A stretch of DNA of 64,000 nucleotides, from assembly GCF_030815955.1 (NCBI RefSeq), contig NZ_JAUSXK010000001.1, positions 3,100,001-3,164,000 of the forward strand, read 5' to 3'. This document shows, one piece after another, positions 1-64,000 of the stretch. This DNA comes from Microbacterium murale (GTDB lineage Bacteria; Actinomycetota; Actinomycetes; Actinomycetales; Microbacteriaceae). The notes below the pieces were generated by a model. It was not told the origin of the DNA. It did not search any database and saw only the letters and a list, made by a program, of their open reading frames with translations. Within the stretch, counting starts at the first letter, position 1, and the number at the start of each line of letters is the position of its first letter. The position numbers and the translations under genes were made by a program.

Positions 1-1713
1 TGGGTGAGTGGATCGCAGGCCGAGAACGACACACTGCTGCGCGGACTCGTGTCGGAGGGCAAGCTCATCAAGCTGAACCCGGAGTGGCGACCGGGCTCGT
101 ACCTCGCCCGCTCGCACCCGAGCGATGTCGCTCGCACCGAGGCGCGCACGTTCATCGCCTCGGAACTCGAGAAGGATGCGGGACCCACGAACAACTGGGC
201 GCCGCCAGCCGAGATGCACCAGACGATGAACGAGATCTTCGAGGGCTCGATGCGCGGACGCACGATGTATGTCGTGCCGTTCTCGATGGGGGCGATCGGC
301 GGTCCTCTCTCGCACATCGGCGTGCAGATCACCGACAGCGCCTACGCGGTGGCATCCATCGGCATCATGACGCGCGTCGGCGATGCTGTCACCCGTCAGA
401 TCGCCGAGGGTGCTCCGTGGGTGAAGACCGTGCACTCGGTCGGCGCCCCACTCGCCCCCGGCGAGAACGATGTCGAGTGGCCCTGCAATGACGAGAAGTA
501 CATCGTGCACTTCCCTGACACGCTCGAGGTCTACTCGTACGGCTCGGGCTACGGCGGCAATGCCATCCTCGCCAAGAAGTGCTTCGCATTGCGGATCGCC
601 TCGGTGATCGCCCGTGACGAGGGATGGCTCGCAGAGCACATGCTGCTCATCCGTGTCATCGATCCGAAAGGCAAGGCCTACCACGTCGCCGCGGCGTTCC
701 CCTCGGCGTGCGGGAAGACGAACCTCGCGATGCTGCGCCCGACCATCCCCGGCTGGAAGGTCGAGACCCTCGGCGATGACATCGCGTGGATCCGACCGGG
801 GGAGGACGGCCGGATGTGGGCCATCAATCCCGAGGCCGGATTCTTCGGCGTCGCCCCTGGAACCGGGGAGTCCACGAACGTCACCGCCGTCGAGACGCTG
901 TGGGGCAACACGATCTTCACGAACGTCGCGCTCCGTCCGGACGGCGACGTGTGGTGGGAGGGCCTGACCGACACGCCTCCGGCGCACCTGACCGACTGGG
1001 AGGGCAACGACTGGACGCCGGACTCAGGTCGTCCGGCGGCGCACCCCAATTCACGGTTCACCGTCTCGGCCGCGCAGTGCCCGCAGATCTCGGACGACTG
1101 GGAAGAGGCGGTTCCGCTCGACGTCATCCTGTTCGGCGGTCGCCGGGCCACGAACGTGCCGCTCGTGGTCGAAGCGACCGACTGGACGCACGGTGTCTTC
1201 CTCGGCTCGACGATCTCCTCCGAGCGCACCGCGGCGGCCGAGGGAACAGTGGGCGAACTCCGCCGCGACCCGTTCGCGATGCTCCCGTTCTGCGGCTACA
1301 ACATGGGCGACTACTTCGCGCACTGGCTCAAGGTGGGCCGCCAACTGCGATTCGACCGCGCACCGCGGATCTTCCAGGTCAACTGGTTCCGTCGTGGCGA
1401 GGACGGCCGATTCCTGTGGCCCGGCTTCGGCGACAACTCGCGCGTCGTCGACTGGATCATCCGCAGGGTCAGCGGGGAGGTCGCCGCGAGCGACAGCCCG
1501 ATCGGACGGCTCCCGCTCATTGAAGACCTCAACGTCGATGGGCTCGACATCTCGCAGCAGGACCTCGACGAGCTCTTCGCCGTGGACGCGGATGCCTGGT
1601 CGAAGGAAGCCGATTCGACCGAGGACTTCTTCGACACGTTCGGCGACACGATGCCAGCGGCGCTCCGCGCTGAGCTCGCCTCGCTGCGGTACCGCCTCGC
1701 GCAGGCGAAGTAG
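1..1713 (+). CDS. pckG: Phosphoenolpyruvate carboxykinase (GTP), 5' end cut by window
   Basis: Cytoplasmic enzyme of gluconeogenesis that turns oxaloacetate plus GTP into PEP, GDP and CO2. The 570 visible residues contain the kinase-1 loop FPSACGKTN (near residue 233) followed by the kinase-2 stretch [10 protein letters not shown], both diagnostic of the GTP-dependent family. The frame is open to the first base, and bases 1-18 read WVSGSQ, matching the conserved WVxGSQAEN start region of the family, so the GTG at base 4 is an internal Val rather than a start. The family is about 600 residues long, so some 30-40 residues lie upstream. It ends in TAG and is followed by a strong hairpin. The assignment is near certain. 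Confidence 0.97.
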
Positions 1714-1728
1714 CCGCTCAATGAGACC

Positions 1729-1790
1729 CGCGACGGCGGGATGACTGGGACAGACCCGTGGCTGAGTGGTCCCGTCATCCTGCCGTCGCG
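1729..1790. terminator. Bidirectional hairpin between pckG and sulfatase gene
   Basis: Arms 1729-1751 and 1769-1790 pair over about 22 positions with one G-T wobble and one bulged T; the loop is 17 bases. It sits between two convergent genes, so it can end transcription from both sides. There is no U-tract. Confidence 0.7.
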
Positions 1791-1833
1791 TTCTGCGCGC
1801 GTCCAGCGCCGCGAAGTACAGGGACTCGGGGTG

Positions 1834-3333
1834 TCAGGAGCTGCCGCTCGTGGACTCCAGCTTCGCCATCACCTGGTTGATCGTGAACGACGCGGACTCC
1901 TGCCGTGCCGGGTATTCCACAAGGGACTGCAGCATCCGAGCGACGTACGTCTGCGCGGGCACGAACAAGAACACGTGATCGAGCACCCAATCCCAATAGG
2001 TGTTCGACGTGATGTCCGCACGCTCGTACGGGTCGGTACGCAGGTTGAACAGCTTGGGGAACCGCAGCTCGATGTAAGGCTCCTGCCATACGCTCAGGGT
2101 GCCGACCGCACGCTGCTCGAGGAAGACGAGTTTCCAGTTGTCGAAGCGCAGGGCCGTGAGATCGCCGTCGTCGGAGACGTAGAAGAAGTGACGGCGAGGA
2201 CTCTGCTCGGTGGCCCCCGTGATGTATTCGAGCTGGTTGTGACCGTCCAGATGCACCTTGAACTGGCTGCCGTGCAATTCGGTGCCGGTCTTCAGACGCT
2301 CGGCGATGTCGCTGTCGCCCACCGCGGCCAGCAGCGTCACGAACCAGTCGTTGTGGCTCACGATGCCGTTCAGCGTCGTGCCCGCCGGGATGTGGCCCGG
2401 CCAGCGGACCATGGCCGGTACCCGGTAGGCGCCCTCCCAGTTGGAATTCTTCTCATTGCGGAACGGGGTCATCCCGGCGTCAGGCCAGCTGTTCATGTGC
2501 GGTCCGTTGTCGGTGGAGTACATCACGATCGTGTTCTCGGCCAACCCCAGTTCGTCGAGCAGATCCAGCAGGCTCCCCACGACATCATCATGATCGAGCA
2601 TCGTGTCGTGGTACTCGGATTGCCACCGTCCGGCGCGTCCCTTGCTCTCTTCCTTGGTGTGCGTGCGGAAGTGCATGTGCGTCGAATTGAACCAGACGAA
2701 GAACGGTGTGTCGTCGTCGGCCTGGCGGCGGATGAAGTCCGATGCGGCATCGCGGAACTCCTCGTCGACCGACTCCATGCGCTTCTTCGTCAGTGGACCG
2801 GTGTCCTCGATCCGCTGCGCGCCATCCTCCTCGGCCCAGGAGTGGATGACGCCACGCGGGCGGAACTTCTCGCTGAACCCGGGGAACTCCTCGTCGGTGG
2901 GGTAGTCGGGATGCTCGGGCTCCTCCTCTGCATTGAGGTGGTAGAGGTTCCCGAAGAACTCGTCGAAGCCGTGCGCCGTCGGAAGGTGCTCGTCACGATC
3001 ACCGAGGTGGTTCTTGCCGAACTGCCCTGTGGCGTAGCCGTGGTGTTTGAGTGCATCGGCGATCGTCGGGTCCTCCGGCTGGAGGCCGAGCTTCGCCCCT
3101 GGCATCCCGACCTTGGTCAGTCCTGTGCGGTACGGATTCTGCCCGGTGATGAACGCCGCTCGACCTGCGGTGCAGCTCTGCTCGCCGTAATAGTCGGTGA
3201 ACTTCACGCCATCCGCGGCGATCCGGTCGATGTTCGGCGTTCGATACCCCATCACGCCGTCGGAGTATGTGCTCAGGTTGGTGATGCCGATGTCATCACC
3301 CCAGATGATGAGGATGTTGGGCTTCTCGGACAT
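1834..3333 (-). CDS. Arylsulfatase-like sulfatase (alkaline phosphatase superfamily)
   Basis: A 499-residue type I sulfatase that hydrolyses sulfate esters; the substrate cannot be read from sequence. The N-terminus has the metal-binding NILIIWGDDIG, then the active-site cysteine in SCTAGR (Cys54), which must be converted to formylglycine. GKNHLGD, THMH and STDNGP supply further metal and active-site positions. The chosen ATG at 3333 has AAGGAG about 6 bases upstream; a longer reading to 3387 adds 18 unlikely residues. No signal peptide is visible, so it is probably cytosolic. The gene for its likely activating enzyme lies 84 bases upstream. The motif has Ala where the classical C-x-P-x-R has Pro. 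Confidence 0.93.
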   Translation of the reverse strand: MSEKPNILIIWGDDIGITNLSTYSDGVMGYRTPNIDRIAADGVKFTDYYGEQSCTAGRAAFITGQNPYRTGLTKVGMPGAKLGLQPEDPTIADALKHHGYATGQFGKNHLGDRDEHLPTAHGFDEFFGNLYHLNAEEEPEHPDYPTDEEFPGFSEKFRPRGVIHSWAEEDGAQRIEDTGPLTKKRMESVDEEFRDAASDFIRRQADDDTPFFVWFNSTHMHFRTHTKEESKGRAGRWQSEYHDTMLDHDDVVGSLLDLLDELGLAENTIVMYSTDNGPHMNSWPDAGMTPFRNEKNSNWEGAYRVPAMVRWPGHIPAGTTLNGIVSHNDWFVTLLAAVGDSDIAERLKTGTELHGSQFKVHLDGHNQLEYITGATEQSPRRHFFYVSDDGDLTALRFDNWKLVFLEQRAVGTLSVWQEPYIELRFPKLFNLRTDPYERADITSNTYWDWVLDHVFLFVPAQTYVARMLQSLVEYPARQESASFTINQVMAKLESTSGSS

Positions 3334-3417
3334 GGACGCTCCTTGGTTCGGCCGGTCGGATCGGGCGGATGCCCCGGCCGGATTCAAGCAGGCCTGGAAC
3401 CGGAAAACCAGGAGGGG

Positions 3418-4329
3418 TCATTCATCTCGGGCGAGACGGAATCCGATGTGCGACATCCCGGTGTCCTCGGCCTGCGGCGATCGAGCGGCCGGCCGGAACC
3501 GTAGACAGTAATCCGGCGAGCACAGATGCGATCCGCCCTTGAGCACCCGCCGCGGGATGTCCGGGAATGCTTCCTGGGCGCTCGCTGCGGCAAGAAGGTT
3601 CGTGCGTTTGCCCGCATCGACCGGCTTGTCCGACAGCCGCAGGTGCCGAGGGGTATAGAAGTCGGAGGTCCACTCCCACACGTTGGCGATCATGTCGTAG
3701 AGCCCATAGCCGTTGGCCGGGTACGAGCCGACGGGGGCCGCATCGCCGACGCCCTGATTGTCGTAGGGGAAGTGCCCCAGCCAGGAGTTCGCCTGGGCGA
3801 TGCCGTCCGGATATGCCTCCTCGCCCCACGCGAAGCGGGCACTGTCCACTCCGCCACGAGCCGCGTACTCGTGCTCGGCCTCGGTGGGCAGTCGCAGGCC
3901 GACCCAATCGGCGTAGGCGACGGCATCCTCGAATGCGATGTGCACGACGGGATGCTGCATTCGATCGTCGACTGAGGAGTCGGGTCCGAACGGGCGTCGC
4001 CAGCACGCACCGGGCTGCCAACGCCACCAGTTGCGCCAGTTGTGCAGATCCGTCGGTCCCGTCGTCGGCGTGAACACCATTGACCCGGGGACGAGTTCGG
4101 CGGGGTCCGCGCCGGGAAATGCAGCCGGATCGAGTTCCCGCTCCGCGACCGTCACGTAGCCGGTCGCCTCGACGAACTCCGCGTACTGCCTGTTCGTCAC
4201 CTCGTAGCGATCGATGAAGAATGACGCGACTTCCCGTTCATGAACAGGCTTCTCATCCGGGTAGAACTCGTCCGAACCCATTCGGAACGTGCCGCCGGGG
4301 ATGGGGACCATATCGCGGATGCTCGTCAC
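3418..4329 (-). CDS. Formylglycine-generating enzyme (sulfatase-modifying factor)
   Basis: Oxidises the active-site cysteine of sulfatases to formylglycine using O2 and copper. The protein of about 303 residues begins with the FGE-fold signature MVPIPGGTFRMGSDEF and runs through RLPTEAEHEYAARGG and NVWEWTSDFY. Near the end, KGGSHLCSPDYCLRFRPAAR holds the two cysteines (C-x4-C) that bind copper in aerobic FGEs, which separates it from cysteine-free relatives of the domain. The start is uncertain: GTG at 4329 is chosen, ATG at 4311 is possible, and longer reading into the ABC gene is low-complexity. It lies between an ABC exporter and the sulfatase, presumably co-transcribed with its substrate. 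Confidence 0.93.
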   Translation of the reverse strand: MTSIRDMVPIPGGTFRMGSDEFYPDEKPVHEREVASFFIDRYEVTNRQYAEFVEATGYVTVAERELDPAAFPGADPAELVPGSMVFTPTTGPTDLHNWRNWWRWQPGACWRRPFGPDSSVDDRMQHPVVHIAFEDAVAYADWVGLRLPTEAEHEYAARGGVDSARFAWGEEAYPDGIAQANSWLGHFPYDNQGVGDAAPVGSYPANGYGLYDMIANVWEWTSDFYTPRHLRLSDKPVDAGKRTNLLAAASAQEAFPDIPRRVLKGGSHLCSPDYCLRFRPAARSPQAEDTGMSHIGFRLARDE

Positions 4330-4366
4330 GGCTTCAGCGTAGTGACGTGTGAGGCATTCTGAGGAA

Positions 4367-6265
4367 TCAGACGAGAAGTTGGTGCCGCGCCAGGTCCCGG
4401 TACAGCGGCACCTGCTCGACGAGCTCGCCGTGCGTGCCCTGGCCGACCACTTCACCGTTCTGCAGCACGACGATCAGATCGCTGTCGACGACCGTCGACA
4501 GACGATGCGCGATCACCACGAGCGTGCGGTCGGCGGAGACGGCATCGATCGCCTCGCGCATGCGTTGTTCGTTCACGCCGTCGAGTGACGAGGTCGATTC
4601 GTCGAGCAGCAGGATCGGGGCCTCGGTGAGCAGCGCCCTGGCGATCGCGAGACGCTGGCGTTCACCGCCGGAGAGCATCACGCCGTCCTCGCCGACCGGA
4701 GTCTGAAGCCCCAGCGTGCCGCGATCGAGCACATCCCCCAGATTCACGGCGCGCAGCACGCGCTCGCAATCCGCATCCGTCGCATCAGGCGAGGCGAGGC
4801 GCAGGTTGTCGGCGAGCGTGCCTGCGAGGGTCGGGGCGTCCTGCTCGACGTACCCGAACTGCGCACGCAGTTCGGCGCGCGGATAGGTGCGGATGTCGTG
4901 ACCGTCGAGGCGGATCGAGCCGCCCGTGGGGTCGTAGAACCGCTCGATCAACGAGAGGATCGTGCTCTTGCCGGCGCCGCTGGGACCGACGAGCGCGACG
5001 CGCGATCCCCGTGGAACGGCGAAGGAGACGCCACGGAGCACGTCCCGGTCGGCATGGGTATCAGCATCCGGGTCGCTCGTGCGGCGCTCGAGGTGCGCGT
5101 CGACGAGCACGGTGCGAGCCTCGGCCGCCGCCGCTTCGCGCGCGGCGACGACGGCGTCGGGATAGCGGAAGCGGACGTCTTGGAAAGAGAGCGCGGGGAT
5201 ATCGGATGCCGTGCCCGTGGCGTCGACCGGCACAGACGCGGCGATGACGGCATCCTCCTGGTCCTCGGTCGGAAGGTCGAGCACCTCCTGAATGCGTCCC
5301 AGCGCGCCGAGCGCCTGGTTCACCGAGGTGATCGCTCCGAACGTCGTCGCGAGCGGCATGATCAGCATGAAGAGGAACATCACGAAGGTGATGAGCGAAG
5401 CCACCGTGATCGCTCCGGCCGCGACGCGGAACCCGCCGACACCGAGCACAGCCAGCAGGGACAGCTGCATGGCGATGCCGGAGATCGGCACGACCAGTGC
5501 GGAGACCTTGGCGATGCGCACGCCGAGGCCGTACGCCTCACCGGCGAGCGTCGATACCGCTGCCGTCTCACGCTCCGTGGCGCCTGAGGCGCGCACGGTG
5601 CGGATCGATCCGACCGCGCGCTCGACCGCCGAGGCCAGCTCGCCGACTTTGACCTGCTGTGCGCTCGAGGCGGTGCGGATGCGCCCGCTCAGCATCACGA
5701 CGACGGTGAGGGAGACTCCGACGACCACGACGATGAGCAGTAGCAGGATCGGATCGATGATCAGCATCGCGATCAGGGCTCCGAGAAACAGGATGGCGCT
5801 TCCGACCGCATCCGCAAGGCCCTGAGTGAGTACGGCGTAGAGGAGCGTCGTGTCGGTGCCGACTCGCGAGACCAGGTCACCGGTGCGGCGGGCATCGAAC
5901 TCGCGGATCGGCAGATGCAGGATGCGTGCGATCAGCTGGCGGCGGCTGGAGTGCACGACCGCGGTGCCGGTGCGCTGGAGCAGATAGTGCTGATAGCCGG
6001 AGATGACGGAGGAGATGAGCACGAAGCCGACCAGCAGCCACACCAGCATCCCCAAAGTGCCGCCGGACTGCACGGCCGCGATCACCTGTCCGACCAGCAG
6101 CGGCTGAACGAGCGATGTCGCGGCACCGAAGATGCTGAGGATCGCCACGACTATCAGTGTCTTCTTGTGTTCGAAGAGGAAAGGAAGCAACTGGCGGAAC
6201 GTGGCGCGCGGACCATCCTGCGGTGCACCGCGTCCGCGGCGGCGAGTGGGCGCCATGCGAGACAT
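4367..6265 (-). CDS. ABC exporter, fused permease and ATPase
   Basis: A 632-residue half-transporter: an N-terminal six-helix ABC exporter membrane domain (about residues 30-330) followed by an ATPase domain. The ATPase has Walker A GPSGAGKST, signature LSGGERQRLAIARA, Walker B ILLLDESTSSLD and the switch histidine in IAHRLSTV, all intact, so it should be active as a homodimer. An acidic and charged insert (about residues 365-400) separates the two domains. The substrate is unknown; this subfamily includes multidrug and lipid exporters. The gene follows a small HTH gene by 26 bases, so it is probably expressed and regulated with it. The ATG at 6265 has GAGG upstream; a second ATG lies three codons in. 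Confidence 0.93.
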   Translation of the reverse strand: MSRMAPTRRRGRGAPQDGPRATFRQLLPFLFEHKKTLIVVAILSIFGAATSLVQPLLVGQVIAAVQSGGTLGMLVWLLVGFVLISSVISGYQHYLLQRTGTAVVHSSRRQLIARILHLPIREFDARRTGDLVSRVGTDTTLLYAVLTQGLADAVGSAILFLGALIAMLIIDPILLLLIVVVVGVSLTVVVMLSGRIRTASSAQQVKVGELASAVERAVGSIRTVRASGATERETAAVSTLAGEAYGLGVRIAKVSALVVPISGIAMQLSLLAVLGVGGFRVAAGAITVASLITFVMFLFMLIMPLATTFGAITSVNQALGALGRIQEVLDLPTEDQEDAVIAASVPVDATGTASDIPALSFQDVRFRYPDAVVAAREAAAAEARTVLVDAHLERRTSDPDADTHADRDVLRGVSFAVPRGSRVALVGPSGAGKSTILSLIERFYDPTGGSIRLDGHDIRTYPRAELRAQFGYVEQDAPTLAGTLADNLRLASPDATDADCERVLRAVNLGDVLDRGTLGLQTPVGEDGVMLSGGERQRLAIARALLTEAPILLLDESTSSLDGVNEQRMREAIDAVSADRTLVVIAHRLSTVVDSDLIVVLQNGEVVGQGTHGELVEQVPLYRDLARHQLLV

Positions 6266-6291
6266 CTATGACCTCGATCTGAAGAAAAGGG

Positions 6292-6498
6292 TTACCTACG
6301 ACCGTACTTCCTGTGGACGGCCTGCTTGGTCACGCCGAGGGCGCTGGCGATCGCCTGCCAGGAGTAGCCGGTGTTGCGCGCGCGGCGCACCTGCGCCTCC
6401 TCGATGCGCGAGATCTCGCGACGGAGTTCGGTCAGGCGGTGCAGCTCGGCGAGCGGCTCGCCCTGCGGGTCGAGCGCCTGTGCGGTGGGAATGCTCAT
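6292..6498 (-). CDS. Small helix-turn-helix protein, putative regulator of the ABC exporter
   Basis: A 68-residue protein. The N-terminal half is a charged helix (LHRLTELRREISRIEEAQVR) and the C-terminal half is a helix-turn-helix, YSWQAIASALGVTKQAVHRK, of the kind found in small DNA-binding proteins. It is the first gene of the unit leading into the ABC exporter. The ATG at 6498 is chosen because a near-consensus promoter places the transcription start at about 6499, giving a leaderless message; an ATG four codons upstream (6510) would fall inside the -10 box. Two palindromes overlap that promoter, which suggests autoregulation. The assignment to a named family is uncertain. Confidence 0.75.
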   Translation of the reverse strand: MSIPTAQALDPQGEPLAELHRLTELRREISRIEEAQVRRARNTGYSWQAIASALGVTKQAVHRKYGRR

Positions 6499-6502
6499 GA
6501 TC

Positions 6503-6545
6503 GTCAACATAACTTGACGCCGATGGGATGTCAACTCAAGTTGAC
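6503..6545. promoter_or_regulatory. Two 16-base palindromic operator candidates
   Basis: GTCAACATAACTTGAC (6503-6518) and GTCAACTCAAGTTGAC (6530-6545) are related 16-mers, 27 bases apart, each an inverted repeat (5-base and 7-base arms). They cover the -10 and -35 boxes of the minus-strand promoter and lie between two divergent genes. The binding protein is probably the HTH protein next door; this is inference. Confidence 0.6.
6506..6534 (-). promoter_or_regulatory. Sigma-70-type promoter of the HTH/ABC exporter unit
   Basis: On the minus strand TTGACA (6529-6534), a 17-base spacer and TATGTT (6506-6511) form a near-consensus promoter. The predicted start is about 6499, next to the ATG at 6498. 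Confidence 0.7.
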
Positions 6546-6583
6546 GAATCCGGAGGCCTGCACCCATCGGGCAGAATGGCGGG

Positions 6584-7645
6584 ATGCTCTCGAAGCTCGA
6601 CCCAGGTGACCGTATCGCTGTCCTGTCCCCGTCCTTCGCCGCCCCCGCCGTCGCACCGGCGCTGCACGAGCAGGCGCTGCGGCGACTGACCGAGCTCACC
6701 GGACTCGTCCCCGTGGAGTACCCGACGACACGTGAGCTCGGGGCGAGTCCAGAGGCGCGCGCAGCCGATGTCAACGCAGCGTTCGCCGATCCGAGCATCC
6801 GGGCGATCCTGGCGACGATCGGCGGCGACGATCAGATTCTCGTCGTCCCGCACCTGGATGCTGCGCTCGCGCAGGCCGATCCCAAGCCGTTCCTCGGGCA
6901 CAGCGACAACACGAACATCCTCAACTGGCTGTGGCAGCACGGCGTCCCCGGCTTCTACGGCGGCTCGACCGCCGTGCACCTCGGCCCTGGTCCCGCCGTC
7001 GATGACATCCACCTGCGCTCGCTGCGGGCGGCGCTGCTGGACGGCGGCGAGCTGGAACTCACCGAACCGGGCGAATCCGAAGACGTCGGCCGCCGGTGGG
7101 AGGACCACCGCGCCCTCACCGAGTACGGCGATCGCGCGCAGACGACGCCGTGGACATGGGGCGGGCCCGAGCGCCGCGTCGAGGGTCGCACGTGGGGTGG
7201 TTGTCTCGAAACCATCGACGGTTTGGCGTTCGCGGATCGCCTCCCCACGGCATCCGACCTCGACGGTGCGATCCTGATGCTCGAGACGAGCGAGGAGCGT
7301 CCGCCCGCGGGGTGGGTCGCCCGCTGGCTGCGTGGTCTGGGGGAGCGCGGAATACTCCAGGCCGCAGCGGGCGTGATCTTCGCTCGGCCGCCGGTGAGCG
7401 ACTTCGAGTTCCACCCGTCCGAGAGCGAGGCGCAGGCGCTCCGCGACGCCCAGCGCGATGTCGTGATCGAGACGGTCGCGCGCTACAACCCGGATGCCGT
7501 GGTGTGTGTCGGGGTGCCATTCGGGCACACGCGGCCGCAGTGGATCGTGCCGTACGGCGGACGCATCATCTTGGACGGCGTCCGCCGCACGGTCACAGCC
7601 GACTACAGCTCGACGGCCGCAGCGAGTCCGAGGTCGTCTTCGTAG
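6584..7645 (+). CDS. S66 family peptidase (LD-carboxypeptidase / MccF-like)
   Basis: A 353-residue serine peptidase of family S66, which includes murein tetrapeptide LD-carboxypeptidases and the microcin C self-immunity protein MccF. The nucleophile is the serine in FLGHSDNTN, followed by the glutamate in GGCLETIDG and the C-terminal histidine in VPFGHTRPQW, so the Ser-Glu-His triad appears complete. No signal peptide is visible, so it acts in the cytosol on muropeptides or on peptide-nucleotide compounds. It is divergent from the HTH/ABC unit and its last 43 bases overlap the convergent transporter gene. MccF-like detoxification cannot be told from peptidoglycan recycling by sequence alone. 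Confidence 0.88.
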   Translation: MLSKLDPGDRIAVLSPSFAAPAVAPALHEQALRRLTELTGLVPVEYPTTRELGASPEARAADVNAAFADPSIRAILATIGGDDQILVVPHLDAALAQADPKPFLGHSDNTNILNWLWQHGVPGFYGGSTAVHLGPGPAVDDIHLRSLRAALLDGGELELTEPGESEDVGRRWEDHRALTEYGDRAQTTPWTWGGPERRVEGRTWGGCLETIDGLAFADRLPTASDLDGAILMLETSEERPPAGWVARWLRGLGERGILQAAAGVIFARPPVSDFEFHPSESEAQALRDAQRDVVIETVARYNPDAVVCVGVPFGHTRPQWIVPYGGRIILDGVRRTVTADYSSTAAASPRSSS

Positions 7646-8985
7646 TCGTTGTCCTTCGTCTCCTTCGTCAGGATCAACGCGACGAAGGTGAGCACGCCCA
7701 TCGCCGACAGGTACAGTCCGACGAGCCACGGCTCGCCCCCCGCGAACTCCCACAGCTTCAGGGCGATGAGAGGGGCGATCGCGGCGCCGAGGATCGAGGA
7801 GACGTTGTAGGCGATGGCGGAACCGGAATAGCGCACATTCGTCGGGAACAGCTCTGGCAGCATCGCACCCATCGGGCCGAATGTGATCCCCATCAGCATG
7901 AAGCCGAACACGAGGAATGCCTGTGTGAGCGCACCGGTAAACTGCGGGTCGATCTGCGGCATCAGGAAGACGTTGAAGGTGAGCCCGAAGACGATGATCG
8001 CTCCGGTGACCCAGAGCAGGAGCTTGCGACGCCCGATCGCGTCGGCGACGGGGCCGGAGAGCAGCGTGAAGATACCGAAGAAGACCACGCCGACGATCTG
8101 CATGAGCACGAAGTCGGTGTAACCGAAGCCCGCTCCTGGCACATCGGCGTCGGTCGCGGCCGTGCCGTATGCGAGCGTGAAGTTCGTCATCAGGTAGAAC
8201 AGCACGTACGTGGCCAGCATGATGAACGTGCCGAGGATGAGGTGCTTCCAGTGGTGGCGGAACACGGTGGCAAGCGGCATCTTGCGGATGACGCCCTTCT
8301 GCTCCGCCCGCTTGAAGGTGTCGGACTCGACCAGCTTGAGCCGGACCCAGAGACCGATGATGACCATGACGGCGGAGAACAGGAACGGGATGCGCCAGCC
8401 CCAGGCGAGGAAGGCCTCCGACTGCAGCGAGGGGTTCTCTCCGTGCGGGAGTGCCCAGTTGATGCCGAGGAAGATGAAGTTCGCGATGATGAAGCCGAGG
8501 GGAGCGCCCAGTTGCGGGAACGATCCGTACCAGGCACGCTTGCCCTTCGGCGCGTTCTCGGTCGCGACGAGTGCGGCGCCGGACCATTCGCCACCGAGGG
8601 CGAATCCCTGAGCGAGACGCAGGATGAGCAGCAGCAGCGGCGCCACCCACCCGATCTGCTGGAACGTCGGCAGCAGGCCGATGATGAACGTCGCGATGCC
8701 CATCGTGAGGAGGGAGGCGACGAGCGTCGCCTTGCGCCCGTACTTGTCGCCGAAGTGCCCGAACACCATCGCACCGATGGGGCGGGCGACCATGGCCGCG
8801 CCGAAGACGGCGAAGGACGCCAGCAGCGACGCGGTGGCGTTGTCGCTGGGGAAGAACAGCACGGGGAACACGAGGACCGCGGCAGTGGCGTACGCGTAGA
8901 AGTCGTAGAACTCGATCGTCGTGCCGACCAGGCTGGCGAGAATGACGCGCGAGCGCGGATTGGCGGGTTTCACAGCGGTACTCAT
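7603..8985 (-). CDS. MHS-family major facilitator transporter
   Basis: A 460-residue inner-membrane protein with about 12 hydrophobic segments. The opening GTTIEFYDFYAYATA and the loop GHFGDKYGRK between helices 2 and 3 are typical of the metabolite:H+ symporter (MHS) branch, which takes up organic acids, proline or betaine-like solutes. The substrate is not predictable here. It lies just downstream of the beta-galactosidase operon on the same strand with 78 bases between, so read-through is possible, but no functional link is evident. Its 3' end overlaps the convergent S66 peptidase gene by 43 bases. Confidence 0.9.
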   Translation of the reverse strand: MSTAVKPANPRSRVILASLVGTTIEFYDFYAYATAAVLVFPVLFFPSDNATASLLASFAVFGAAMVARPIGAMVFGHFGDKYGRKATLVASLLTMGIATFIIGLLPTFQQIGWVAPLLLLILRLAQGFALGGEWSGAALVATENAPKGKRAWYGSFPQLGAPLGFIIANFIFLGINWALPHGENPSLQSEAFLAWGWRIPFLFSAVMVIIGLWVRLKLVESDTFKRAEQKGVIRKMPLATVFRHHWKHLILGTFIMLATYVLFYLMTNFTLAYGTAATDADVPGAGFGYTDFVLMQIVGVVFFGIFTLLSGPVADAIGRRKLLLWVTGAIIVFGLTFNVFLMPQIDPQFTGALTQAFLVFGFMLMGITFGPMGAMLPELFPTNVRYSGSAIAYNVSSILGAAIAPLIALKLWEFAGGEPWLVGLYLSAMGVLTFVALILTKETKDNDYEDDLGLAAAVEL

Positions 8986-9063
8986 GATCTCCTAGCGTTC
9001 GGCGTGCTCATGACTGAGTGAGCACCCACGGGAGTTTACGCCTTCCTGAGCATTGCCTGTGTG

Positions 9064-10818
9064 TCATTCCTCGCGGTCGCCGAGCTCGAGGCCAGGAAGG
9101 AACTGCGCTCGCGGCTTCAGAAGATGTTCGAGCTCCAGCACGACGAGCCGGTTCGTTTCCCGCCGCGCCGCGGGTGCTGGGATGTACAGCGTGCGCTGCG
9201 GACCGTTTCGCCAGTAGCGGCCGAGGAAGAAGCCGTTCATGAACGCGTAGCCCTTTCCCCAACCCGCCGTGTCGAGGAAGAGATCGGACGCGTCCGGCAG
9301 CTCGAACTCGCCGATCCAGGCGGATGGTGCGGCGCCCGCCTCCGATTCCGCGGAGGCCTCGGTGTCGCGGGCGGTGATCACCGCGGCTGTCGCCGCGACA
9401 TCCAGTGGCGTCGAGCGCCAACCGCGCAGCGGGTCGCCGTTGAGGAGCGGCGTGCCGATCAGACCCTTCTCCTCGCCGAGACGAGGTCCGTAGTTCACCC
9501 GACCCTGATCTTCGACGAGGATGCTGAGGATCTTGCCCGGTGGGACAGTGATGGTGTGATCGTGGCGAGTGCGGGCCAGGATGCCGATGCTCTGACCGTC
9601 GACGCGCACCCACGCGAGGTCGCGGGCATCTTCGACGGTCAGCGTCGCGGGCGCGGAGAGTTCGGGCAGCTCGACGTCATACCGCACGAGTGCACTCAAG
9701 TGCTCGAGCGCGTCGAACGTCGCGGGGTGCTCCGCGGACGCGGGGGCGGCGGTTCCGGCATCCGTCCACGTTCCGATGTTCCGCAGCGGCACCGTGAACG
9801 ACGGCGCCGGTACGGCCGGTTCCGGCAACTCATCCGGCACTGGAGCGTGCTTCGCGATCACATCACGCAGCGCGTAGTACTTCTCGGTCGGGTTGCCGGC
9901 CTCGTCCAGCGGTGCGTCGTAGTCGTACGAGGTCACCAGTGGGAGATAGCGCCCCTTGTGGTTCGCGCCGTTGGTCAGGCCGAAGTTCGTGCCGCCGTGG
10001 AACATGTAGATGTTCACGGATGCGCCGGCCGCCAGGAGAGCATCGAGGTCTTCCGCGACGGTCGCGACTTCGGTGGTGTGGTGGACACCGCCCCACCAGT
10101 CGAACCAGCCGTCCCAGAACTCCGAGCACATGAGCGGACCGGTCGCCTGATGCTCGCGGAGCGTGGCGAGACGTTCGGGGATGCGCGATCCGAAGGACCC
10201 GGTGCGATGGAGCCCCGCGAGGCTGCCGTCCGCGAGCATCCGGTCGACTGGCTGGTCGACGGTCGTCAGCGGCACGCTGATGCCAGAGTCCTTCGTGATG
10301 CGCACGAGTTCTTCGAGGTACTCCCGGTCGGAGCCGTACGCGCCGTACTCGTTCTCGATCTGCACGAGGACGACAGGGCCGCCATGCTGGATCTGCCGCG
10401 GGGCCACGATCTCGTAGACGCGGCGGAGGTAGTCGGCCACATCGGCGAGGTACGCGGGGTCGGAAGTGCGCAGCGTGTTCTCGTCCGCTGCCAGCCAAGT
10501 GGGCAGGCCGCCGTTATGCCATTCGGCGCATATGTATGGACCCGGACGGACGATCGCATCCATCCCCTCCTCGCGCACGAGATCGAGGAAGCGCCCGAGG
10601 TCATTCCAGCCGGTGGCGTCCCATTCACCTCGGCGCGGCTCGTGCGCGTTCCATGCGACATACGTTTCGACCGTGTTCAATCCCATCAGGCGGGCTTTGC
10701 GGATGCGGTCCTGCCACTGGTCGGGGTGCACCCGGAAGTAGTGGATGGCTCCGGAGATGATCTGATGCGGCCGGCCGTCACGGAGGAACTCGGTGTCGCC
10801 GATGGAGAAGGTGCTCAC
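9064..10818 (-). CDS. Beta-galactosidase, glycoside hydrolase family 35
   Basis: A 584-residue GH35 enzyme removing terminal beta-galactose from oligosaccharides. The (beta/alpha)8 domain covers about residues 5-330, with the acid/base glutamate in QIENEYGAYG (Glu157) and the nucleophile in CSEFWDGWFDWWGG (Glu233); the beta-sandwich domains follow. There is no signal peptide, so it acts inside the cell on sugars delivered by the ABC importer encoded directly upstream. It is the last gene of the unit permease-permease-binding protein-hydrolase. A GC-rich hairpin between the binding-protein gene and this one probably lowers its expression relative to the binding protein. Confidence 0.95.
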   Translation of the reverse strand: MSTFSIGDTEFLRDGRPHQIISGAIHYFRVHPDQWQDRIRKARLMGLNTVETYVAWNAHEPRRGEWDATGWNDLGRFLDLVREEGMDAIVRPGPYICAEWHNGGLPTWLAADENTLRTSDPAYLADVADYLRRVYEIVAPRQIQHGGPVVLVQIENEYGAYGSDREYLEELVRITKDSGISVPLTTVDQPVDRMLADGSLAGLHRTGSFGSRIPERLATLREHQATGPLMCSEFWDGWFDWWGGVHHTTEVATVAEDLDALLAAGASVNIYMFHGGTNFGLTNGANHKGRYLPLVTSYDYDAPLDEAGNPTEKYYALRDVIAKHAPVPDELPEPAVPAPSFTVPLRNIGTWTDAGTAAPASAEHPATFDALEHLSALVRYDVELPELSAPATLTVEDARDLAWVRVDGQSIGILARTRHDHTITVPPGKILSILVEDQGRVNYGPRLGEEKGLIGTPLLNGDPLRGWRSTPLDVAATAAVITARDTEASAESEAGAAPSAWIGEFELPDASDLFLDTAGWGKGYAFMNGFFLGRYWRNGPQRTLYIPAPAARRETNRLVVLELEHLLKPRAQFLPGLELGDREE

Positions 10819-10838
10819 GAACTGCGCTTTCGCTGGGA

Positions 10839-10870
10839 GGGGCGGGCGGGAAATCGATCCCGCCCGCCCC
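10839..10870 (-). terminator. GC-rich hairpin between binding-protein and beta-galactosidase genes
   Basis: Perfect 13-base arms (10839-10851 and 10858-10870) with a 6-base loop lie just after the stop of the binding-protein gene, inside the transcription unit. This is the usual place for a partial terminator or 3' mRNA stabiliser in ABC importer operons. Confidence 0.7.
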
Positions 10871-10878
10871 TGACTCTC

Positions 10879-12237
10879 TTACTTGTTGACGCTGAAGCCC
10901 TGGCTGTTGCCGTACTCGACCAGCGCGTCCTGCCAGGCGGTGAGACCTTCGTTGATATCGGTGCCGTTCTGGTACGACTGTCCTACGGTGTCGCCGAAGA
11001 TGCTGTTCGAGTACACCTGGTAGGGCAGGTAGTTCCAGCCCTCGACCACGTCGTCGGCCGCAGCAGCGAGCACCTCGTTGATCTTCTGCCCGCCGAAGTA
11101 CTCCGGCGCGTCGCTGAGGAACTCCTCGCTGGACAGCTCGGCGGTGGTCGACGGGAAGCCGCCGCTCTCGAGGAACGTCGAGATGCTCTCCTCGCTGTTG
11201 TTCAGCCACCACAGGAATCCGGCTGCGAGCTCGGGATTCTCGCTCTGCGTCGTGACTGCCTGGCCGCCGCCACCGTTCTCTGCGGTCGCCGGGGTGCCGT
11301 CGTAGGTCGGCATCGGCGCGACACGCCAGTCGCCTGAGCCGTCGGGGGCGCCGGAGATCAGGTTTCCCGGCATCCAGGCGCCGATGACCAGTGAGGCGAG
11401 GCTGCCGTCGCCGAGACCGCGGAACCACTCGTCGCTCCAGCTGCCGTAGGGGGCGACCAGGTCCTCCTCGACGAGGCGGTTCCAATTGTCCGCCCACTTC
11501 TTCGACCCGGCATCCTGCAGGTCGATCGTGACGTCGGTGCCGTCCGTCGTGAACGGCTGTCCGCCGGCCTGCCAGATCATGCTCGTTGCGAAGCCCGCAT
11601 CGCCGGTGTCATTGGTGATGTACGCGTTCGGGTTCGCGGCGTGGATCGTCTTGGCGGCCTCGTAGTACTCGTCCCACGTGGTCGGCACGGCCACGCCGGC
11701 TGCATCGAAGACGGTCTTGTTGTAGAACAGCGCCATGGGGCCCGAGTCCTGAGGGAGCCCGTAGATCGCGTCGCCGTCGGTGACGGAGTTCCAGGTGGAT
11801 GCCGTGTAGTCGTCCTCGAAGTCGGCGAAGCCGTACTGGGAGAGATCGACGAACGCCTCTGTGAGCGCGAACTGCGGGAAAGCGTAGTACTCGACCTGCA
11901 CGACATCCGGAGCGCCGGAGCCCGCCTTGATGGCGTTCTGGAGCTTGGTGTACTCCTCGTTGTTCGTGCCGGCGTTGACGAGGTTGACCTTCACGTTCGG
12001 ATAAGCCTTCTCGAACGCGGCGACCTGCGCTTCGGCCGACGGAGTCCACGACCAGTACGTGATCTCGCCGCCGGTCTCGAGGGCAGCTTCGACGGAGTCG
12101 AACGAGCCGTCGCCGGCTCCGGTGCCGCCTGTGTCGCCGGCTCCGGCGCTGCAGCCGGCAAGGGCGATGGCCGCCACGGTTCCGGCCGCGAGCGCCGTGA
12201 GTGCCCTGCGCTTCGCGGGTGAGGGAATGTGCTTCAT
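10879..12237 (-). CDS. Carbohydrate ABC transporter substrate-binding lipoprotein
   Basis: A 452-residue extracellular solute-binding protein (family 1, MalE-like). A basic N-terminus is followed by a hydrophobic stretch and the lipobox LAGC, so the mature protein is anchored to the outer face of the membrane by a lipidated cysteine at about residue 29. The low-complexity GAGDTGGTGAGDGS linker precedes the binding domain. Two permease genes lie directly upstream and a GH35 beta-galactosidase downstream, so the ligand is probably a galactose-containing oligosaccharide; this is inferred from context. No ATPase gene is in the unit, so a shared MsiK-like ATPase encoded elsewhere is likely. Confidence 0.93.
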   Translation of the reverse strand: MKHIPSPAKRRALTALAAGTVAAIALAGCSAGAGDTGGTGAGDGSFDSVEAALETGGEITYWSWTPSAEAQVAAFEKAYPNVKVNLVNAGTNNEEYTKLQNAIKAGSGAPDVVQVEYYAFPQFALTEAFVDLSQYGFADFEDDYTASTWNSVTDGDAIYGLPQDSGPMALFYNKTVFDAAGVAVPTTWDEYYEAAKTIHAANPNAYITNDTGDAGFATSMIWQAGGQPFTTDGTDVTIDLQDAGSKKWADNWNRLVEEDLVAPYGSWSDEWFRGLGDGSLASLVIGAWMPGNLISGAPDGSGDWRVAPMPTYDGTPATAENGGGGQAVTTQSENPELAAGFLWWLNNSEESISTFLESGGFPSTTAELSSEEFLSDAPEYFGGQKINEVLAAAADDVVEGWNYLPYQVYSNSIFGDTVGQSYQNGTDINEGLTAWQDALVEYGNSQGFSVNK

Positions 12238-12294
12238 TGCTGTGTTCCTTTCGGGTGATGCTGTGAGTGTTCGGGTGGTGCTCGTCGGCTGGTG

Positions 12295-13185
12295 CTACTG
12301 CTTTACGCTTCCGGCGGTGAGACCGGATTGCCAGAACCGCTGCAGGAGCAGGAACGCGATGACGATCGGGATGATCGTGAGCAGCGAGCCCATGATCACG
12401 AGGTTGTAGATCGGCTGTGACCCGGCGCCGATGGCCTGGTTGCTCCACTGGTTCAGCCCGACGGTCAGCGGGTACCAGGCAGGATCGGAGAGCATGATCA
12501 GGGGAAGGAAGTAGTTGTTCCACGTCGCGACGACGGTGAAGAGCGCGACGGTGACGATGCCGGGTGCGAGCAGGCGCATCGAGATCGTGAAGAACGTGCG
12601 GAACTCACCCGCGCCGTCGATGCGAGCCGCTTCCAAGAGCTCGGTCGGCACGGATTCGGATGCGAACACCCAGATCAGGTAGAGGCCGAAGGGGCTGATG
12701 AGCGAGGGGATGATCACCGCCCACGGTGTGTTCGTCAGGCCCAACTCGCTGAACAGCAGGAACGTCGGCACCGCGAGCGCGGTGCCGGGCACGGCCACCG
12801 CTCCGAGGACGACGGCGAAGACCGCGCGTCGGCCGGGGAAGCGGTACTTCGCGAGTCCGTATCCGGCCATCGTCGCGAGCAGCGTCGCGCCACCGGCCCC
12901 GACCACGACGTAGAGCAGCGTGTTGCCGAGCCAACGCAGGAAGATGCCGTCACGGTACGAGAACGTCGCCACGAGATTGTCGAAGAACGCGAAGTCGTCG
13001 GAGAACCACAGGCCGAAGGAGGAGAACAGTCCTGCCTGGGTCTTGGTGGAGCTGAACAGCAGCCAGACCAGCGGAACCAGTGTGTACAGCGCGTAGACGA
13101 TCATCACGATCAGCAGCGTGTTCGACCTGCGCGGGTTCATCGGGTCATGGCGCTTCGTCGCCTGGCGGGTGAATGCGAGCGCCAT
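12295..13185 (-). CDS. Carbohydrate ABC transporter permease, MalG type
   Basis: A 296-residue permease with about six membrane segments. The cytoplasmic EAA loop reads EAARIDGAGEFRTFF, which docks the ATPase. The start is ATG 13185, one base after the stop of the upstream permease and preceded by GGAGGTG; a longer frame to 13227 has no such site and overlaps that gene. It forms a heterodimer with the neighbouring MalF-type permease. It ends 57 bases before the binding-protein gene, which has its own ribosome-binding site. Confidence 0.92.
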   Translation of the reverse strand: MALAFTRQATKRHDPMNPRRSNTLLIVMIVYALYTLVPLVWLLFSSTKTQAGLFSSFGLWFSDDFAFFDNLVATFSYRDGIFLRWLGNTLLYVVVGAGGATLLATMAGYGLAKYRFPGRRAVFAVVLGAVAVPGTALAVPTFLLFSELGLTNTPWAVIIPSLISPFGLYLIWVFASESVPTELLEAARIDGAGEFRTFFTISMRLLAPGIVTVALFTVVATWNNYFLPLIMLSDPAWYPLTVGLNQWSNQAIGAGSQPIYNLVIMGSLLTIIPIVIAFLLLQRFWQSGLTAGSVKQ

Positions 13186-13186
13186 C

Positions 13187-14104
13187 TCAGCGCACCTCCG
13201 TCTTCGAGCCGCGCAGCTGCACGACATAGGCGATCACGGCGGTGATGACGCCCATGATGATCGCGATCGTTGCTGCGTAGTTGAACTGCTGGCCGGCGAA
13301 CGACAGGTTGTACGCGTACATGTTGGGGGTGAAGTACGTGGTGATCACGTTCGGCGCGAGAGGGCGCAGGATGTTGGGTTCGTTGAAGAGCTGGAAGCTG
13401 CCGATGATCGAGAAGATGCTGGCGATCACGAGTGCACCGCGGACGGAGGGGATCTTGATCGAGAAGATCGTGCGCCACGCGCCTGCACCGTCGAGCGATG
13501 CGGCCTCATACATATCGGTGGGGATCGTCTTCAATGACGAGTAGAAGATCAGCATGTTGTAGCCGACGAACTCCCAGGTGACGATGTTGCCGATCGAGAC
13601 CAGCATCCACTCCTTGGCGAACGGCGTCAGCGCCTCGAATCCGAGGAAGTCGTTGACGTTCGCGGTGAGCCCGAACTGATCGCCGTAGATGTATCCCCAC
13701 ATCAGCACTGCGACGACGGCGGGAACCGCATAAGGCAGGAAGATCAGGATGCGGAAGAACGAGGCACCGCGCAGACGTGCGCTGTCCAGTGCGAGCGCCG
13801 CGCCCAGTGCAAGCACGAGCATGATCGGCACCTGGATCAGGAGGAAGATCAGGACGCGCCCGAATGCCTCCCAGAACTGCGGATCGGTGAGTGCGCGCAC
13901 ATAGTTGTCCACTCCGACGAACGCGGTCCCGCCGATGAGCTTCTCCTGGAAGAAGCTCAGGTACATCGCGTAGGCGAGAGGCGTGAGGAAAACAAGCGCG
14001 AACACGACCATGAACGGGCCGACGAAGGCCCATCCCTTCCAGTCGCGCTTCTCGCGGCGCCGGATGCCGGAGCGGCCGGGCGTCGCAGTGAAATCAGTCG
14101 TCAT
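13187..14104 (-). CDS. Carbohydrate ABC transporter permease, MalF type
   Basis: A 305-residue permease, first gene of the galactoside-uptake unit. A basic N-terminal tail (RRREKRDWKGW) leads into the first membrane segment, and the EAA loop is EAASLDGAGAWRTIFSI. AGAAGG lies upstream of the ATG. Its stop codon is separated by one base from the start of the MalG-type permease, so translation is coupled. Expression is probably controlled by the divergent LacI-family regulator through two operator copies in the 71-base to 90-base gap upstream. Confidence 0.92.
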   Translation of the reverse strand: MTTDFTATPGRSGIRRREKRDWKGWAFVGPFMVVFALVFLTPLAYAMYLSFFQEKLIGGTAFVGVDNYVRALTDPQFWEAFGRVLIFLLIQVPIMLVLALGAALALDSARLRGASFFRILIFLPYAVPAVVAVLMWGYIYGDQFGLTANVNDFLGFEALTPFAKEWMLVSIGNIVTWEFVGYNMLIFYSSLKTIPTDMYEAASLDGAGAWRTIFSIKIPSVRGALVIASIFSIIGSFQLFNEPNILRPLAPNVITTYFTPNMYAYNLSFAGQQFNYAATIAIIMGVITAVIAYVVQLRGSKTEVR

Positions 14105-14143
14105 CGACGAGACCTTCTCTAGATTGTGCGCATGCCGCGCAAT

Positions 14144-14159
14144 GTGTCAACGTCAACAT
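14144..14159. promoter_or_regulatory. LacI-type operator copy 1
   Basis: GTGTCAACGTCAACAT, an imperfect palindrome centred on ACGT. It repeats 34 bases away at 14178 and overlaps the -10 region of the importer promoter. Confidence 0.65.
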
Positions 14160-14184
14160 ATGCGACCGACTGCTAGTGTGTCAA
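14155..14184 (-). promoter_or_regulatory. Promoter of the sugar ABC importer / GH35 unit
   Basis: On the minus strand TTGACA (14179-14184), an 18-base spacer and TATGTT (14155-14160) form a good promoter. Each box lies within or touches one of the two LacI-type operator copies, so bound regulator would block it. Confidence 0.6.
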
Positions 14185-14193
14185 CGTCAACAC
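14178..14193. promoter_or_regulatory. LacI-type operator copy 2
   Basis: GTGTCAACGTCAACAC, with 12 of 16 positions symmetrical around ACGT and a CG centre as in LacI-family sites. It covers the -35 box of the importer promoter and abuts the ATG chosen for the regulator gene. Confidence 0.65.
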
Positions 14194-15249
14194 ATGAATG
14201 GATCGATGATCGTGTCCTCTGAGTCACCGGCAGTCCCGCAGCGGCGGAGAGAGCCGTCCATGGAGGACGTCGCGCGTGAGGCCGGTGTGTCCGGTCAGAC
14301 GGTCTCCCGAGTGGTAAATGCACGCGGATACGTCGGCGCCACGACAAGGACGCGCGTCGAGCAGGCGATGCAGCACCTCGGATATCGGCCGAACAGCGCG
14401 GCCAGAGCACTACGTTCCGGGCGGTTCCGCGCCATCGGTGTGATCATGTTCTCGTTCAGCTCCTACGGTAACCAGCGCACGCTCGACGCGATCGCCGTCA
14501 GGGCGGCCGAGATGGGCTACGCGTTGACCCTCATCCCGGTGGAATCGAGTGCGCGCGAGACCGTTGCCGGCGCATTCCGAAGGATCGAGGAGCACGCGGT
14601 CGACGGCATCATCATCGTGATCGAGGCTCATCAGCTCGACGAGGCCGAGGTCGAGATGCCACACGGACTGCCTGTGGTCTTCGTCGACTCGAACCGGGGA
14701 ACGAGCCATCCGTTCGTCGACACGGATCAAGCGCAGGGCGCGAAGCTGGCGACGGAGCACCTGCTCGACATGGGCCACGAGACGGTCTGGCATGTCGCAG
14801 GGCCGGCGAAGTCGTATTCAGCGGAACGTCGCCGCGAGTCGTGGCAGAAGACGCTCGAATCGAGGGAGCGGGCGGTGCCGGAGCCGATCCAGGGGGACTG
14901 GTCTGCCGCGTCCGGGTATGAGGCGGGCACTCGGCTGCGAGACATCGACGAGGTCACGGCGGTCTTCGCCGCGAACGACCAGATGGCGATCGGGGTCGTT
15001 CGTGCGTTCCGTGAGAGCGGACGGGACATTCCGGGCGACGTCAGCGTCGTCGGTTTCGACGGCTTGCCGGATGCCGCACAGCTTTGGCCGCCGTTGACGA
15101 CTGTGCAGCAGCATCCGGAGAAGGTCGGTGCGCTCGCAGTGGACGCCCTGCTCGCCGAGCTCGGCAGCGGAGAGCGCACGCAGACGCCGCTGGTCGGCAC
15201 CGAACTCATCATCCGAGAGAGCACGGCGCCGCCGCGCACGTCACGCTAG
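14194..15249 (+). CDS. LacI-family transcriptional regulator
   Basis: A sugar-responsive repressor of about 351 residues. The N-terminal helix-turn-helix and hinge read EDVAREAGVSGQTVSRVVNARG, typical of the family, followed by a periplasmic-binding-protein-like effector domain ending in VGTELIIRESTAPP. It is divergent from the galactoside importer and beta-galactosidase unit and almost certainly controls it. The start is uncertain: ATG 14194 directly follows operator copy 2, ATG 14206 is four codons later and a GTG at 14176 lies within the operator; the message may be leaderless. Its stop is 8 bases from the convergent membrane protein gene, with no terminator between. Confidence 0.9.
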   Translation: MNGSMIVSSESPAVPQRRREPSMEDVAREAGVSGQTVSRVVNARGYVGATTRTRVEQAMQHLGYRPNSAARALRSGRFRAIGVIMFSFSSYGNQRTLDAIAVRAAEMGYALTLIPVESSARETVAGAFRRIEEHAVDGIIIVIEAHQLDEAEVEMPHGLPVVFVDSNRGTSHPFVDTDQAQGAKLATEHLLDMGHETVWHVAGPAKSYSAERRRESWQKTLESRERAVPEPIQGDWSAASGYEAGTRLRDIDEVTAVFAANDQMAIGVVRAFRESGRDIPGDVSVVGFDGLPDAAQLWPPLTTVQQHPEKVGALAVDALLAELGSGERTQTPLVGTELIIRESTAPPRTSR

Positions 15250-15257
15250 GTCGCGCG

Positions 15258-15617
15258 TCAGCGCCAGAGCAGAGCGATTGCGGCGTTCGTAACGGTGAGG
15301 ATGCCGACGAGCCAGAACACCGCCGGCGCAACCGACGCTCCGCGCTTCTGCCGACTCAACCCGGAGCCGACCAGGGCGCCGATCGCCACCAGGATGACGA
15401 GCTTGGTGCCGATTTTCATGTAGTTCGGCTCGGCGCCTTCCGGCAGACCCCAAGGCGCAGCGAGGGCGAGTCCGGCGACTCCGGCGATAAGCAGCCCGTA
15501 CTCCATGATCTTGCCGAACTGCTTCTGGCCGCCGAATGCCTGGACAGCCCAGGAACCGAACAGCACGGCGAAGCCGATGAGATGGACGAGTAAGACGACG
15601 TGACGCAGAGTCTCCAT
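15258..15617 (-). CDS. Small integral membrane protein, function unknown
   Basis: A 119-residue protein with four predicted membrane segments: near residues 5-28, 38-55, 67-84 and 96-116. A short conserved-looking loop, GLPEGAEPNYMKIG, separates the second and third helices. I do not recognise a function. It lies convergent to the LacI gene and 48 bases downstream of ribH on the same strand, so it may receive read-through from the riboflavin operon, but it is not an obvious flavin transporter. Confidence 0.75.
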   Translation of the reverse strand: METLRHVVLLVHLIGFAVLFGSWAVQAFGGQKQFGKIMEYGLLIAGVAGLALAAPWGLPEGAEPNYMKIGTKLVILVAIGALVGSGLSRQKRGASVAPAVFWLVGILTVTNAAIALLWR

Positions 15618-15665
15618 GCGGCTTACGGTAGCTCCGTCGTCGTCCCGCCGCTAGGTAGGTGAGCC

Positions 15666-16142
15666 TCAGCCCCGCAGGTCCCGGATGACAAGCGCCGTCC
15701 GCAGCGCGGCATCCGCCGCCTCTGCGCCCTTGTCTTCTTTCGAGCCCTCGATGCCGGCGCGATCCAGGCCTTGCTGCTCGTCGTCGACGGTCAGGACGCC
15801 GAAGCCGACCGGCTTGCCCGCGTCCAGCGCAACTCGGGTGAGACCGTCGGTCGTCGCGGCCGCCACGTACTCGAAGTGCGGAGTCCCACCGCGGATGATG
15901 ACGCCAAGGGCGACCACAGCATCCGCACCACCGGCGAACGCCGCCTGCGACGCGACCGCCAGTTCGAACGATCCAGGCACGCGTACAAGTCGATGAGTCG
16001 CGTGCGCGGCGTTGAGCACGCGCTCCGCACCCGCGATCATGCCGTTCGTGATCACTTCGTGCCAGGTGCCGGCGATGATGACGACGTTCAATCCGGTCGC
16101 GTCGATCGGTTCGCCGGGTGCGGGGGCTCCTGCGCCGCTCAT
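15666..16142 (-). CDS. ribH: 6,7-dimethyl-8-ribityllumazine synthase
   Basis: The penultimate enzyme of riboflavin synthesis, condensing dihydroxybutanone phosphate with the ribitylamino-uracil. The 158-residue length is normal. The family features VPGSFELAVA, ALGVIIRGGTPHFEYV (substrate pocket with the catalytic histidine) and GFGVLTVDDEQQ are all present. Its ATG overlaps the stop of ribBA (ATGA), so it is translationally coupled as the last gene of the four-gene riboflavin operon. Confidence 0.96.
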   Translation of the reverse strand: MSGAGAPAPGEPIDATGLNVVIIAGTWHEVITNGMIAGAERVLNAAHATHRLVRVPGSFELAVASQAAFAGGADAVVALGVIIRGGTPHFEYVAAATTDGLTRVALDAGKPVGFGVLTVDDEQQGLDRAGIEGSKEDKGAEAADAALRTALVIRDLRG

Positions 16143-17413
16143 GCGTTGTCCTTTCCGTGGGCGAGCGCCTCGGCCAGTTCGGCTTCGCCGATGATGTGGC
16201 CCATGCGGTCGCGCTTGGTCTCGAGGTACTGGTGGTTGTTCGGTCCGACGCCGACGATCAGCGGCACCTGCTCCGCGACGTCGAGTCCGAGCTCGCGCAG
16301 CTGCTTCACCTTGTCGGTGTTGTTCGTCAGCAGACGCACCTTCGAGATGCCGAGATCGCTGAGGATGCCGGCTGCCGCCGCGTATTCACGGGCGTCTGCC
16401 GGAAGGCCGAGGGCGAGGTTCGCGTCGACGGTGTCGAGGCCATCCTCCTGCAGGCTGTACGCGCGCAGTTTGTTGATGAGGCCGATACCGCGACCCTCGT
16501 GACCACGCATGTAGATGACGACGCCGCCCTCCTTCGCGATCGCGTCGAGCGCAGCATCGAGCTGCGGTCCGCATTCGCATTTGAGTGATCCGAACGCCTC
16601 ACCGGTCAGGCACTCGGAGTGCACGCGCACCAGGGCGGTCTCTTCGAGCTCGCCGGAGACGACCGCGATGTGATCAGTGCCGGTCACTCGATCCTTGTAC
16701 GCGAGGAAGCGGAACGTGCCGTGGTCGGTGGGCACGGTGGCATCCGCTCGCAGGCTCACGCGACGCTTGCCTGCGCGTGAAGAAACGACCGGTCCGTCCT
16801 GCGGGTCGATCTTGTTGAGGTGCGCGATGAGCTGCTCGATCGTGATCACGGGCACACCGTCACGGGCACCGAGATCCTTGAGTCCCGGCAGACGCATCAT
16901 GCTGCCGTCCTCGGCGACGACCTCTGCGATCGCGCCGACAGGCTGCAGGCCCGCCAGCTTCATCAGATCCACAGCGGCCTCGGTGTGTCCACTGCGCTCA
17001 CGCACGCCGCCGTCGACGGCCCGGAGCGGCAGCACGTGGCCAGGACGGATCACGCTCGTCGAGGTGGATGCAGGATTCGCGAGCACGTTGAGCGTGTGCG
17101 CGCGGTCAGATGCGCTGATACCCGTCGTGACCCCCTCGGCCGCGTCGACGCTGACCGTGTACGCGGTCGATCGAGCATCCTCATTCGCCTCGACCATCGG
17201 CGGCAGGTTCAGACTGTCGGCGAGATCAGCGGGCATCGGCGCGCAGATGAAGCCTGAGGACCAGCGCACCGTCCACGCGACCCACTCGGGGGTGGCGAGT
17301 TCGGCCGAGAGGATGACATCGCCTTCGTTCTCGCGGTTCTCATCGTCGGCCACGATGACCGGACGGCCGGCTCGCAGCGACTCGAGAGCTTCTTCGATGG
17401 TGGCAAGGCTCAT
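16139..17413 (-). CDS. ribBA: Bifunctional dihydroxybutanone phosphate synthase / GTP cyclohydrolase II
   Basis: A 424-residue fusion supplying both precursors of riboflavin. The N-terminal half makes 3,4-dihydroxy-2-butanone 4-phosphate from ribulose 5-phosphate, with the metal-binding ADDENRENEGD and HTEAAVDLM. The C-terminal half opens GTP, with the zinc cysteines in ECLTGEAFGSLKCECGPQ and the RGHEGRGIGL loop. Both active sites look intact. The start overlaps the ribE stop by four bases (ATGA) and the end overlaps the ribH start in the same way. Expression should follow the upstream FMN riboswitch. Confidence 0.97.
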   Translation of the reverse strand: MSLATIEEALESLRAGRPVIVADDENRENEGDVILSAELATPEWVAWTVRWSSGFICAPMPADLADSLNLPPMVEANEDARSTAYTVSVDAAEGVTTGISASDRAHTLNVLANPASTSTSVIRPGHVLPLRAVDGGVRERSGHTEAAVDLMKLAGLQPVGAIAEVVAEDGSMMRLPGLKDLGARDGVPVITIEQLIAHLNKIDPQDGPVVSSRAGKRRVSLRADATVPTDHGTFRFLAYKDRVTGTDHIAVVSGELEETALVRVHSECLTGEAFGSLKCECGPQLDAALDAIAKEGGVVIYMRGHEGRGIGLINKLRAYSLQEDGLDTVDANLALGLPADAREYAAAAGILSDLGISKVRLLTNNTDKVKQLRELGLDVAEQVPLIVGVGPNNHQYLETKRDRMGHIIGEAELAEALAHGKDNA

Positions 17414-18039
17414 CGTGAGCCTCCTTCCGAGACAGCCCGGAACGCGAGCAGGCGCTCGACGTGACGGGCGAGGATGTCGGTTTCAAGATTGACGCGATCG
17501 CCGATGGTGCGGGATCCGAGCGTGGTGGCGACGAGCGTCTCAGGGATGAGCGAGATCTCGAACCATGCGGACTCGGCGGCGGCATCGCTGACCGCACTGA
17601 CGGTGAGGGACGTCCCATCGACCGCGATCGAGCCCTTGTCCACGACCAGGGGAGCGAGATCCGCGGGCAGTGAGACGCGAAGCACGCTCCACTCGGCGCC
17701 GGGCCGTACGTCGATGACCTCGCCGGTGCCGTCGACGTGGCCCTGCACGATGTGCCCGCCCAGACGTGCGCCGACCGGCATGGCCTTCTCGATGTTGACG
17801 GCGGTGCCGACGGATGCGGTCGCCAGCGCCGACACATCGAGCGTCTGCTTCATCACATCGGCATCGAATGCATCTACCGTCGACCCGACAACGGTGAGGC
17901 AGACGCCGGAGACGGCGATCGACTCGCCGTGCACCGCATCGAGCGCGGCCTTCGGCGCACGGACGGTCAGTCGCCACCCGTCGCCGGCGGGCGCGATGGC
18001 GGCGATCTCGCCGATCTCCTCGATGATCCCAGTGAACAT
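17410..18039 (-). CDS. ribE: Riboflavin synthase, alpha chain
   Basis: Dismutates two molecules of dimethyl-ribityllumazine to give riboflavin. The 209-residue protein begins with the invariant MFTGIIEEIGEI and contains two lumazine-binding repeats, each with a GxC/S-LTV motif (GVCLTVV and GTSLTVS) and the linker IEKAMPVGARLGGHIVQGHV. The ATG at 18039 shares its A with the ribD stop (TGATG), so the longer upstream frame is rejected. It overlaps ribBA by four bases. Confidence 0.96.
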   Translation of the reverse strand: MFTGIIEEIGEIAAIAPAGDGWRLTVRAPKAALDAVHGESIAVSGVCLTVVGSTVDAFDADVMKQTLDVSALATASVGTAVNIEKAMPVGARLGGHIVQGHVDGTGEVIDVRPGAEWSVLRVSLPADLAPLVVDKGSIAVDGTSLTVSAVSDAAAESAWFEISLIPETLVATTLGSRTIGDRVNLETDILARHVERLLAFRAVSEGGSR

Positions 18040-19097
18040 CAGCGGACTCCTTCGTTGTCGTCGGATTCGTCGTCGTCGGACTCGTCGTCTTCGAAACGGG
18101 CGATGGCCAGCATGTCGGCGCCGAGCGGCACCCATTCCTCGATCGTGAGGCGACGTGCGGCAGCGATCGTCGGCACGCCGATATCGGTGAGCGCGAGGCG
18201 GCCGCCGCCCAGCAGCACGGGGGCCACATACGCGAGCACGCGGTCGGCGAGGCCGGCGGTGATGAACGCGCTGGCGAGCGTGGGCCCGCCCTCGATGAAG
18301 GCGTTCTGGATGCCGCGCTCGTGCAGATCCGCGACCACCGAATGCAGGTCGTCGGTGTCGTAGAACAGCGCCTCGTGCGGGTGGCGGCGCACCGCGGCAT
18401 CCGCCGGCGTCGCACGCGAGCCGATCACCACGGGGATCGGCTGATGCTCGTAGAGCATGTCGCCGTCACGTGCGGTGAGCGCGGGGTCGTCTGCGAGCAC
18501 GGTACCGGTGCCCACGAGGATCGCGTCCGCCTCGGCACGGCGACGGTGCACATCGGCGCGCGCAGCGGGTCCGGTGATCCACTGGCTCGTGCCGTCGTCG
18601 GCGGCGGCGCGGCCATCCAGGCTCTGCGCCCACTTCACCGTGATGTGGGGGCGCCCCAGGCGCAGCGCGGTCAGCCAATCGGCGATCAATGCTCGAGCGC
18701 CGTCAGCCTGTTCACCGGCTTCGACCTCGACACCGGCGCCGCGCAGTCGCTGAGCGCCGCCACCGGACATGGCACCCGGGTCGTCAAGGGCGTAGATGAC
18801 GCGCGAGATCCCGGCCTCGATCAGTGCGACCGCGCACGGGCCCGTGCGACCGGTGTGGTTGCAGGGCTCCAGAGTGACGACGGCGGTCGCGCCGCGTGCG
18901 TCGCCGTCGTGGAGCTTCGACAGGGCATCGACTTCGGCGTGCGGTGTGCCCGCCCCGTGGTGCCAGCCCTCGGCGATGATCTCGCCTGCGGGGGAGAGGA
19001 TGACGGCACCGACCTGCGGATTGATTCCTCGCGGTCCGTGCGCTGCGAGTTCGAGCGCACGCGCCATCGCGCGGCGTTCCGCCTCGTGCACTGCCAT
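18039..19097 (-). CDS. ribD: Bifunctional pyrimidine deaminase / reductase
   Basis: Carries out the second and third steps of riboflavin synthesis. The N-terminal zinc deaminase has HAEVDAL and PCNHTGRTGPC; the C-terminal reductase has VKWAQSLDGR and EGGPTLASAF. The ATG at 19097 is chosen because GAAGGA lies just upstream; an ATG at 19151 would begin at the very base of the riboswitch and add 18 residues, and the frame extends further into the aptamer. The length of 352 residues is then normal. The C-terminus ends in an unusual acidic run (FEDDESDDDESDDNE). It is the first gene of the riboflavin operon. Confidence 0.95.
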   Translation of the reverse strand: MAVHEAERRAMARALELAAHGPRGINPQVGAVILSPAGEIIAEGWHHGAGTPHAEVDALSKLHDGDARGATAVVTLEPCNHTGRTGPCAVALIEAGISRVIYALDDPGAMSGGGAQRLRGAGVEVEAGEQADGARALIADWLTALRLGRPHITVKWAQSLDGRAAADDGTSQWITGPAARADVHRRRAEADAILVGTGTVLADDPALTARDGDMLYEHQPIPVVIGSRATPADAAVRRHPHEALFYDTDDLHSVVADLHERGIQNAFIEGGPTLASAFITAGLADRVLAYVAPVLLGGGRLALTDIGVPTIAAARRLTIEEWVPLGADMLAIARFEDDESDDDESDDNEGVR

Positions 19098-19151
19098 CCG
19101 TCGTCCTTCTGCTTTCGCTCCGGGGATGCCAGACGGCGCGCTTTCGCGCAT

Positions 19152-19292
19152 CGTGCTGCCTCCCTTCCGGACTAGTGAGATCTCTCTCACATCACCGTCG
19201 GTACCGGAATTCCACCGGATCGGCATCTCGGTTTCCCTCGACGCTCGCGGACTGTCACCGCCGGTTCGGATTCACACCGACCCCGGAGCACG
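19152..19292 (-). ncRNA. FMN riboswitch (RFN element)
   Basis: Read on the minus strand the region has the conserved RFN blocks: GGGGTCGGTG, ACCGGCGGTGACAGTCCGCG, GATCCGGTGGAATTCCGGTA and CCGACGGTGAT. Ends 19287-19292 and 19152-19157 pair as closing helix P1 (CGTGCT with AGCACG). A possible -10 box (TACACT, 19302-19307 on the minus strand) lies just before it. Downstream is a short GCGC-GAAA-GCGC tetraloop hairpin (19138-19149) but no classical terminator, so control is probably at translation of ribD or through Rho. Confidence 0.95.
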
Positions 19293-19348
19293 TTGATGCT
19301 CAGTGTAGTCAACGCACGCACGAGCATTTCATTCCGTGACCTGCGCGA

Positions 19349-20212
19349 CTACTTGAGCAGTCGCGACAGCCGTCGGTCGGCGAGCGGTTTGCCGCCGGTC
19401 TGGCACGTGGGGCAGTACTCGAGCGACCTGTCCGCGAAGAACACGCTGCGTACGGTGTCGCCGCACACAGGGCAGGCCTCGCCGCGGCGCGCGTGCACCT
19501 GCATTCCACCGCGCTTGGCATCCTTCAGATCGGCAGGTGGTTTGCCCGACGCTTCGGTCACCGCATCCGTCAGCGTCGTCCTCATCGCGTCGAACAACCG
19601 ATCGACCTCGTCGTCGCTGAGCGTCGCTGCGATCGCATACGGAGACATGCGTGCTGCGTGCAGGATCTCGTCCGAGTACGCGTTGCCGATGCCTGCGATG
19701 ACCGACTGATCCCGCAGCAGCCCTTTGATCTGCGTGCGGCGGCCCTCCAGCAACGCGGAGAACGCGGAGCGGTCGAACGACTTCTCCAGCGGATCGGGGC
19801 CGAGCCGTGCGATGCCGGGCACATCGTTCGGATCACGCACCACGTAGACCGCGAGCGATTTCTTCGTGCCGGCCTCCGTGAGATCGAATCCGCTGTCGTC
19901 GTTGAGCGCGACGCGCAGAGCGATAGGTGACTTGCCCGGCTTGATGAGCGTCGTCGGCAGCATCTCGTACCAGCGCAGCCAGCCCGCCTTCGCGAGGTGG
20001 AACACCAAGTGCAGGTCATCGCCGCAGGAGAGCAGAATGAATTTGCCTCGGCGCGTGGACGCCGTGATCTCTGCCCCGTGCAGGGCGGTCTCAGGCGGAT
20101 CGTAGGTCTTCAGCGCGGCGATCGCGCCGACGTTCGTGCGCGTGATCGAGCGCCCGACAGCGCGCTCGCCGAGGAACGCGACCAGCCCCTGCACCTCAGG
20201 CATCTCCGGCAT
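19349..20212 (-). CDS. Formamidopyrimidine-DNA glycosylase / endonuclease VIII family protein
   Basis: A DNA repair glycosylase of 287 residues. The N-terminus MPEMPEVQGL gives the catalytic proline after Met removal, with Glu3 next to it. GIGNAYSDEILHAA forms the helix-two-turn-helix, and the end carries a four-cysteine zinc finger (CPVCGDTV ... EYCPTCQTGG). It departs from classical MutM in several places, as in the actinobacterial Fpg/Nei paralogue group, so the exact damaged-base preference is open. It is followed, convergently placed, by the riboflavin leader on the same strand. Confidence 0.9.
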   Translation of the reverse strand: MPEMPEVQGLVAFLGERAVGRSITRTNVGAIAALKTYDPPETALHGAEITASTRRGKFILLSCGDDLHLVFHLAKAGWLRWYEMLPTTLIKPGKSPIALRVALNDDSGFDLTEAGTKKSLAVYVVRDPNDVPGIARLGPDPLEKSFDRSAFSALLEGRRTQIKGLLRDQSVIAGIGNAYSDEILHAARMSPYAIAATLSDDEVDRLFDAMRTTLTDAVTEASGKPPADLKDAKRGGMQVHARRGEACPVCGDTVRSVFFADRSLEYCPTCQTGGKPLADRRLSRLLK

Positions 20213-20266
20213 GTGCCCATCCTGCCACCCGCATCCGACACGCGGTGGTGCCTGCGAGAATCGATC

Positions 20267-20310
20267 TGCAGCACGAGACTTGGTTCAGTAGCGCCCGTCT
20301 CGTGCTGCAG
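20267..20310 (-). terminator. Perfect hairpin after the GNAT gene
   Basis: Arms 20267-20280 and 20297-20310 are perfect 14-base complements with a 16-base loop. It lies downstream of the GNAT gene and upstream of the glycosylase gene, both on the minus strand. There is no U-tract. Confidence 0.6.
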
Positions 20311-20328
20311 ACACCTTCTCGAGCCGCC

Positions 20329-20895
20329 TCACTCCAGAACGGACCACTCGACAGGGACGCGATCGTCGGTGGGCAGGAGCCCGGCGAACCAGCCGTCGTC
20401 GCGGCCGCGGGGGCTGGTGAGGGCTTGCCGCTGCAGGCCCTCGTATCGGAATCCGAGCGCACGCGCGGTGCGGGCGGAAGGAATGTTCCCCGCAACAGCG
20501 CGCCAGGCGATGCGTGCGAGATCGAGATCGGCGAACCCCCAGTCGATCACCGCGCGAGCGGCCTCGACCATGAAGCCCTGCCCACGCGCGCCACTCGTCG
20601 CCCAGAAGCCGATCTCAGCCGATCCACCGGTGGCGTGCGGCGCGATCTGATGCAGGCCGATCATTCCGATGAGAACGTCATCCTGGAAAACGCCCCACAC
20701 GGTCTCTTCGCCGGATTCCCACCACTCGGCGACCCGCCTCACGAAGTCTTCGCCGTCCTCCCGCGTGTACGGGCTGGGGACCGTCGTCCAGCGCGGGATC
20801 TCCGGATCCTGGCACGCGGCCGTGATCGCATCGAGATCCGCCGCCGTCGGGGCACGGAGAACAAGGCGGTCGGTACGAAGGATGACGCGTTCCAT
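20329..20895 (-). CDS. GNAT-family N-acetyltransferase
   Basis: A 188-residue acetyltransferase of the RimJ/RimL-like branch: LRTDRLVLRAPTAADLDAI at the start, the acetyl-CoA loop in SGARGQGFMVEAARAVIDWGF and the C-terminal NIPSARTARALGFRYEG. The acceptor could be a protein N-terminus or a small molecule and is not predictable. Start ATG at 20895. It is divergent from mfd, with 75 bases between them. Confidence 0.88.
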   Translation of the reverse strand: MERVILRTDRLVLRAPTAADLDAITAACQDPEIPRWTTVPSPYTREDGEDFVRRVAEWWESGEETVWGVFQDDVLIGMIGLHQIAPHATGGSAEIGFWATSGARGQGFMVEAARAVIDWGFADLDLARIAWRAVAGNIPSARTARALGFRYEGLQRQALTSPRGRDDGWFAGLLPTDDRVPVEWSVLE

Positions 20896-20970
20896 TCCGA
20901 GATCCTATGGCCGAGCCCACGCCTGTGAAGAACAACCCTCAGTGTCGGTGGGCCGGACTAAGCTCATCAG

Positions 20971-23900
20971 GTGACTGTTCCGGGGATTCTGCGCGCCTTG
21001 GAAGAGGCGACTCTTTACCACGACGCCCTCACCTGGGCGCAGACCGATGCCGATCTCGGCCTTGTCGACGGCCTCGATGCCCCGACGATCGCTGGATTGC
21101 TCGACAAGCGTGCGAGCTCCGGCCATCCGGCGTCCCTTCTCGTCATCGCGCCCACCGGGCGCCGCGCGGAATCGCTTGCAGGGGCACTCGGCTCTTATGC
21201 GCCGAATGCCGAGATCCTGACGTTTCCCGCATGGGAGACACTGCCGCATGAGCGTCTGAGCCCGAGTCCTGACACGGTCGGGCGGCGCCTCGAGACACTC
21301 CGTCGCATCACCACCTGGGCCGGCGAGCGACCGCTCATCATCGTCGCCTCCGTGCGTGCGGCGCTGCAGCCGATCGCCGCGAACCTGGGCGACACCGCCC
21401 CACTCGCGCTCGTGCTCGGCGGCCGAGGACTCGAACTCGACGGTGCGGTCGAGCAGCTCGTCGAGCGCGCGTACTCGCGTGTCGACATGGTCTCGCGCCG
21501 CGGTGAGTTCGCAGTGCGCGGCGGCATCCTCGATGTCTTCCCGCCGACGTCCGAGCATCCGTATCGCGTCGAGTTCTTCGGCGATGAGATCGACCAGATC
21601 CGTGCGTTCTCCGTGGCCGACCAGCGCTCCCTTCCGGGCGACGTCGACCGTGTCGAGCTGCCGGCGACCCGTGAGCTCCTGCTCACCGCCGACGTGCGGG
21701 ATCGTGCGCGCTCGCTGATCTCCGGTTTCCCCGCGATCGCCGGGATGCTGGAGAAGATGGCCGAGGGTATTCCGGTAGAGGGGATGGAATCGCTGCTGCC
21801 TGCGGTGTCCGGTCCGCTGAAGGCGCTCGCCGAGTACTTCCCTGAAGGCACCGCCGTCGCGCTCGTCGATCCTGAGCGCTCGAGCGCCAGGGCGCAGAGC
21901 CTCGGTGAGACGAACCGGGAGTTCCTCGACGCCGCATGGAGCGCGGCCACCTCTGGTGCTTCCGCGCCCATCGACCTCGGCGCCGGCGACTTCCTCAGCG
22001 TCGCCAGACTGCGCGAGATCGTGCGTGAACGAGACGGTGTCTGGTGGCGGTTCAGCCCGTTCGCGACCGACGATGACGACGCGGCCAACATCGACGCCTC
22101 GATCATCCCGTCATTCCACGGCAACGTCGACGGCGCGATCGATTTCGTCGAGGGGAAGCTCGCAGACGGATGGCGCCTCGTCATCGCGGCATCCGGTGCA
22201 GGCCTCGTCGACCGCGCGAGAGACGTGCTGTCCGACCGCGGCCTCGCCGCTCGTGTCGTCGATGCGCTCGTCGACGCTCCGGAGGCCGGTGTCGCGACGC
22301 TCGTGCTCGGCGCGCTCGAGTCGGGGTTCCAGGTGCCGGAGGCGAAGCTCGCGGTCCTCACGGACAACGAGTTCTACGGGCGCACGATCGGCGGTGACCA
22401 GCGGGTGGTGAAGAAACTCGCGTCGCGTCGGAAGAACGTCGTCGACCCCCTTCAGCTCAAGAACGGTGATTTCGTCGTGCACTCCACGCACGCGCATCGC
22501 GAAGTTCATCGAGATGACGCAGCGCGAGGTCTCGTCGGGCGGACGCAACGCCACCAAGACCATCCGCGACTATCTGGTTCTGGAGTACGCGCCGTCCAAG
22601 CGCGGCTATCCGGGCGACAAGTTGTACGTGCCGACGGACCAGCTCGATCTGCTCTCGAAGTACGTCGGCGGTGAAGCGCCCACGCTCTCGAAGATGGGCG
22701 GCAGCGACTGGTCGGCGGCGAAGGGCAAGGCGCGCCGCGCCGTGCGGGACATCGCCGTCGAACTCGTGAAGCTGTATTCGGCACGGATGTCGGCGAAGGG
22801 CTATGCGTTCGGCCCCGACACGCCCTGGCAGAGAGAACTGGAAGAGGCGTTCCCATTCGCCGAGACGCCGGACCAGCTGCAGACGATCGATGAGATCAAG
22901 GCCGACATGGAGCGACCGATCCCGATGGATCGGCTCCTGAGCGGTGATGTCGGCTTCGGAAAGACCGAAGTCGCGGTGCGGGCCGCGTTCAAGGCGATCC
23001 AGGACGGCAAGCAGGTCGCGATGCTCGTGCCGACGACACTGCTGGTGAAGCAGCACTTCGAGACTTTCGCCGAGCGCTTCGCCGGATTCCCGGTGAAGGT
23101 GCGGGCCCTGTCGCGCTTCCAGACCGACAAGGACGCTCGCCTCACTCTCGAGGGGCTCCTCGACGGCTCGGTCGACATGGTGATCGGCACCCACCGCATC
23201 CTCACCGACCAGATCATGTTCAAGGATCTCGGGCTTCTCATCATCGACGAGGAGCAGCGCTTCGGCGTCGAGCACAAGGACAAGCTGAAGAAGCTGAAGA
23301 CGAACGTCGACATCCTCGCGATGAGCGCCACACCGATCCCGCGCACGCTCGAGATGGCCGTCACCGGCATCCGCGAGATGTCCACACTCGCCACGCCGCC
23401 GGAAGACCGGCATCCGATCCTCTCGTTCGTCGGTCCGCGCAGCGACAAGCAGATGGCGGCGGCCATCAGGCGCGAGATCCTGCGCGAGGGACAGATCTTC
23501 TTCGTCCACAACCGGGTGCAGTCGATCCAGCGGGTCGCTTCGGAGCTGGCCGAGCTGGTGCCGGAGGCACGCATCGCGGTCGCCCACGGACAGATGGGCG
23601 AGCACCAGCTCGAGCAGGTCGTCGACGCCTTCTGGGAGCGCAAGTTCGATGTGCTGGTGTCGACGACGATCGTCGAGACGGGGCTCGACATCTCCAACGC
23701 CAACACCATCATCATCGACAAGGCGGACAAGTACGGCCTCAGCCAGCTGCACCAGCTGCGCGGGCGGGTCGGTCGTGGGCGCGAACGCGCCTACGCCTAC
23801 TTCCTCTACGACGACTCGAAGCCGCTTTCGGAGACTGCGGCCGATCGGCTGCAGACGATCGCAGTGAACAATGACCTGGGCAGCGGCATGCAGGTGGCGT

Positions 23901-24535
23901 TGAAGGACCTCGAACTGCGTGGCGCCGGCAACATGCTCGGCGGTGAGCAGGCCGGACACATCGCCGGTGTCGGCTTCGACCTCTATCTGCGCATGGTCGG
24001 CGAAGCCGTGGCGACTTTCCGCGGCGAGGACGTCGAGACAGGCGACGAGCTCCGGATGGAACTGCCGGTCGACGCGCGCATCCCTGAAACCTACATCGAC
24101 AGCGAAAGGCTGCGCCTCGAGGCCTACCAGAAACTGTCGGCCGCGGCCGCCGCGACGGCGAAGGACGACGCGATCGACCTCGTGATCGAGGAGCTCACCG
24201 ACCGTTACGGAACGCCGCCTGAGGAGGTCGACGGTCTGTTCGCGATCGCGCGCCTGCGTCGACGTGCCGCGAAGGCGGGACTCAAGGATGTCGTGGCGAT
24301 GGGTTCGAATCTCCGGGTGGCGCCGGCCCGCCTCGAGGATTCGATGAAGGTGCGTCTGCAGCGCCTGTACCCCGCGGCGAAGCTCGTCGGCGGGGGAGAG
24401 GCGCTGGTCGTGCCGCTGCCCCGCCCGAGCGGCGAAGCGCCGACGGATGCGGGTCTGCTGGAGTGGGTCGCGCAGCTGTTCACCGCGCTGTTTCCCGAAC
24501 CGGTCAAGGCCGGATCGGCGCCCGCCGCCTCCTGA
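20971..24535 (+). pseudogene. mfd: Transcription-repair coupling factor Mfd, split by a frameshift
   Basis: Mfd displaces stalled RNA polymerase and recruits nucleotide excision repair. The first 507 codons from GTG 20971 encode the UvrB-like and inner N-terminal domains. The frame then changes at bases 22492-22495: after VVHSTH the expected single Gly codon is replaced by four bases (GCGC), and the family motif resumes in the other frame as [16 protein letters not shown]. The second part holds the intact polymerase-interacting domain and translocase ([37 protein letters not shown]) and the C-terminal domain. Joined, the product would be about 1187 residues, normal for Mfd. A one-base insertion or a sequencing error explains it; nothing else is damaged. 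Confidence 0.93.
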
Positions 24536-24678
24536 TCGCCTGAGCACAGCCTCGGATCTCGCATCCGACACGCCGGGATGCGGACGGGTGCTGCGGCGCG
24601 TCGGCTCGCGCGTCCGAAGTCGTGCACGGTCACCGCGTCGGCTGATGTGTTGCGGAGCGGACTGAGAGACTGTGCGGT

Positions 24679-25434
24679 ATGGCTGAATTCGAAGAACTCA
24701 TCGAGCTGGGTTCCGCTGCCGACGTCACGGGATGGGGTTTCGACTGGGTCGCGGATCGTGCGACCGAGGAGCGTCCGCCGTGGGGATACGCCAGGCTGCT
24801 CGCCGAACGGCTGAGGACCGCGTCGGCCGCACTCGACCTCGACACCGGCGGCGGCGAGGTGCTGGCGGAGGCGGACACGTTCCCGCCGGTGGCTGTCGCC
24901 ACCGAGTCCTGGGCGCCGAACGCTGCGCGGGCGACTGCGCTGCTGTATCCCCGCGGGGTCGTCGTCGTGCGCGCCGAGCAGGATGGTCCGCTGCCGTTCG
25001 CCGACGGGGCGTTCGACCTCGTGACGAGTCGGCATCCGGTCGCTCCGCGCTGGGCGGAGATCGCGCGGGTACTGCAGACAGGGGGATCGTACTTCGCCCA
25101 GCACGTCGGACCTGCGAGCGGGTTCGAGCTCATCGAGTTCTTCCTCGGCCCACAGCCGGAGGCGCGGCGAGGGCGTCACCCTGACGATGAGGTCGCCGCC
25201 GCGGAGGCGGCGGGACTCGAAGTCGTCGATCTGCGCGAGGCAACGCTGCGGATCGAGATCTTCGACATCGCCGCCGTGGTCTACCTGCTGCGGAAGCTGG
25301 TCTGGTGGGTGCCGGGTTTCACGGTCGAGCGGTACCGCGAACGGCTCGCGGAGCTGCATGAGCTGATCGTCGCGGACGGGGCGTTCGTCACGCACTCCAC
25401 GAGGCACCTGATCGAGGCGCGCCGATCCGGGTGA
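24679..25434 (+). CDS. SAM-dependent methyltransferase-like protein
   Basis: A 251-residue class I methyltransferase-like protein. The nucleotide-binding strand is LDLDTGGGEVL, followed by an acidic second strand position and the FADGAFDLVTSRHPV segment typical of the Methyltransf_11 group. The later VYLLRKLVWWVPGFTVERY is a hydrophobic segment seen in actinobacterial relatives. The acceptor substrate is unknown. It stands 143 bases after mfd and 43 bases before the hexapeptide-repeat gene on the same strand. The 24536-24678 gap holds no recognised element. Confidence 0.82.
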   Translation: MAEFEELIELGSAADVTGWGFDWVADRATEERPPWGYARLLAERLRTASAALDLDTGGGEVLAEADTFPPVAVATESWAPNAARATALLYPRGVVVVRAEQDGPLPFADGAFDLVTSRHPVAPRWAEIARVLQTGGSYFAQHVGPASGFELIEFFLGPQPEARRGRHPDDEVAAAEAAGLEVVDLREATLRIEIFDIAAVVYLLRKLVWWVPGFTVERYRERLAELHELIVADGAFVTHSTRHLIEARRSG

Positions 25435-25477
25435 GATTGCCGAGCAGCGCAGCCGGGCGTGGGGCTACGCTGGCCGC

Positions 25478-26074
25478 ATGCTGTACGAGCACCTCGGGGC
25501 CCGGCCCCGGATCCATGAGACCGCTGTCATCGCTCCCACTGCCGTCGTCTCCGGCGACGTGGAGATCGGTGCGGACTGCCAAGTGCTTCACGGCGCCGTG
25601 ATCACTGCGGAGGGCGGTCCGATCACACTGGGTGAGAACGTCATCGTGATGGAGAATGCGATCGTGCGCGCCAGTTCTGCGAACCCCGTGCACGTCGGCG
25701 ACCACGTGCTGATCGGCCCAGGGGCATCCATCTCCGGCGCCGTGATCGGGAACGAGGTGTTTCTCGCCACAGGAACGCGCGTATTCAACGGTGCGCACAT
25801 CGGCGATCGCGCCGAGGTGCGGATCAACGCCGTCGTGCATTTGCGTACCACTCTGCCGGAGGACGCCATCGTGCCGATCGGGTGGGTCGCCGTCGGTGAT
25901 CCGTTGCTCGTCCTCCCACCCGACAGGCATGAGGAGATCGCCGCCGCGCAGCGGGAGCTCGACTTCCCCGGCTACGTGTTCGGGGTGGATCGCGATACCC
26001 CTGACGTCATGGTGCAGCTCACGGAGCGCTACGGTCGTTCACTGGCACGGCACGCTGACGATCGGCCTGCTTGA
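25478..26074 (+). CDS. Gamma-carbonic anhydrase-like hexapeptide-repeat protein
   Basis: A 198-residue left-handed beta-helix protein. Repeats such as IAPTAVVSGDVEIGADCQV and ITLGENVIVMENAIVRA match the gamma-carbonic anhydrase / PaaY group. The histidines in HGAVITAEG, VHVGDHVLIG and GAHIGDRAEV are candidates for zinc ligands between subunits of a trimer. Enzymatic activity is not certain, as many of these proteins are acyltransferase-like or have unknown roles. It is convergent with gdhA, with a long hairpin between. Confidence 0.82.
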   Translation: MLYEHLGARPRIHETAVIAPTAVVSGDVEIGADCQVLHGAVITAEGGPITLGENVIVMENAIVRASSANPVHVGDHVLIGPGASISGAVIGNEVFLATGTRVFNGAHIGDRAEVRINAVVHLRTTLPEDAIVPIGWVAVGDPLLVLPPDRHEEIAAAQRELDFPGYVFGVDRDTPDVMVQLTERYGRSLARHADDRPA

Positions 26075-26106
26075 GAACTGCCCCCAGCCGCAGCCGCTCG
26101 CACATT

Positions 26107-26169
26107 CGCAGTTGTGCGCGTCATTCGCAGGAATTCGTCGAAAACCTGCGAACGAAGCGCACAACTGCG
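26107..26169. terminator. Long bidirectional hairpin before gdhA 3' end
   Basis: Arms 26107-26131 and 26145-26169 match at 23 of 25 positions around a 13-base loop. It separates the convergent carbonic-anhydrase-like and gdhA genes. There is no U-tract. Confidence 0.7.
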
Positions 26170-26191
26170 GTTGAACGCACGGGGACGAAGC

Positions 26192-27643
<1,452 letters not shown>

Positions 27644-27701
27644 TTACCTCGCAGCGTTTGTGAGGCCTGACACGAGCGACGTCATGCGAATTCGCCCGGG
27701 G

Positions 27702-30371
27702 TCACCCGGTGTTCTGCAGGCCGGCGGCGACCCCGCTGACCGAAAGCAGCAGCAGTCGACGCTGTTCGTCGTCTGCCCCTGAGCCGGATGCCGTCGAGCG
27801 AAGCTCGCGCAGGGCACGCAGTTGCAGCAACGACAGCGCGTCCACATACGGGCTACGCAATGCGACGGCTCGCTGCAGGATCGGCTTGTTCTCGAGCAGT
27901 CCGCTGCCGCCGGTGAGACGGATGACCCATTCCTTCGTCAGGGTGAGCTCGTCGAGCACCAGTTGCGCGAGATCGTCGCGGTCGCCGAGAGCGAGGTATC
28001 GACGTGCGATGCGCTCGTCGGTCTTGGCCAGGCTCATCGCGACGTTGTCGACCATCGTCTGGAGCAGCGGCCAGTCGCGATAGGCGTCCTTGAGGAGTGC
28101 TTCGTCTCCGACGCTCTCGAGAGCCGTTCCGAGTCCGAACCAGCCGGCGAGGTTGATGCGCGCCTGCGTCCAGGCGAAGACCCAGGGGATGGCGCGGAGG
28201 TCTTCCAGCGATTCCACCGAGAGGCCGCGGCGTGCGGGGCGCGAGCCCAGCGCGAGCAGTCCGATCTCTTCGAGAGGCGTGACGGTGGCGAACCATGGTG
28301 CGAAGCCCTCGGCCTTGACGAGGGTGAAGAACTTCTCGCGTGAGGTCGCGTCCATCACCCGTGCGACCTCTGCGAAGCGCGTCGCTGCACTGCTGGTCCG
28401 CTGTTCGACACCCGGCGAAGACGCCAGCAGAGTAGCGGCGGCGACCTGATCGATGTGTCGCATCGCGATGGCCGGCTCCCCGTACCGCGCGAAGATCGTC
28501 TCGCCCTGCTCTGTGAGCTTGAAACGTCCGTCGACGGAATGCGGCGGCTGCGCGAGGATCGCGGAGTTCGCCGGGCCTCCGCCTCGTCCGAGCGCGCCGC
28601 CCCGACCGTGGAAGAGCGTCAGCGCGATACCGGCATCCTTCGCCCAGAGGGCGATCTTGGCCTGCGCTTCGTACAGCGCGAGGTTCGCGGCGACAGGGCC
28701 GACGTCCTTCGACGAATCGGAGTATCCGAGCATGACCTCGAGCCGATTGCCGGTGGCAGCCATGCGTGCCCGGAACTCCGGGTAATCGACGACTTCCGCG
28801 AGGATCTCCGGCGCGGCCTGCAGATCGGCGAAGGTCTCGAACAGCGGCACGACGTCGAGCACCGGCACGTCATCGCCCAGTGCATGGCGCGCGAGGCGGT
28901 GCACGTTCGCGAGATCTTCGGCAGACTGCGTGAACGACACGACGTAGCGGCCGGCCGCGCGGGGTCCGTAGGTGCGCTGGATGTCGGCGATCGCACGGAA
29001 GACCTCGAGCACCTCGAGCGTCTTCTCGCTGAGCTCTGCACCGGCATCGAGCTCGGCCAATGCCTCGCGGTGCACCTGCGAGTGCTGACGCACCTCGAGT
29101 TCGGTGAGATGGAAGCCGTAGGTCTCGACCTGCCAGATCAGATGCTGGATGCCGCCGAACGCGTGCCGGTTCGCGCCGGACGCGGCCAGCGAGTCCTGCA
29201 CGGCACGCAGGTCGGCGAGCAGGTGCTCCGGGTCGTTGTAGGCGCCGGGGCCGCCCAGTCTCGTCTGCGCGACTCTGTTCGCGAAAGCCAGCAGAACGCG
29301 GCGGTGCGGTTCTTCCGGCGACCGGGCCGCGATATCCGCCGCAGTGGCCTCATCCGTGTCGACGAACGCCTCCCACAGAGCCACGACAGCGGTGCTGGGC
29401 GGAGTGCCCTCGGCATCGAGCGTGAGACCGCGGCCGATGCGCTCGATCGCACGTTCGAGGCCGCGAAGCACATGGTCGGACGCGATCTGCGCCGCTTCGC
29501 GTGTGACGGATGCCGTGACGAAGGGGTTGCCGTCGCGGTCGCCACCGACCCACGAACCGACCCTCACGAACGCGGGAACGACAGGGGCGCTCGCCCCGGA
29601 GTCCTCGCCGCGCAGAGCATCATCGATGCGGCGGTAGACGTGCGGAACCGTGGTGAACAGGGTCTCGTCGAACACCGACATGACCGTGCGCACTTCGTCG
29701 GTGGGCGAAGGCTTCTGCGCGCGCAGCGGCGCGGTGCGCCAGAGCGTATCGACCTCCTCGAGCATGCGCCGGTGCGCGCGGTGCTGTTCTGCGCCGCCGT
29801 CGCTCGCGCCGTCGTGCTGCGTGAGGAGCTCGGAGAGCCGACGGATGCTGGCGGAGACCGCGCGACGTCGAGCCTCGGTGGGGTGAGCCGTGAACACCGG
29901 ATGGAAACGCAGGTCCTTCAGGCGCCGGGTGGCCTCTTCATCGCCGATCTCCCGGCGCAGCTGCGCGTATGCGGTGGCGACCGTGTCCACCGCATCCTCG
30001 CGTCCAGGGTGGCCTGCGCGCTCGCGCAGGATGCGCACGCGCTGGTGCTCCTCGGCGAGATTCACCAGATGGAAATAGCACGTGAAGGCGCGCGCGACCT
30101 CGTCGGCCCGCTCGACGGTGAACGAATCAGCGATCTCGCTGGCGCGCTCGAATGCGTAGACGCTCTCGTGTTCGTACGCCTGGATGGTGGCCAGCCGCAG
30201 CCGCTCGACGTCTTCGAACAGTCCGGCGCTGCCGCATTCGCGCAGCACCTGACCGAGCAGGGCGCCGAGCATGCGGACATCGGCACGCATCTCGTCTGGG
30301 ATCCCGCGTCCGGCTTCGAAACGACCGATGACGCGGATGGCCTCTGTGTTGGTGGGCTCAGGAGTCACCAT
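27702..30371 (-). CDS. ppc: Phosphoenolpyruvate carboxylase
   Basis: Fixes bicarbonate onto PEP to give oxaloacetate, refilling the TCA cycle. The 889-residue protein has all hallmark motifs: VFTAHPTEARRRAV with the catalytic histidine, GYSDSSKD, and the glycine-rich FHGRGGALGRGGGP. The C-terminus ends in NTG, as in functional enzymes whose last residues reach the active-site region. It opposes PEP carboxykinase, which is also in this window. The gene is divergent from nhaA. Confidence 0.97.
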   Translation of the reverse strand: MVTPEPTNTEAIRVIGRFEAGRGIPDEMRADVRMLGALLGQVLRECGSAGLFEDVERLRLATIQAYEHESVYAFERASEIADSFTVERADEVARAFTCYFHLVNLAEEHQRVRILRERAGHPGREDAVDTVATAYAQLRREIGDEEATRRLKDLRFHPVFTAHPTEARRRAVSASIRRLSELLTQHDGASDGGAEQHRAHRRMLEEVDTLWRTAPLRAQKPSPTDEVRTVMSVFDETLFTTVPHVYRRIDDALRGEDSGASAPVVPAFVRVGSWVGGDRDGNPFVTASVTREAAQIASDHVLRGLERAIERIGRGLTLDAEGTPPSTAVVALWEAFVDTDEATAADIAARSPEEPHRRVLLAFANRVAQTRLGGPGAYNDPEHLLADLRAVQDSLAASGANRHAFGGIQHLIWQVETYGFHLTELEVRQHSQVHREALAELDAGAELSEKTLEVLEVFRAIADIQRTYGPRAAGRYVVSFTQSAEDLANVHRLARHALGDDVPVLDVVPLFETFADLQAAPEILAEVVDYPEFRARMAATGNRLEVMLGYSDSSKDVGPVAANLALYEAQAKIALWAKDAGIALTLFHGRGGALGRGGGPANSAILAQPPHSVDGRFKLTEQGETIFARYGEPAIAMRHIDQVAAATLLASSPGVEQRTSSAATRFAEVARVMDATSREKFFTLVKAEGFAPWFATVTPLEEIGLLALGSRPARRGLSVESLEDLRAIPWVFAWTQARINLAGWFGLGTALESVGDEALLKDAYRDWPLLQTMVDNVAMSLAKTDERIARRYLALGDRDDLAQLVLDELTLTKEWVIRLTGGSGLLENKPILQRAVALRSPYVDALSLLQLRALRELRSTASGSGADDEQRRLLLLSVSGVAAGLQNTG

Positions 30372-30444
30372 TCGAGGTTAGCCGCGGGCGAGGGGCGCTC
30401 CTGACCACGTGACGGCCCGAGACGACGCGGATCGCAGGCATAGC

Positions 30445-31620
30445 ATGGGAGCGATGTCTGATTCCAAGAACCTTCTGCGCAGCCAGCAGTTCCCCGCAGT
30501 GCTCCTGCTCCTGGCGGCGGCGCTGGGCCTGCTGCTGGCGAATCTGCCGACGTACGGACCGATCGACGCGGCGCTCGGATTCCACATCGCGGTACCCGGC
30601 GTCGGAATCGACTTGTCTGTCGCGCACTGGATCTCGGACGGCCTCCTCGCGATCTTCTTCTTCGTGGTCGCGATGGAACTGCAGTACGAACTGACCAGGG
30701 GGGAACTGAATTCCTTCCGCAAGGCGGTGCAGCCCGCGATCGCCGCCGCCGGCGGGGTGATCGTCCCGATCGTCATCTACCTGATGATCGCCGGGGGAGA
30801 GCAGACCGCATCGGGCTGGCCGATCCCGACCGCGACCGACATCGCCTTCGCGCTCGGAGTGCTCGCGGTGTTCGGCAAGGGCCTGCCGGCCGCCGTGCGG
30901 GTCTTCCTCCTCGCGCTGGCGATCCTCGACGACATTATCGGCATCATCTTCATAGCGGTGCTCTTCGCGCACGACCTGAACTGGCTCTACCTGGTGATCG
31001 CGCTGGTCGGCGTGGTCGTGTTCGGCGCGCTGGCGCGCCAGCTGCCGACCGAGCGCTCCTGGCCGATCGTCACCGCGATGATCGTCGTGGGCGCGCTCGT
31101 GTGGGGTCTGGTCCTTCTGTCGGGGATCCACGCCACCATCGCCGGCGTGATGCTGGGCCTGGCCATGACGCAGTCGCCCGCGATGCAGACGCGGTATGCG
31201 CTGGAGCCGTGGGTGAACGGCGCGATCCTGCCGATCTTCGCCTTCACGGCCGCATTCGTCGTCATTCCCGCTGTCTCAGCTTCGGAGCTGTCGCCGGCGT
31301 TCTTCGGCATCGCGATCGCGCTGCCCGTCGGGAAGATCATCGGGATCATGACGTTCGGTTGGCTCGCTATCCGGCTCGGGTCACGGGGGAAGAAGCCGGC
31401 GTTGACCATCGTCGACCTCCTCGCGGCCGGGACGCTGGGTGGTATCGGGTTCACGGTGTCGCTGCTCCTGGCCAACCTCGCCTTCACTGACGATGCCGGC
31501 ATCCGAGATCAGGCCATTCTCGGTGTGCTCGTGGGGTCGTTGATCGCCGTTGTCCTGTCCGGAATCGTCGTCTCGTGGCGGGCCGCGTGGCACCGCCGCG
31601 CGGCGGCCGTCGGCACCTGA
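30445..31620 (+). CDS. nhaA: Na+/H+ antiporter NhaA
   Basis: An inner-membrane antiporter exchanging cytoplasmic Na+ for H+. The 391-residue chain has about 11-12 membrane segments and the family's ion-site motif in ATDIAFALGVLAVFG followed by AILDDIIGIIFIAV, which holds the paired aspartates. The start is a choice among ATG 30445 (AGG 6-7 bases upstream), ATG 30454 and a GTG at 30409; the conserved part begins LLRSQQFPA. It is divergent from ppc and 24 bases upstream of mazG, so the two may be co-transcribed. Confidence 0.93.
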   Translation: MGAMSDSKNLLRSQQFPAVLLLLAAALGLLLANLPTYGPIDAALGFHIAVPGVGIDLSVAHWISDGLLAIFFFVVAMELQYELTRGELNSFRKAVQPAIAAAGGVIVPIVIYLMIAGGEQTASGWPIPTATDIAFALGVLAVFGKGLPAAVRVFLLALAILDDIIGIIFIAVLFAHDLNWLYLVIALVGVVVFGALARQLPTERSWPIVTAMIVVGALVWGLVLLSGIHATIAGVMLGLAMTQSPAMQTRYALEPWVNGAILPIFAFTAAFVVIPAVSASELSPAFFGIAIALPVGKIIGIMTFGWLAIRLGSRGKKPALTIVDLLAAGTLGGIGFTVSLLLANLAFTDDAGIRDQAILGVLVGSLIAVVLSGIVVSWRAAWHRRAAAVGT

Positions 31621-31644
31621 TCTCTGAATCGACGAGGGAGCACC

Positions 31645-32310
31645 ATGACAGAGCATCCTGATCCGCTGAGGGCGGCGGTCGAGACGATGCGCGCCGTTCG
31701 GGAGAGATGCGTGTGGTCGCAGCAGATCACTCATCGTGATCTCGTGCCGTACCTGATCGAGGAGTCGCATGAGGTGATCGACGCCGTCGAGGACGGCTCC
31801 CGCGCGGATCTTCGCGAGGAGCTGGGAGACCTGCTCTGGCAGGTGCTGTTCCATGCGGCGATCGCGGCCCAGGACCCGGATGACCCCTTCGACATCGACG
31901 ATGTCGCCGAGACGCTGACGGAGAAGATGGTGCGTCGGCATCCGCATGTCTTCGGCGACGAGGTGGCGAACACTCCCGAAGAGGTGCTCGTGCACTGGAA
32001 TGCCGCGAAGGCCGCAGAGAAGCGCACTCGCACCAGCGTGCTCGACGGCGTGCCCCGGGGGATGCCGGCGCTCGCGCTCGCACAGAAAGTGCTTGGTCGG
32101 GCGGCGCGGGTCGGGGCCGGCGACGACGTCGCGCTCGCCGCTCACGATGCCGCCGAGGTCGGGGCAGCACCGGAATCCGAGGAGGAGCTCGGTGACCTGC
32201 TGCTGATGCTCGCAGCCACGGCCCGGGAGAACGGCTGGGATGCCGAACGCGCACTGCGTGAGCGCCTGCGCCTGCTCGAGGACGACGTCCGCACGGCTGA
32301 GGGCGGCTGA
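31645..32310 (+). CDS. mazG: MazG-family nucleoside triphosphate pyrophosphohydrolase
   Basis: Hydrolyses non-canonical nucleoside triphosphates to monophosphates as housekeeping. In this 221-residue protein the metal-binding signature is EESHEVIDAVE followed by EELGDLLWQV, and a second MazG-like half (SEEELGDLLLML) follows, which is the usual two-domain arrangement with one degenerate half. KMVRRHPHVFGD is a conserved family segment. It follows nhaA by 24 bases and precedes hisS; a hairpin separates it from hisS. Confidence 0.93.
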   Translation: MTEHPDPLRAAVETMRAVRERCVWSQQITHRDLVPYLIEESHEVIDAVEDGSRADLREELGDLLWQVLFHAAIAAQDPDDPFDIDDVAETLTEKMVRRHPHVFGDEVANTPEEVLVHWNAAKAAEKRTRTSVLDGVPRGMPALALAQKVLGRAARVGAGDDVALAAHDAAEVGAAPESEEELGDLLLMLAATARENGWDAERALRERLRLLEDDVRTAEGG

Positions 32311-32343
32311 ACACGCCTATCCATCGGGAAACCGGGATGATCC

Positions 32344-32388
32344 GGCGTGTCGGTGGCGCGTCGCGCGCTGACACGCCACCGACACGCC
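32344..32388 (+). terminator. Perfect hairpin between mazG and hisS
   Basis: Arms 32344-32358 and 32374-32388 are perfect 15-base complements with a 15-base loop. It lies in the 170-base mazG-hisS gap, which holds nothing else recognised. Confidence 0.65.
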
Positions 32389-32480
32389 ACACGGTCTGGG
32401 TTTTCCCCACTGGTGCGTCATGAGGCGCATCGGCGACGTTGCCGATCTGGAAAGCCTGCAAGACCTGGAAAGATAGACGC

Positions 32481-33767
32481 GTGGCTACTGTGAATGCGCC
32501 GCGCGGTATGCGCGACATCCTCCCCGCCGACAAGGCGCGCCGTGAACGTGTGCTCTCCGGCATCCGCGAGCGCTACCTCGCTCATGGGTTCGACGAGATC
32601 GAGACCCCGGCGCTCGAGGAGTACTCGCGTCTGCATTCCGGCATGGGGGGCGACAACGAGAAGCTCGCCTACAACGTGCTGCGCAGAGGACTGGATGCCG
32701 ACGCGATCCGCGAGGGCGCAGAAGACGCAGCCGCGCTCAGCGACCTCGGCCTGCGTTATGACCTCACGGTGCCGCTCGCCCGGTTCTTCGTGAGCAACCG
32801 CGGACAGCTTCCCGGTGTCTTCCGCTCCATCCAGATCGGCCCTGTGTGGCGGGCTGAGCGTCCGCAGAAGGGTCGATACCGCCAGTTCGTGCAGTGCGAC
32901 ATCGACATCATGGGCGACGATTCCTCGCGCGCCGAAGCCGAGCTGATGGTCGCCTCGCTCGACGCCGTCGACGCGCTCGGTCTCGAGGGCGCGAATGTGC
33001 GCATCAACGACCGTCGCGTGCTCGATTGGATGCTGGATGCCTTCGGGTTCACCGCCGACGAGCGACCCGGCGTGCTGATCACGATCGACAAGCTCGACAA
33101 GATCGGCCCGGACGGGATCGTCCAGGAACTGCGAGATCGCGGTGCCACAGCATCCGCGGTCGACGCCTTCGAGACGTTCCTGCGCCGCCCGCAGACCATG
33201 GAACTCAATCCGTTCGGCGAACGCCAGATCCGCAAGGCGCTGCCGGAGAACGCTCCGGATGAGATCGTCGGACACCTCGTCGGGATCGGCGAGGCGGTGG
33301 CGGCCGGACGCGGCATCGAGGGGGACATCCCCCTCGTCTTCGACCCGTTCCTGGTGCGGGGGATGGGCTACTACACCGGCACGATCTTCGAACTCGCGCA
33401 TCCGTCAGTGCCGTATTCACTGGGCGGCGGCGGGCGATACGACGGCATGATCGGTCGGTTCCTCGGCCAGCAGGTGCCTGCAGTCGGCTTCTCGCTCGGG
33501 TTCGAACGCCTCGTCGACCTCGTCGACCTCGGAGCGGATGCTGATGCTCAGGCCGTCGTGCTCGTGCATGACGCCGATGTGCCGGTGTCAGAGCTCGTCG
33601 CGCACAAGGCTGGGCTGATCCGTTCGGGCTCACGCGTGCGACTGGAGCGCAGGGTGAAGAACTTCAAGGCGCTGCTCGAGCGCTCTGCCGCCGACGGGTA
33701 CACCGCGTTCGCGACGGTCTCCGCCGGGGCCGAACTCGGGTCGTTGGAGATCAAGCCGCTCACCTGA
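32481..33767 (+). CDS. hisS: Histidyl-tRNA synthetase
   Basis: Charges tRNA-His; essential class II synthetase. The 428-residue protein starts VATVNAPRGMRDILPADKA, with motif 1 around the dimer interface, motif 2 VWRAERPQKGRYRQF, the HisA loops (RGMGYYTGTIFE) and motif 3 AVGFSLGFERL, followed by the C-terminal anticodon-binding domain. GTG 32481 is chosen because GGAAAG lies about 10 bases upstream; the 14 extra codons upstream have no family match. Hairpins flank the gene on both sides, so it is probably transcribed alone. Confidence 0.96.
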   Translation: MATVNAPRGMRDILPADKARRERVLSGIRERYLAHGFDEIETPALEEYSRLHSGMGGDNEKLAYNVLRRGLDADAIREGAEDAAALSDLGLRYDLTVPLARFFVSNRGQLPGVFRSIQIGPVWRAERPQKGRYRQFVQCDIDIMGDDSSRAEAELMVASLDAVDALGLEGANVRINDRRVLDWMLDAFGFTADERPGVLITIDKLDKIGPDGIVQELRDRGATASAVDAFETFLRRPQTMELNPFGERQIRKALPENAPDEIVGHLVGIGEAVAAGRGIEGDIPLVFDPFLVRGMGYYTGTIFELAHPSVPYSLGGGGRYDGMIGRFLGQQVPAVGFSLGFERLVDLVDLGADADAQAVVLVHDADVPVSELVAHKAGLIRSGSRVRLERRVKNFKALLERSAADGYTAFATVSAGAELGSLEIKPLT

Positions 33768-33797
33768 GCTGGTCCTCTCGGCACACCTGCACGTCAG

Positions 33798-33847
33798 AAG
33801 CACGGATGCATGGCGAAACTACGGCGTTTCGCCATGCATCCGTGCTT
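33798..33847 (+). terminator. Perfect 22-base hairpin after hisS
   Basis: Arms 33798-33819 and 33826-33847 are perfectly complementary over 22 bases, with a 6-base loop. It is the longest perfect inverted repeat seen in the window and lies just downstream of hisS. It is followed by a few pyrimidines (tttcctcc) but no true U-tract. Confidence 0.7.
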
Positions 33848-33928
33848 TCCTCCAGCCATCTGTCCGCGTTTCCGAGCCGGCGGGTGGCGTTCACGCCGCG
33901 TTCATGCTCGCGCGGTGGAATGGTGCTC

Positions 33929-34738
33929 ATGGCCCGGGTGCGCACCTCGATCGCCGTGGCGACGGCGGTCGCATCGGCGATCGTGCTGGGAGGGCGTTCG
34001 CTGCTCGCCCATCAGGCCGCGATCGCGCGGCGGCGCATCGGAAAACCGCTCGGAGAACAATCTCTGGTCGCCGACCGCGTGTGGAAGCGCTCACTCGAGG
34101 GGCGGCCGATCGAATTGCTGCTGATGGGGGACTCCCTCGCGGCGGGCCTCGGCGCAGAGCACCGCAAAGAGACGCTCGGCGGGCGGGTTGCCAAGGGCTT
34201 GGCGAAACGGATGCAGTCTCCTGTGCGGCTGCGGACCGCGGCGGTCGTCGGTTCTGAGTCGTCCGCGCTCGCCGGTCAGCTCGACGCGCTCCCTGATGAC
34301 TATCGGGCCGACGTTGCAGTGATCGTGGTCGGTGGGAATGACGTGACCCATACGATCTCGCCGTCCGCGGCGGCCGAACGATTGGAACAGGCGATCATCC
34401 GGCTCCGCGCCACGGGCGCCGCGGTCGTCATCGGCACCTGCCCGGACCTCGGCACGCTGCAGCCGGTGCCGCAGCCGCTGCGGGCCCTGCTGTCGCGGAT
34501 GTCGCGGCGGCTCGCCCTGGAGCAGACGAAGGTCGCGTGGCGCACAGGGGCCGTTCCTGTCGACCTGCGACAGGTTCTCGGCCCGACATTTCACGATCAA
34601 CCCGAAGACATGTTCAGCCTCGACCGGTTCCACCCCAGCGCTGCCGGCTATCGCGCCACAGCCGACGCCCTGCTGCCGGCGGTGCTCACAGCACTCGAGT
34701 CGCGCGCCGCACTCACCCCTCTGGCTGATTCCCGCTGA
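33929..34738 (+). CDS. SGNH/GDSL-family hydrolase, membrane-anchored or secreted
   Basis: A 269-residue esterase or lipase-like protein. Block I is LLLMGDSLAAGLGA (nucleophile serine), block III VVGGNDVTH and block V DRFHPSAAGY (catalytic Asp/His), so the active site looks complete. A single hydrophobic stretch near the N-terminus (SIAVATAVASAIVLGG) suggests a signal anchor. The start is uncertain: ATG 33929 has GGTGGA nine bases upstream, ATG 33920 abuts it, and a longer frame runs through the hisS hairpin. The 3' end overlaps the convergent VOC gene by 26 bases. Substrate unknown. Confidence 0.85.
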   Translation: MARVRTSIAVATAVASAIVLGGRSLLAHQAAIARRRIGKPLGEQSLVADRVWKRSLEGRPIELLLMGDSLAAGLGAEHRKETLGGRVAKGLAKRMQSPVRLRTAAVVGSESSALAGQLDALPDDYRADVAVIVVGGNDVTHTISPSAAAERLEQAIIRLRATGAAVVIGTCPDLGTLQPVPQPLRALLSRMSRRLALEQTKVAWRTGAVPVDLRQVLGPTFHDQPEDMFSLDRFHPSAAGYRATADALLPAVLTALESRAALTPLADSR

Positions 34739-35225
34739 ACGAGGCCGCCCACGCCTCCACGCGCTCGGCGCTCTCAGCCGGAGACAGGTCCTCGACGCGG
34801 CTCATCAGCGACCAGCGCACGCCGAAGGGATCGCGGATGCTTGCGAAGCGATCTCCCGAGACGAAGTCGGACGGCGCTTCGCGCACGGTCGCTCCGGCAG
34901 CCTCTGCGCGCGCACAGACCGCGTCGACGTCGGGCACGTAAAGGCCCAGTGAGTAGCAGTCGCTCTCGCCGGCTGGTGGGGGAACCAGGTGGTAGTCCGG
35001 GCTGGGCTCACCGAGCTGGAGCAGTCCGAATCCGAAGTCGAGATCCGCATGCACGACGACTCCGCCCATCTCCGTGACGTCGATGACCGTCGCGCCGAAG
35101 ACGTCTCGGTAGAACCCGATCGCGTCGGCCGCCCCGACGATCGCGAGGAACGGGGTGAGAGAGGTCGCGTTGTTCGGGCGGCCGTTCGTGGTGTGGATGC
35201 CGGTGAGGGCTGATGTCGTGTTCAT
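34713..35225 (-). CDS. VOC-superfamily (glyoxalase-like) protein, PhnB type
   Basis: A 170-residue protein of the vicinal oxygen chelate fold with two beta-alpha-beta-beta-beta modules: TPFLAIVGAADAIGFYRDVFG and YVPDVDAVCARAEAAGATV, ending FASIRDPFGVRWSLMSRVED. The pattern is that of the PhnB/YdfO-like group, for which no firm activity is known. It is divergent from an AraC-type regulator, with 81 bases between, so regulation by it is plausible. The 3' end overlaps the SGNH hydrolase gene. Confidence 0.82.
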   Translation of the reverse strand: MNTTSALTGIHTTNGRPNNATSLTPFLAIVGAADAIGFYRDVFGATVIDVTEMGGVVVHADLDFGFGLLQLGEPSPDYHLVPPPAGESDCYSLGLYVPDVDAVCARAEAAGATVREAPSDFVSGDRFASIRDPFGVRWSLMSRVEDLSPAESAERVEAWAASFSGNQPEG

Positions 35226-35306
35226 GCCTTCACGCTACGAAGCGCGCGCAGGGTGGTGCTTGGAGATTCACGACAAGATGTCGGATGCCGTGACTATCGT
35301 CAGAGC

Positions 35307-36080
35307 ATGATCGACGCTCAGCGGGGGATCCTGTACCCGGCCCGGATGCCGGATTTTCACCGATTGCCACCGCCGACTCAGGCCGGGGAGCTCGTCGAAT
35401 GGTTCTGGGTCCCGGAGTGGAGCATCGAACCCGGTCGCACATCACGTCAGCATGTCGTCGCCTATCCCGCGCTCAACCTCGTCGTCGATCCTGGAGGCGT
35501 CGAGCTCGTCGGCGCTTCCACCACGGCGACGCATCGAGATCTGGTCGGTCGAGGGTGGGCGGTCGGCGCGCTGCTGAAGCCCGCATCCGTGGCGGTGCTC
35601 GTCGATGATCCTTCGGTGCTCCGCGACGACTCGACGCCGTTCGACGCTCCTGATCTGCTCGCCGCTGTGAGACAGGCGATGGAATCCGGTGACGACTCGC
35701 GTCGCGAACGTGCGGCGCTGGTGTTCTCAGAGTGGCTCATCGAGAAGGTCGGACTGGTGGGGCCGGCAGCGCGGCAGGCCAACGAGATGGCGACACTGCT
35801 GATGGCGGATGCCGCGATCACGCGCGCGGAGGATGCGGCGGTGCGCCTGTCCATGTCAGTGCGCACGCTGCAGCGTCTGGCACATCGGCACGTGGGCCTG
35901 CCGCCTGCCGCGATGATCAGGCGTCGACGGCTGCAGGAGGCGGCCCAGCGAGTTCGGGAGCAGCCCGATGTCGACCTGTCGACGCTTGCCGCCGACCTCG
36001 GCTACGCCGACCACTCCCATCTCACGAACGACTTCCGCACGGTATTGGGCATCGCGCCGAGCACCTATCGGGCGTCCTGA
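35307..36080 (+). CDS. AraC-family transcriptional regulator
   Basis: A 257-residue regulator. The N-terminal domain (about residues 1-140) resembles the uncharacterised sensor domain often found before actinobacterial AraC DNA-binding domains. The C-terminal domain has two helix-turn-helix units: AAVRLSMSVRTLQRLAHRHV and LAADLGYADHSHLTNDFRTV, ending GIAPSTYRAS. ATG 35307 is chosen over a 54-base longer frame without family similarity. It is divergent from the VOC gene, its most likely target, and convergent with the APC permease. Confidence 0.87.
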   Translation: MIDAQRGILYPARMPDFHRLPPPTQAGELVEWFWVPEWSIEPGRTSRQHVVAYPALNLVVDPGGVELVGASTTATHRDLVGRGWAVGALLKPASVAVLVDDPSVLRDDSTPFDAPDLLAAVRQAMESGDDSRRERAALVFSEWLIEKVGLVGPAARQANEMATLLMADAAITRAEDAAVRLSMSVRTLQRLAHRHVGLPPAAMIRRRRLQEAAQRVREQPDVDLSTLAADLGYADHSHLTNDFRTVLGIAPSTYRAS

Positions 36081-36135
36081 CGCCTGCCGTCCTGACCCGT
36101 CGACCGGTGGGCCCGCACGTCGACCTTCTTTGCCC

Positions 36136-36219
36136 GCACACATGCAGGGCGATCGTACGGATGCAGGTCCATCCGACGGCGTGTCGCCCTGCATCCGTGT
36201 TCCGACCCTGCAGGTGTGC
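36136..36219. terminator. Nested double-stem hairpin between AraC and APC genes
   Basis: An outer stem pairs 36136-36149 with 36206-36219 (13 of 14) and an inner stem pairs 36157-36167 with 36188-36198 (11 of 11). It lies between convergent genes. The arms also share GATGCAGG/CCTGCATC units, so other foldings are possible. Confidence 0.6.
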
Positions 36220-36228
36220 AGCGTCATC

Positions 36229-37459
36229 TCAGCGACGAAGCGCGCGCAGCCGCAGCATCCGGTACGCCACTCCGATGAGCACGACGCCGGTGCCGATCAG
36301 CGTGGCGAGGATGGGCAACGTGTTCACCAGCACCAGACAGCCGAGCGCGCCGAGCACCTGCAGGGCGCGCGGGTAGCGCCGAGCGTCGCCGGACTGCCGG
36401 AACGCCGCGGCGTTCGCGATCAGGTAGTACAGCAGCACTCCGAACGACGAGAACCCGATCGCGTTGCGCAGATCCGCGAACAGCACGATGACGATGACGA
36501 TCAGCGCGATCGCGATCTCGGCTCGATGCGGCACCTTCCAGCGGGGATGAACGGCGGCGAGGAACGTCGGCAGGTCGGACTCCCGCGCCATCGCGAGCGT
36601 CGTGCGGCCGATTCCGGTGAGAAGGGCCAGTAGTGCTCCGAGGGATGCTGCAGCCGCCGCCACCCGCACGACAGGCGCGAGCGCCGACCACCCGGCGACA
36701 TCGACCACGGCGGCGAGCGGCGCGGTCGTGGACGCGGCATCCCCTCCCAGTGTGAGCAGCACGATGACGGCGACCAGCGCGTAGACGACGACCGCGCCGC
36801 TGAGTGCAAGCGCGATGGCCCTGGGGATCGTGCGTGCGGGGTCGACGACCTCCTCGCCCATCGTCGCGATGCGCGCGTAGCCGGCGAACGCGAAGAACAG
36901 GAGCCCTGCGCCCTGCAGCACGCCGTATGCGGTGAGATCGGGGAGGGGAGCAGGAGTGGCGGCCGAGGACGCAGTGAAACCTCCGGCCACCACCCACGGC
37001 CAGTCCGATCAGCGAGACGACCACGAGGATGCGGGTGAGAAGCGCCGTCCGCGTCACACCGAAGCAGTTCACCGTGGCGAGGGCGGCGACGGCGATGATC
37101 GCGACCGGCACCTGCCAGCCCTCCGGTGCGGCGTAGGCGGCGAACGTCAGTGCCATCGCGGCGCAACTGGCGATCTTGCCGATCACGAAGCACCACCCGG
37201 CGATGAACCCCCACCATGGCCCGATCTCGGCGCGCGCATACGCGTAGGTGCCGCCGGAGACCGGATGCACTGCGGCGAGCTGTGCGGATGAGGTGGCGTT
37301 GCAGAACGCCACGACCGCGGCGATGGCGAGTGCTATCAGCAGCCCGGAGCCCGCCACCTCGGTGGCCGGGCCCCACACCGAGAAGACGCCGGCGCCGATC
37401 ATCGATCCCAGGCCGATCGCGACGGCATCCGTGAGGGTCAGTCGGCGTACGAGTTCCAC
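36229..37459 (-). pseudogene. APC-family amino acid permease, frameshifted
   Basis: The first 155 codons encode the start of an amino acid-polyamine-organocation permease (LTDAVAIGLGSMIGAGVFSVW, PVSGGTYAYA). At a CCC run at 36993-36995 the frame changes: removing one base lets SLIGLAV continue as VVAGGFTASSA and into a fully open second part with the remaining membrane segments (GLLFFAFAGYARIATMGEEV). Joined, the protein would be about 409 residues with some 11-12 segments, normal for the family. As written, the product would be truncated and followed by unrelated residues. A one-base insertion in a short homopolymer suggests either a recent loss or a sequencing error. Confidence 0.88.
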
Positions 37460-37496
37460 TCGGTCATCGTGACACGCAACGGTGAACGGATGGTGC

Positions 37497-37970
37497 TCAC
37501 GCCTGGCGCGCCGTGGTGACGCGCTTCTTCTCGCGGATGTACACCTCGCGTCGCACCTTCGCGACGATGTCGCCGTCGCGGTCTGTGATCACGGTCTCGA
37601 ACCACTCGAGTACTTTGGCCCCGCCTTTCGCGCGCTCGCGGAGCTCGACCGCCTTCTCGGGTGAGACGCGGAACTCCGCGGTGAGCACCCCGCGACCGGG
37701 TTTGATGAATTCGATCTCGCCACGGGTGTCCCACACGACGTAGTCGCGGCCGAGCTGATGCATCACGAGCATGAAGAAGTACGGGTCGGTCATAGCCGAC
37801 ATCGAGCCGCCGAACGCGGTCTTCACGTAATTGCGGGTGATGAAGTTCACGTGCAGCTCGACGGTCGCGTGCGTCCAGTCCTCGCTGAATCGACGGATGC
37901 GGATGCCGCTGAACAGATTCGGAGCCCACAGGCTCATACCGATGGCGAGGCGACGGGGCGTGATGCGCAT
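37497..37970 (-). CDS. DUF4442 hotdog-fold protein (putative thioesterase)
   Basis: A protein of about 157 residues matching the DUF4442 group of hotdog-fold proteins, related to acyl-CoA thioesterases: MSLWAPNLFSGIRIRRF, VNFITRNYVKTAFGGSMSAMTDPYFF and the C-terminal DRDGDIVAKVRREVYI. The ATG at 37970 is chosen; a TTG at 38027 would add 19 residues. It is divergent from the GntR/DUF1648/CPBP operon and lies 37 bases upstream of the APC gene on the same strand. Substrate and role unknown. Confidence 0.78.
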   Translation of the reverse strand: MRITPRRLAIGMSLWAPNLFSGIRIRRFSEDWTHATVELHVNFITRNYVKTAFGGSMSAMTDPYFFMLVMHQLGRDYVVWDTRGEIEFIKPGRGVLTAEFRVSPEKAVELRERAKGGAKVLEWFETVITDRDGDIVAKVRREVYIREKKRVTTARQA

Positions 37971-38018
37971 GACGCCAGTTTCGTCCAGCCCTTCATGCCC
38001 ACAAAGCCGACTGGAGAG

Positions 38019-38048
38019 TTGCGACAACTGTTCTAGTTTAACTAGAAT
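38019..38048 (+). promoter_or_regulatory. Promoter of the GntR operon
   Basis: TTGCGA (38019-38024), an 18-base spacer and TAGAAT (38043-38048) form a plausible promoter; the start would be near 38055, leaving a leader of about 20 bases. Confidence 0.5.
38031..38047. promoter_or_regulatory. Palindromic operator before the YtrA-type regulator
   Basis: TTCTAGTTTAACTAGAA is a perfect inverted repeat with 8-base arms around a single T. It fills the spacer and most of the -10 box of the putative promoter, the expected place for autorepression by the GntR protein. Confidence 0.7.
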
Positions 38049-38074
38049 TACCTTAAATACGAAAATGGTGCGAA

Positions 38075-38425
38075 GTGCTGATCAGAATCGATGCGGAGAG
38101 TGCGCGACCGCTGTTCGAGCAGGTCGCGTCTTCCGTACGCGGAGACATCCTCGCGGGGCGCCTCGTCCCTGGCGACCGGCTGCCATCGGCCCGCGAGGTC
38201 GCGGAGGCGCTTGACATCAACCTGCACACCGTGCTGCGTGCCTACCAGCAGTTGCGCGAAGAGGCACTCATCGACCTGCGTCGAGGGCGGGGAGCGATGG
38301 TATCGGCGTCGGCCGCACCCCTCGCCGAACTGGCCAGCGATGTCACCGCCCTCGTGCACCGCGCCGCCTCGCTCGGCATCTCATCCGCCACCCTTGCCGC
38401 CCTCGTCACGGAGATCGAATCATGA
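38075..38425 (+). CDS. GntR-family regulator, YtrA subfamily
   Basis: A 116-residue regulator: winged-helix GntR domain (ARPLFEQVASSVRGDILAGR, LPSAREVAEALDINLHTVLR, GRGAMVSA) followed by a short C-terminal helical tail of about 40 residues. The small size without an effector domain marks the YtrA branch, which usually controls its own operon of membrane proteins. Start GTG 38075. It overlaps the next gene by four bases (ATGA), and a perfect palindrome covers its promoter, so autoregulation is likely. Confidence 0.92.
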   Translation: MLIRIDAESARPLFEQVASSVRGDILAGRLVPGDRLPSAREVAEALDINLHTVLRAYQQLREEALIDLRRGRGAMVSASAAPLAELASDVTALVHRAASLGISSATLAALVTEIES

Positions 38426-39432
38426 ATGCAACCGTCAGCGCCTCCACCCCCGATGTGCGTCGCGCTCGGCGGGCGTTCCTGGTCGTCGGACTGGTCGTGC
38501 CCATTGTGATCACGGCGGTCGCCACCGCGTTGATCGCCGCGTGGCTACCGGATCTGCCGGATCAGATCACCACTCACTGGGGTCCAGAGGGTCCTAACGG
38601 ATACTCGAGCCCCACGGTCTTCGTCTGGGTCCAGGCCGTATTGGGGTTGGCGATCCCGCTGCTCCTGACGTTGCCGATCCTCGTTCTGATGAAGAACTCA
38701 TGGGGTGTCACATGCCGGTTGCTCGCCGCCGTCTCGTTGGGTACATCGGCGCTGCTGTGCGTCGCATTCGTCGGCTCCGTGGCGATGCAGCGCGAGTCGG
38801 TCAGCGCAGCGTGGGGCATCGGCCCAGTGCTCGCGCTCGGCTTCGGAGCGCTCATTCTGCTCGGGCTCATCGGCTGGTTCGTGCAGCCGAACGTGACGAC
38901 GTCGACCGCGCGGATCTCGGACGAGGCGTCGCCGCACCTCAGGCTGGCGCCTGGCGAGAAGGTCGCCTGGTTCGGGACAGCGGCGATGGGACGCCCCGGG
39001 ATCATCAGTCTCGCCGTGTCCGTGCTCATCCTGTGCGCCACCACGGTGTGGGTGTTCATGATCGGCGACGGTTCCTGGTGGATCCTCGCACTCGTCACAC
39101 TGCTGGTGGTCGCGCTCATCGCGACGACTCTGGTCTTCCGCGTCCGAGTCAGTTCGGTGGGCTTGCGCGTGCGATCCGCTATCGGCTGGCCCCGCTGGAA
39201 CATCGCCGCATCGGAGATCGCGGATGTGAAGGTCGTGCAGGTCGTCCCCATGGCCGAGTTCGGCGGATGCGGCCTGCGGTTCGCCGTCGACGGGCGCACT
39301 GGCATCGTTCTTCGCACCGGTGAAGCGCTGCAGGTGACGCGCAACACCGGGCGCGTGTTCGTCGTGACCATCGATGATGCTCGTACAGCAGCTTCAGTTC
39401 TGATCACCGCAGCGAAGGAGAGCAGCTCATGA
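38422..39432 (+). CDS. DUF1648-domain membrane protein
   Basis: A 336-residue protein with about six membrane segments. The N-terminal part matches DUF1648 (LPDLPDQITTHWGPEGPNGYSSP), a domain found with YtrA-type regulators. The C-terminal part has a PH-like or beta-rich stretch (RVSSVGLRVRSAIGWPRWNI ... GIVLRTGEALQVTRNT). The ATG overlaps the stop of the GntR gene and its own stop overlaps the CPBP gene, so all three are translated as a coupled unit. A role in envelope stress or antimicrobial response is suggested only by the company it keeps. Confidence 0.87.
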   Translation: MNATVSASTPDVRRARRAFLVVGLVVPIVITAVATALIAAWLPDLPDQITTHWGPEGPNGYSSPTVFVWVQAVLGLAIPLLLTLPILVLMKNSWGVTCRLLAAVSLGTSALLCVAFVGSVAMQRESVSAAWGIGPVLALGFGALILLGLIGWFVQPNVTTSTARISDEASPHLRLAPGEKVAWFGTAAMGRPGIISLAVSVLILCATTVWVFMIGDGSWWILALVTLLVVALIATTLVFRVRVSSVGLRVRSAIGWPRWNIAASEIADVKVVQVVPMAEFGGCGLRFAVDGRTGIVLRTGEALQVTRNTGRVFVVTIDDARTAASVLITAAKESSS

Positions 39433-40379
39433 TCCGCATCCGCCCTACCACCACGGTCGCTTTCGTCCTGCTCGCCTGCGGCCTGGCCTGGATCGTGGCC
39501 CTGCCTCTCTGGTTGAGCAGCGGACTCGGCAATCCGCTCACCGGCACTCTCATCCCGGTGATGATGTTCACACCGGCCGTTGCGGTTCTGGTCGTCATGC
39601 TCGTCCTGCGCCCGGTGCCGAAGGGGGAGCGGCTCCGTTTCCTCGGAATCTGGCCGCTGCGGCCGGCGAAGCGCGTGATCTGGATGACGGTGCTCGGGCT
39701 CTTCGGCCCGATCGTGCTCATCGCGCTGTCGATCGGCGTGGCTGCGCTGTGCGGTTGGGTGACGTTGGACCTCGTCCACTTCTCGGGCTTCGCGGACCAG
39801 CTCGAATCCTCGATGCCGGCCGGCGTGCCGGCGCCGCCCGCGATAGTCGTGATCCTCTCCCAACTGGCGCTGATCCCGTTCGCGGCTGTGACGATCAACG
39901 CGGTGCTCGCGTTCGGCGAGGAACTCGGCTGGCGAGGTTTCCTCGTACCGGCGCTGCGCCAGTACGGCACCTGGCCCGCCCTGCTCATCAGCGGCGTGGT
40001 CTGGGGCCTCTGGCACTCGCCGCTCATCCTGCTCGGTTACAACTTCGGCATCACCGACATCACCGGGGTGCTGCTGATGACGGCAGGATGCGTGGCATGG
40101 GGTGTGCTGCTCGGCTGGCTGCGGCTGCGCTCCGCGTCGCTGTGGCCGGCGGTGTTCGCGCACGGAGCGATGAATGCCGGAGGCGGGATGGTCCTCTGGT
40201 TCTACGCCGCCGGGACGAAGGTCGATCTGGCACTCGCGGGAATGCTGGGCGCGGCCGGATGGATCACATGTGCGGTCGTCGTGGTCATGCTGGTGCTGAC
40301 CAGGCAGTTCCGTCGGCAGCCCGAACTGGATGGTGCTGTGGGGAGGATGCTGTCCGCGCCTCGTCAGGCCCGTGACTGA
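39429..40379 (+). CDS. CPBP-family intramembrane metalloprotease
   Basis: A 316-residue protein with about eight membrane segments. The CPBP (Rce1/Abi-like) signature is complete: AFGEELGWRGFLVPAL supplies the EExxxR motif and GLWHSPLILLG the following histidine; a later HGAMNAGG adds another. Members process prenylated or secreted peptides or act in bacteriocin immunity; the substrate here is unknown. It is the last gene of the GntR/DUF1648/CPBP unit, starting within the stop of the previous gene (ATGA). Confidence 0.88.
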   Translation: MIRIRPTTTVAFVLLACGLAWIVALPLWLSSGLGNPLTGTLIPVMMFTPAVAVLVVMLVLRPVPKGERLRFLGIWPLRPAKRVIWMTVLGLFGPIVLIALSIGVAALCGWVTLDLVHFSGFADQLESSMPAGVPAPPAIVVILSQLALIPFAAVTINAVLAFGEELGWRGFLVPALRQYGTWPALLISGVVWGLWHSPLILLGYNFGITDITGVLLMTAGCVAWGVLLGWLRLRSASLWPAVFAHGAMNAGGGMVLWFYAAGTKVDLALAGMLGAAGWITCAVVVVMLVLTRQFRRQPELDGAVGRMLSAPRQARD

Positions 40380-40492
40380 CGCGTAGCGATCGCCGGCTGG
40401 CCAGGAGGCGGCTCTCGTCATCGGCCAGCAATGACGCGTACCGGGAACGTCCGGCTATTGACGCCGCCGTGCCGGGGGAGTTGTCTGGAGCC

Positions 40493-41161
40493 ATGGCTGA
40501 ATCGACCGCTGAGAACTGGCGCCGTGCCGACGAGTACCTCGCCGAGACCCTCGTCGGGCATGACTCCGCACTGGAGGCGGCGCTCGCCGCTCAGCGCGCT
40601 GCGGGCCTGCCCGACATCGAAGTGGCCCCGGTCAGCGGAAAACTCCTGAGCCTCATCGCCCGGATCAGCGGTGCGCGCCGCGTGCTCGAGATCGGCACGC
40701 TCGGCGGCTATTCCACGATCTGGCTGGCACGCGCGGTCGGCGAAGACGGAACGGTCACGACCATCGAGGCCGAACCGGCCAATGCCGCGATCGCCCGCGC
40801 AAGCATCGACGCTGCGGGGGTGGGGGAGCGGGTCGCGATCCGTATCGGTCGCGGCGCCGACGTGCTGCCGACGCTCGAGGGTTCAGAGCCGTTCGACCTC
40901 GTGTTCATCGACGCCGACAAGGAGTCGAACACTGTCTACCTCGACTGGGCCGCGCGACTCGGCCGCAGTGGCACGGTGATCATTCTCGACAACATCGGTC
41001 GAGAAGGCGAGATCGTGCGCGACGACACGACCGACCCGCGCGTGATCGGAACGCGTGATGCGCTCCGCATGCTCGGCGAGGACCCTCGCTTCGACGCCAC
41101 TGCGCTGCAGACCGTCGGAATCAAGGGCTGGGATGGCGTGGCTCTTGCAGTGATTGTCTGA
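40493..41161 (+). CDS. O-methyltransferase, class I SAM-dependent
   Basis: A 222-residue protein of the catechol/caffeoyl-CoA O-methyltransferase family: motif I VLEIGTLGGYST, the acidic TTIEAEPANAAIA, the metal-binding VFIDADKESN and LDNIGREGE, giving the usual three ligands for a divalent cation. ATG 40493 is chosen over GTG 40469; GGAG lies just upstream of both. The methyl acceptor is unknown. It is followed by the regulated dehydrogenase operon but the promoter between suggests separate transcription. Confidence 0.88.
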   Translation: MAESTAENWRRADEYLAETLVGHDSALEAALAAQRAAGLPDIEVAPVSGKLLSLIARISGARRVLEIGTLGGYSTIWLARAVGEDGTVTTIEAEPANAAIARASIDAAGVGERVAIRIGRGADVLPTLEGSEPFDLVFIDADKESNTVYLDWAARLGRSGTVIILDNIGREGEIVRDDTTDPRVIGTRDALRMLGEDPRFDATALQTVGIKGWDGVALAVIV

Positions 41162-41199
41162 ACGACAGATGTCCTGATGCTTGATTTCGCGTGAAATCT

Positions 41200-41213
41200 T
41201 GCTCCTATGTGAT
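41200..41213. promoter_or_regulatory. SorC-type operator, weak copy, upstream of polyol dehydrogenase
   Basis: TGCTCCTATGTGAT, a degenerate copy of the 14-base repeat at 41221, exactly 21 bases upstream of it. The left half is intact and the right half has decayed. Confidence 0.6.
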
Positions 41214-41220
41214 CAGGCAG

Positions 41221-41234
41221 TGCTCCTATGAGCG
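41221..41234. promoter_or_regulatory. SorC-type operator, strong copy, upstream of polyol dehydrogenase
   Basis: TGCTCCTATGAGCG, an inverted repeat (GCTC/GAGC) matching the perfect site TGCTCGTATGAGCA at the SorC regulator gene in 12 of 14 positions. It lies four bases before a possible -35 box. Confidence 0.7.
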
Positions 41235-41237
41235 AGC

Positions 41238-41267
41238 TTGGTTCCCGTGCGTGTTCCCCCGTTAGCG
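41238..41267 (+). promoter_or_regulatory. Possible promoter of the polyol dehydrogenase operon
   Basis: TTGGTT (41238-41243), 18 bases, then TTAGCG (41262-41267). The -10 is weak, which would fit an activator bound at the paired sites just upstream. Confidence 0.4.
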
Positions 41268-41319
41268 TGACTTCTGATCACGAACGGGCGCCCCGGCGCC
41301 GCACGGAAGGACACCAACG

Positions 41320-42348
41320 ATGGCGAATCTCGCAGCGGTCATGCCCGCTCTCGGAGCGATCGAAGTGCAGGAGGTGCCGCTCCCGGATCCGCTCCCCGGT
41401 CAGGCGGTCGTTCGGGTCGAAGCCGTCGGGATCTGCGGGTCGGACACCGCGTACTACCGGGTGGGATACATCGGCGACTGGAAGGTCGATGGGCCGATCA
41501 TCCTTGGGCATGAGGCATCCGGCACGGTCGTCGCGACCGGTGACGGCGTCACGAACGTGTCGGTCGGCGATCGAGTCGCGATCGAACCAGGAACACCGTG
41601 TCGGAACTGCGAGGAGTGCCTGGCCGGGCGCTACCACCTGTGTCCGGATTTCATCTTCCTCGCAACCCCGCCGTACGACGGTGCGCTGGTGCAGAACCTC
41701 GCGATCGACGCACGCAACCTGTTCGCGATCCCCGACTCGATGTCGTTCGAGGCGGCGGCGCTGTGCGAGCCCCTCTCCGTCGGCCTGTGGGCGTGCCGTC
41801 GTGCCGGCCTCCTCCCCGGCGACCGAGTGCGCGTGACCGGCGCGGGCCCCGTCGGCATTCTCGCCGCGCAGGTCGCCCGCGCGGAGGGCGCCGCAGACGT
41901 CGTCGTCTCCGATATCTCCGATTTCCGCCTCGGCGTCGCCGCGAAGCTCGGCTTCCGCACCGAGAAAGCAGGAGAGGTCCCCGAGGGGCCCGGTCATGAG
42001 GACGCCGACGTGCTTCTGGAATGCTCCGGTGCGCCCGGCGCGCTCGCTCAGGGGCTCTGGCGTCTGCGCAATGCGGGCAGGGCCGCAATGGTCGGCCTGC
42101 CCAAGCAGGACGTCACCCTCGCGCTGTCGAGGCTCAACGTCAAGGAGATCTCGATCTCGCTCGTGAACCGCTATGCGCACACCTGGCCGACCGCCATCGC
42201 GTTCGTCTCGAGTGGACGGGTCGACGTCGAGTCCCTCGTCACCCACCGTTTCGAGCTCGCCGACACGGAATCAGCCCTCACCCTTGCCGCAGACGTACCC
42301 GACTCGCTGAAAGCGGTCGTCTACCCGAACGGCATCCCCACTCGCTGA
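41320..42348 (+). CDS. Zinc-dependent medium-chain alcohol/polyol dehydrogenase
   Basis: A 342-residue NAD(P)-dependent dehydrogenase of the sorbitol/xylitol dehydrogenase-like branch. Catalytic zinc ligands are in VGICGSDT and LGHEASG; the structural zinc site is CRNCEECLAGRYHLC; the nucleotide fold is VTGAGPVGILAAQVA with the Asp of VVSDIS at the end of the second strand, which favours NAD. It probably oxidises a polyol or sugar alcohol. It is the first gene of an operon with an ABC importer and a glycerophosphodiesterase; GGAAGGA lies before the ATG, and its stop overlaps the next start (TGATG). The promoter carries two SorC-type sites. Confidence 0.92.
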   Translation: MANLAAVMPALGAIEVQEVPLPDPLPGQAVVRVEAVGICGSDTAYYRVGYIGDWKVDGPIILGHEASGTVVATGDGVTNVSVGDRVAIEPGTPCRNCEECLAGRYHLCPDFIFLATPPYDGALVQNLAIDARNLFAIPDSMSFEAAALCEPLSVGLWACRRAGLLPGDRVRVTGAGPVGILAAQVARAEGAADVVVSDISDFRLGVAAKLGFRTEKAGEVPEGPGHEDADVLLECSGAPGALAQGLWRLRNAGRAAMVGLPKQDVTLALSRLNVKEISISLVNRYAHTWPTAIAFVSSGRVDVESLVTHRFELADTESALTLAADVPDSLKAVVYPNGIPTR

Positions 42349-43295
42349 TGTCCTCCGCAACCATCGCCTCCCCAGAGACTTCGCCCCGCGTTTCCTCGAA
42401 GCGGAGTTCTCCTGCCTTTCGTCGCCGTCGCCGACGCGGATACGCCCTCTTCGTGCTGTTCGCGTTCCCCAATCTCGCCCTCATCGCGGTCTTCGCGTAC
42501 TGGCCGATCATCGAGAACCTCTATCTGAGCCTCACCAGTTGGGACTTCATCTCACCGGAGCCGTTCTTCGTCGGCTTCTCGAACTACACGGCGCTGTTCG
42601 CCTCGGAGTCCTTTCAGAACGTGCTGTGGATCACCGTCGTGTGGGTGGTGGTCGTCGTCGGCGTGAGCCTGGTGCTCGGCCTCGCCCTGGCCGCGCTGTT
42701 CTCGATGAAGCTGCCAGGAACGACAGCGGTCACCGGCGTCGTCTTCGCGCCGCACGTGATCTCCGGTGCCGCCATCGCTGCGGTGTGGCTGTTCATCTTC
42801 GATCAGAACTACGGCCTCGCCAGAGTCGCGTTCAACATGTTCGGGCTGGATTCGCCGGCGTGGACGACCGATGCGAACTGGGCGCTCGCCGCGCTGCTGA
42901 TCGTCTCGATCTGGAAAGGCGTCGGCTTCGTCGCGATCGTCTACCTGGCCGCGATGCAGGGGCTTCCGTCTGAAGTTCTGGAAGCCGCACGGATCGACGG
43001 TGCGAACAGGTGGCAGACGTTCTCCCGGATCACACTGCCGCTGCTGTCGCCGACGACATTCTTCCTGTTGATCACGCAGACGATCAGCGCGTTCCAGGCG
43101 TTCGACATCATCGCGGTGATGACCGGCGGTGGCCCGGCATCCGCCACGACCACACTGAGCTGGTTCATCTACGACCAGGCGTTCCAACGCTCGAACGTCG
43201 GGTACTCCGCGGCGGCCGGAACGGTCATGTTCGTCATCCTCATGGTGATCACCGCGCTGCAGTTCAAGTTCATCGAGAAGAAGGTGCACTACTGA
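42348..43295 (+). CDS. ABC transporter permease, MalF/UgpA type
   Basis: A 315-residue permease with about six membrane segments after a basic N-terminal tail (SPAFRRRRRRGYALF). The EAA loop reads EAARIDGANRWQTFSRITLP. Its ATG overlaps the stop of the dehydrogenase gene and its stop overlaps the next permease start in the same TGATG form, so the operon is tightly coupled. It pairs with the UgpE-type permease and the lipoprotein encoded downstream; the ATPase must come from another locus. Confidence 0.92.
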   Translation: MSSATIASPETSPRVSSKRSSPAFRRRRRRGYALFVLFAFPNLALIAVFAYWPIIENLYLSLTSWDFISPEPFFVGFSNYTALFASESFQNVLWITVVWVVVVVGVSLVLGLALAALFSMKLPGTTAVTGVVFAPHVISGAAIAAVWLFIFDQNYGLARVAFNMFGLDSPAWTTDANWALAALLIVSIWKGVGFVAIVYLAAMQGLPSEVLEAARIDGANRWQTFSRITLPLLSPTTFFLLITQTISAFQAFDIIAVMTGGGPASATTTLSWFIYDQAFQRSNVGYSAAAGTVMFVILMVITALQFKFIEKKVHY

Positions 43296-44224
43296 TGGCC
43301 GCGATCATGACTGCGCTTCAGGTTGAGCCGGCCACCGACGACACCGCGAGCACCAGAGGCGTCACGACCGGCGACCGCAAACGGCATCGCCGCAAGGCGA
43401 ACCTGGCGCGGAACTGGTGGGGATACCTGCTGCTGATCGCTGCAGGTCTGGCATTCGTGCTGCCGCTCTACATCCTCGTCACGACCGCGTTCAAGACCAA
43501 TGGTGAGATCTACACCTGGCCCATGAAGTGGCTGCCGTCGGAATTCACCTGGGACAATCTCGTCGCCGCGTGGGAGCTCGCGCCGTTCGATGCCTTCATC
43601 ACGAACTCCGTGATCGTCACGGTGATCGGCGCGACAGCGAAGATCGTGCTCGCCGTCTTCACTGCGTATGCGTTCGCATACCTGCCGTTCCCCGGCAAGA
43701 ACGTGCTGTTCCTCGTCATGCTGGGTGCGCTGATGGTGCCCGGTCACGTGACGCTTCTGGTGAACTACATCACGATCGGGAACATGGGGCTGATCAACAC
43801 CTATGCCGGCCTCATCCTGCCGGGAGTCGCCTCGGCGTTCGGCACCTTTCTACTGCGACAGCACTTCCTGTCGCTGCCGAAAGAGGTGTTCGAAGCGGCA
43901 GAGGTCGACGGTGCGGGGCATCTGCGAAAGCTGTTCTCATTCGCGCTGCCGATGTCGATCCCGGCCGTCGCCACGGTCGGCCTGATCGCGGTGATCGACG
44001 AGTGGAACAACTTCGTGTGGCCGCTGATCATCACGAACTCCGTGAACATGCGCACACTTCCGATCGGCCTGATGTATCTGAAGGCGAACGACGGACTCAC
44101 GTCCTGGGGCGTGCTGATGTCGGGCACGCTCGTCGTCGTGCTGCCGATGCTCATCGTCTTCCTGTTCGCCCAGCGCTTCATCGTCACCGGTCTCACCGGC
44201 GCCGCTGCCGGCAGCGGGCGCTGA
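43295..44224 (+). CDS. ABC transporter permease, MalG/UgpE type
   Basis: A 309-residue permease with about six membrane segments and the EAA loop EAAEVDGAGHLRKLFSF. The N-terminal 45 residues are hydrophilic and basic (GDRKRHRRKANLARNWW). It starts within the stop of the upstream permease (TGATG) and ends 44 bases before the binding-protein gene, which has its own AAAGGAG ribosome-binding site. Conserved segments such as VTTAFKTNGEI and DEWNNFVWPLI place it with glycerol-phosphate and sugar permeases. Confidence 0.92.
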   Translation: MAAIMTALQVEPATDDTASTRGVTTGDRKRHRRKANLARNWWGYLLLIAAGLAFVLPLYILVTTAFKTNGEIYTWPMKWLPSEFTWDNLVAAWELAPFDAFITNSVIVTVIGATAKIVLAVFTAYAFAYLPFPGKNVLFLVMLGALMVPGHVTLLVNYITIGNMGLINTYAGLILPGVASAFGTFLLRQHFLSLPKEVFEAAEVDGAGHLRKLFSFALPMSIPAVATVGLIAVIDEWNNFVWPLIITNSVNMRTLPIGLMYLKANDGLTSWGVLMSGTLVVVLPMLIVFLFAQRFIVTGLTGAAAGSGR

Positions 44225-44268
44225 AACTTCCTCCGTCCCCACCCTCCACCCCCATCTAAAGGAGAATC

Positions 44269-45657
44269 ATGCACTTGTTCGATCGGCCGTCTTCGCCGCA
44301 GAGCAGACTCGCCTCCCTCAACATCACTCGCCGCCAGGCGCTCGCCGGAGGCCTGCTCCTTGCCAGCGCGCCTCTGCTGGCCGGTTGCTTCGGCGGCGGT
44401 GGCAGCTCGGGAACGGTCTACGGACAGCCCAGCGGTGACACGCCCAAGCAGTACAAGGACCGCCAGCGCGTCGTGATGTGGAGTCCCTTCACCGCGCACA
44501 ACGCCGAGATCCTGCAGGCGAACATCGATGCGTTCAACGAGTCGCAGGATGCGATCTTCTGCGAGGTCCAGATCTTCGAGGGCTACGACAAGGTCGAGTC
44601 GAAGCTCGCGGCGAGCCTTCAGGCCAAGCAGGTCCCTGATCTGTCGGTGATGAGCGACATCGTCTGGAACCGCTTCTATCTGAACGACGCCCTCGAGCCG
44701 CTCTCGGGCTACTTCGACGATTCGTTCGGCACGGATTCGTTCCACGAGCAGTTCCTCAAGGAGGGCACTCTCAAGGACAAGATCTGGTGGGTGCCGTTCG
44801 GTCGCTCGACGCCACTGTTCTACTACAACCGCGACATCTTCGCCGAGGTCGGTCTGCCCGACCGTTCTCCGAAGACGTACTCCGAATATCGCGAGTGGGG
44901 CAAAGCGCTGGCGGGGTACTCGCGCAACGGCACGAAGGTCGCGATGCGGGGCTACACCGGCAACGACGACTGGTACTTCCAGGGGTCGTCGTGGGCATTC
45001 GGCGGCGGCTACTCGGACGGCCTGGACATGAGATTCACGTCTGAAGGGACGATCAAGGCGCTGGAGTTCGATCGGGCGTTCATCCACGATGACAAATCCG
45101 GCTATCTCTCGGCCGATCCCGGTGGTGACTTCATCGCCGGCGCCACTGCGTCGATCACCGAGTCGACCGGGGCGCTGACGGGCATCGCCGCGTCTGCAGA
45201 GTTCGAGTTCGGCTGCGGTTTCCTCCCAAAGGAGGACGGCACTGGCGTTCCCACCGGTGGCGGCGGACTGTCGATCCTGGGCTATGCCTCGGATGACCGC
45301 AAGAAGGCGGCGTGGGAGGTGCTGAAGTTCCTCTCGTCCGGGGATGCGGCGATCGAGTGGACCCTCGGCACCGGTTACATGCCGACCACGAAGGCGGCGT
45401 TGGAGTCGGACAAGGTCAAGGCGAAGGCCAGCGAGAATCCCAACTACCAGGTCGCGATCGACCAGCTCGAGATCGCGCAGGGGCCGGATGTCGTGCGCAA
45501 GTTCGTTCCGGAGGCCGTGCCGGAGATGAAGGGCGCCATCCAGGCGGTCTATTCGGGCAACGCGGATGCGGAGAAGACGCTCAAGACGGTGCAGGCCAAC
45601 CTCGAGCCGGCGCTCGAGAAGGTCCGTGCGAAGTACGACGCGAAGGTGGGTGCATGA
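44269..45657 (+). CDS. UgpB-like ABC transporter substrate-binding lipoprotein
   Basis: A 462-residue solute-binding protein. The signal sequence combines a twin-arginine motif (ITRRQALAGG) with a lipobox LAGC, so export is probably by the Tat route followed by lipidation. The mature part is a family 1 binding protein; the FGRSTPLFYYNRDIF segment resembles glycerol-3-phosphate and glycerophosphodiester binding proteins (UgpB). The adjacent glycerophosphodiester phosphodiesterase supports a phosphodiester ligand, but this is inference. A good AAAGGAG site precedes ATG 44269. The stop overlaps the next start (ATGATGA). Confidence 0.9.
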   Translation: MHLFDRPSSPQSRLASLNITRRQALAGGLLLASAPLLAGCFGGGGSSGTVYGQPSGDTPKQYKDRQRVVMWSPFTAHNAEILQANIDAFNESQDAIFCEVQIFEGYDKVESKLAASLQAKQVPDLSVMSDIVWNRFYLNDALEPLSGYFDDSFGTDSFHEQFLKEGTLKDKIWWVPFGRSTPLFYYNRDIFAEVGLPDRSPKTYSEYREWGKALAGYSRNGTKVAMRGYTGNDDWYFQGSSWAFGGGYSDGLDMRFTSEGTIKALEFDRAFIHDDKSGYLSADPGGDFIAGATASITESTGALTGIAASAEFEFGCGFLPKEDGTGVPTGGGGLSILGYASDDRKKAAWEVLKFLSSGDAAIEWTLGTGYMPTTKAALESDKVKAKASENPNYQVAIDQLEIAQGPDVVRKFVPEAVPEMKGAIQAVYSGNADAEKTLKTVQANLEPALEKVRAKYDAKVGA

Positions 45658-46403
45658 TGAGTCTGCTCATCGTGGGGCATCGCGGTGCCATGGCCCATTT
45701 GCCCGAGAACAGTCTGGCCTCGTACGCGCTCGCCGAGGAGGTCGGCGTCGATGAGATCGAACTCGACGTGCGCCTCAGCAAGGACGAGCAGCTGTTCCTG
45801 CTTCATGACGCGACGCTGGACCGCACCGCCGGTGATGATTCGGCACGCGACCTCGGACCGGCAGCAGAGCTCACGCTCGCCCAGCTGCAGGCGGCGACGC
45901 TGGACTCGGGCAGGGGAGTGGTCACGCTCGCGGAGATGTACGACGCGACGCATACGTTCATCCAGCTCGAGATCAAGGACCCGGCCGTCGTCCCGCATCT
46001 CGCTCGCTTCTTCGAAGAGCGCCCGGATGATGCCGCGCGCACCGTGCTCACGGGATTCGATGCGGATGCCGTACGGCATGCCGCTGAGATGATGCCGCAG
46101 ATCGGGCGACAGGTCATCGTCACCGAGATCAGCAAGGCCGAGGATTTCGAGGGCGGCCTCTGGGCGCTCATGGATCACGCCAAGGTGACGCGCTTCGCCA
46201 GCGGATTCTCGGGCCTCACTGCCGAGTTGGTCGATCAGCTTCATGCTCGCGACATCGAGGTGCACGTGTGGCCGTTGCGCACGATGGAGCAGACGCGCGA
46301 GGCGCTCCGCCTCGGCGTCGACGGTGCGACCTCGGACGATCCGGCGCAGGCCATCCAGTGGCGGGACCAGATCCTCGCGGAGAACGGCGTGACCGTCCGT
46401 TGA
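45654..46403 (+). CDS. Glycerophosphodiester phosphodiesterase family protein
   Basis: A 249-residue GDPD-family enzyme hydrolysing glycerophosphodiesters to glycerol 3-phosphate and an alcohol. Active-site motifs are GHRGAMAHLPENS at the start, EIELDVRLSKD and the general-base histidine in LLHDATLDRT; a later IQLEIKD also fits. No signal peptide is present, so hydrolysis is cytosolic after import by the ABC system encoded upstream. The start may be ATG 45654 or 45657, both overlapping the binding-protein stop. It closes the dehydrogenase/importer operon and is followed by a strong hairpin. Confidence 0.92.
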   Translation: MMSLLIVGHRGAMAHLPENSLASYALAEEVGVDEIELDVRLSKDEQLFLLHDATLDRTAGDDSARDLGPAAELTLAQLQAATLDSGRGVVTLAEMYDATHTFIQLEIKDPAVVPHLARFFEERPDDAARTVLTGFDADAVRHAAEMMPQIGRQVIVTEISKAEDFEGGLWALMDHAKVTRFASGFSGLTAELVDQLHARDIEVHVWPLRTMEQTREALRLGVDGATSDDPAQAIQWRDQILAENGVTVR

Positions 46404-46408
46404 GTGAT

Positions 46409-46446
46409 GGGGAAGGCGGGGGCCGCGAGCGGTCCCCGCCTTCCCC
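46409..46446. terminator. Bidirectional hairpin after the GDPD gene
   Basis: Arms 46409-46421 and 46434-46446 are perfect 13-base complements; the interior GCCGC/GCGGT can extend the stem. It lies between convergent genes. Confidence 0.75.
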
Positions 46447-46453
46447 CTGTGAT

Positions 46454-47152
46454 TCAGTCGTCGTCGTCCCCGGCTGAGACCACCGACTCCACGCCGTCGA
46501 TCTCCGAGAGCTGGCCCACCAGTGCGGGGAACTCGGTGAAGTCGCCGGTGAAGCGCAGTGTCAGCTCGCGCAGCTTCGAATCATCATCGCTCGTCGCCTC
46601 CTCCAAGGCGGAGTGGTAGCCCTGCTGCGCCGACATCTCCAGCACCTGCCGCAGTACGTTGTTGCCTCGGCGGTAGCGGATGGTGAGCACAGGATCGGGA
46701 ACTTCTGGACTGATGAGTCGCCCCACGAACGTGAGCACGCCGACCGTCACCAGGTGCAGCACGGTCGCGGCCACCGCGATGATCGGCATGCCCGCGCCGC
46801 ACGCCATGCCGATCGCCGCGGTCACCCAGATGGACGCTGCGGTCGTGAGACCGCTGACGGCGCCCTTGCGCACGAAGATGACGCCGGCGCCCAGGAAGCC
46901 GATGCCCGACACGATCTGTGCGGCGATGCGCGAGGGATCGAGGACCACATCCGTGCCGACGACGTTGCTGAATCCATAGGCCGACACCAGCGTGAACACG
47001 GCCGAGCCGAGTCCGACCAGGGTGTGCGTGCGCAGGCCCGCGCTCTTGAGCTTGCGCTGCCGTTCGACGCCGATGATCGCCGAGAGCACGAACGCAATCG
47101 CGAGCAGGGCTATCTCGGTGAGGGTCGTCTCTGAGTACAGCTCGATGAACAC
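46454..47152 (-). CDS. MgtC/SapB-family membrane protein
   Basis: A 232-residue protein. The N-terminal part has about four or five membrane segments with the family signature AIIGVERQRKLKSAGLRTHTLVGLG and GIGFLGAGVIF; the C-terminal cytoplasmic part (from about residue 150) is an ACT-like domain ending in an Asp run. MgtC relatives help growth in low magnesium and modulate ATP synthase, but small homologues are of unknown role. GTG 47152 is chosen with AGAAG upstream; the longer frame is low-complexity. It lies 11 bases behind the HAD gene, so the two are probably co-transcribed. Confidence 0.87.
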   Translation of the reverse strand: MFIELYSETTLTEIALLAIAFVLSAIIGVERQRKLKSAGLRTHTLVGLGSAVFTLVSAYGFSNVVGTDVVLDPSRIAAQIVSGIGFLGAGVIFVRKGAVSGLTTAASIWVTAAIGMACGAGMPIIAVAATVLHLVTVGVLTFVGRLISPEVPDPVLTIRYRRGNNVLRQVLEMSAQQGYHSALEEATSDDDSKLRELTLRFTGDFTEFPALVGQLSEIDGVESVVSAGDDDD

Positions 47153-47163
47153 GGGAACTTCTT

Positions 47164-47856
47164 TCAGGTGAGGCGAATCAGCAGCCGGCCGTCGCTGCGT
47201 TCGACGCGGACCGACTCGAGTGAGTCGAGAACGATGTGGGCGCGGCTCTCCAGCAGTCGGCGTGAATCCGTACCGAGCACGCCGACGACCAGGCATCCCG
47301 CCGATGTCGCCGATGTCGCCCCGGCCACGGTGTCTTCGAATGCGATGACCACGCCGACGTGACCGCGATCGGCGAGGTGCTGGACGCCGGCAAGGAAGGG
47401 CTCGGCCGCAGGCTTGCCGTGGACGACGTCACCTCCGGTGATCCGGAAGGCCGGCTCCGGGAGATCGGTCGCGCTGAATCGTGCGACGGCCACGGGCCGT
47501 GCGGCGGAGGTCACGACACCCCATTGATCGTGCGGCAACGCTTCCAGCAGTTGTCGCGCGCCGGGCAGGGAATTGAGCTGCTGGCCCGGTCGTGCCTCGA
47601 TCTCCGCGAGCCGGCTCTCTGCCCGCTCGTGATCGCCGACGGCCAGTCCGGACGCTGTCACGACGGCCCTGGCGGTCTTGCCGTGCATGGTCGCCGGTGG
47701 TGCGGGGATGCCGTGCTCGCTGGCCCAGATCCGCCATGCGTCCTCAACGGCGGGGATCGAGTCGACGATGGTGCCGTCCATGTCGAAGAGCGCGCCGGCG
47801 ATGGTGATCGACTGTCCCCGTCGCAGTGCGGCAGCGAGAGTGGCGAGGCTATTCAT
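47164..47856 (-). CDS. HAD-family phosphatase (sugar- or polyol-phosphatase like)
   Basis: A 230-residue haloacid dehalogenase-type hydrolase. Motif I is ALFDMDGTIVDS, the cap follows, motif II is VVTSAARPVAVA, motif III lysine in HGKPAAEPF and motif IV VIAFEDTVAGATSA. This is the subfamily of phosphoglycolate, glycerol- and sugar-phosphate phosphatases. It is divergent from the SorC regulator, 91 bases away, with the paired SorC sites between them, so it probably belongs to the same regulon as the dehydrogenase/importer operon. The specific substrate is unknown. Confidence 0.88.
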   Translation of the reverse strand: MNSLATLAAALRRGQSITIAGALFDMDGTIVDSIPAVEDAWRIWASEHGIPAPPATMHGKTARAVVTASGLAVGDHERAESRLAEIEARPGQQLNSLPGARQLLEALPHDQWGVVTSAARPVAVARFSATDLPEPAFRITGGDVVHGKPAAEPFLAGVQHLADRGHVGVVIAFEDTVAGATSATSAGCLVVGVLGTDSRRLLESRAHIVLDSLESVRVERSDGRLLIRLT

Positions 47857-47919
47857 CCGGCATCCGTTCCTGTGGCTTCCGACAGACGTGCCGGCGATCC
47901 CTCCAAGGCTATGGCGAAC

Positions 47920-47933
47920 CGCTCATAAGTCCC
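47920..47933. promoter_or_regulatory. SorC-type operator, weak copy, at the regulator gene
   Basis: CGCTCATAAGTCCC, a half-conserved copy of the 14-base repeat, 21 bases before the perfect copy at 47941. The spacing equals that at the dehydrogenase operon. Confidence 0.5.
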
Positions 47934-47940
47934 CATATAG

Positions 47941-47954
47941 TGCTCGTATGAGCA
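47941..47954. promoter_or_regulatory. SorC-type operator, perfect copy, over the regulator start codon
   Basis: TGCTCGTATGAGCA has 5-base arms TGCTC/GAGCA. Its centre contains the ATG (47948) of the regulator gene. A -10 box TATAGT (47936-47941) overlaps its left edge, which puts the transcription start on or next to the ATG. Confidence 0.7.
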
Positions 47955-48877
47955 AAACGTTGCCGCTGGACCAACAGGTTCTTCACGTCTACGTCGCGTT
48001 GCAGAACCTTGCGCACGGACGTGCTGTGAACGACATAGCCGAGGAGATCGGTCGTTCCCGATTCGCGACCGCCCGCATGGTTCGCAGGGCGCGCGAGCTC
48101 GGGCTCGTCGAGGTGAGGGCCACAGTCGCCGATCCGGTCGACGTGGAGCTGTCGGCCCGCCTGGCGCAGCGTTTCGGCCTGCAGTCGGCACTCGTCGTCG
48201 CGACCTATGGCACCGACGAGCTGAAGGTGCGCGAGGCGATCGCCTCGGTCACGGCTCGAGTGATCGTCGAGACGATCGAGGAGGACGACGTCGTCGGATT
48301 CACACCTGGACGGACCCTGGTGCTGGCATCCCGTGCCATCACTCAGCTGCCGAGTGCGGACGTCGTGCAGCTCACCGGCATCGGTTGGCCGCGACTCGAG
48401 GACGGCATCGAAGTGATCTCCAACATCGGGCGTGCAGCCGGAGGGGCGACGTACCCGTTGTACGCGCCCCTGGTGATCGAACCAGAGGCGCGGGTGATCC
48501 TGAAGCACCCTGCGATCCAGCACACGCTCACACGCTTCGATCACGTGACCAAGGCTTTTCTCACGATCGGCGGCTGGCCCGGTGCGTCACTGCTTGCAGA
48601 TCACTTGATCGAGACCGGTGAGCTGGAAGGCTTCGCCGAGCAGGGCGTCATCGCCGAGTACGGCACGTCGCTGCTCGATGCGAACGGCCGCACCGTGCCC
48701 GGCTTGGGAGATCGCTTCGTCGGCATCTCGGAAGAGCAACTGCGACGCATCGACCTGCGGATCGCGATCGGCGGAGGCGAGGGCAAGGAGCGGGCGGTCA
48801 GTGCGGTACTGCGCTCCGGTATGGCGGATGTGATCATCACGGATGTGCGCTCCGCGCAGCTCGCTCTTCAGGACTGA
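47948..48877 (+). CDS. SorC/DeoR-type sugar-binding transcriptional regulator
   Basis: A 309-residue regulator. The N-terminal helix-turn-helix is VNDIAEEIGRSRFATARMVRRA; the rest is the SorC-family sugar-phosphate-binding domain with VGFTPGRTL, the conserved YPLYAPLV and GGGEGKERAV. ATG 47948 is chosen because a TATAGT -10 box ends only seven bases upstream, implying a leaderless message; a long upstream extension lies on the antisense of the HAD gene. The start codon sits inside a perfect operator palindrome that recurs before the dehydrogenase operon, so it should control itself, that operon and probably the divergent HAD/MgtC unit. Confidence 0.9.
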   Translation: MSKTLPLDQQVLHVYVALQNLAHGRAVNDIAEEIGRSRFATARMVRRARELGLVEVRATVADPVDVELSARLAQRFGLQSALVVATYGTDELKVREAIASVTARVIVETIEEDDVVGFTPGRTLVLASRAITQLPSADVVQLTGIGWPRLEDGIEVISNIGRAAGGATYPLYAPLVIEPEARVILKHPAIQHTLTRFDHVTKAFLTIGGWPGASLLADHLIETGELEGFAEQGVIAEYGTSLLDANGRTVPGLGDRFVGISEEQLRRIDLRIAIGGGEGKERAVSAVLRSGMADVIITDVRSAQLALQD

Positions 48878-48954
48878 CTCGGCATGTGGACGGCGGATGC
48901 CGCGCACTAGACTGGCCATGGATCGACGACGCTCCACCACAACCCTTTCCCTGA

Positions 48955-50250
<1,296 letters not shown>

Positions 50251-50287
50251 GCATTCATCGGGTCGAGCGCACCTGAGAGAGAACCAC

Positions 50288-50327
50288 GGAAGGGGGAGTC
50301 ATGGCGAGACGTCCGACTCCCCCTTCC
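50288..50327 (+). promoter_or_regulatory. Hairpin enclosing the start site of the FtsB-like gene
   Basis: Perfect 13-base arms (50288-50300 and 50315-50327) around a 14-base loop. The left arm contains the GGAAGGGGGAG ribosome-binding site, the loop begins with the ATG and the right arm is coding sequence. It may act as the eno terminator, as a translational lock, or both. Confidence 0.65.
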
Positions 50328-50828
50328 GCATCCCGTTCGAGCACTCAGCCGACCTCGCGCGCGGCGAAGCCGCGCTCATCCCGCGCGGTCGCACGAGAGG
50401 TCGACGTACGCGAATGGGCCTCCGGCATCCGGCTCTCGGGATTCATGGTCATCATGCTCTCGCTCGTCGTACTGGGGGCGTGGGTTCTGGTGCCGACGCT
50501 GGGCACGTACATCGACCAGCGGCAGAAGATCGCCGCTCTCGAAGCATCGGTGCAGGTGAGCGCCGATGAGATCGAATCGCTCGAGCAGGAGCAGGATCGC
50601 TGGGAGGATCCGGCCTACATCACCACCCAGGCGCGTGAACGGCTCTATTACGTGAAACCGGGTGAAGTCGTCTATCTGATCGACAACGACCTCGACCCGG
50701 CGTCGCTCCCGCAGGAGCAGGTACCGGTGAGTGATGAGCTCACGAAGACACCGGCGGACTGGATGCCGCAGCTGCTGCGCACCATCGCCGGAGCCGGACT
50801 CGCCCAGAACGCCAGCGCGGGGGAGTAG
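50301..50828 (+). CDS. FtsB/DivIC-like septum formation initiator protein
   Basis: A 175-residue bitopic division protein. A basic, Pro/Ser-rich cytoplasmic tail of about 45 residues is followed by one membrane segment (FMVIMLSLVVLGAWVLVP), a coiled coil (RQKIAALEASVQVSADEIES) and the DivIC-type segment DPAYITTQARERLYYVKPGE. It would join the FtsQ-FtsL complex at the septum. The genomic position between eno and DUF501 is the standard one for actinobacterial FtsB. Its ribosome-binding site and ATG lie in a hairpin. Confidence 0.92.
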   Translation: MARRPTPPSASRSSTQPTSRAAKPRSSRAVAREVDVREWASGIRLSGFMVIMLSLVVLGAWVLVPTLGTYIDQRQKIAALEASVQVSADEIESLEQEQDRWEDPAYITTQARERLYYVKPGEVVYLIDNDLDPASLPQEQVPVSDELTKTPADWMPQLLRTIAGAGLAQNASAGE

Positions 50829-50891
50829 GCGCACGACCGCAGACGCAGTCACTGAGGGATTCCTCAGGGTTCACTCCCGTAGGCTGAACGC

Positions 50892-51413
50892 GTGACGACC
50901 CCGCCTTTCGCCCCGCCCACGTCCGCCGAGATCGACGTCGTCTCCGCGCAGCTGGGTCGTTCGGCGCGCGGTGTCATCGGCATCGCGGCGCGCTGCGTCT
51001 GCGGCAACCCGACCGTGGTGGCGACCAGCCCTCGTCTGCCCGATGGCTCACCGTTTCCGACGTTCTACTACTTGACGCATCCGGCGGCGACCGCCGCGAT
51101 GTCGACTCTCGAGGCGACTCTGGTGATGCCCGAACTCGCGGCGATGCTGGAAGAGGACGAGGCCGTCGCCGAGGCGTATCGGGCGGCGCATGATTCGTAC
51201 ATCGCCGATCGCGCGCAGTTCGGCGACGTGCCGGAGATCGATGGGATCTCCGCCGGTGGCATGCCGACGCGTGTGAAGTGCCTGCACGCCCTCGCCGGAC
51301 ACGCCCTCGCCGCCGGGCCAGGCGTCAACCCCATCGGCGATGCCGCGTTGGCGCGATCTTCCTGGTCCCCCCAGCGCTGCCAGTGCGAAGAGCCGGGAGC
51401 GGCGACCGAATGA
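50892..51413 (+). CDS. DUF501-domain protein
   Basis: A 173-residue protein of unknown function, conserved in actinobacteria between the FtsB-like gene and later genes. Visible landmarks are ARCVCGNPTVVATSPRL, PFPTFYYLTHP and the C-terminal MPTRVKCLHALAGHALAAG, followed by a Cys pair (QRCQCEEPG). The four or more conserved Cys/His residues suggest possible metal binding, but this is inference. Start GTG 50892. The stop overlaps the subtilase start (ATGA). Confidence 0.9.
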   Translation: MTTPPFAPPTSAEIDVVSAQLGRSARGVIGIAARCVCGNPTVVATSPRLPDGSPFPTFYYLTHPAATAAMSTLEATLVMPELAAMLEEDEAVAEAYRAAHDSYIADRAQFGDVPEIDGISAGGMPTRVKCLHALAGHALAAGPGVNPIGDAALARSSWSPQRCQCEEPGAATE

Positions 51414-52717
51414 AGCTGAAGGCGATGCTGCGCAGCACCGTCGCAGCGGCGGCGGTGGCGGCATCCGTTCTGCTCACCGGCGCCACTGCCACGCCGACGC
51501 CGACTCCTGGCCCCGTTCCCGACAACCCGACCGATCCGGTCCGAGCGTCGGAATACTGGCTCGACGGAGCCGGTATCCGTGAGGCATGGAAGACCACGCG
51601 CGGTGAGGGCGTGACGATCGCGATCATCGATACCGGCATCGGCAAAGTGCCGTCGGTGTTCGGCAACGCCGTCGTCGACGGAACCGACGTGTCCGGCAAC
51701 GGATCATCGGACGGACGCACTCCGGTCGGCGCGGTCGACGGCGATCATGGCTCGTGGGTCGCCTCGCTCGCTGCCGGTCGGGGTAAAGCCGATGGCACCG
51801 GAATGATCGGTGTGGCGCCGGAGGCGAAGCTGCTCTCGGTCTCGGTCGGATTCGGCGCCGCCGCCGCTGTGCCTTTCGTCGAGCAGGTGGCCACCGGCAT
51901 CCGCTGGGCGGTCGATCACGGCGCTGACATCATCAACATGTCGTTCACGACCAACACGCTGGATTGGGACGAGAGCTGGGACGATGCGTTCCTCTACGCC
52001 TACGAGCACGATGTGGTGGTCGTCGTCGCGGCGGGAAACCGAGGCAGCGGCACCGACGTCATCGGCGCGCCGGCCACGATCCCCGGCGTGCTCACGGTCG
52101 GCGGCGTCGACCAGACCGGCACCGCCAGCGTCGAGGCTTCGACGCAGGGCATCACGATCGGCATCTCGGCGCCGAGCGAAGGACTGCTCGGCGTCTCGGC
52201 AGACGGAGAGCTGAGCATGTGGCGCGGCACCAGTGGAGCGTCGCCGATCGTCGCCGGTGTCGCGGCGCTGATCCGATCGGCCCATCCCGACCTGGATGCG
52301 GCGAATGTCATCAATCGCATCGTGAAGACGGCACTGCCGGTGCCGGGGGTGACCGAGGTGCCAGATCCGCTGTACGGGTACGGTCTCCTCGACGCGTCAG
52401 CGGCGGTGACGGCATCCGTTCCGCTCGTCGACGAGAACCCCATGGGTGATCTCGAGGAATGGGTGCGGCTGTATCGTCGGGCCCAAGCGCAGCCGGCGCC
52501 CGATCCCGAGGTCACACCCGTGGAGATCGAGCCTCTGCCTGCGGCCGATCCGCCCACCGAGCCCGGTTCTCCGTTGCTTCCGAGCGCGGATTCGCTGCGC
52601 TACGGCACGCTTCCGCTCATCGCACTCACTGCGCCTGGTATTCTTATCGCGCTAGGCGTCACCGCTGCTGCCCGGCGCATCCGATCGGCGCGCAAGCAAA
52701 GCACGCCAGCACCCTGA
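51410..52717 (+). CDS. Mycosin-like S8 serine protease, membrane-anchored
   Basis: A 435-residue subtilisin-family protease. It has a signal peptide (about residues 1-27), then the catalytic Asp in IAIIDTGIG, His in GDHGSWVAS and Ser in RGTSGASPIVAGVAAL, all intact. A Pro-rich linker (AQPAPDPEVTPVEIE) leads to one C-terminal membrane segment and a short basic tail (RRIRSARKQS). This layout is that of mycosins, the proteases of type VII secretion, so the active domain should face outward. No other ESX gene is in the window. It starts within the DUF501 stop codon and may be co-transcribed with it. Confidence 0.9.
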   Translation: MKLKAMLRSTVAAAAVAASVLLTGATATPTPTPGPVPDNPTDPVRASEYWLDGAGIREAWKTTRGEGVTIAIIDTGIGKVPSVFGNAVVDGTDVSGNGSSDGRTPVGAVDGDHGSWVASLAAGRGKADGTGMIGVAPEAKLLSVSVGFGAAAAVPFVEQVATGIRWAVDHGADIINMSFTTNTLDWDESWDDAFLYAYEHDVVVVVAAGNRGSGTDVIGAPATIPGVLTVGGVDQTGTASVEASTQGITIGISAPSEGLLGVSADGELSMWRGTSGASPIVAGVAALIRSAHPDLDAANVINRIVKTALPVPGVTEVPDPLYGYGLLDASAAVTASVPLVDENPMGDLEEWVRLYRRAQAQPAPDPEVTPVEIEPLPAADPPTEPGSPLLPSADSLRYGTLPLIALTAPGILIALGVTAAARRIRSARKQSTPAP

Positions 52718-52735
52718 CGAGGAGTTGTCCCTTCT

Positions 52736-54256
52736 GTGCCTGAGAACAGCACTGTGCCCAAGATTCTGATCGTCGGTGGCGGCTACGCGGGCTTCTACAC
52801 GGCTTGGAAGCTCGAGAAGCACCTCCGAAAGCACGAAGCCGACGTGACCATGGTCGACCCGCTGCCGTACATGACCTACCAGCCGTTCCTCCCGGAGGTC
52901 GCGGCCGGCTCGATCGAGGCGCGACACGCAGTGGTCGCGCATCGCCGTCACCTGAAGCGGACGCACGTCGTCACCGCGAAGGTCACCGGCATCAACCACG
53001 CGAACAAGGTCGCGACCATCACGCCTCCGGTGGGGGACCCGTACGAGCTCGAGTACGACCAGATCGTCGTCACTGCCGGCGCCGTGTCCCGCACGTTCCC
53101 GATCCCCGGGATCGCAGACAATGCGATCGGGCTGAAGACCATCGAAGAGGCGGTCGCCGTGCGCGACAAGCTGATGTCGAACTTCGACAAGGCGGCCTCG
53201 CTGCCTGCCGGCCCCGCTCGAGACCGTCTGCTCACCACCGTCGTCGTCGGCGGTGGCTTCGCGGGCATCGAGGTCTTCGCAGAACTGCGTTCACTCGCAT
53301 CCTCGCTGCTGTCGAAGTACCCGCAGCTGCGTTTCGAAGACACGCACTTCCACCTCATCGAGGCAATGGGCCGCATCATGCCCGAGGTCTCGCAGAAGAC
53401 CAGCGAGTGGGTTCTGAAGGACCTCGCCAAGCGCGGCGCCAGCGTGCACCTCGACACTCAGGTGCAGGGCGCCATCGACGGCAACGTCGCACTCTCCACC
53501 GGCGAGATCATCCCGACCGACCTGATCGTCTGGACCGCCGGTGTCATGGCGAACCCGACCGTCGTGCGCGGCGGCGACCTTCCCGTGGAAGAGCGCGGGC
53601 GCATCCAGACTCGTGCCGACCTGCGCGTCGGTACGGCTGAGGAGTTCATCGAAGGCGCATGGGCGGCAGGCGACGTCTCGGCTGTCCCTGACCTCTCGGG
53701 CGGTGGCGTCGGCGGCAATTGCGTGCCGAACGCCCAGCACGCCGTGCGCCAGGCGAAGCTTCTCGCGAAGAACCTGGTCGCCGTGATCCGCGGCGAGGGA
53801 ACCAAGGACTACTTCCACAAGAACCTCGGTGCGGTCGCCGGTCTCGGCCTCTACAACGGCGTCTTCCAGTCCGGCAACCTCGCCCTCAAGGGCTTCGTCG
53901 CCTGGATCGCGCACCGTGGCTACCACGGGCTCGCGATGCCGACGTGGGAGCGCAAGTGGCGTGTTCTGTGGGACTGGTGGAACAACCTGTGGCTCGGTCG
54001 CGACCTCGTGAACCTGCAGACCGTCCAGAACCCCCGTTACGTCTTCGAGGAGTTCGCTGCGCGTCCGCGTCCGGCGGCGGATGCTGCGCCGGCTGCCGCT
54101 GCAAAGCCCGCTGAGGTCAAGGCCGAAGAGAAGAAGGCCCCGGTGAAGAAGGCTCCAGCGAAGAAGGCTGCGGCTGACAACGCCGCGGCTGACACGGCCG
54201 AGAAGGCTGCCCCGGTGCGCAAGCCGGCGGCGAAGAAGGCTCCGGCGGCGAAGTAA
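52736..54256 (+). CDS. ndh: Type II NADH dehydrogenase (NAD(P)/FAD-dependent oxidoreductase)
   Basis: A 506-residue non-proton-pumping NADH:quinone oxidoreductase at the inner face of the membrane. The FAD fold is ILIVGGGYAGFYTAWKLE and the NADH fold VVVGGGFAGIEVFAEL; WAAGDVSAVPD and VPNAQHAVRQ are typical, and the C-terminal amphipathic region (RDLVNLQTVQNPRYVFEEF) matches the membrane anchor. After about residue 440 comes a 60-residue tail of Ala, Lys and Pro that is unusual for the family. The GTG at 52736 has AGGAG about 11 bases upstream. It lies 18 bases after the subtilase. Confidence 0.94.
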   Translation: MPENSTVPKILIVGGGYAGFYTAWKLEKHLRKHEADVTMVDPLPYMTYQPFLPEVAAGSIEARHAVVAHRRHLKRTHVVTAKVTGINHANKVATITPPVGDPYELEYDQIVVTAGAVSRTFPIPGIADNAIGLKTIEEAVAVRDKLMSNFDKAASLPAGPARDRLLTTVVVGGGFAGIEVFAELRSLASSLLSKYPQLRFEDTHFHLIEAMGRIMPEVSQKTSEWVLKDLAKRGASVHLDTQVQGAIDGNVALSTGEIIPTDLIVWTAGVMANPTVVRGGDLPVEERGRIQTRADLRVGTAEEFIEGAWAAGDVSAVPDLSGGGVGGNCVPNAQHAVRQAKLLAKNLVAVIRGEGTKDYFHKNLGAVAGLGLYNGVFQSGNLALKGFVAWIAHRGYHGLAMPTWERKWRVLWDWWNNLWLGRDLVNLQTVQNPRYVFEEFAARPRPAADAAPAAAAKPAEVKAEEKKAPVKKAPAKKAAADNAAADTAEKAAPVRKPAAKKAPAAK

Positions 54257-54265
54257 CCGCACAAA

Positions 54266-54314
54266 AACGCAGAAGCCGTCCGGCCCGATGATGGGGCTGG
54301 ACGGTTTCTGCGTT
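54266..54314. terminator. Bidirectional terminator hairpin after ndh
   Basis: Arms 54266-54286 and 54294-54314 pair over about 21 bases with G-T wobbles around a short loop. An A-run precedes it (acaaaaacg), so the minus-strand transcript would end in a U-run. It separates ndh from the convergent VOC gene. Confidence 0.85.
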
Positions 54315-54321
54315 CATGGTG

Positions 54322-54762
54322 CTACTGGCGGACGCTCTGAGCAAGCCCGATGAGGATTCCCTCCGGGCCGCGGATGTAGCAGAGCCGGTAAATGTTCTCG
54401 TACTGCACCACTTCGTCGCTGACGAGTTCCGCGCCACGCCGAGCGAGTCGGGTGAGAGCGTCGTCGAGGTCGTCGACCTCGAACATCACACGGAGGTAGC
54501 CCAGCGCGTTCACGGGAGCCCTGCGGTTGTCCGCGATCACTTCCGGCTTGAGGAATCGCGAGAGTTCCACGCGTCCGTGGCCGTCGGGCGTGCGCATCAT
54601 CGCGACTTCGACCTGTTGATCGCCGAGACCGGTGACACGTCCGGCCCACTCGCCCTCTGCCATCGCGCGTCCCTCGAGTTCGAGACCGAGCTCGGTGAAG
54701 AACTCGATCACGGGGCCGAGGTCCTCGACGACGATGCCGATGTTATCTATTCGAATGGTCAT
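54322..54762 (-). CDS. VOC-superfamily protein (glyoxalase/bleomycin-resistance fold)
   Basis: A 146-residue vicinal-oxygen-chelate protein: MTIRIDNIGIVVEDLGPVIEFF opens the first module and LGYLRVMFEVDDLDDALTRL the second; EGILIGLAQSV closes it. Candidate metal ligands are a Glu in VELSRFL and one in GPEGI. Reaction unknown. ATG 54762 is four bases after the SRPBCC stop; the longer frame overlaps that gene and is rejected. It is the last gene of the ArsR/SRPBCC/VOC unit. Confidence 0.87.
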   Translation of the reverse strand: MTIRIDNIGIVVEDLGPVIEFFTELGLELEGRAMAEGEWAGRVTGLGDQQVEVAMMRTPDGHGRVELSRFLKPEVIADNRRAPVNALGYLRVMFEVDDLDDALTRLARRGAELVSDEVVQYENIYRLCYIRGPEGILIGLAQSVRQ

Positions 54763-54766
54763 GTGC

Positions 54767-55237
54767 TCAGCCCAGCGTCTCGCCGGCGAGGTGCCGACCG
54801 AAGTTGGTGAGAGCCTCGTCCCAGCCGTCGTAGACGAATCCGTCGCCCGGCTTGCCCTCAAGTCCTCGGAGGTGGAACACGAGCTCCGTGCGCTCATCAT
54901 GCTCCGCGAACGTGAGCGTGATGACGGGCGCGGCATCAGCGGGCGCGTCGGGCTCGCCCCAGGTGAAGACGAGGCGGTCGAACGGTTCCACCTCGATGTA
55001 CTCGCCTCCGGTGGGGAACTTCTCGCCGGTCTCGTCGTTCGTCATCGTGTAGCGGTACCGACCTCCGACCTGGACGTCGAACGAGACGCTGTCGGCGGAG
55101 ACTCCGAACGGATGCAACCACTGCGCCAGCTCTTCCGCTTCTGTCCAGGCCCGCCACACGAGCTCTCGTGGCGCCGGGAACACACGGGTGATCGAGAATT
55201 CAGGGGCATCTGAGTCTGATGCAGCGGTCGTGTTCAT
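54767..55237 (-). CDS. SRPBCC (AHSA1-like) domain protein
   Basis: A 156-residue protein of the START/Bet v1-like fold, AHSA1 group: FSITRVFPAPRELVWRAWTE, the conserved LAQWLHPFG, VGGRYRYTM and the closing VYDGWDEALTNFGRHLAGE. Such proteins bind hydrophobic ligands and are commonly encoded next to ArsR-type regulators, as here. The ATG overlaps the ArsR stop by four bases (ATGA), so a longer frame is rejected. Ligand unknown. Confidence 0.9.
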   Translation of the reverse strand: MNTTAASDSDAPEFSITRVFPAPRELVWRAWTEAEELAQWLHPFGVSADSVSFDVQVGGRYRYTMTNDETGEKFPTGGEYIEVEPFDRLVFTWGEPDAPADAAPVITLTFAEHDERTELVFHLRGLEGKPGDGFVYDGWDEALTNFGRHLAGETLG

Positions 55238-55596
55238 GTGTCCTTCTCCTGCTCGTCTGGGGTTCTTGTCCTGGTCTTCATGGTTTCGAGGTGAGTCGCG
55301 AGAGCGTCGAGGTTGAGGTTCCACTCGCGCCGGTGCTTCTCCACCCAGGCGGAAGCCTCGTCGAGGGGCTCGGCCTGTATCGACAGAGTGCGCCATTGCG
55401 CCTGGGTGGTGCGGGTGACGAGTCCGGCGCGCTCGAGCACCTTCAGGTGTTGCGAGATGGCCGGGGCGCTCACAGCGAACGGTGCGGCGACCTCGCCGAC
55501 GGTCGCGGGACCGCGGGAGAGCGTCGTGAGGATATCGCGTCGCGTCGGGTCTGCGAGGGCCCCGAACACAAGACTCAGAGGATCGCTCGCAGCCAT
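55234..55596 (-). CDS. ArsR-family winged-helix regulator
   Basis: A 120-residue regulator with the family helix-turn-helix GEVAAPFAVSAPAISQHLKVLERAGLV split across DPTRRDILTTL. There are no cysteines, so it does not sense metals by the classical thiol sites; it belongs to the group fused by context to SRPBCC proteins. It is the first gene of the unit and overlaps the SRPBCC start. A palindrome covers the promoter 18-35 bases upstream of the ATG, so it very likely represses itself and the two following genes. Confidence 0.92.
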   Translation of the reverse strand: MAASDPLSLVFGALADPTRRDILTTLSRGPATVGEVAAPFAVSAPAISQHLKVLERAGLVTRTTQAQWRTLSIQAEPLDEASAWVEKHRREWNLNLDALATHLETMKTRTRTPDEQEKDT

Positions 55597-55613
55597 TTAA
55601 TCACACCCTTAAT

Positions 55614-55631
55614 TAATGAGATGACTCATTA
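55614..55631. promoter_or_regulatory. ArsR operator palindrome
   Basis: TAATGAGATGACTCATTA has perfect 7-base arms around a 4-base centre. It overlaps the -10 box and transcription start of the ArsR unit, the normal place for an ArsR-family site. Confidence 0.75.
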
Positions 55632-55657
55632 TGTGCACCGGATGATCCGGCTGTCAA
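55628..55657 (-). promoter_or_regulatory. Promoter of the ArsR/SRPBCC/VOC unit
   Basis: On the minus strand TTGACA (55652-55657), 18 bases, then CATAAT (55628-55633). The predicted start is near 55621, inside the operator. Confidence 0.65.
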
Positions 55658-55689
55658 CGGGTGTCGCGCGAAGAGCAGCGCAAAGGGAG

Positions 55690-55762
55690 TGCCCCCACTG
55701 GGACTCGAACCCAGACTGAAGCGATTTTAAGTCGCCTGCCTCTGCCATTGGGCTATGGGGGC
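55690..55762 (-). tRNA. tRNA with UAA anticodon (Leu by codon), short variable arm
   Basis: A 73-base cloverleaf: acceptor GCCCCCA/TGGGGGC with discriminator A, D-arm GCC...GGC with the GG of the loop, anticodon stem GGCGA/TCGCT around CTTAAAA (anticodon TAA), a 5-base variable region and T-arm CTGGG-TTCGAGT-CCCAG. CCA is not encoded. UAA reads UUA (Leu), and the D-arm is Leu-like, but bacterial tRNA-Leu normally has a long variable arm, which is absent. The nature of the charged amino acid is therefore less sure than the tRNA call. Confidence 0.9.
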
Positions 55763-55819
55763 GTGCCCTCTCAGCCTAGCTTCGCGGTCGTCGGCGAGCC
55801 GACGTCGTAGGGTGGGGGA

Positions 55820-57058
55820 GTGCTCGACCTCACCGCTGACCTGAGCCGTACTGCCGCCCGCCCGCGAGAATGGGAGAACCCTGCGCTCTGGTGGCCGAGG
55901 CTGTCGGATGCCACCGCTCATCTTCCGGCGCCCGTCGCCGTGATCGACGTCGATGCACTGCGACATAACGCGATGGATCTGCTGGTACGTGCCGGCGGGA
56001 TCCCGATCCGCGTCGCGACGAAATCTGTACGCGTGCGCGCTGTGCTCGACGCCGTGTTGCGCATTCCCGGTTATCGCGGCATCCTCTCCTACTCGCTCTC
56101 CGAAGCGCTCTGGCTCGCCGAGACGCATGGAGACATCGTGCTCGGGTATCCGACCGTCGACAGAGCGGGCATCGAGAGGCTGGTGCACGACGAGGTCGCG
56201 GCATCCCGGATCACACTCATGGTCGACGACCTCGCGCACCTCGACCTCATCGACGCCATCGCGGCGCCTGATCGACGCGAGAAAATACGGGTCGCGATCG
56301 ACGTCGACGCCTCATGGCGGTCTGCGGCCCTTGGGCACATCGGCGTGCGCCGCTCTCCGCTTTTCACCGCCGCGGATGCTGTCAGGTTCGCTCGTGCGAT
56401 CGTGCGGAGACCCGGGTTCCGACTGGTCGGCCTGCAGATGTATGAGGCGCAGATCGCGGGTCAGGGAGACAACGGCGCGGATGCGCCGGTGATCCGCCGC
56501 ATGATGCAGGCGCGATCGCGAGCCGAACTTCGCGGCCGTCGGGCTGCGATCGCTGACGCACTCACGGATATCGCGCCGCTGGAGTTTCTCAATGGCGGTG
56601 GTACGGGCTCGTTGGAGTTCACTGGGAGCGACGAATCTGTCACCGAGGCATCGGCGGGCAGCGGACTGTTCGGCGGGCACCTGTTCGACGGCTACCGCTC
56701 CTTCCGGCCGGCGCCCGCCACCGCCTTCGCGTTCGATGTCGTACGTCGTCCTGCCCATGACATCGCCACCGTGCTCGGTGGCGGCTGGATCGCCTCAGGA
56801 CCCGCCGTCGGCTCGCGTCAGCCTCTCCCAGTCTGGCCTCAGGGGCTGAGAACGATGCCGCGCGAGGCGGCGGGCGAGGTGCAGACGCCCTTGCAGGGTG
56901 CGACAGCGCGAGCGCTGCAGATCGGCGACCGCGTCTGGTTCCGTCATGCGAAGAGCGGGGAGCCCGCCGAGCGGATCGACGCGTATCACCTGGTGTCCGG
57001 CACTGAGGTGATCGACGAGGTGCCCACGTATCGGGGCGAGGGAAGGGCGTTCCTGTGA
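55820..57058 (+). CDS. PLP-dependent alanine-racemase-fold enzyme (D-threonine aldolase / amino acid deaminase like)
   Basis: A 412-residue protein of the fold-type III PLP family, N-terminal alanine racemase barrel followed by a D-serine dehydratase-like C-terminal domain. VAVIDVDALRHNA and the PLP lysine in IRVATKSVRVRAV mark the barrel; LEFLNGGGTGSLEF is the phosphate-binding glycine loop. Related enzymes act on D-threonine, D-serine or similar D-amino acids; the substrate is not predictable. Start GTG 55820. Its stop overlaps the start of the lactone oxidase gene (GTGA), a pairing that suggests linked function. Confidence 0.88.
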   Translation: MLDLTADLSRTAARPREWENPALWWPRLSDATAHLPAPVAVIDVDALRHNAMDLLVRAGGIPIRVATKSVRVRAVLDAVLRIPGYRGILSYSLSEALWLAETHGDIVLGYPTVDRAGIERLVHDEVAASRITLMVDDLAHLDLIDAIAAPDRREKIRVAIDVDASWRSAALGHIGVRRSPLFTAADAVRFARAIVRRPGFRLVGLQMYEAQIAGQGDNGADAPVIRRMMQARSRAELRGRRAAIADALTDIAPLEFLNGGGTGSLEFTGSDESVTEASAGSGLFGGHLFDGYRSFRPAPATAFAFDVVRRPAHDIATVLGGGWIASGPAVGSRQPLPVWPQGLRTMPREAAGEVQTPLQGATARALQIGDRVWFRHAKSGEPAERIDAYHLVSGTEVIDEVPTYRGEGRAFL

Positions 57059-58368
57059 CTCGACCCGGAGGCACGTGGCAGAACTGGGCACGAACGGCCT
57101 CGATCAGGCCCGCCAGCGTGGAACGGCCCCGTACACCTGAGGGCGTGCAGCGATCCGTGCACGCGGCCATCGCTCACAATCTGCAGATCAAGGCCGTCGG
57201 CGCTGGCCACAGCTTCACCGGCATCGCCGTCGCTCCCGGTGTGCTGCTCGAACTCGATGACATGCAGGGGCTGGTGTCCGTCGATATCGACCGCGCACGC
57301 GTGACACTCCTCGCGGGCACCAGGCTGCACCGCATCCCCCGTCTGCTCGCCCCGTACGGGCTCGCGATGGAGAATCTCGGCGACATCGATCGCCAATCGA
57401 TCGCCGGTGCGATCTCCTCCGGCACTCACGGAACAGGGGTACGGTTCGGCGGGCTGGCGACGCAGGTCGTCGGAGCGACACTCATTGCGGCGGACGGAGA
57501 ATTCCTCCGGGTGAGTGACACCGAGAACGCAGACCTGCTGCCGGCCATCGCGCTGGGGCTGGGGGCGTTGGGCATCCTCGTCGATGTGACGCTGCAGTGC
57601 GTACCCGCGTACGTGATGCACGCGATAGACGAGCCGGTGCCGCTCGACGAGGTGCTGGAGACGTTGGGGGAGCGCGTCGCAGCGTCTGACCATTTCGAGT
57701 TCTACTGGTTCCCGCACACTGACGTGGCGCTGACGAAGCGACAGGCGCGTTTGCCGGAGTCGACACCACGGCGACCGCTGCCCGCGGCGGGGAAGTGGAT
57801 CGATGAGACGCTGCTCTCCAACGGCGTGTACCGGATGGTGTGCGCCGCGGGGCAGATCGTTCCTGCCGTCACACCACCGTTCAGCCGACTCGCCGTGAAG
57901 CTCACCGGAGACCGCGAGTACACCGACCTGTCGCATCGAGTGCTCACGCAGAGCCGGAACGTGCGGTTCCGCGAGATGGAGTACGCCCTGCCGTCCGAGA
58001 AAGTGATCCCTGCCTTTCAGGCGATCCGGAACCTCATCGCAGAACGCGGATGGCGGATCGAGTTCCCGGTCGAGGTGCGCTTCGCTGCGGCGGACGATCG
58101 CTGGCTCTCCACCGCGCACGGCCGTGAGAGCGGTTACATCGCGGTGCACCGCTACTGGCGCGCCGACCCCACGGCATACTTCGAGGCCGTCGAACGCATC
58201 TGCCTCGAACACGGCGGGCGCCCGCACTGGGGCAAGATCCACACGCTGAACGCCGAGCAGTTGCGGGAAAGCTACCCGCGGTTCGGCGACTTCGTGGCAC
58301 TGCGCGACCGGCTTGACCCCGAACGGCGATTCGCGAATCGGTATCTTGATCGAGTGCTCGGAGAATGA
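57055..58368 (+). CDS. FAD-linked sugar-1,4-lactone oxidase (D-arabinono-lactone oxidase family)
   Basis: A 437-residue oxidase of the vanillyl-alcohol oxidase superfamily, related to aldonolactone and alditol oxidases. The PP-loop region has KAVGAGHSFTGIAVAPG, whose histidine is the place of covalent FAD linkage in relatives; SGTHGTG is the second FAD-contact loop; near the C-terminus RPHWGKIHT contains the HWxK motif typical of this group. It would oxidise an aldonolactone or polyol with O2, giving peroxide. The GTG start lies in the stop of the PLP enzyme gene. Confidence 0.92.
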   Translation: MTRPGGTWQNWARTASIRPASVERPRTPEGVQRSVHAAIAHNLQIKAVGAGHSFTGIAVAPGVLLELDDMQGLVSVDIDRARVTLLAGTRLHRIPRLLAPYGLAMENLGDIDRQSIAGAISSGTHGTGVRFGGLATQVVGATLIAADGEFLRVSDTENADLLPAIALGLGALGILVDVTLQCVPAYVMHAIDEPVPLDEVLETLGERVAASDHFEFYWFPHTDVALTKRQARLPESTPRRPLPAAGKWIDETLLSNGVYRMVCAAGQIVPAVTPPFSRLAVKLTGDREYTDLSHRVLTQSRNVRFREMEYALPSEKVIPAFQAIRNLIAERGWRIEFPVEVRFAAADDRWLSTAHGRESGYIAVHRYWRADPTAYFEAVERICLEHGGRPHWGKIHTLNAEQLRESYPRFGDFVALRDRLDPERRFANRYLDRVLGE

Positions 58369-58437
58369 CGCGTCGCCCAGTTCACGCGCAGGCACCGTGG
58401 TTAGTATGAATAAAACTCATGAAGGGGGTCATGTGCC

Positions 58438-59004
58438 ATGGAATGGCTCATTCCAGTTCTGATTGTCGTCGCCGTGCTGGTGCTCATCGGCATCTACTTC
58501 TGGGCGACCTACAACTCCCTCGTGCAACTGAACGTCCGTGTCGACGAGGCCTGGAGCGGCATCACTGTGCAGCTCAAGAGGCGAGCCGACCTGATCCCCA
58601 ATCTCATCGAGACGGTCAAGGGCTACGCCTCGCATGAGAAGGCCGTGTTCGAGAACGTCACACGCGCCCGTGCGGAGACGCTCTCGGCGACGAGCCCCGG
58701 TGAGGCGGGAATCGCGGAAGGCCACCTGCAGCAGGCGTTGAAGAGCTTGTTCGCGGTCGCTGAGGCGTATCCGCAGCTGCAGGCGAGTCAGAACTTCCTT
58801 CAGGTTCAGCATGCGCTCGTCGACACCGAGGACAAGATCCAAGCGGCCCGTCGCTTCTACAACGGCGGCGTGCGTGAGCTGAACACCAAGATCAAGGTGT
58901 TCCCGAACAACCTGTTCGCCCGCGGGCTCGGGTTCACCGAGCGGGAGTTCTTCGAGGTCGCGGACAATGCCGCGATCTCAGAGCCTCCACGCGTGCAGTT
59001 CTGA
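58438..59004 (+). CDS. LemA-family protein
   Basis: A 188-residue protein with one N-terminal membrane segment (LIPVLIVVAVLVLIGIYFW) and a long helical bundle outside or inside the membrane. KRRADLIPNLIETVKGYASHE, AARRFYNGGVRELNTKI and FPNNLFARGLGF are the family hallmarks. Function is poorly known; LemA proteins are often linked to envelope maturation. An AAGGGGGT ribosome-binding region precedes ATG 58438. It stands alone, with a terminator after it. Confidence 0.94.
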   Translation: MEWLIPVLIVVAVLVLIGIYFWATYNSLVQLNVRVDEAWSGITVQLKRRADLIPNLIETVKGYASHEKAVFENVTRARAETLSATSPGEAGIAEGHLQQALKSLFAVAEAYPQLQASQNFLQVQHALVDTEDKIQAARRFYNGGVRELNTKIKVFPNNLFARGLGFTEREFFEVADNAAISEPPRVQF

Positions 59005-59009
59005 CAAGC

Positions 59010-59044
59010 GAAGGCTCGATGCGCCGCAGGCGCGTCGAGCCTTC
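59010..59044. terminator. Hairpin terminator after the LemA gene
   Basis: Arms 59010-59025 and 59029-59044 pair over 16 bases with one G-T wobble around a 3-base loop. It lies between convergent genes. Confidence 0.8.
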
Positions 59045-59081
59045 TGCATGTCATGTCTGAGCGAGCGAGGGGTTCGCGACC

Positions 59082-59984
59082 TCACCAGACGCTCAGAACG
59101 ACGTCGTCGTCGGTGAACGTCACCTCGCCGCGCACGCTCCAGCTCGCCGTGCGATAGGTGAGAGTCTTGGCTGCTCCGTCGGGCGCGGTGCCGGTCACCG
59201 TCGCGGTGAGCGCGCCACCGTCTGCCCGGAACGCGGTCGGCGTCAGAGCGACGGTCGGCGTCTGGTCGATGCGGTAGCGAATCTCGCTCACTGCGGTGAA
59301 GTCCGCCGCCCAGGGGATCACGATTCCGCAGGACGACGGGGGCGCTGGTGCAGGTGCTGTGCACGTCGCGAGGTACTCGTCGAGCTGCGTCTGCGCGGTG
59401 ACGGTCGCCTCGGGACGAAGGATCGCGTCGACGTCGACCTCCTGGGACCCGCCGGGAATCACCTCGACGGTTGCGCTCCCGTCGAGGAACGACGTCGGCA
59501 CGGCGTTCACGTCGTACACCGCGGGAAGCAGCAGAGCCTTCTCGTCTGATGGAAGCATCGTGTCGTCGACGCTGACCGGAACGGAGAACTGAACCGAACC
59601 GAGCGCGGCGGCGGCCTCCGGCACCCAGCGTCCCTCGAGGCGCGACAGGCTCAGCGTGCTCTCGTGCCGTGCACCCGCGAGTTCGAACGACACCACGACA
59701 GCCGCAGCGTCGTCATCGGCCGTCGAAGACTCGACGGTGCCCTGTGTGAGGTGATCGCTCGCGGCCGCGAACGCCGATGCCGTCGCCGCCGGGATGTCGA
59801 CACCCGTGGCCTCCACCGCGGCGACGTCGCCGTCGGCCAGCGCCTGCAGATAGGCCAGCGCCTGGTCTTCAGGACTGCCGCGCGGGATGAGGAACCAGAC
59901 GATCGCGGCCGCGATCAGCAGCGCGGCCGCGATCGCGCCGCCGATGATCCACGGCGCACGTCGCTTCGCCGCCTGCGCGTTCAC
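59082..59984 (-). CDS. Hypothetical membrane-anchored protein
   Basis: A protein of about 300 residues with a basic start (NAQAAKRRAPW), one membrane segment (IIGGAIAAALLIAAAIVWFL) and a long extracytoplasmic part rich in beta-forming and acidic sequence. The first external stretch, SPEDQALAYLQALADGDVAAVEA, resembles NTF2-like repeats in actinobacterial anchored proteins. Two cysteines (EYLATC and SSCGIV) may form a disulfide. I do not recognise a function. GTG 59984 is chosen, 13 bases after the stop of the upstream glycosylase-like gene; a longer frame would overlap that gene. Confidence 0.75.
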   Translation of the reverse strand: MNAQAAKRRAPWIIGGAIAAALLIAAAIVWFLIPRGSPEDQALAYLQALADGDVAAVEATGVDIPAATASAFAAASDHLTQGTVESSTADDDAAAVVVSFELAGARHESTLSLSRLEGRWVPEAAAALGSVQFSVPVSVDDTMLPSDEKALLLPAVYDVNAVPTSFLDGSATVEVIPGGSQEVDVDAILRPEATVTAQTQLDEYLATCTAPAPAPPSSCGIVIPWAADFTAVSEIRYRIDQTPTVALTPTAFRADGGALTATVTGTAPDGAAKTLTYRTASWSVRGEVTFTDDDVVLSVW

Positions 59985-59997
59985 GAGCTGTGCCGCC

Positions 59998-61260
59998 TCA
60001 CGCCGACTCCTGACGGGTGTGCACGTGTCGTCGTACGCCGCCGCGTTCGACGTGCAGTGCGCCGGCAACGGCGTCCGCGGCGTCGCCCCAACCTGAAACC
60101 GACACATGCTCCAACCCCTGCCAGGTCGCCGCCAGTGCGAGCTCGCGGGCGATCGGCTCGGCGTCTGCCGTACGAGCCTGGGGCTCCCACCAGGCTGATT
60201 GCACCTGCAGAGTCGACGATGCCCGATCGGCCTTCAGATCGACACGCGCCACGATCCTGTCTCCCACGAGCACGGGCAACGAGTAGTAGCCGTAGCGCCG
60301 TTTGTGGGCCGGAACATAGATCTCGATGCGGTAGTCCAGGTCGAATGCCCGCAGCGCTCGCTCCCTGAACCAGACGACAGGGTCGAACGGCGTGAGGATC
60401 GCCGCCGCGTCCACCCGCCGGGGGAGCACGGAATCGCGATGCAGCCATGCGGGCACCTGACGACCGCCGCGTTCCCACCCGCGTACTCGGACAGGCTGAA
60501 GATCACCGTTGTCGACGAGGTCGTCGATGGCCGCGCGCACGGCCTTGCGATCCTTGATGCGGTAGTAGTCGGCCAGATCGGACTCCGTCGCCACACCGGA
60601 AGAACGCGCTGCACGGTGCACGAGCTCGCGTATCGCCTCTTCTCTGGGCACCACGCGTTCGCGCACCTGGGCGGGGATCACCTGCTCCTCCAGCGCATAG
60701 TGCCGCTCGAACCCGCGACGACCGCTGATCGCCACGTCGCCGGTGCGCCAGAGATGCTCGAGGGCGAGCTTCACGTCGTCCCAGTCCCACCAGGTTCCGC
60801 GCTCACGTGGCGCGTCCGCCCGCAACTGCGCCGGCCTCAACGGCCCTCGAGTGCGCAGTTCGTCTTTCACCCAGGAGACCGTGCGCGTGTTCTGACTCAA
60901 CCACGATTCGGGATCGGACTCCCACCTCTTGCGGAACGCCTCCATGCGGAATCGCCACAGCGACCAGTCGGCGACCGGCACGAACGTCGCCTCGTGCGCG
61001 AGGTACTCGACGTAGTGCGTGGTACGCGACAGGAAGACCCGATCGAGAAGCGCGGGATCGTAGGAGCCCAACCGCGAGAACAATGGCAGGTAATGACTGC
61101 GTGCGAATACGTTCACTGAGTCGATCTGCAGCACGCCGAGACGCTCCATGGCGCGATGCACATGACGCGCAGAGACGGCTGCTGTCGGGCGGCGCCGGGT
61201 GAACCCCTGAGCAGCCAGGGCGATACGTCGAGCCTGCGCGGCGCTGAGAGTCTCGGTCAC
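59998..61260 (-). CDS. AlkX/YcaQ-type (HTH_42) interstrand crosslink DNA glycosylase-like protein
   Basis: A 420-residue winged-helix protein of the HTH_42 family, whose studied members (YcaQ/AlkX, AlkZ/AZL) are DNA glycosylases that unhook interstrand crosslinks or bulky lesions. The catalytic Q-x-D/Q motif appears as LGVLQIDSVNV near residue 50; the Asp version is that of the YcaQ/AlkX branch. Conserved neighbours include ARSHYLPLFSRLG, HEATFVPV and LTPFDPVVWFRERALRAFDLDY. GTG 61260 is the natural start. It lies upstream of the membrane-anchored hypothetical protein and divergent from the AI-2E exporter. Confidence 0.88.
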   Translation of the reverse strand: MTETLSAAQARRIALAAQGFTRRRPTAAVSARHVHRAMERLGVLQIDSVNVFARSHYLPLFSRLGSYDPALLDRVFLSRTTHYVEYLAHEATFVPVADWSLWRFRMEAFRKRWESDPESWLSQNTRTVSWVKDELRTRGPLRPAQLRADAPRERGTWWDWDDVKLALEHLWRTGDVAISGRRGFERHYALEEQVIPAQVRERVVPREEAIRELVHRAARSSGVATESDLADYYRIKDRKAVRAAIDDLVDNGDLQPVRVRGWERGGRQVPAWLHRDSVLPRRVDAAAILTPFDPVVWFRERALRAFDLDYRIEIYVPAHKRRYGYYSLPVLVGDRIVARVDLKADRASSTLQVQSAWWEPQARTADAEPIARELALAATWQGLEHVSVSGWGDAADAVAGALHVERGGVRRHVHTRQESA

Positions 61261-61340
61261 GTCGTCAGCGTATCGCCAGCTCCGGACATGGACACCGCGC
61301 ACGTCGCAGCATCCCCCAGCCCCGCAACTAGACTGACGAC

Positions 61341-62534
61341 ATGACGGATGAGCAGCGCCCTCGCAAGCGCGATCTCCTGTGGGGTCGCATGCCGACTGAT
61401 CGCACGGTCACGACCGAAGCCGACAACGCGGTGCCTCTGTCGCTGCGCGTCGCGGCGGGATACGCCTGGCGACTGCTGCTGATCGCCGCAGCCGCCGGTG
61501 TCATCATCTGGCTGGTGATCCAGCTGAAACTGCTCGTGATCCCGCTGCTGATCGGGATCCTCATCACTGCGCTGCTCTGGCCGGCCTTCGAGCTGATGCT
61601 GCGAAGTCGCTTCCCACGATGGCTCGCGATCCTTATCGCTCTGCTGGGCACACTCGCGATCGTGGCCGGGCTGGTCTGGCTCGTCAGCTGGCAGGTCTCT
61701 CAGCAATGGGACGACGTGCAGGCCAAGTCGATGGCGGCGGTCGAGCAGTTCCGCCAGTACCTCATCGACGGGCCGTTGCATCTCTCCGAGAAGGAGATCC
61801 AGGATTACCTGAACCAGGGTTTCGAGCTCATCCAGGAGCAGGCGCAACTGCTCTGGTCCGGTGCGCTCGCCATCGGCTCGACCGCCGGTCATGTCCTCGT
61901 CGGCACACTGCTGACGTTGTTCGTGCTGATCTGCCTGCTCGCTGATGGTGCCGGCATCTGGCGCTGGACGACGAAGCTCTTCCCGCGCGCCGCTCGTCCT
62001 GCCGTCGATGCGGCGGCTCGCAACGGCTGGCGAACGGTCGTCAGTTACGCGAAGACCCAGTTGCTGGTCGCGACGATCGACTCGATCGGCATCGGCCTCG
62101 GAGCCTTCCTGCTCGGCGTCCCGCTGGCGATTCCGGTCGCCGTGCTCGTGTTCCTCGGTGCGTTCATCCCGATCGTCGGTGCTGTCGCAACAGGAGCGGT
62201 GGCCGTGTTCCTCGCGCTCGTCTACAACGATCCGTGGAACGCGTTCTGGATGCTGGTCGTCGTGATCGGCGTCCAGCAGCTGGAGGGTCACATTCTGCAG
62301 CCGATCCTGATGGGGTCCGCTGTCAAGGTGCATCCGCTCGCCGTCGTTCTGGTGGTCGCCGGAGGATCGATGATCGCCGGTATTCCCGGTGCGCTGTTCG
62401 CGGTGCCGCTGGCGGCGTTCGCGAACGTCGTCGCCGTGACGCTCAGCAGCGGTTCGTGGCGGACCGGCAGACAACCAGCCGGTGATCTGATCTGGAGTAC
62501 AGTGCCGCGCGAGCGGCGTCGGAGGAATACATGA
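61341..62534 (+). CDS. AI-2E-family transporter
   Basis: A 397-residue membrane protein with about eight segments in the AI-2E (PerM) arrangement: two helices near the start (AGYAWRLLLIAAAAGVIIWL), a long cytoplasmic helical insert (about residues 120-175) and the closing helices with LGAFIPIVGAVATGAVAVF and QQLEGHILQPILMG, the family signature. Members export small molecules or ions; despite the name few handle autoinducer-2. Its stop overlaps the ilvA start by four bases (ATGA). Confidence 0.92.
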   Translation: MTDEQRPRKRDLLWGRMPTDRTVTTEADNAVPLSLRVAAGYAWRLLLIAAAAGVIIWLVIQLKLLVIPLLIGILITALLWPAFELMLRSRFPRWLAILIALLGTLAIVAGLVWLVSWQVSQQWDDVQAKSMAAVEQFRQYLIDGPLHLSEKEIQDYLNQGFELIQEQAQLLWSGALAIGSTAGHVLVGTLLTLFVLICLLADGAGIWRWTTKLFPRAARPAVDAAARNGWRTVVSYAKTQLLVATIDSIGIGLGAFLLGVPLAIPVAVLVFLGAFIPIVGAVATGAVAVFLALVYNDPWNAFWMLVVVIGVQQLEGHILQPILMGSAVKVHPLAVVLVVAGGSMIAGIPGALFAVPLAAFANVVAVTLSSGSWRTGRQPAGDLIWSTVPRERRRRNT

Positions 62535-63760
62535 GTGAAGTCCCCAGCCTGGCCGAGTTCGAGGAAGCCGCACGGGGGCTGGAGCGAGTGATCTCGCACA
62601 CGCCGACGCTGCCGTCCAGGGCGCTCTCAGACATCCTCGGCGAACCCGTCGTGCTGAAGATGGAGAATCTCCAGCGCACCGGATCGTTCAAGATCCGCGG
62701 CGCCGCGTACCGGTTGTCCCGTCTCACGGCCGAGGAACGCGGGCGAGGAGTGGTGGCGGCATCCGCCGGCAACCATGCGCAGGGGGTCGCCCTGGCAGCC
62801 CAGGCGCTCGGGATTCCGGCAACCATCTTCATGCCGCTCGGGGTGCCTGTGCCCAAACTCCTCGCAACTCGTGGGTACGGCGCCGAGGTCGTGTTGGAAG
62901 GTGAGACCGTCGCCACGTCGTTGCGGCTCGCCGCCGAGTTCGCAGAGCGCACCGGTGCGGTGATGATCCACCCCTTCGACCACCGCGACGTGGTGATCGG
63001 TCAGGGGACGCTGGGTCTGGAGTTGATCGCGGATGCTCCGGACGTCGACACGATACTGGTGGGGATCGGCGGCGGGGGACTCATCGCCGGCGTGGCGGCG
63101 GCGGCGAAGGCGGCGGCGGCGCAAGCAGGTCGGACGGTGCGCGTGATCGGCGTGCAAGCGGAGAACGCCGCCGCGATGCTGCCCTCGCTGGCGGACGGTC
63201 ATCCGGTCGAGATCGTGACGCTGCCGACCATCGCAGACGGCATCCTGGTCGCGAAGCCGGGAGCGGTGCCATTCGAGATCATCAAGGATCTCGTCGACGA
63301 TGTCGTCACTGTGACTGACGATGACATCGCCCGCGCGATCCTCATACTGCTGGAACAGGCGAAGGTCGTCGTCGAGCCCGCAGGTGCCGTCGGCGTGGCC
63401 GCGATCCTCGCAGGCAAGATCTCCGGCACCGGAAAGACCATGGCCGTGCTGTCGGGCGGCAACATCGACCCGCTGCTGCTGCAGCGCGTCGTGTCGCACG
63501 GGCTCGCGGCATCCGGTCGCTACCTGACCATCCGCATTCCGTTGCCCGACCGTCCTGGCCAGCTCGCCAGGGTCTCCGAGCTCGTCTCCCAGGCAGGCGC
63601 GAACGTCATGGAAGTCATGCACACCCGCCACGGCCAGGGCTTGCAGATCAGCGAGGTCATCCTGCAGATGAGCATCGAGACCAGAGGGGCGGAGCACACC
63701 GAACTGACGCTCGACACGCTCCGCCAGGCAGGCTACGACCCGGTCGTCGTTCCGGACTAG
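62531..63760 (+). CDS. ilvA: Threonine ammonia-lyase (threonine deaminase)
   Basis: Converts threonine to 2-oxobutyrate and ammonium, first step toward isoleucine. The 409-residue PLP enzyme has the Schiff-base lysine in QRTGSFKIRGA, the phosphate-binding GIGGGGLIAGVAAA, and a single C-terminal ACT domain (about residues 330-400, PDRPGQLARVSELV) for allosteric control. The single ACT domain and length fit the shorter form common in actinobacteria. It is translationally coupled to the AI-2E gene and its last base touches the stop of convergent greA. Confidence 0.95.
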   Translation: MSEVPSLAEFEEAARGLERVISHTPTLPSRALSDILGEPVVLKMENLQRTGSFKIRGAAYRLSRLTAEERGRGVVAASAGNHAQGVALAAQALGIPATIFMPLGVPVPKLLATRGYGAEVVLEGETVATSLRLAAEFAERTGAVMIHPFDHRDVVIGQGTLGLELIADAPDVDTILVGIGGGGLIAGVAAAAKAAAAQAGRTVRVIGVQAENAAAMLPSLADGHPVEIVTLPTIADGILVAKPGAVPFEIIKDLVDDVVTVTDDDIARAILILLEQAKVVVEPAGAVGVAAILAGKISGTGKTMAVLSGGNIDPLLLQRVVSHGLAASGRYLTIRIPLPDRPGQLARVSELVSQAGANVMEVMHTRHGQGLQISEVILQMSIETRGAEHTELTLDTLRQAGYDPVVVPD

Positions 63761-64000
63761 CCGGCGTAGGTCTCGACGTTCGTGACCTCGACGGAGATCG
63801 ACTTGCCGTTCGGCGCCTCGTAGCTGGTCTTCTCGCCGACCTTCAGGCCGAGGATCGCCTGCCCGAGCGGGCTGGCCTCGCTGTAGACGTCCACGTCGCT
63901 TCCGGATGCCGCGATCTCGCGACTGCCGAGGAGGAAGATCTCTTCGCCACCGGCGACGAGCGCCGTGACGACGGTGCCGGGCTCGACGATTCCGCGGCTG
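63757..64000 (-). CDS. greA: Transcription elongation factor GreA, 5' end cut by window
   Basis: The minus-strand frame open to the right edge ends in TAG (63757-63759) and encodes about 80 C-terminal residues: EIFLLGSREIAASGSDVDVY, SEASPLGQAILG and SYEAPNGKSISVEV. This is the C-terminal domain of GreA, which rescues backtracked RNA polymerase by stimulating cleavage of the transcript. The family is about 165 residues long, so half the gene, with the coiled-coil domain, lies outside. It overlaps the end of convergent ilvA by two bases, with no terminator between. Confidence 0.93.
   Translation of the reverse strand, partial: SRGIVEPGTVVTALVAGGEEIFLLGSREIAASGSDVDVYSEASPLGQAILGLKVGEKTSYEAPNGKSISVEVTNVETYAG

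What the first reader, a model, noticed from the sequence alone, without database searches (positions are those of the whole stretch)
41200..47954. Shared paired operators link a SorC regulator to a dehydrogenase/importer operon 6.6 kb away
The 14-base inverted repeat TGCTC(C/G)TATGAGC(A/G) occurs before the polyol dehydrogenase (41221) and over the SorC gene start (47941). In both places a decayed copy lies exactly 21 bases upstream (41200 and 47920). Two helical turns of spacing with one strong and one weak site is what a tetrameric SorC-family regulator would need. The repetition of both motif and spacing at two loci is unlikely by chance.
Basis: partly seen in the sequence, partly recalled or inferred. 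Interest (0 to 1): 0.78.

Follow-up and report, generated by a model that had tools for sequence, protein, structure and literature searches.

The report
SorC operator pairs controlling glycerophosphodiester import
Short paired DNA sites mark where a sugar-sensing regulator should sit to control its own gene and a nutrient-uptake operon, and similar sites recur at the same distances from promoters in related bacteria, one of them overlapping the regulator gene's start codon.

Summary
In detail: two 14-bp inverted repeats, each with a weaker copy exactly 21 bp upstream; this pair is unique in the 4.11-Mb genome. The 21-bp partner recurs before SorC orthologues in other actinobacterial genera and before the importer operon in Brachybacterium, Auraticoccus and Krasilnikoviella. 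Among 15 same-genus dehydrogenase orthologues, 3 have the pair and 1 a single strong site, all in genomes with the SorC orthologue; none of 10 genomes without it has a pair.

Three things go further. (1) The SorC-side operator contains the start codon of an apparently leaderless gene: a TANNNT -10 hexamer ends on its first base in 21 of 25 orthologues. (2) It also faces a divergent phosphatase gene. (3) The strong site lies 27-30 bp (mostly 28) before a TANNNT in 30 of 33 outward promoters, whichever side the weak partner is on. The operon encodes a Ugp-like importer and a glycerophosphodiesterase besides the dehydrogenase.

Best model: a DeoR-like SorC tetramer represses its own leaderless promoter and acts on outward promoters from a fixed place near -47.5, as activator or repressor/activator switch. 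Binding, tetramer, effector and sign of control are untested.

The parts
41200..41213 (+). weak (distal) operator copy before the dehydrogenase/importer operon, TGCTCCTATGTGAT, inferred position -75 to -62
41221..41234 (+). strong operator before the operon, TGCTCCTATGAGCG, inferred position -54 to -41
   Evidence: kept in L057, L058 and, as a single site, L064
41263..41268 (+). inferred -10 element TAGCGT of the operon promoter, 28 bp after the strong operator (inferred transcription start 41275)
   Evidence: the only TANNNT between operator and start codon, at 28, 28, 29 and 28 bp in four genomes; start site inferred, not mapped
41320..42348 (+). zinc-dependent medium-chain polyol/sugar dehydrogenase (best solved relative: sorbitol dehydrogenase)
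42348..43295 (+). ABC importer permease, UgpA-like
   Evidence: PRK10561 E 3.4e-48, below the equivalog cut-off
43295..44224 (+). ABC importer permease, UgpE-like
   Evidence: PRK10973 E 5.4e-50, below the equivalog cut-off
44269..45657 (+). lipoprotein solute-binding protein, UgpB/UspB-like
   Evidence: 4mfi E 1.2e-58; 6r1b E 2.3e-57
45657..46403 (+). glycerophosphodiester phosphodiesterase (start codon assumed; one search scanned 45660-46400)
   Evidence: PF03009 E 5.3e-32
46454..47155 (-). MgtC-family membrane protein, about 8 bp after the HAD gene on the same strand (start codon assumed)
47164..47856 (-). HAD-family sugar-phosphatase-like protein, divergent from SorC
47906..47911 (-). inferred -10 element TAGCCT of the divergent HAD promoter, 29 bp from the strong SorC-side operator
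   Evidence: same letters at 29 bp in L082 and L083, other TANNNT at 28-29 bp in L034, L085, L087 and at 27 bp in L089
47920..47933 (+). weak operator copy, CGCTCATAAGTCCC; -28 to -15 of the inferred SorC promoter and -34 to -21 of the inferred HAD promoter
47936..47941 (+). inferred -10 element TATAGT of the SorC promoter; its last T is the first base of the strong operator
   Evidence: TANNNT at this position in 21 of 25 SorC promoters
47941..47954 (+). strong operator TGCTCGTATGAGCA, containing the SorC start codon (47948-47950) and its second codon
47948..48877 (+). SorC-family regulator, 309 aa, DeoR-like

Best explanation
The paired 14-mers are the operators of the SorC-family protein encoded at 47948. 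Each pair is two half-operators two helical turns apart, read by a dimer of dimers as in Bacillus subtilis DeoR. On its own gene the strong half covers the -10 end, the transcription start and the start codon of a leaderless message, so binding shuts the gene (autorepression). The same pair faces the divergent HAD-MgtC promoter. The second pair, 6.7 kb away, sits just upstream of the -35 region of the operon for a dehydrogenase, a Ugp-like importer and a glycerophosphodiesterase. In nearly all outward promoters the strong site keeps the same distance to the -10 element (28 bp, centre near -47.5), which is what contact with RNA polymerase would require; so I think that the regulator activates these promoters, or switches them from held to activated, when it binds a phosphorylated product of the pathway. 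Shown by sequence: sites, spacing, uniqueness, conservation, co-occurrence, fold family. Inferred: binding, tetramer, leaderless start, promoter positions, autorepression. Guessed: sign of control at the operon, effector, substrate.
For: Pair unique in genome. Offset 21 is by far the best of offsets 10-60 in 9 orthologue promoters and of offsets 14-59 in 20 non-redundant ones: mean score -7.1 against -28.0, sd 3.6. Of 15 dehydrogenase orthologues, pair in 3 and single strong site in 1, all four in SorC-bearing genomes; best pair score -1.1 or lower in the other 11. Pairs before the importer operon in 6 of 6 loci of Brachybacterium (4), Auraticoccus and Krasilnikoviella whose operon start lies on the fetched DNA. 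TANNNT 27-30 bp from the strong site in 30 of 33 outward promoters; the only other place of TANNNT within 70 bases is 3 bp, in 3 promoters. TANNNT at -12 in 21 of 25 SorC promoters, next best position 2 of 25. Best solved-structure matches are DeoR bound to its operator and Klebsiella SorC. DeoR bound only fragments holding the full operator and CggR has halves of very unequal affinity (PMC11229326, sections seen).
Against: No binding data exist. Five of the 20 non-redundant promoters have their best partner at an offset other than 20-22. Three of 33 outward promoters have no TANNNT at the expected place (L092, L093, L104), and four of 25 SorC promoters none at -12. The dehydrogenase promoter of G352 (L064) has one site only; G317 has a SorC orthologue (47%) but no site at its dehydrogenase; a genome without the orthologue (L060) has a lone site of score 8.4, 239 bp upstream. 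Two Brachybacterium loci (L088, L090) have no operator at their SorC gene. DeoR, the best structural relative, is a repressor. The genome has two further SorC proteins, one with a TGCGCATCTGAGCA site upstream, so cross-binding is possible.
Confidence: 0.58

Rival explanations
1. Pure repressor: the tetramer holds all three promoters shut and an effector releases it, as described for DeoR and CggR; the fixed 28 bp is an accident of descent or of packing two promoters around one operator.
For: DeoR and CggR repress (PMC11229326). In the four Brachybacterium operon promoters and in 16 of 20 divergent promoters examined a weak copy (score -5 or better) lies 21 bp downstream of the strong site, at about -34 to -20, where a tetramer would block the -35 region.
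Against: In the window, AK031, G221, Auraticoccus and Krasilnikoviella operon promoters the weak copy is upstream, about -75 to -62, and the downstream position scores -4.0 to -26.1, yet the strong site keeps 28-29 bp to the -10. No significant -35 consensus in 24 promoters (mean best match 2.79 of 6 against 2.49 for shuffled spacers; 6% of 500 shuffles reach it), though a slight excess is there.
Confidence: 0.35
2. The sites are read mainly by one of the two other SorC proteins of this genome.
For: Paralogues at 44795 and 3683409; the first has a TGCGCATCTGAGCA site upstream of its gene.
Against: The strong site overlaps the start codon of this SorC in 21 of the 23 loci, and within the genus the operon pair follows this SorC.
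Confidence: 0.05
3. Chance inverted repeats; the agreement of the two places is coincidence.
For: Loosened single 14-mers are at or below chance level.
Against: Uniqueness of the pair, conservation and co-occurrence with SorC.
Confidence: 0.01

Closest known systems
DeoR of Bacillus subtilis (SorC/DeoR subfamily; PMC11229326, PDB 8r7y)
   Same: Sequence and fold match over nearly the whole chain; two unequal half-operators about two turns apart, one a palindrome and one weak; full operator needed for binding in solution.
   Different: DeoR operator spans -60 to -21 of one promoter; here pairs sit over an apparently leaderless start codon, between divergent promoters, and at -75 to -41 of a remote operon. 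TGCTC arms instead of TTGAACA.
CggR of Bacillus subtilis (PMC11229326)
   Same: Two half-operators of very different affinity bound by a dimer of dimers.
   Different: Winged HTH subfamily; operator at +32 to +77 of one operon.
CitI of Weissella paramesenteroides (SorC family; PMC10798043, passages seen)
   Same: Two operators between the regulator gene and a divergent catabolic operon; activates, with effector-enhanced binding.
   Different: A/T-rich region, citrate pathway; raises polymerase recruitment at its own promoter as well; no leaderless start mentioned in the passages seen.
Ugp importers (E. coli Ugp; M. tuberculosis UgpB, 6r1b/4mfi)
   Same: Two permeases, a UgpB-like binding protein and a glycerophosphodiesterase; M. 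tuberculosis UgpB was solved with glycerophosphocholine and binds other glycerophosphodiesters (PMC8603345, passages seen).
   Different: All NCBIfam Ugp equivalog scores are below cut-off; no ATPase gene among the five operon genes; a polyol dehydrogenase leads the operon; SorC control.
Leaderless autoregulated regulators: AcuR (PMC3017554, passages seen), with lambda cI and tetR named there
   Same: Regulator gene whose message starts at its start codon; in AcuR the operator overlaps the promoter.
   Different: TetR or phage repressor families. Here the start codon itself lies inside the palindrome and the same site serves outward promoters at a fixed distance.

Membership tests
SorC/DeoR subfamily regulator | C-terminal sugar-binding effector domain (PF04198) | tested here: met
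   PF04198 E 2e-42, residues 66-305, cut-off passed
SorC/DeoR subfamily regulator | N-terminal HTH of about 50-60 residues, then a beta linker | tested here: inconclusive
   Three helices at 7-22, 27-34, 38-50 in the model; residues 57-60 have pLDDT under 50 and no clear strand follows. Size fits DeoR, not CggR
SorC/DeoR subfamily regulator | Fold of a solved full-length member | tested here: met
   8r7y (DeoR with operator) E 7.6e-25 and 2w48 (SorC) E 2.2e-22; sequence E 1.4e-15 to 8r7y
SorC/DeoR subfamily regulator | Two half-operators about two helical turns apart | tested here: met
   21 bp, unique pair, offset 21 best in 13 of 20 non-redundant SorC promoters and 20 or 22 in two more
SorC/DeoR subfamily regulator | Tetramer on DNA | not testable with these tools
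   needs protein
SorC/DeoR subfamily regulator | Phosphosugar effector | not testable with these tools
   needs protein
DeoR or LsrR equivalogs (NCBIfam) | Curated score cut-off | tested here: not met
   95 of 420 bits and 50.8 of 486 bits; so a relative, not DeoR or LsrR itself
Ugp glycerol-3-phosphate importer equivalogs | Curated score cut-offs of UgpA, UgpE, UgpB | tested here: not met
   165/335, 170.6/297, 77.2/411 bits
Ugp-like importer operon | ATPase gene in the operon | tested here: not met
   the five genes 41320-46403 are dehydrogenase, two permeases, binding protein and GDPD; not looked for elsewhere in the genome
CitI-type activator | Paired operators between divergent promoters | tested here: met
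   HAD or binding-protein gene diverges from SorC across the pair
CitI-type activator | Effector raises affinity and recruits RNA polymerase | not testable with these tools
   needs protein and effector

The most novel reading that the evidence does not exclude
A SorC-family switch built around one rigid unit: a strong operator that at once holds the -10 end, start point and start codon of the regulator's own leaderless gene and, at a fixed 28 bp, serves as the activator site of an outward promoter. The weak partner, placed on either side, decides whether the tetramer first blocks or only anchors. The effector would split the tetramer and leave a dimer on the strong site, turning the regulator from repressor into activator.
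Probability: 0.3. Interest if true: 0.65.

Novelty: new variant of a known kind. Interest (0 to 1): 0.52.

Why it matters
The layout turns a single-genome guess into a rule with numbers (21 bp between sites, 28 bp to the outward -10, 6 bp from the inward -10 to the start codon) that can be tested with one protein and three promoter fragments. It offers a way to find targets of SorC proteins in actinobacteria, where three searches of an open-licence library listed no paper that describes this operator. It would show how one SorC tetramer might repress and activate by position alone, and it proposes a regulon for glycerophosphodiester use.

Tried and rejected
An exported phosphoesterase gene (PF04185) at genome 3297601 has a one-mismatch site over its start codon with a TAGGAT -10 in the same register. 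Its 90% orthologue in G297 keeps the leaderless layout but not the inverted repeat, so I do not count it as a target; it also shows that TANNNT-6-ATG alone is not special to SorC genes. The other five one-mismatch sites (L003, L006, L008, L009, L010) overlap mechanical open frames of 150 aa or more, have no TANNNT near 28 bp on either side, and no clear 21-bp partner by eye.

I considered whether the ATG inside the operon-side operator (41228) is a start codon: its frame is not that of the dehydrogenase and L057 has TTTGAG there, so no.

A third operator 21 bp downstream of the strong operon site was looked for and not found in the window (score -4.0). A -35 consensus was looked for and is not significant. 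In the 16-18 kb around the 11 dehydrogenase orthologues without the site that I fetched (10 without SorC, plus G317) no binding protein or GDPD match exceeded 90 bits and only distant permeases (28-36%) showed in 6 of 11, so they say nothing about the whole operon.

Choices of mine that bear on counts: six close relatives named in the script were dropped (33 to 27 promoters); a 60% identity limit was used (25 to 20). L088 and L090, whose SorC follows the GDPD gene without an operator, were left out. In L097, L101, L037 and L039 I set the start codon at the operator, a few residues before the protein match begins. In AK031 (L057) the two operon sites score alike (8.3 and 8.0) and I called the downstream one strong by analogy with the window. 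The matrix comes from 9 orthologue sites.
Full report
OBSERVATION. Searching the whole genome (one contig, 4,111,363 bp) with the pair pattern at up to 3 mismatches returns these two pairs at 0 mismatches and otherwise only the second pair on the opposite strand; the reversed control pattern gives one hit per strand. The single motif, loosened, is at or below chance level (13 against 18.7 expected in the window; 177 against 259 for the backwards control in the genome), so it is the exact match plus the partner that carries the signal.

GENES. The regulator (309 aa) has the SorC sugar-binding domain. Its best solved relatives by predicted fold are DeoR with its operator, then Klebsiella SorC and E. 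coli LsrR (model mean pLDDT 88); by sequence DeoR is also first. The operon 41320-46403 encodes a sorbitol-dehydrogenase-like enzyme, UgpA- and UgpE-like permeases, a UgpB/UspB-like binding protein and a glycerophosphodiesterase. The three Ugp equivalog scores are below cut-off, so this is Ugp-like only. Divergent from SorC lies a HAD phosphatase gene followed by an MgtC gene. The genome has two other SorC proteins. Record titles of near relatives place the window in Microbacterium (L082, Microbacterium sp. AK031, and G297, same genus as the window, share a contig length of 1,097,265).

COMPARISON AT THE REGULATOR. Of 366 same-genus genomes, 12 (own included) have an orthologue at E 1e-70 or better. 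A scan of genome contigs gave 23 loci in Microbacterium, Brachybacterium, Auraticoccus, Krasilnikoviella, Ruania, Frigoribacterium, Arthrobacter, Agromyces, Zhihengliuella, Paenarthrobacter and Nesterenkonia (names as in the record titles; the Frigoribacterium record matches G026, which genome search puts in the window's genus). I examined 25 SorC promoters: the window, 21 of these 23 loci (L088 and L090 have no operator at SorC) and three from the genome search. In all 25 the strong site covers the start codon, ATG or GTG; the second codon is AGC in 24 of 25. A TANNNT hexamer ends on the first base of the site, 6 bp before the start codon, in 21 of 25; the misses are L089, L092, L093 and L094; the next best position has 2 of 25. 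This is the layout of a leaderless gene. In 20 non-redundant promoters the offset of 21 bp has a mean partner score of -7.1 against -28.0 (sd 3.6) for the other offsets; 21 is the best offset in 13, 20 or 22 in 2, and another offset in 5 (L091, L094, L097, L098, L104). An earlier scan with 9 promoters agrees.

COMPARISON AT THE OPERON. Of 366 genomes, 15 (own included) have a dehydrogenase orthologue at E 1e-130 or better. In the 260 bases upstream, the 21-bp pair lies in 3 (window, G297, G221; pair scores 25.2, 16.4, 15.9) and a single strong site in 1 (G352, score 12.4); these four hold the SorC orthologue. The other 11 have best pair scores of -1.1 or lower. Ten of them lack the orthologue; one of these (L060) has a lone site of score 8.4 at 239 bp. 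The eleventh, G317, has a 47% SorC orthologue and no site. By my own arithmetic the one-sided Fisher p is 0.022 for pairs (3 of 5 against 0 of 10), 0.004 for any clear site (4 of 5 against 0 of 10) and 0.017 if L060 is counted; the window and G297 are close relatives, so the real evidence is weaker than these numbers. Importer modules with 61-83% identical permeases, binding protein and GDPD beside SorC occur in four Brachybacterium loci, Auraticoccus, Krasilnikoviella and Ruania. The operon start is on the fetched DNA in six of these seven (not Ruania), and all six have a 21-bp pair before it, pair scores 14.8 to 28.8. In Krasilnikoviella a 64% dehydrogenase sits behind the HAD gene in the divergent direction, so it seems to have moved between two promoters that both carry the operators.

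DISTANCE TO THE -10. For 33 outward promoters (10 remote operons, 7 facing HAD genes, 15 facing binding-protein genes, 1 unassigned) I listed every TANNNT within 70 bases of the strong site. The strong site was chosen by matrix score or by the start codon, not by this distance (AK031 is the exception told under Tried and rejected). TANNNT lies at 28 bp in 19, 29 in 9, 27 in 1 and 30 in 1, so in 30 of 33; three have none there (L092, L093, L104); the only other position is 3 bp, in 3 promoters. After dropping six close relatives, 23 of 27 have it at 28-29. The sequence between shows no common motif apart from the right arm of the downstream weak copy. If the hexamer spans -12 to -7, the strong site is centred near -47.5. 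The weak partner is upstream of the strong site in the window, AK031, G221, Auraticoccus and Krasilnikoviella operon promoters (scores 9.4, 8.3, 2.0, 10.1, -0.7) and downstream in the four Brachybacterium ones (1.2 to 7.1) and in 16 of 20 divergent promoters examined (score -5 or better); L064 has none.

MECHANISM. Shown: sites, spacings, conservation, co-occurrence, protein family. Inferred: this SorC binds them as a dimer of dimers and shuts its own leaderless gene. The sign at the outward promoters is open. A constant distance whichever side the weak site is on, together with no significant -35 consensus (24 promoters), speaks for contact with RNA polymerase, and a SorC-family activator with two operators between divergent promoters is known (CitI; PMC10798043, passages). 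The downstream weak sites and the repressor role of DeoR and CggR speak for repression. A switch is possible: with effector CggR was seen to fall from tetramer to dimers, one of which can stay on the stronger half, although earlier scattering data cited there saw a loosely bound tetramer (PMC11229326, discussion). The substrate may be a glycerophosphodiester whose alcohol part is a polyol; that is a guess from gene content, with M. tuberculosis UgpB as precedent (PMC8603345, passages).

ODDS. That the pairs are operators of this SorC I put at about 0.93.

LITERATURE. PMC11229326: outline, introduction, first part of the results, the CggR structure section and the first part of the discussion were seen. 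Passages only: PMC10798043, PMC8603345, PMC3017554, PMC4746261. Searches for the 14-mer TGCTCATATGAGCA (0 papers) and for SorC operators or regulons listed no paper that describes this motif; only listings were seen there, and the library holds open-licence papers only.

VERDICT. An ordinary kind of regulator with a real, well-conserved and unusually rigid promoter layout. The finding stands and is richer than described.

Noticed in passing
L086 about 627, L084 about 638 (Brachybacterium): Before the importer operon a short stretch, judged by eye, resembles only the N-terminus of the dehydrogenase, as if the dehydrogenase gene had been lost there while its leader stayed.
   Followed up: no
L045/L034 (G221) and L104: The SorC gene matches in two pieces in different frames (tblastn) although its operator is intact.
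   Followed up: no
L085 10354-10902, L087 10243-10914: An MgtC gene (52-56% identical) diverges from the importer operon in Auraticoccus and Krasilnikoviella, while in the window it follows the HAD gene; it seems to travel with this regulon.
   Followed up: partly
L105 3595-3608 (genome 3297594): Operator-like site over the start codon of an exported phosphoesterase gene; inverted repeat not kept in the 90% orthologue.
   Followed up: yes
L054 (own genome, upstream of the SorC paralogue at 44795-45547): By eye, TGCGCATCTGAGCA and a TGCTCAC-type half-site 32 bp on, so the paralogue may use related half-sites with another spacing.
   Followed up: partly
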